From: JACPSX01 sp035288405 [NCBI: bacterium]
Lineage (GTDB): Bacteria > JACPSX01
DNA length: 5,436 bases
Direction of reading: 5' to 3'
NCBI GenBank assembly: GCA_035288405.1
Contig: DATEAK010000321.1
Span: 1-5,436, forward strand
Shown: positions 1-5,436 of the stretch, piece by piece
How the letters are laid out: every line of letters starts with the position of its first letter
Numbering within the stretch: the first letter of the stretch is position 1
Program-made: the position numbers and the translations under genes
The notes under the pieces: model-generated
The model's input: only the letters and a program-made list of their open reading frames with translations
The model's database searches: none
What the model was told of the DNA's origin: nothing

Positions 1-431
1 CTACTGGCCGTCATGTTGATGATCCTCCCCCACTTCTTCTCCTTCATGGGGCTCACCACCGCCTTACTGCACAAGAAGGTGCCTTTCAGATTGACGGCCA
101 GAACCCGATCCCACTCCTCTTCGGGCATTTCGATAAACAAAGAATGCGGATAAATTCCCGCGTTATTGACCAGGATATCGACAGGCCCCCAACGCGTTGT
201 GACCTGGGCAATCATGGATTCCACTTGAGAAGCCTGAGACACATCGGCTTGAACCACCATGGCCTCTCCTCCCCGTTGTTCGATGCCACGAGCGACTTGC
301 GCTGCGTTCTCAGGACGGCGCTCGTAGTTGACGGCGACTTTGGCTCCCCTGCTGCCCAGAAGTTCCGCTACGGCTCTACCAATCCCACGGCTCGCCCCCG
401 TGACCAGCGCAACCTTTCCCGAAAGTTCCAC
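1..431 (-). CDS. SDR family NAD(P)-dependent oxidoreductase, 3' end cut by window edge
   Basis: This is a classical short-chain dehydrogenase/reductase, a cytosolic Rossmann enzyme that oxidises or reduces alcohol/keto groups with NAD(P)(H). The first 143 residues are visible and the frame stays open to the window edge. Visible motifs are the nucleotide-binding TGASRGIG (residues 11-18), the acidic D63 of the ADV motif, NNAG (89-92) and the active-site Asn N114 in VNLKG. The catalytic Ser region (NMTAS) lies right at the edge, so the YxxxK pair is outside the window. After beta-2 the sequence is NYERR, and the Arg residues there usually mean NADP(H) preference; this is an inference. I chose the GTG at 429-431 because AAGGAG sits about 5 bases upstream and the protein then begins four residues before the usual GKVALVTG. 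No ATG offers a better start. It lies 34 bases after the preceding SDR gene and is probably co-transcribed. FabG-type 3-oxoacyl-ACP reductase is an alternative label, but substrate cannot be told. Confidence 0.9.
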   Translation of the reverse strand, partial: MELSGKVALVTGASRGIGRAVAELLGSRGAKVAVNYERRPENAAQVARGIEQRGGEAMVVQADVSQASQVESMIAQVTTRWGPVDILVNNAGIYPHSLFIEMPEEEWDRVLAVNLKGTFLCSKAVVSPMKEKKWGRIINMTAS

Positions 432-465
432 GGGCTCTCCTTCCCAAACCAGAAACCGACTCTCG

Positions 466-1212
466 TTAATAGAGCAACGATCCCCCGTTGACGTGGAGGG
501 TTTGCCCCGTAATGTAAATGCTTGCCGGTGACGCGAGGAAGAAGACAGCCTCGGCAATTTCGTCAGGCTCTCCGGCTCGCTTCATAGGAATTGGGTCAAT
601 CCTCTTTTTCCATTCCTCATCCGTATACAGTCCTCGCACCCGCGGCGTGGCAATACGCCCCGGCGCCACCGCATTGACCCGAACATGATACGGGGCCATC
701 TCCTGGGCTAAGGCTTTGGTGAACCCCACCACCCCCGCCTTGGCCGCCGAGTAGTGGGCTCGGGTGGCGTTCCCCGTAAATCCGTAAATGGAAGAAATGT
801 TCACAATGGCTCCCGAGCGCCGCCCCATCATCGTGGGGAGAACGGCTTTGGAGCAAAGAAAAGTACCCTTGAGATTCACATCCACGATGAAATCCCACTC
901 CTCCTCGCTCATCTCCGCCACGGCTTTTTGCAGAGATCCTCCGGCCACATTGACGAGGATATCGATCCGTCCCAGGCTCTTCGTGGTTTCCTCCACCATG
1001 CGGGCCACATCGCTGCTGCGAGTTACGTCAACCGGAAGGGCAATGGCTTTCCCACCGCCGGCCCGGACTTCTTCCGCCACCGTGCGGGCATTCTCCGCAG
1101 AGAGATCGGCGATGGCAATCACAGCCCCTTCCCTCGCCAAGCGCAGGACAGTGGCCCGCCCGATGCCGCCGCCTCCCCCGGTGACAATCGCCCCTTGATC
1201 CTTCAGTTCCAT
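466..1212 (-). CDS. SDR family NAD-dependent oxidoreductase (248 aa)
   Basis: This is a complete classical SDR enzyme of the usual family length (about 250 residues). Numbered from the chosen start, it has the cofactor motif TGGGGGIG (11-18) and D36 at the end of beta-2, which normally selects NAD(H) over NADP(H). It also has VDV (61-63), NVAG (88-91, a variant of NNAG), N113 in VNLKG, the catalytic Ser in NISS (S141), Y154 and K158 of YSAAK, and the PG motif (184-185). The C-terminus has [10 protein letters not shown], close to the family's TGQxxxVDGG. The full Asn-Ser-Tyr-Lys tetrad is present, so it should be active. The ATG at 1210-1212 is preferred because GAGGAG lies just upstream. An in-frame TTG at 1233 would add seven residues, but the ribosome-binding site would then be inside the gene. 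It lies between two other SDR genes in the same orientation and is likely part of one catabolic operon. The substrate is not identifiable. Confidence 0.95.
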
Positions 1213-1311
1213 GCTCTTCTCCTCACAATTCAAATCAAACTTTGCTGTAGACCCAAGAGAATTCGGCTGGCTCCATCAGACCTCAACTCCTCAGCACGGG
1301 AAAATCCCAGA

Positions 1312-2061
1312 TCAAGATGCGTGAGGGTCTTTCATGTAAAAAATCTGTCCCGTCACATAACTGCTGGCCTCCGTGACAAAGAACAGGGCCGTGCCGACAA
1401 TGTCCTGCGGCTTGCCCGCTCCGCCTTCCAGCGGGTGGCGGCGCAGGCGCGCTTCAACGACTTCAGCCGGCGAATTCCCCCGGTACATGGCCGTGTCCGT
1501 GGCGCCGGGTCCGATGGCATTGATCCGGATATTGTAAGGGGCCAGCTCCACGGCCAGCGTCCGGGTCAGCGCGCTGACGCCCGCCTTGGAGGCAGAGTAG
1601 TGGGAGCCGTTCGGAAAACCCGCCTCTCCCCGTCCGGAGGTCAGGGTTAAGATACACCCTTGCCGGCGCCCGACCATATGCCGCGCCGCCGCCTGGGTGC
1701 ACAGGAAAACCCCCTTGAGGTTGACGGATAGGACCCGATCCCACTCACTTTCCGGCAGGTCGGCCACCGAACCCCGGCTCAAAATGCCTGCCGCATTGAT
1801 CAGAATATCAATCCGGCCCCAGCGGGACAGAACGTCCTCCACCACCTTCTGAACCTCGGACTTCTTGGCAATATTCACCCCGAGACCGAAGGCCTCCCCG
1901 CCCTGACGAACGATTCCGGCAGCGGTCTCTTCAGCGGACTCCACGGACAGATCCGCCGCAGCCACGGCGATTCCGCGTTGGGCGAGACCTTGACTCAGGG
2001 TCCTGCCGATTCCGCCACCTCCTCCGATCACCAATGCGACTTTTCTTTCAACTTCGACCAT
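1312..2061 (-). CDS. SDR family oxidoreductase with divergent cofactor motif and C-terminus (249 aa)
   Basis: This is a full-length classical SDR with an intact catalytic set: N114 (VNLKG), S142 (in TLTS), Y155 and K159 (YSASK), and PG at 185-186. The glycine-rich loop reads IGGGGGIG (12-19), with Ile where the family nearly always has Thr. D37 after beta-2 points to NAD(H). The Asp that normally contacts the adenine ring is replaced by N63 (GVNIAK in place of the common DV). NAAG (89-92) stands for NNAG. The C-terminus keeps YVTGQ but ends in MKDPHAS rather than the usual VDGG segment, although overall length is normal. The ATG start at 2059-2061 is supported by GGAAGGGG about 9 bases upstream. 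It follows the amidohydrolase gene by 49 bases and precedes the next SDR by 99 bases. Function is inferred only at family level: NAD-linked oxidation or reduction of a small alcohol or ketone. Confidence 0.94.
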   Translation of the reverse strand: MVEVERKVALVIGGGGGIGRTLSQGLAQRGIAVAAADLSVESAEETAAGIVRQGGEAFGLGVNIAKKSEVQKVVEDVLSRWGRIDILINAAGILSRGSVADLPESEWDRVLSVNLKGVFLCTQAAARHMVGRRQGCILTLTSGRGEAGFPNGSHYSASKAGVSALTRTLAVELAPYNIRINAIGPGATDTAMYRGNSPAEVVEARLRRHPLEGGAGKPQDIVGTALFFVTEASSYVTGQIFYMKDPHAS

Positions 2062-2110
2062 GAAAGTTCACCCCTTCCTTCTGTGTCCTGCTAATTTCCA
2101 CTCGTAAGAT

Positions 2111-2917
2111 TCATTTAAATTTGACCATAAAAAAGACCGGTCTCGAAGACCCCCCCTCGGGTTTCGGGTTCGTCACAGTGATCGGAAAGGTTCCCACACG
2201 TCGCAACAGCCGGCCGGGTATCGCGGCCTTTATCTCCGTGGGACTGATGAACTCCGTCCTCAAGCCCACCCCATCAAGCCGCACCACGGACTCCGGCTGG
2301 AAGGAAGCCCCCATTACGGAAATCTCCGTTTCGGCATCTTCCTCGGTGCCGATGATCGGAGAGATCTTCTCGATTTGAGGCAGAGGATTCCCGTAGAACT
2401 CCTCATGGCTGGGGCGCGGAATCGGATTGGTAAATTCCCGGTGAAATCCGGGATCAAGAACACGCCCGCCCTGAATGACCCGGTCGATTTTCTGAGTATT
2501 GGAAATGCTCTCGAGGGGATTCGCCCGAAGCAACACGAGGTCCGCCAGTTTTCCAGCAGCAATACTCCCAAGGTCCTTTTCTTTCTGAAGAAAATCCGCC
2601 GCCACCGTAGTAGCCGATTGCAGAGCTTGCATGGGGGTCATGCCCGCCTCGACCAGAAGTTCCAGTTCCCGGTGGAGTCCAATGCCGGGCGCGACGGCCC
2701 CTGTATCGGACTCAGCGACGACTCTTCCTCCGGCCTTGGCTAACTGACCGATGAAATCCCGGTGATGAATGAAACCCTGCCTCAGATCTTCAAAGCGGTA
2801 CTTGCTCGTGGCCCCGTACACCGCGTTGTAGTTGTCCAGCCAATAACGGCGCCGGAGGTGCGTCCCCCCGCCGACGTCAACGAGCGTGCCTCCCCGGATG
2901 ACCAGTGCTTGACTCAC
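2111..2917 (-). pseudogene. Amidohydrolase-family protein with missing catalytic core, plus C-terminal IPT/TIG-like domain (268 aa)
   Basis: The protein starts like an imidazolonepropionase/prolidase-type metal-dependent amidohydrolase (VIRGGTLVDV, residues 6-15). From about residue 20 it jumps to the last part of that fold. Recognisable C-terminal family blocks are AGGRVVAESDTG (62-73, with D71 as the likely metal-binding Asp), LHRELELLVEAGMTPMQALQSAT (81-103) and DLGSIAAGKLADLVLL (115-130), followed by NPLESISNTQKI and GGRVLD (150-155). The barrel strands that carry HxH, the bridging Lys/Glu and the two later His ligands are absent; family members are usually over 400 residues. Residues about 179-267 resemble an IPT/TIG immunoglobulin-like domain: ISPIIG, VMGASFQPESVVRLDG, AAIPGRLL, ITVTNP and a final FFMVKF. 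The GTG start (2915-2917) has GGAGGAG 4 bases upstream, 15 bases after the binding-protein gene. The frame is open throughout, so it may still be translated, but hydrolase activity is unlikely. No signal peptide is seen. Assembly collapse is an alternative to real deletion. Confidence 0.8.
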
Positions 2918-2932
2918 GGTCTCCTCCGACGG

Positions 2933-3922
2933 CTAGCGGCCAAAGACGCGCTTTTGGGCTTCCCGCAGGTAGCTCATGTCGATGAACTTGGTTGCCGGCG
3001 GGTAGGGCTTTTTCAAGTCCCCCATCTCTCCCAGGCTCTCGACCACCCGTTCCACTCCCTTCTCGGGAACGGTTCCGTCCAGGGGCTGGATATTCTTAGT
3101 GATGTAGTACTCGTAGGCCCGATCCGCATAATCCACGGGGACACCGGTTTCTTTGGCGGCAATTTCAACGGCCTCCTTGCGGTTGGCGTGAATCCAGCGG
3201 TTCGCCTTGAGAATGCCTTCCAGGAAATCGACCACCTTCCCCGGATTCTCTTTCGCCCACTTGCCTCCCACGTTGATGTCGGTGAACTGGAACTCCTTCA
3301 CGTATTGGGAGAGATTACTCAGTTCCGGATACCCCTTGTCCATGGCGAGGTAGTTGGTGGGGATCATGAGCATCACCGCCGAGACGTTACCGGCTTCCAG
3401 GGCGACCACGCGTTCCTGCGTGGAACCCACCTGGACCATCTTGTAGTCCCGCGGGAACTCCAAGCCGTTGGCCCGCATGATCTCCTGCATGAGAACGGTC
3501 GTCCCGCTCTTAATTCCCGAGACCCCCAGGGTCGTCCCCTTCAGATCCTTCAGGGCTTTGTACTCCTTGCGGGCCACCAGGCTAAACACAGGCACGTTGT
3601 TCAGGGAAGCGATGATCTTCATATCCTGGCCCTGCTCGACCAGCCGGATCACTCCCTCGGCGGCACTGGTGGAGAACTGGATGGAGCCGGCCAGAAGCGC
3701 CTGAGCTTCCACGTCCAGGGCGCGTAGTACCGAATAACCTACGTCCATCCCTTTATCTTTGAAAAAACCCTTCTGCTGTCCGACCCAAACAGGAAGGTAA
3801 GCTTGATTTTTCCCCACCATCCCTACGGTGATTTTCTCCGCAGCGGAAACCAGTGAGGCCGCGACAGAAAAAAGCAGGACCGCGACCAGAATCGAGAACC
3901 CCTCTCTCCTAGCAGTGCGCAT
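2933..3922 (-). CDS. Periplasmic ABC transporter substrate-binding protein, NMT1/SsuA/TauA-like (329 aa)
   Basis: This is a periplasmic binding protein of the nitrate/sulfonate/taurine/thiamine-precursor type (NMT1/THI5-like fold), which captures a small solute and hands it to an ABC permease. Residues 1-28 form a Sec signal peptide: a basic MRTARR start, a hydrophobic stretch to about residue 25, and a likely cleavage near VSAA before EKITVG. The mature part begins with the family pattern ITVGMVGKNQAYLPVWVGQQ, then GFFKDKGMDV (52-61). Next come LLAGSIQFSTSA (77-87), DLKGTTLGVSGIKSGTTV (126-143) and ALEAGNVSAVMLM (174-186). The C-terminal lobe has the usual FLEGILKANRWIHANR helix (233-248). 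I chose the ATG at 3920-3922, with GGAGG about 8 bases upstream, because it gives a clean signal peptide. The open frame upstream to 4123 adds a Ser/Gly/Arg-rich stretch with no family likeness. It lies 25 bases after the remnant of a related gene and 15 bases before the amidohydrolase gene. No permease or ATPase gene is in view. The ligand is unknown. Confidence 0.93.
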   Translation of the reverse strand: MRTARREGFSILVAVLLFSVAASLVSAAEKITVGMVGKNQAYLPVWVGQQKGFFKDKGMDVGYSVLRALDVEAQALLAGSIQFSTSAAEGVIRLVEQGQDMKIIASLNNVPVFSLVARKEYKALKDLKGTTLGVSGIKSGTTVLMQEIMRANGLEFPRDYKMVQVGSTQERVVALEAGNVSAVMLMIPTNYLAMDKGYPELSNLSQYVKEFQFTDINVGGKWAKENPGKVVDFLEGILKANRWIHANRKEAVEIAAKETGVPVDYADRAYEYYITKNIQPLDGTVPEKGVERVVESLGEMGDLKKPYPPATKFIDMSYLREAQKRVFGR

Positions 3923-3947
3923 GATTCTTTCCTCCGCTGTGAAATCT

Positions 3948-4259
3948 CTAGAGTGTATCAAATAGTTTCCCAAACCCTTCGACCCGGGCCCGAATATGGA
4001 GGCGCCGGAACGCCCACCAGACCATGGCCTGCGTGAGCCGTGAGCCGGATTCAATGTAGATGAACTCGACGTCGAGCCCGTTCTTGGCCGTAAGTCCCGC
4101 CTCTTTGGAGATCCAAAGGGCACTATTGCTCCCCGTAATGGCGTTGTATCCCACCCGCATCTTCTCCAGCTTCTGAGCAGCCGCCTGCCCGCCGGAACTT
4201 AGGAGAAACAGGAGCATAAGGCAACCGGCCAAAACCGCGATTCCTGGTTTTCTGATCAT
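3948..4259 (-). pseudogene. Truncated ABC substrate-binding protein (N-terminal remnant, 103 aa)
   Basis: The first 80 residues match the N-terminus of an SsuA/NMT1-like binding protein. There is a signal peptide (MIRKPGIAVLAG, then LMLLFLLSSGG, with likely cleavage around QAAAQ at 25-29). The characteristic start of the mature domain follows: MRVGYNAITGSNSALWISKE (34-53), AGLTAKNGLDVEFIYIESGSR (54-74) and LTQAMV. From residue 81 the text (WWAFRRLHIRAR and on to the stop) no longer resembles the family, and about 220 residues of the two-lobed domain are missing, so it cannot bind a ligand as a normal family member does. The LAGC at 10-13 resembles a lipobox, but the hydrophobic segment before it is too short, so Sec cleavage is more likely. 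The ATG start at 4257-4259 is preceded by AAAGGGGG. It is the first gene after the operon promoter. Either a large internal deletion or a frameshift after residue 80 explains the tail. Confidence 0.8.
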
Positions 4260-4390
4260 GTGTGAATCCCCCTTTCCCTCCCATCGAAACCCGAACAAGC
4301 TCCCGGGAATCGAAGGGACTATGACCCGATGCACGGACAAAGCGTCAACCGACGATACTCCGACCCCGGAAGTGTAGGCTGGAAATTGCT

Positions 4391-4418
4391 TTTACAGGAC
4401 GAAGCTTATAGATATTCT
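4391..4418 (+). promoter_or_regulatory. Possible promoter for the methyltransferase gene
   Basis: On the plus strand, TTTACA (4391-4396, five of six to TTGACA) is followed 16 bases later by TATTCT (4413-4418, four of six to TATAAT). A transcript starting near 4425 would have a leader of about 75 bases before the GTG at 4503. The -10 box overlaps that of the opposing promoter, so the two directions could interfere with each other. Support is by consensus match and position only. Confidence 0.3.
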
Positions 4419-4443
4419 AAACCAGACGTGGAAAATGGGTCAA
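4414..4443 (-). promoter_or_regulatory. Predicted sigma70-like promoter for the minus-strand operon
   Basis: Reading the minus strand, TTGACC (4443-4438) matches five of six -35 bases. After an 18-base spacer, TAGAAT (4419-4414) matches five of six -10 bases. It sits in the most AT-rich stretch of the divergent intergenic region and points at the binding-protein remnant, giving a leader of about 150 bases. A second, weaker pair on the same strand is TTGACG (4348-4343) with CATAGT (4323-4318) at 19 bases. Confidence 0.5.
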
Positions 4444-4502
4444 TGGGATTCTGTAGCGCTTCTTTAGCAACGAACTCGTCGAGTCTTCATGAGGAGGGGA
4501 TC

Positions 4503-5087
4503 GTGAGAAAGCTTACCCGTTTCTTGCTTTTATCCTTTGTTCTAGCGCTGGTCAGTACCGCCCAGACCTTCCTGACGAGGGACCGATCCGAAGCATCTCA
4601 AGCCCAATCTCAGCCCATCCAATTGGCCCCGTTCGAGCCGACTCCCATGGAGGTAGTGGTCCGCATGCTCGCTCTGGCGGAAATCCGTGAAAAAGATGTA
4701 CTGTACGATCTAGGCTCAGGAGACGGGCGGATCGTCATTGCCGCCGCCAAGAGATATGGGATCCGCGGAGTCGGTGTCGACATTGATCCCGAACTGGTCC
4801 GGAAGTCCCGGGAAAATGCGCGTAAGGAGGGCGTCGAACGCTTGGTTGAATTTCGCCGGCAAGATGCGCTGACCGTCGATCTCTCCGAGGCTACGGTGGT
4901 CACCTTGTACCTTTACCCAGACGCCAACTTGTTGCTACGACCCATATTGCGGAGTCAATTGCGGGCCGGAGCGCGCGTTGTCTCCCACGATTTCGATATG
5001 GGGGATTGGAAACCCGTCCTGTCCGAAAAGCTCAGAGATAACCAGGGAGAGGATCACATCATCCATCTCTGGCGCATCGAAAAGTAA
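4503..5087 (+). CDS. SAM-dependent methyltransferase with N-terminal signal/anchor segment (194 aa)
   Basis: This is a class I Rossmann methyltransferase that should bind S-adenosylmethionine. Motif I is DLGSGDGR (69-76), the acidic end of beta-2 is D93 in GVDIDPE, and the adenine-contacting loop is RRQDAL (D121). The beta-4 region is TVVTLYLYPDAN (131-142), followed by LRAGARVVSHDFDMGDWKP (153-171). These blocks are typical of a small methyltransferase group seen in environmental bacteria, where the signature FxPTPxEVVxRML (44-56 here) leads into motif I. The protein opens with VRKLTRFLLLSFVLALVSTAQTF, a basic N-region and hydrophobic core that looks like a signal peptide or membrane anchor, followed by a polar Ser/Gln-rich linker (29-40). 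The GTG at 4503 is chosen because AGGAGG lies 5 bases upstream. The same frame is open back to 4329, but that extension has no ribosome-binding site or family likeness. It is divergent from the operon and probably functionally independent. The methyl acceptor is unknown. Confidence 0.88.
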   Translation: MRKLTRFLLLSFVLALVSTAQTFLTRDRSEASQAQSQPIQLAPFEPTPMEVVVRMLALAEIREKDVLYDLGSGDGRIVIAAAKRYGIRGVGVDIDPELVRKSRENARKEGVERLVEFRRQDALTVDLSEATVVTLYLYPDANLLLRPILRSQLRAGARVVSHDFDMGDWKPVLSEKLRDNQGEDHIIHLWRIEK

Positions 5088-5103
5088 GCTCGCTAAGATA
5101 ACC

Positions 5104-5193
5104 GTCAGCAATCAGCTTTCAGCACTCAGCTTCAGAGTCCTGATGCTCTTCACCCTTCTCCGAATTTCCGGCTGATTGCTGACCGCTGACTGC
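5104..5193. repeat. Inverted repeat built from 7-base TCAGCNN units
   Basis: The left arm has four consecutive heptamers with the pattern TCAGCNN (5105-5132: endings AA, TT, AC, TT). The right arm has three heptamers GCTGANN (5171-5191), which is the reverse complement pattern. The outer 13 bases GTCAGCAATCAGC (5104-5116) and GCTGATTGCTGAC (5171-5183) are perfect complements around a 54-base centre with no repeat. It begins 16 bases after the methyltransferase stop. It may fold in the transcript and protect or end the 3' end, but there is no U-tract, so it is not a standard terminator. Dispersed heptamer repeats of this sort occur between genes in several uncultured lineages. Confidence 0.8.
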
Positions 5194-5223
5194 TTTCGAG
5201 CTCAAGGACGTCGCAAGCGCTTC

Positions 5224-5274
5224 GGGAGCCGCACCCATAGGATGGGTACCCGCATCCTGGGTGTGGGCGCTCCC
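5224..5274. repeat. Imperfect 51-base hairpin
   Basis: Three paired blocks nest around an 8-base loop (5245-5252): GGGAGC/GCTCCC (5224-5229 with 5269-5274), CACCC/GGGTG (5232-5236 with 5259-5263) and AGGATG/CATCCT (5239-5244 with 5253-5258). They are separated by small internal bulges. The stem is GC-rich and should be stable in RNA or single-stranded DNA. No run of T follows on either strand, so an intrinsic terminator is not well supported; a REP-like palindromic element is the other option. Confidence 0.6.
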
Positions 5275-5283
5275 TCGGAGCCC

Positions 5284-5436
5284 GTCGATCCGCCCCTTTC
5301 TTCCAGGAAAAACCGATGGCAGTGAGTAAGTTCCGAATGGGGGTTGACAGGGGAAAAGGGCATGAGGTAGAAGACGGAAGACGTTTGTCCCCTTTTGTGC
5401 TTCGTGCTTTCAGCGAGGAAACCGCGTGATACTGGA
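5284..5436. other. Non-coding right end, with a possible promoter reading out of the window
   Basis: No gene is supported here. On the plus strand, TTGACA (5344-5349, a perfect -35 match) is followed after 18 bases by TAGAAG (5368-5373, four of six). Near the edge, GAGGA (5415-5419) stands 7 bases before a GTG at 5426-5428, which could start a gene beyond the window. Only three codons are visible, so this start cannot be tested. AAAAGGG (about 5354-5360) and CCCTTTT form a short chance-level inverted pair. Confidence 0.25.

Follow-up and report, generated by a model that had tools for sequence, protein, structure and literature searches.

Genes and features of the locus

The window, meaning the whole stretch of 5,436 nucleotides that was analysed, carries on its minus strand an open frame (positions 2111-2917; 268 amino acids plus a stop) that Pfam, NCBIfam and an alignment with a full-length relative (L001, protein P0001; described below) assign to an internally deleted amidohydrolase-TIG gene. 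Reading of the open frames placed its GTG start at 2917, shortly past the sequence GGAGGAGA (2927-2920), with no internal stop down to 2111. The ribosome-binding region 5' of this start (2918-2927, minus strand) is identical in L001. The N-terminal 21 residues (2855-2917) are retained, as seen from the open frame and from the alignment with P0001. They are followed by a retained C-terminal part of the barrel (residues 22-165, 2423-2854; Pfam and alignment), which holds the remaining putative ligand D71, and by a TIG or CoaZ-type domain (residues 178-264, 2126-2386; Pfam and NCBIfam), the same as in the full-length relative. All these features lie on the minus strand.

The amidohydrolase profile Amidohydro_1 (PF01979) matched residues 63-153 with 47.7 bits (cut-off 25), and this match covers positions 242-344 of the 345 in the profile, that is, only its last third. 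In the relatives with solved structures the best aligned stretch began at window residue 48 or later in 20 out of 20 cases among the matches listed. The TIG profile (PF01833) matched residues 180-263 over nearly its whole length (positions 1-82 of 84; 26.5 bits, cut-off 20.9), and the NCBIfam model CoaZ_rpt_PGGG (NF058597) matched residues 178-264 with 73.6 bits (cut-off 30). The window tail is thus of the CoaZ_rpt_PGGG/TIG type. The window gene most likely belongs to a known enzyme family and has suffered an internal deletion.

Upstream, on the same strand, lies an intact gene for an NMT1/SsuA-type substrate-binding protein (SBP2, 2933-3922; open frame, Pfam, NCBIfam and L001 alignment, with the start codon chosen by us). 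Further upstream, another NMT1-type binding-protein gene survives as a relic (SBP1, 3948-4259, minus strand; open frame, Pfam and L001 comparison), consisting of 79 residues (4023-4259) followed by unassigned sequence and a stop. Among the 80 matches listed, no intact binding protein matched the sequence after the relic convincingly. Two intact short-chain dehydrogenase genes are found downstream (1312-2061 and 466-1233, both minus strand; open frames, Pfam and NCBIfam). A methyltransferase with a hydrophobic N-terminal stretch is encoded on the plus strand (4329-5087) and has a counterpart in L001 (NCBIfam and L001 alignment); its nearest NCBIfam model is an archaeal-type protein-lysine methyltransferase, at 133 bits and below the cut-off of 200. 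The intact amidohydrolase is probably a metal-dependent hydrolase of the amide or peptide type and, from the neighbours of its gene (NMT1/SsuA-type binding proteins and short-chain dehydrogenases), we infer that the cluster serves to take up and degrade some small organic compound.

Genes of these families also occur elsewhere in the genome of the relative (G001). In this 2.9 Mb MAG, 49 places matched NMT1 (PF09084) at E <= 1e-5, versus 18 in the 4.6 Mb genome G085, these two genomes being the ones compared. On contig C27 of G001, a paralogue of SBP2 (L023:7099-8834, 77% DNA identity) has a short-chain dehydrogenase gene directly after it and no amidohydrolase in between. The same contig carries a 200-amino-acid frame for an NMT1-type binding protein (L026:1737-2336, minus strand) in which both ends are kept and about 150 middle residues are missing in frame, the same pattern as in the window amidohydrolase but in a different gene.

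A full-length relative and the extent of the missing segment

A collection of 84,980 species was scanned with six peptide patterns taken from the window, a procedure that is sensitive to close relatives only. The only match was a gene in a groundwater MAG of Candidatus Tectomicrobia (NC_groundwater_717, JACPSX010000133.1; L001:7134-8702), 88% identical over window residues 22-255. The gene reads through: its product P0001 has at least 523 amino acids, the C-terminal end being cut by the end of the contig, so that the genes downstream are not visible, unlike in the window. P0001 starts with VSQTLVIRGGTLIDV, and the linker and TIG-type tail are the same as in the window protein. The start, the ribosome-binding site, the C-terminal part of the barrel, the upstream SBP2 gene and the more distant methyltransferase gene are also common to both loci. 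Unlike the window form, P0001 keeps residues 22-289, with the HxH motif, the lysine and two histidines that are putative ligands. No relatives were found in a search of viral contigs, and the 190 records returned by a plasmid search were all below 60% identity.

At the DNA level, window and L001 align in two blocks, window positions 2865-3862 at 87% and 2154-2855 at 85% identity, and L001 positions 7187-7999 fall between them and are absent from the window. Between the two blocks the register shifts by exactly 804 bp; the loss is therefore in frame. The optimal single split lies at window position 2855, with splits between about 2850 and 2864 within two matches of the optimum. Consistent with this, the window form lacks P0001 residues 22-289 in the protein alignment, and we place the deletion junction zone at 2850-2864 (minus strand). 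The initial annotation, which had described the two ends of an amidohydrolase joined directly in an open frame around 2855-2865, was correct on both points, as the 268-residue frame and the two-block alignment confirm. The alignment to a full-length amidohydrolase-TIG homologue by which it had proposed to fix the breakpoint is the one given here, and it reveals an in-frame internal loss.

The same annotation regarded the TIG-like tail as gained with the collapse. This was mistaken; the full-length P0001 carries the same tail, which rules out a gain and means that the collapse did not bring it. NF058597 gave a single match in G001, to the amidohydrolase P0001 itself (72.7 bits), while the Pfam TIG profile (PF01833) gave no match on the contig-cut P0001 at E <= 0.01 in the stretch that matches NF058597. 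Twelve more distant amidohydrolases in our alignment end without a TIG tail. Taken together with the tailed full-length relative, this means that the amidohydrolase-TIG fusion predates the deletion, although it seems to be particular to this small lineage. In seven related-genome loci that were inspected, CoaZ_rpt_PGGG seems, by reading of the sequence, to lie within other proteins, unlike in the amidohydrolases of G001 and the window.

Metal ligands and the search for other short forms

We aligned the window protein with 13 other sequences. An HxH motif, a lysine and two further histidines reached 90% conservation or more among the sequences that have these positions, and an aspartate was invariant (14/14). 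We take these positions to be the metal ligands of the amidohydrolase superfamily, in agreement with the alignment to 3mtw; in P0001 they are H66, H68, K153, H180, H198 and D339. The HxH after the first barrel strand (H66/H68), the bridging lysine (K153) and the two further histidines (H180, H198) all fall inside the missing segment and are absent from the window form. Only the putative catalytic aspartate at the end of the barrel is present, D71 in the AESDTG motif, corresponding to D339 of P0001. The initial statement that the HxH and later metal-binding residues are gone is thereby borne out for all of them except this aspartate (five of six lost). With five of the six expected ligands missing, no known amidohydrolase chemistry should be possible for the window form.

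Judged from sequence, most of the (beta/alpha)8 barrel is gone as well. Proteins of known structure in the Xaa-Pro dipeptidase/arginine carboxypeptidase group of Amidohydro_1 (PDB 3mtw (Cc2672), 2qs8, 2p9b and 9kov) share with the window form the C-terminal block of the barrel and the Asp-containing motif. In the listed chains, of 403-458 residues, the aligned part reaches almost to the C-terminus, so that a TIG tail would not fit behind it; the window form instead lacks the catalytic core. AlphaFold models of the short form (mean pLDDT 42.9, with values of 60-82 reached in only a part of the TIG region) and of the full-length control (mean pLDDT 33.9, TIG region likewise poor) were uninformative in both cases, since each was built on an alignment of only two rows.

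We searched for other genomes carrying the short form, as the initial annotation had suggested. With P0001 as query at E <= 1e-20, matches were obtained in 9 of 192 genomes, at 17 places including that in L001 itself, and the open frames there span 456-1130 amino acids. At E <= 1e-40, 14 places were found in 14 of 388 genomes, with no open frame below 450 amino acids. When the first 165 residues of the short form were used as query (E <= 1e-12, at most nine candidates scored per genome), 99 places in 62 of the 388 genomes were recovered, the gene of L001 among them. None of the 99 showed another short form, as assessed by frame length only for 92 of them and by inspection for the seven shortest. 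These seven frames, all below 400 amino acids, were not seen to join the two ends of the enzyme as in the window. L088, L090, L091 and L092 run to the ends of their contigs (for L092 deduced from frame length), L093 keeps the middle sequence with no start recognisable by reading, and L094 covers the whole enzyme in 355 amino acids. A frame of 114 amino acids in genome G203 (L089:2015-2356) comprises the C-terminal amidohydrolase part only and is probably a gene remnant; by reading of the sequence it adjoins apparent transporter genes. Among the titles and abstract openings of the literature matches listed, there was no mention of a short amidohydrolase-TIG form.

Origin of the short frame

A comparison of the breakpoint regions in L001 revealed no exact shared match longer than 6 nt. 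The 60-bp flanks of the breakpoints share 5 nt, against an average of 5.9 for 294 random pairs, which is not above chance. L001 therefore offers an assembler nothing of k-mer size on which to collapse, although the missing segment is known from L001 only and the window species' own DNA may still contain such a repeat. SBP1 is truncated in L001 too, where the counterpart keeps about 42-44 residues, versus 79 in the window, and the end points differ; loss at the SBP1/amidohydrolase locus is thus seen in two separate records, at different points. That the L001 breakpoints share no such repeat, and that SBP1 is truncated in both records, favours a real and recent deletion of the 804 bp, and we hold this to be probable, with considerable reserve.

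The age of the remnant and the constraint on it were examined by comparing window and L001. The dN/dS ratio was 0.09 for residues 22-164 (bootstrap 0.043-0.174) and 0.17 (0.079-0.328) for the linker and TIG part, estimates that come from two sequences only and so average both branches. The value for residues 22-164 is close to that of the last 250 codons of SBP2 (0.073, 0.041-0.113). In simulations of neutral evolution the same frame stayed free of stops in 2.2% of 1000 runs at a distance of 0.27, about half the pairwise synonymous distance, and in 36% at a distance of 0.05. Since a neutral frame rarely stays open over the longer distance, there are two possibilities: the deletion came later, perhaps much later, than the split from L001, or selection still acts on the remnant. 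Ordinary constraint of this kind would be expected after a recent deletion, and a selected short protein would show the same.

Three other explanations have to be weighed. The sampled genome might have a full-length gene whose ends were joined by a chimeric read or a graph error. This is possible but less likely; it would fit with the full length of L001, the only close relative found, and two assembly faults are conceivable in a 5.4-kb contig that holds a second truncated gene, SBP1. In addition, the peptide patterns of the window matched L001 alone among the 84,980 species, so that the contig may stem from a metagenome. However, the frame is exactly kept, both flanks align cleanly, the L001 breakpoints share no repeat of k-mer size, and the truncation of SBP1 recurs in L001, a separate record. 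Alternatively, the short protein might be maintained, with the partial barrel and the TIG domain working without catalysis, for instance as a binding or regulatory partner. We consider this improbable, although the frame is open, the ribosome-binding site is kept and dN/dS is low in the remnant and in the linker and TIG part. The constraint may just reflect ancestry in common with the intact enzyme. Most of the barrel is absent from the remnant, the single orthologue recovered is full length, and none of the 99 homologous places in 388 genomes carries a short form (92 by frame length, the seven shortest by inspection). As the sole close relative found keeps the whole gene, we most likely see a gene that broke recently, or else a fault of assembly, and not a new kind of protein. 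More specifically, the deletion might have fixed a small protein without enzymatic function, made up of the C-terminal barrel part and the TIG domain and still produced from the original ribosome-binding site, which would serve intact paralogues or the binding proteins of the cluster as a binding partner, regulator or decoy; this appears very unlikely. The conserved, repurposed amidohydrolase scaffold put forward in the initial annotation therefore finds no support in the searched genomes, and repurposing is without positive support. Finally, the short form could belong to an ordinary family of its own, unrelated to amidohydrolases and merely similar to their ends. Over residues 22-255, however, the window protein has 88% identity with the C-terminal part of a full-length amidohydrolase in a syntenic position, and its first 21 residues match the start of that enzyme. 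With nothing found in favour, this reading is next to impossible and was rejected.

We therefore favour, guardedly but as the probable course of events, a recent in-frame loss of 804 bp from an ordinary amidohydrolase-TIG gene whose frame stayed open by chance. The ancestral gene would have encoded an ordinary metal-dependent amidohydrolase carrying a TIG domain at its C-terminus, in a cluster of binding-protein, amidohydrolase and dehydrogenase genes in a Tectomicrobia-like bacterium. In one lineage or strain, 804 bp would recently have been lost from the middle of the gene, presumably through illegitimate recombination between sites sharing little if any homology, and the deletion would be present in the cells; that the frame stayed open would be chance (one deletion in three). 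The ribosome-binding site is kept, and the product would most likely be a non-catalytic and probably misfolded remnant heading for loss.

An in-frame internal deletion thus yields a plausible short gene, which annotation would call amidohydrolase-family even though the active site is gone. The case is a warning that a full-length syntenic relative should be sought before such fragments are called new domain architectures. It would bear on the repurposing of enzymes only if reads confirm the short form and more genomes share it.
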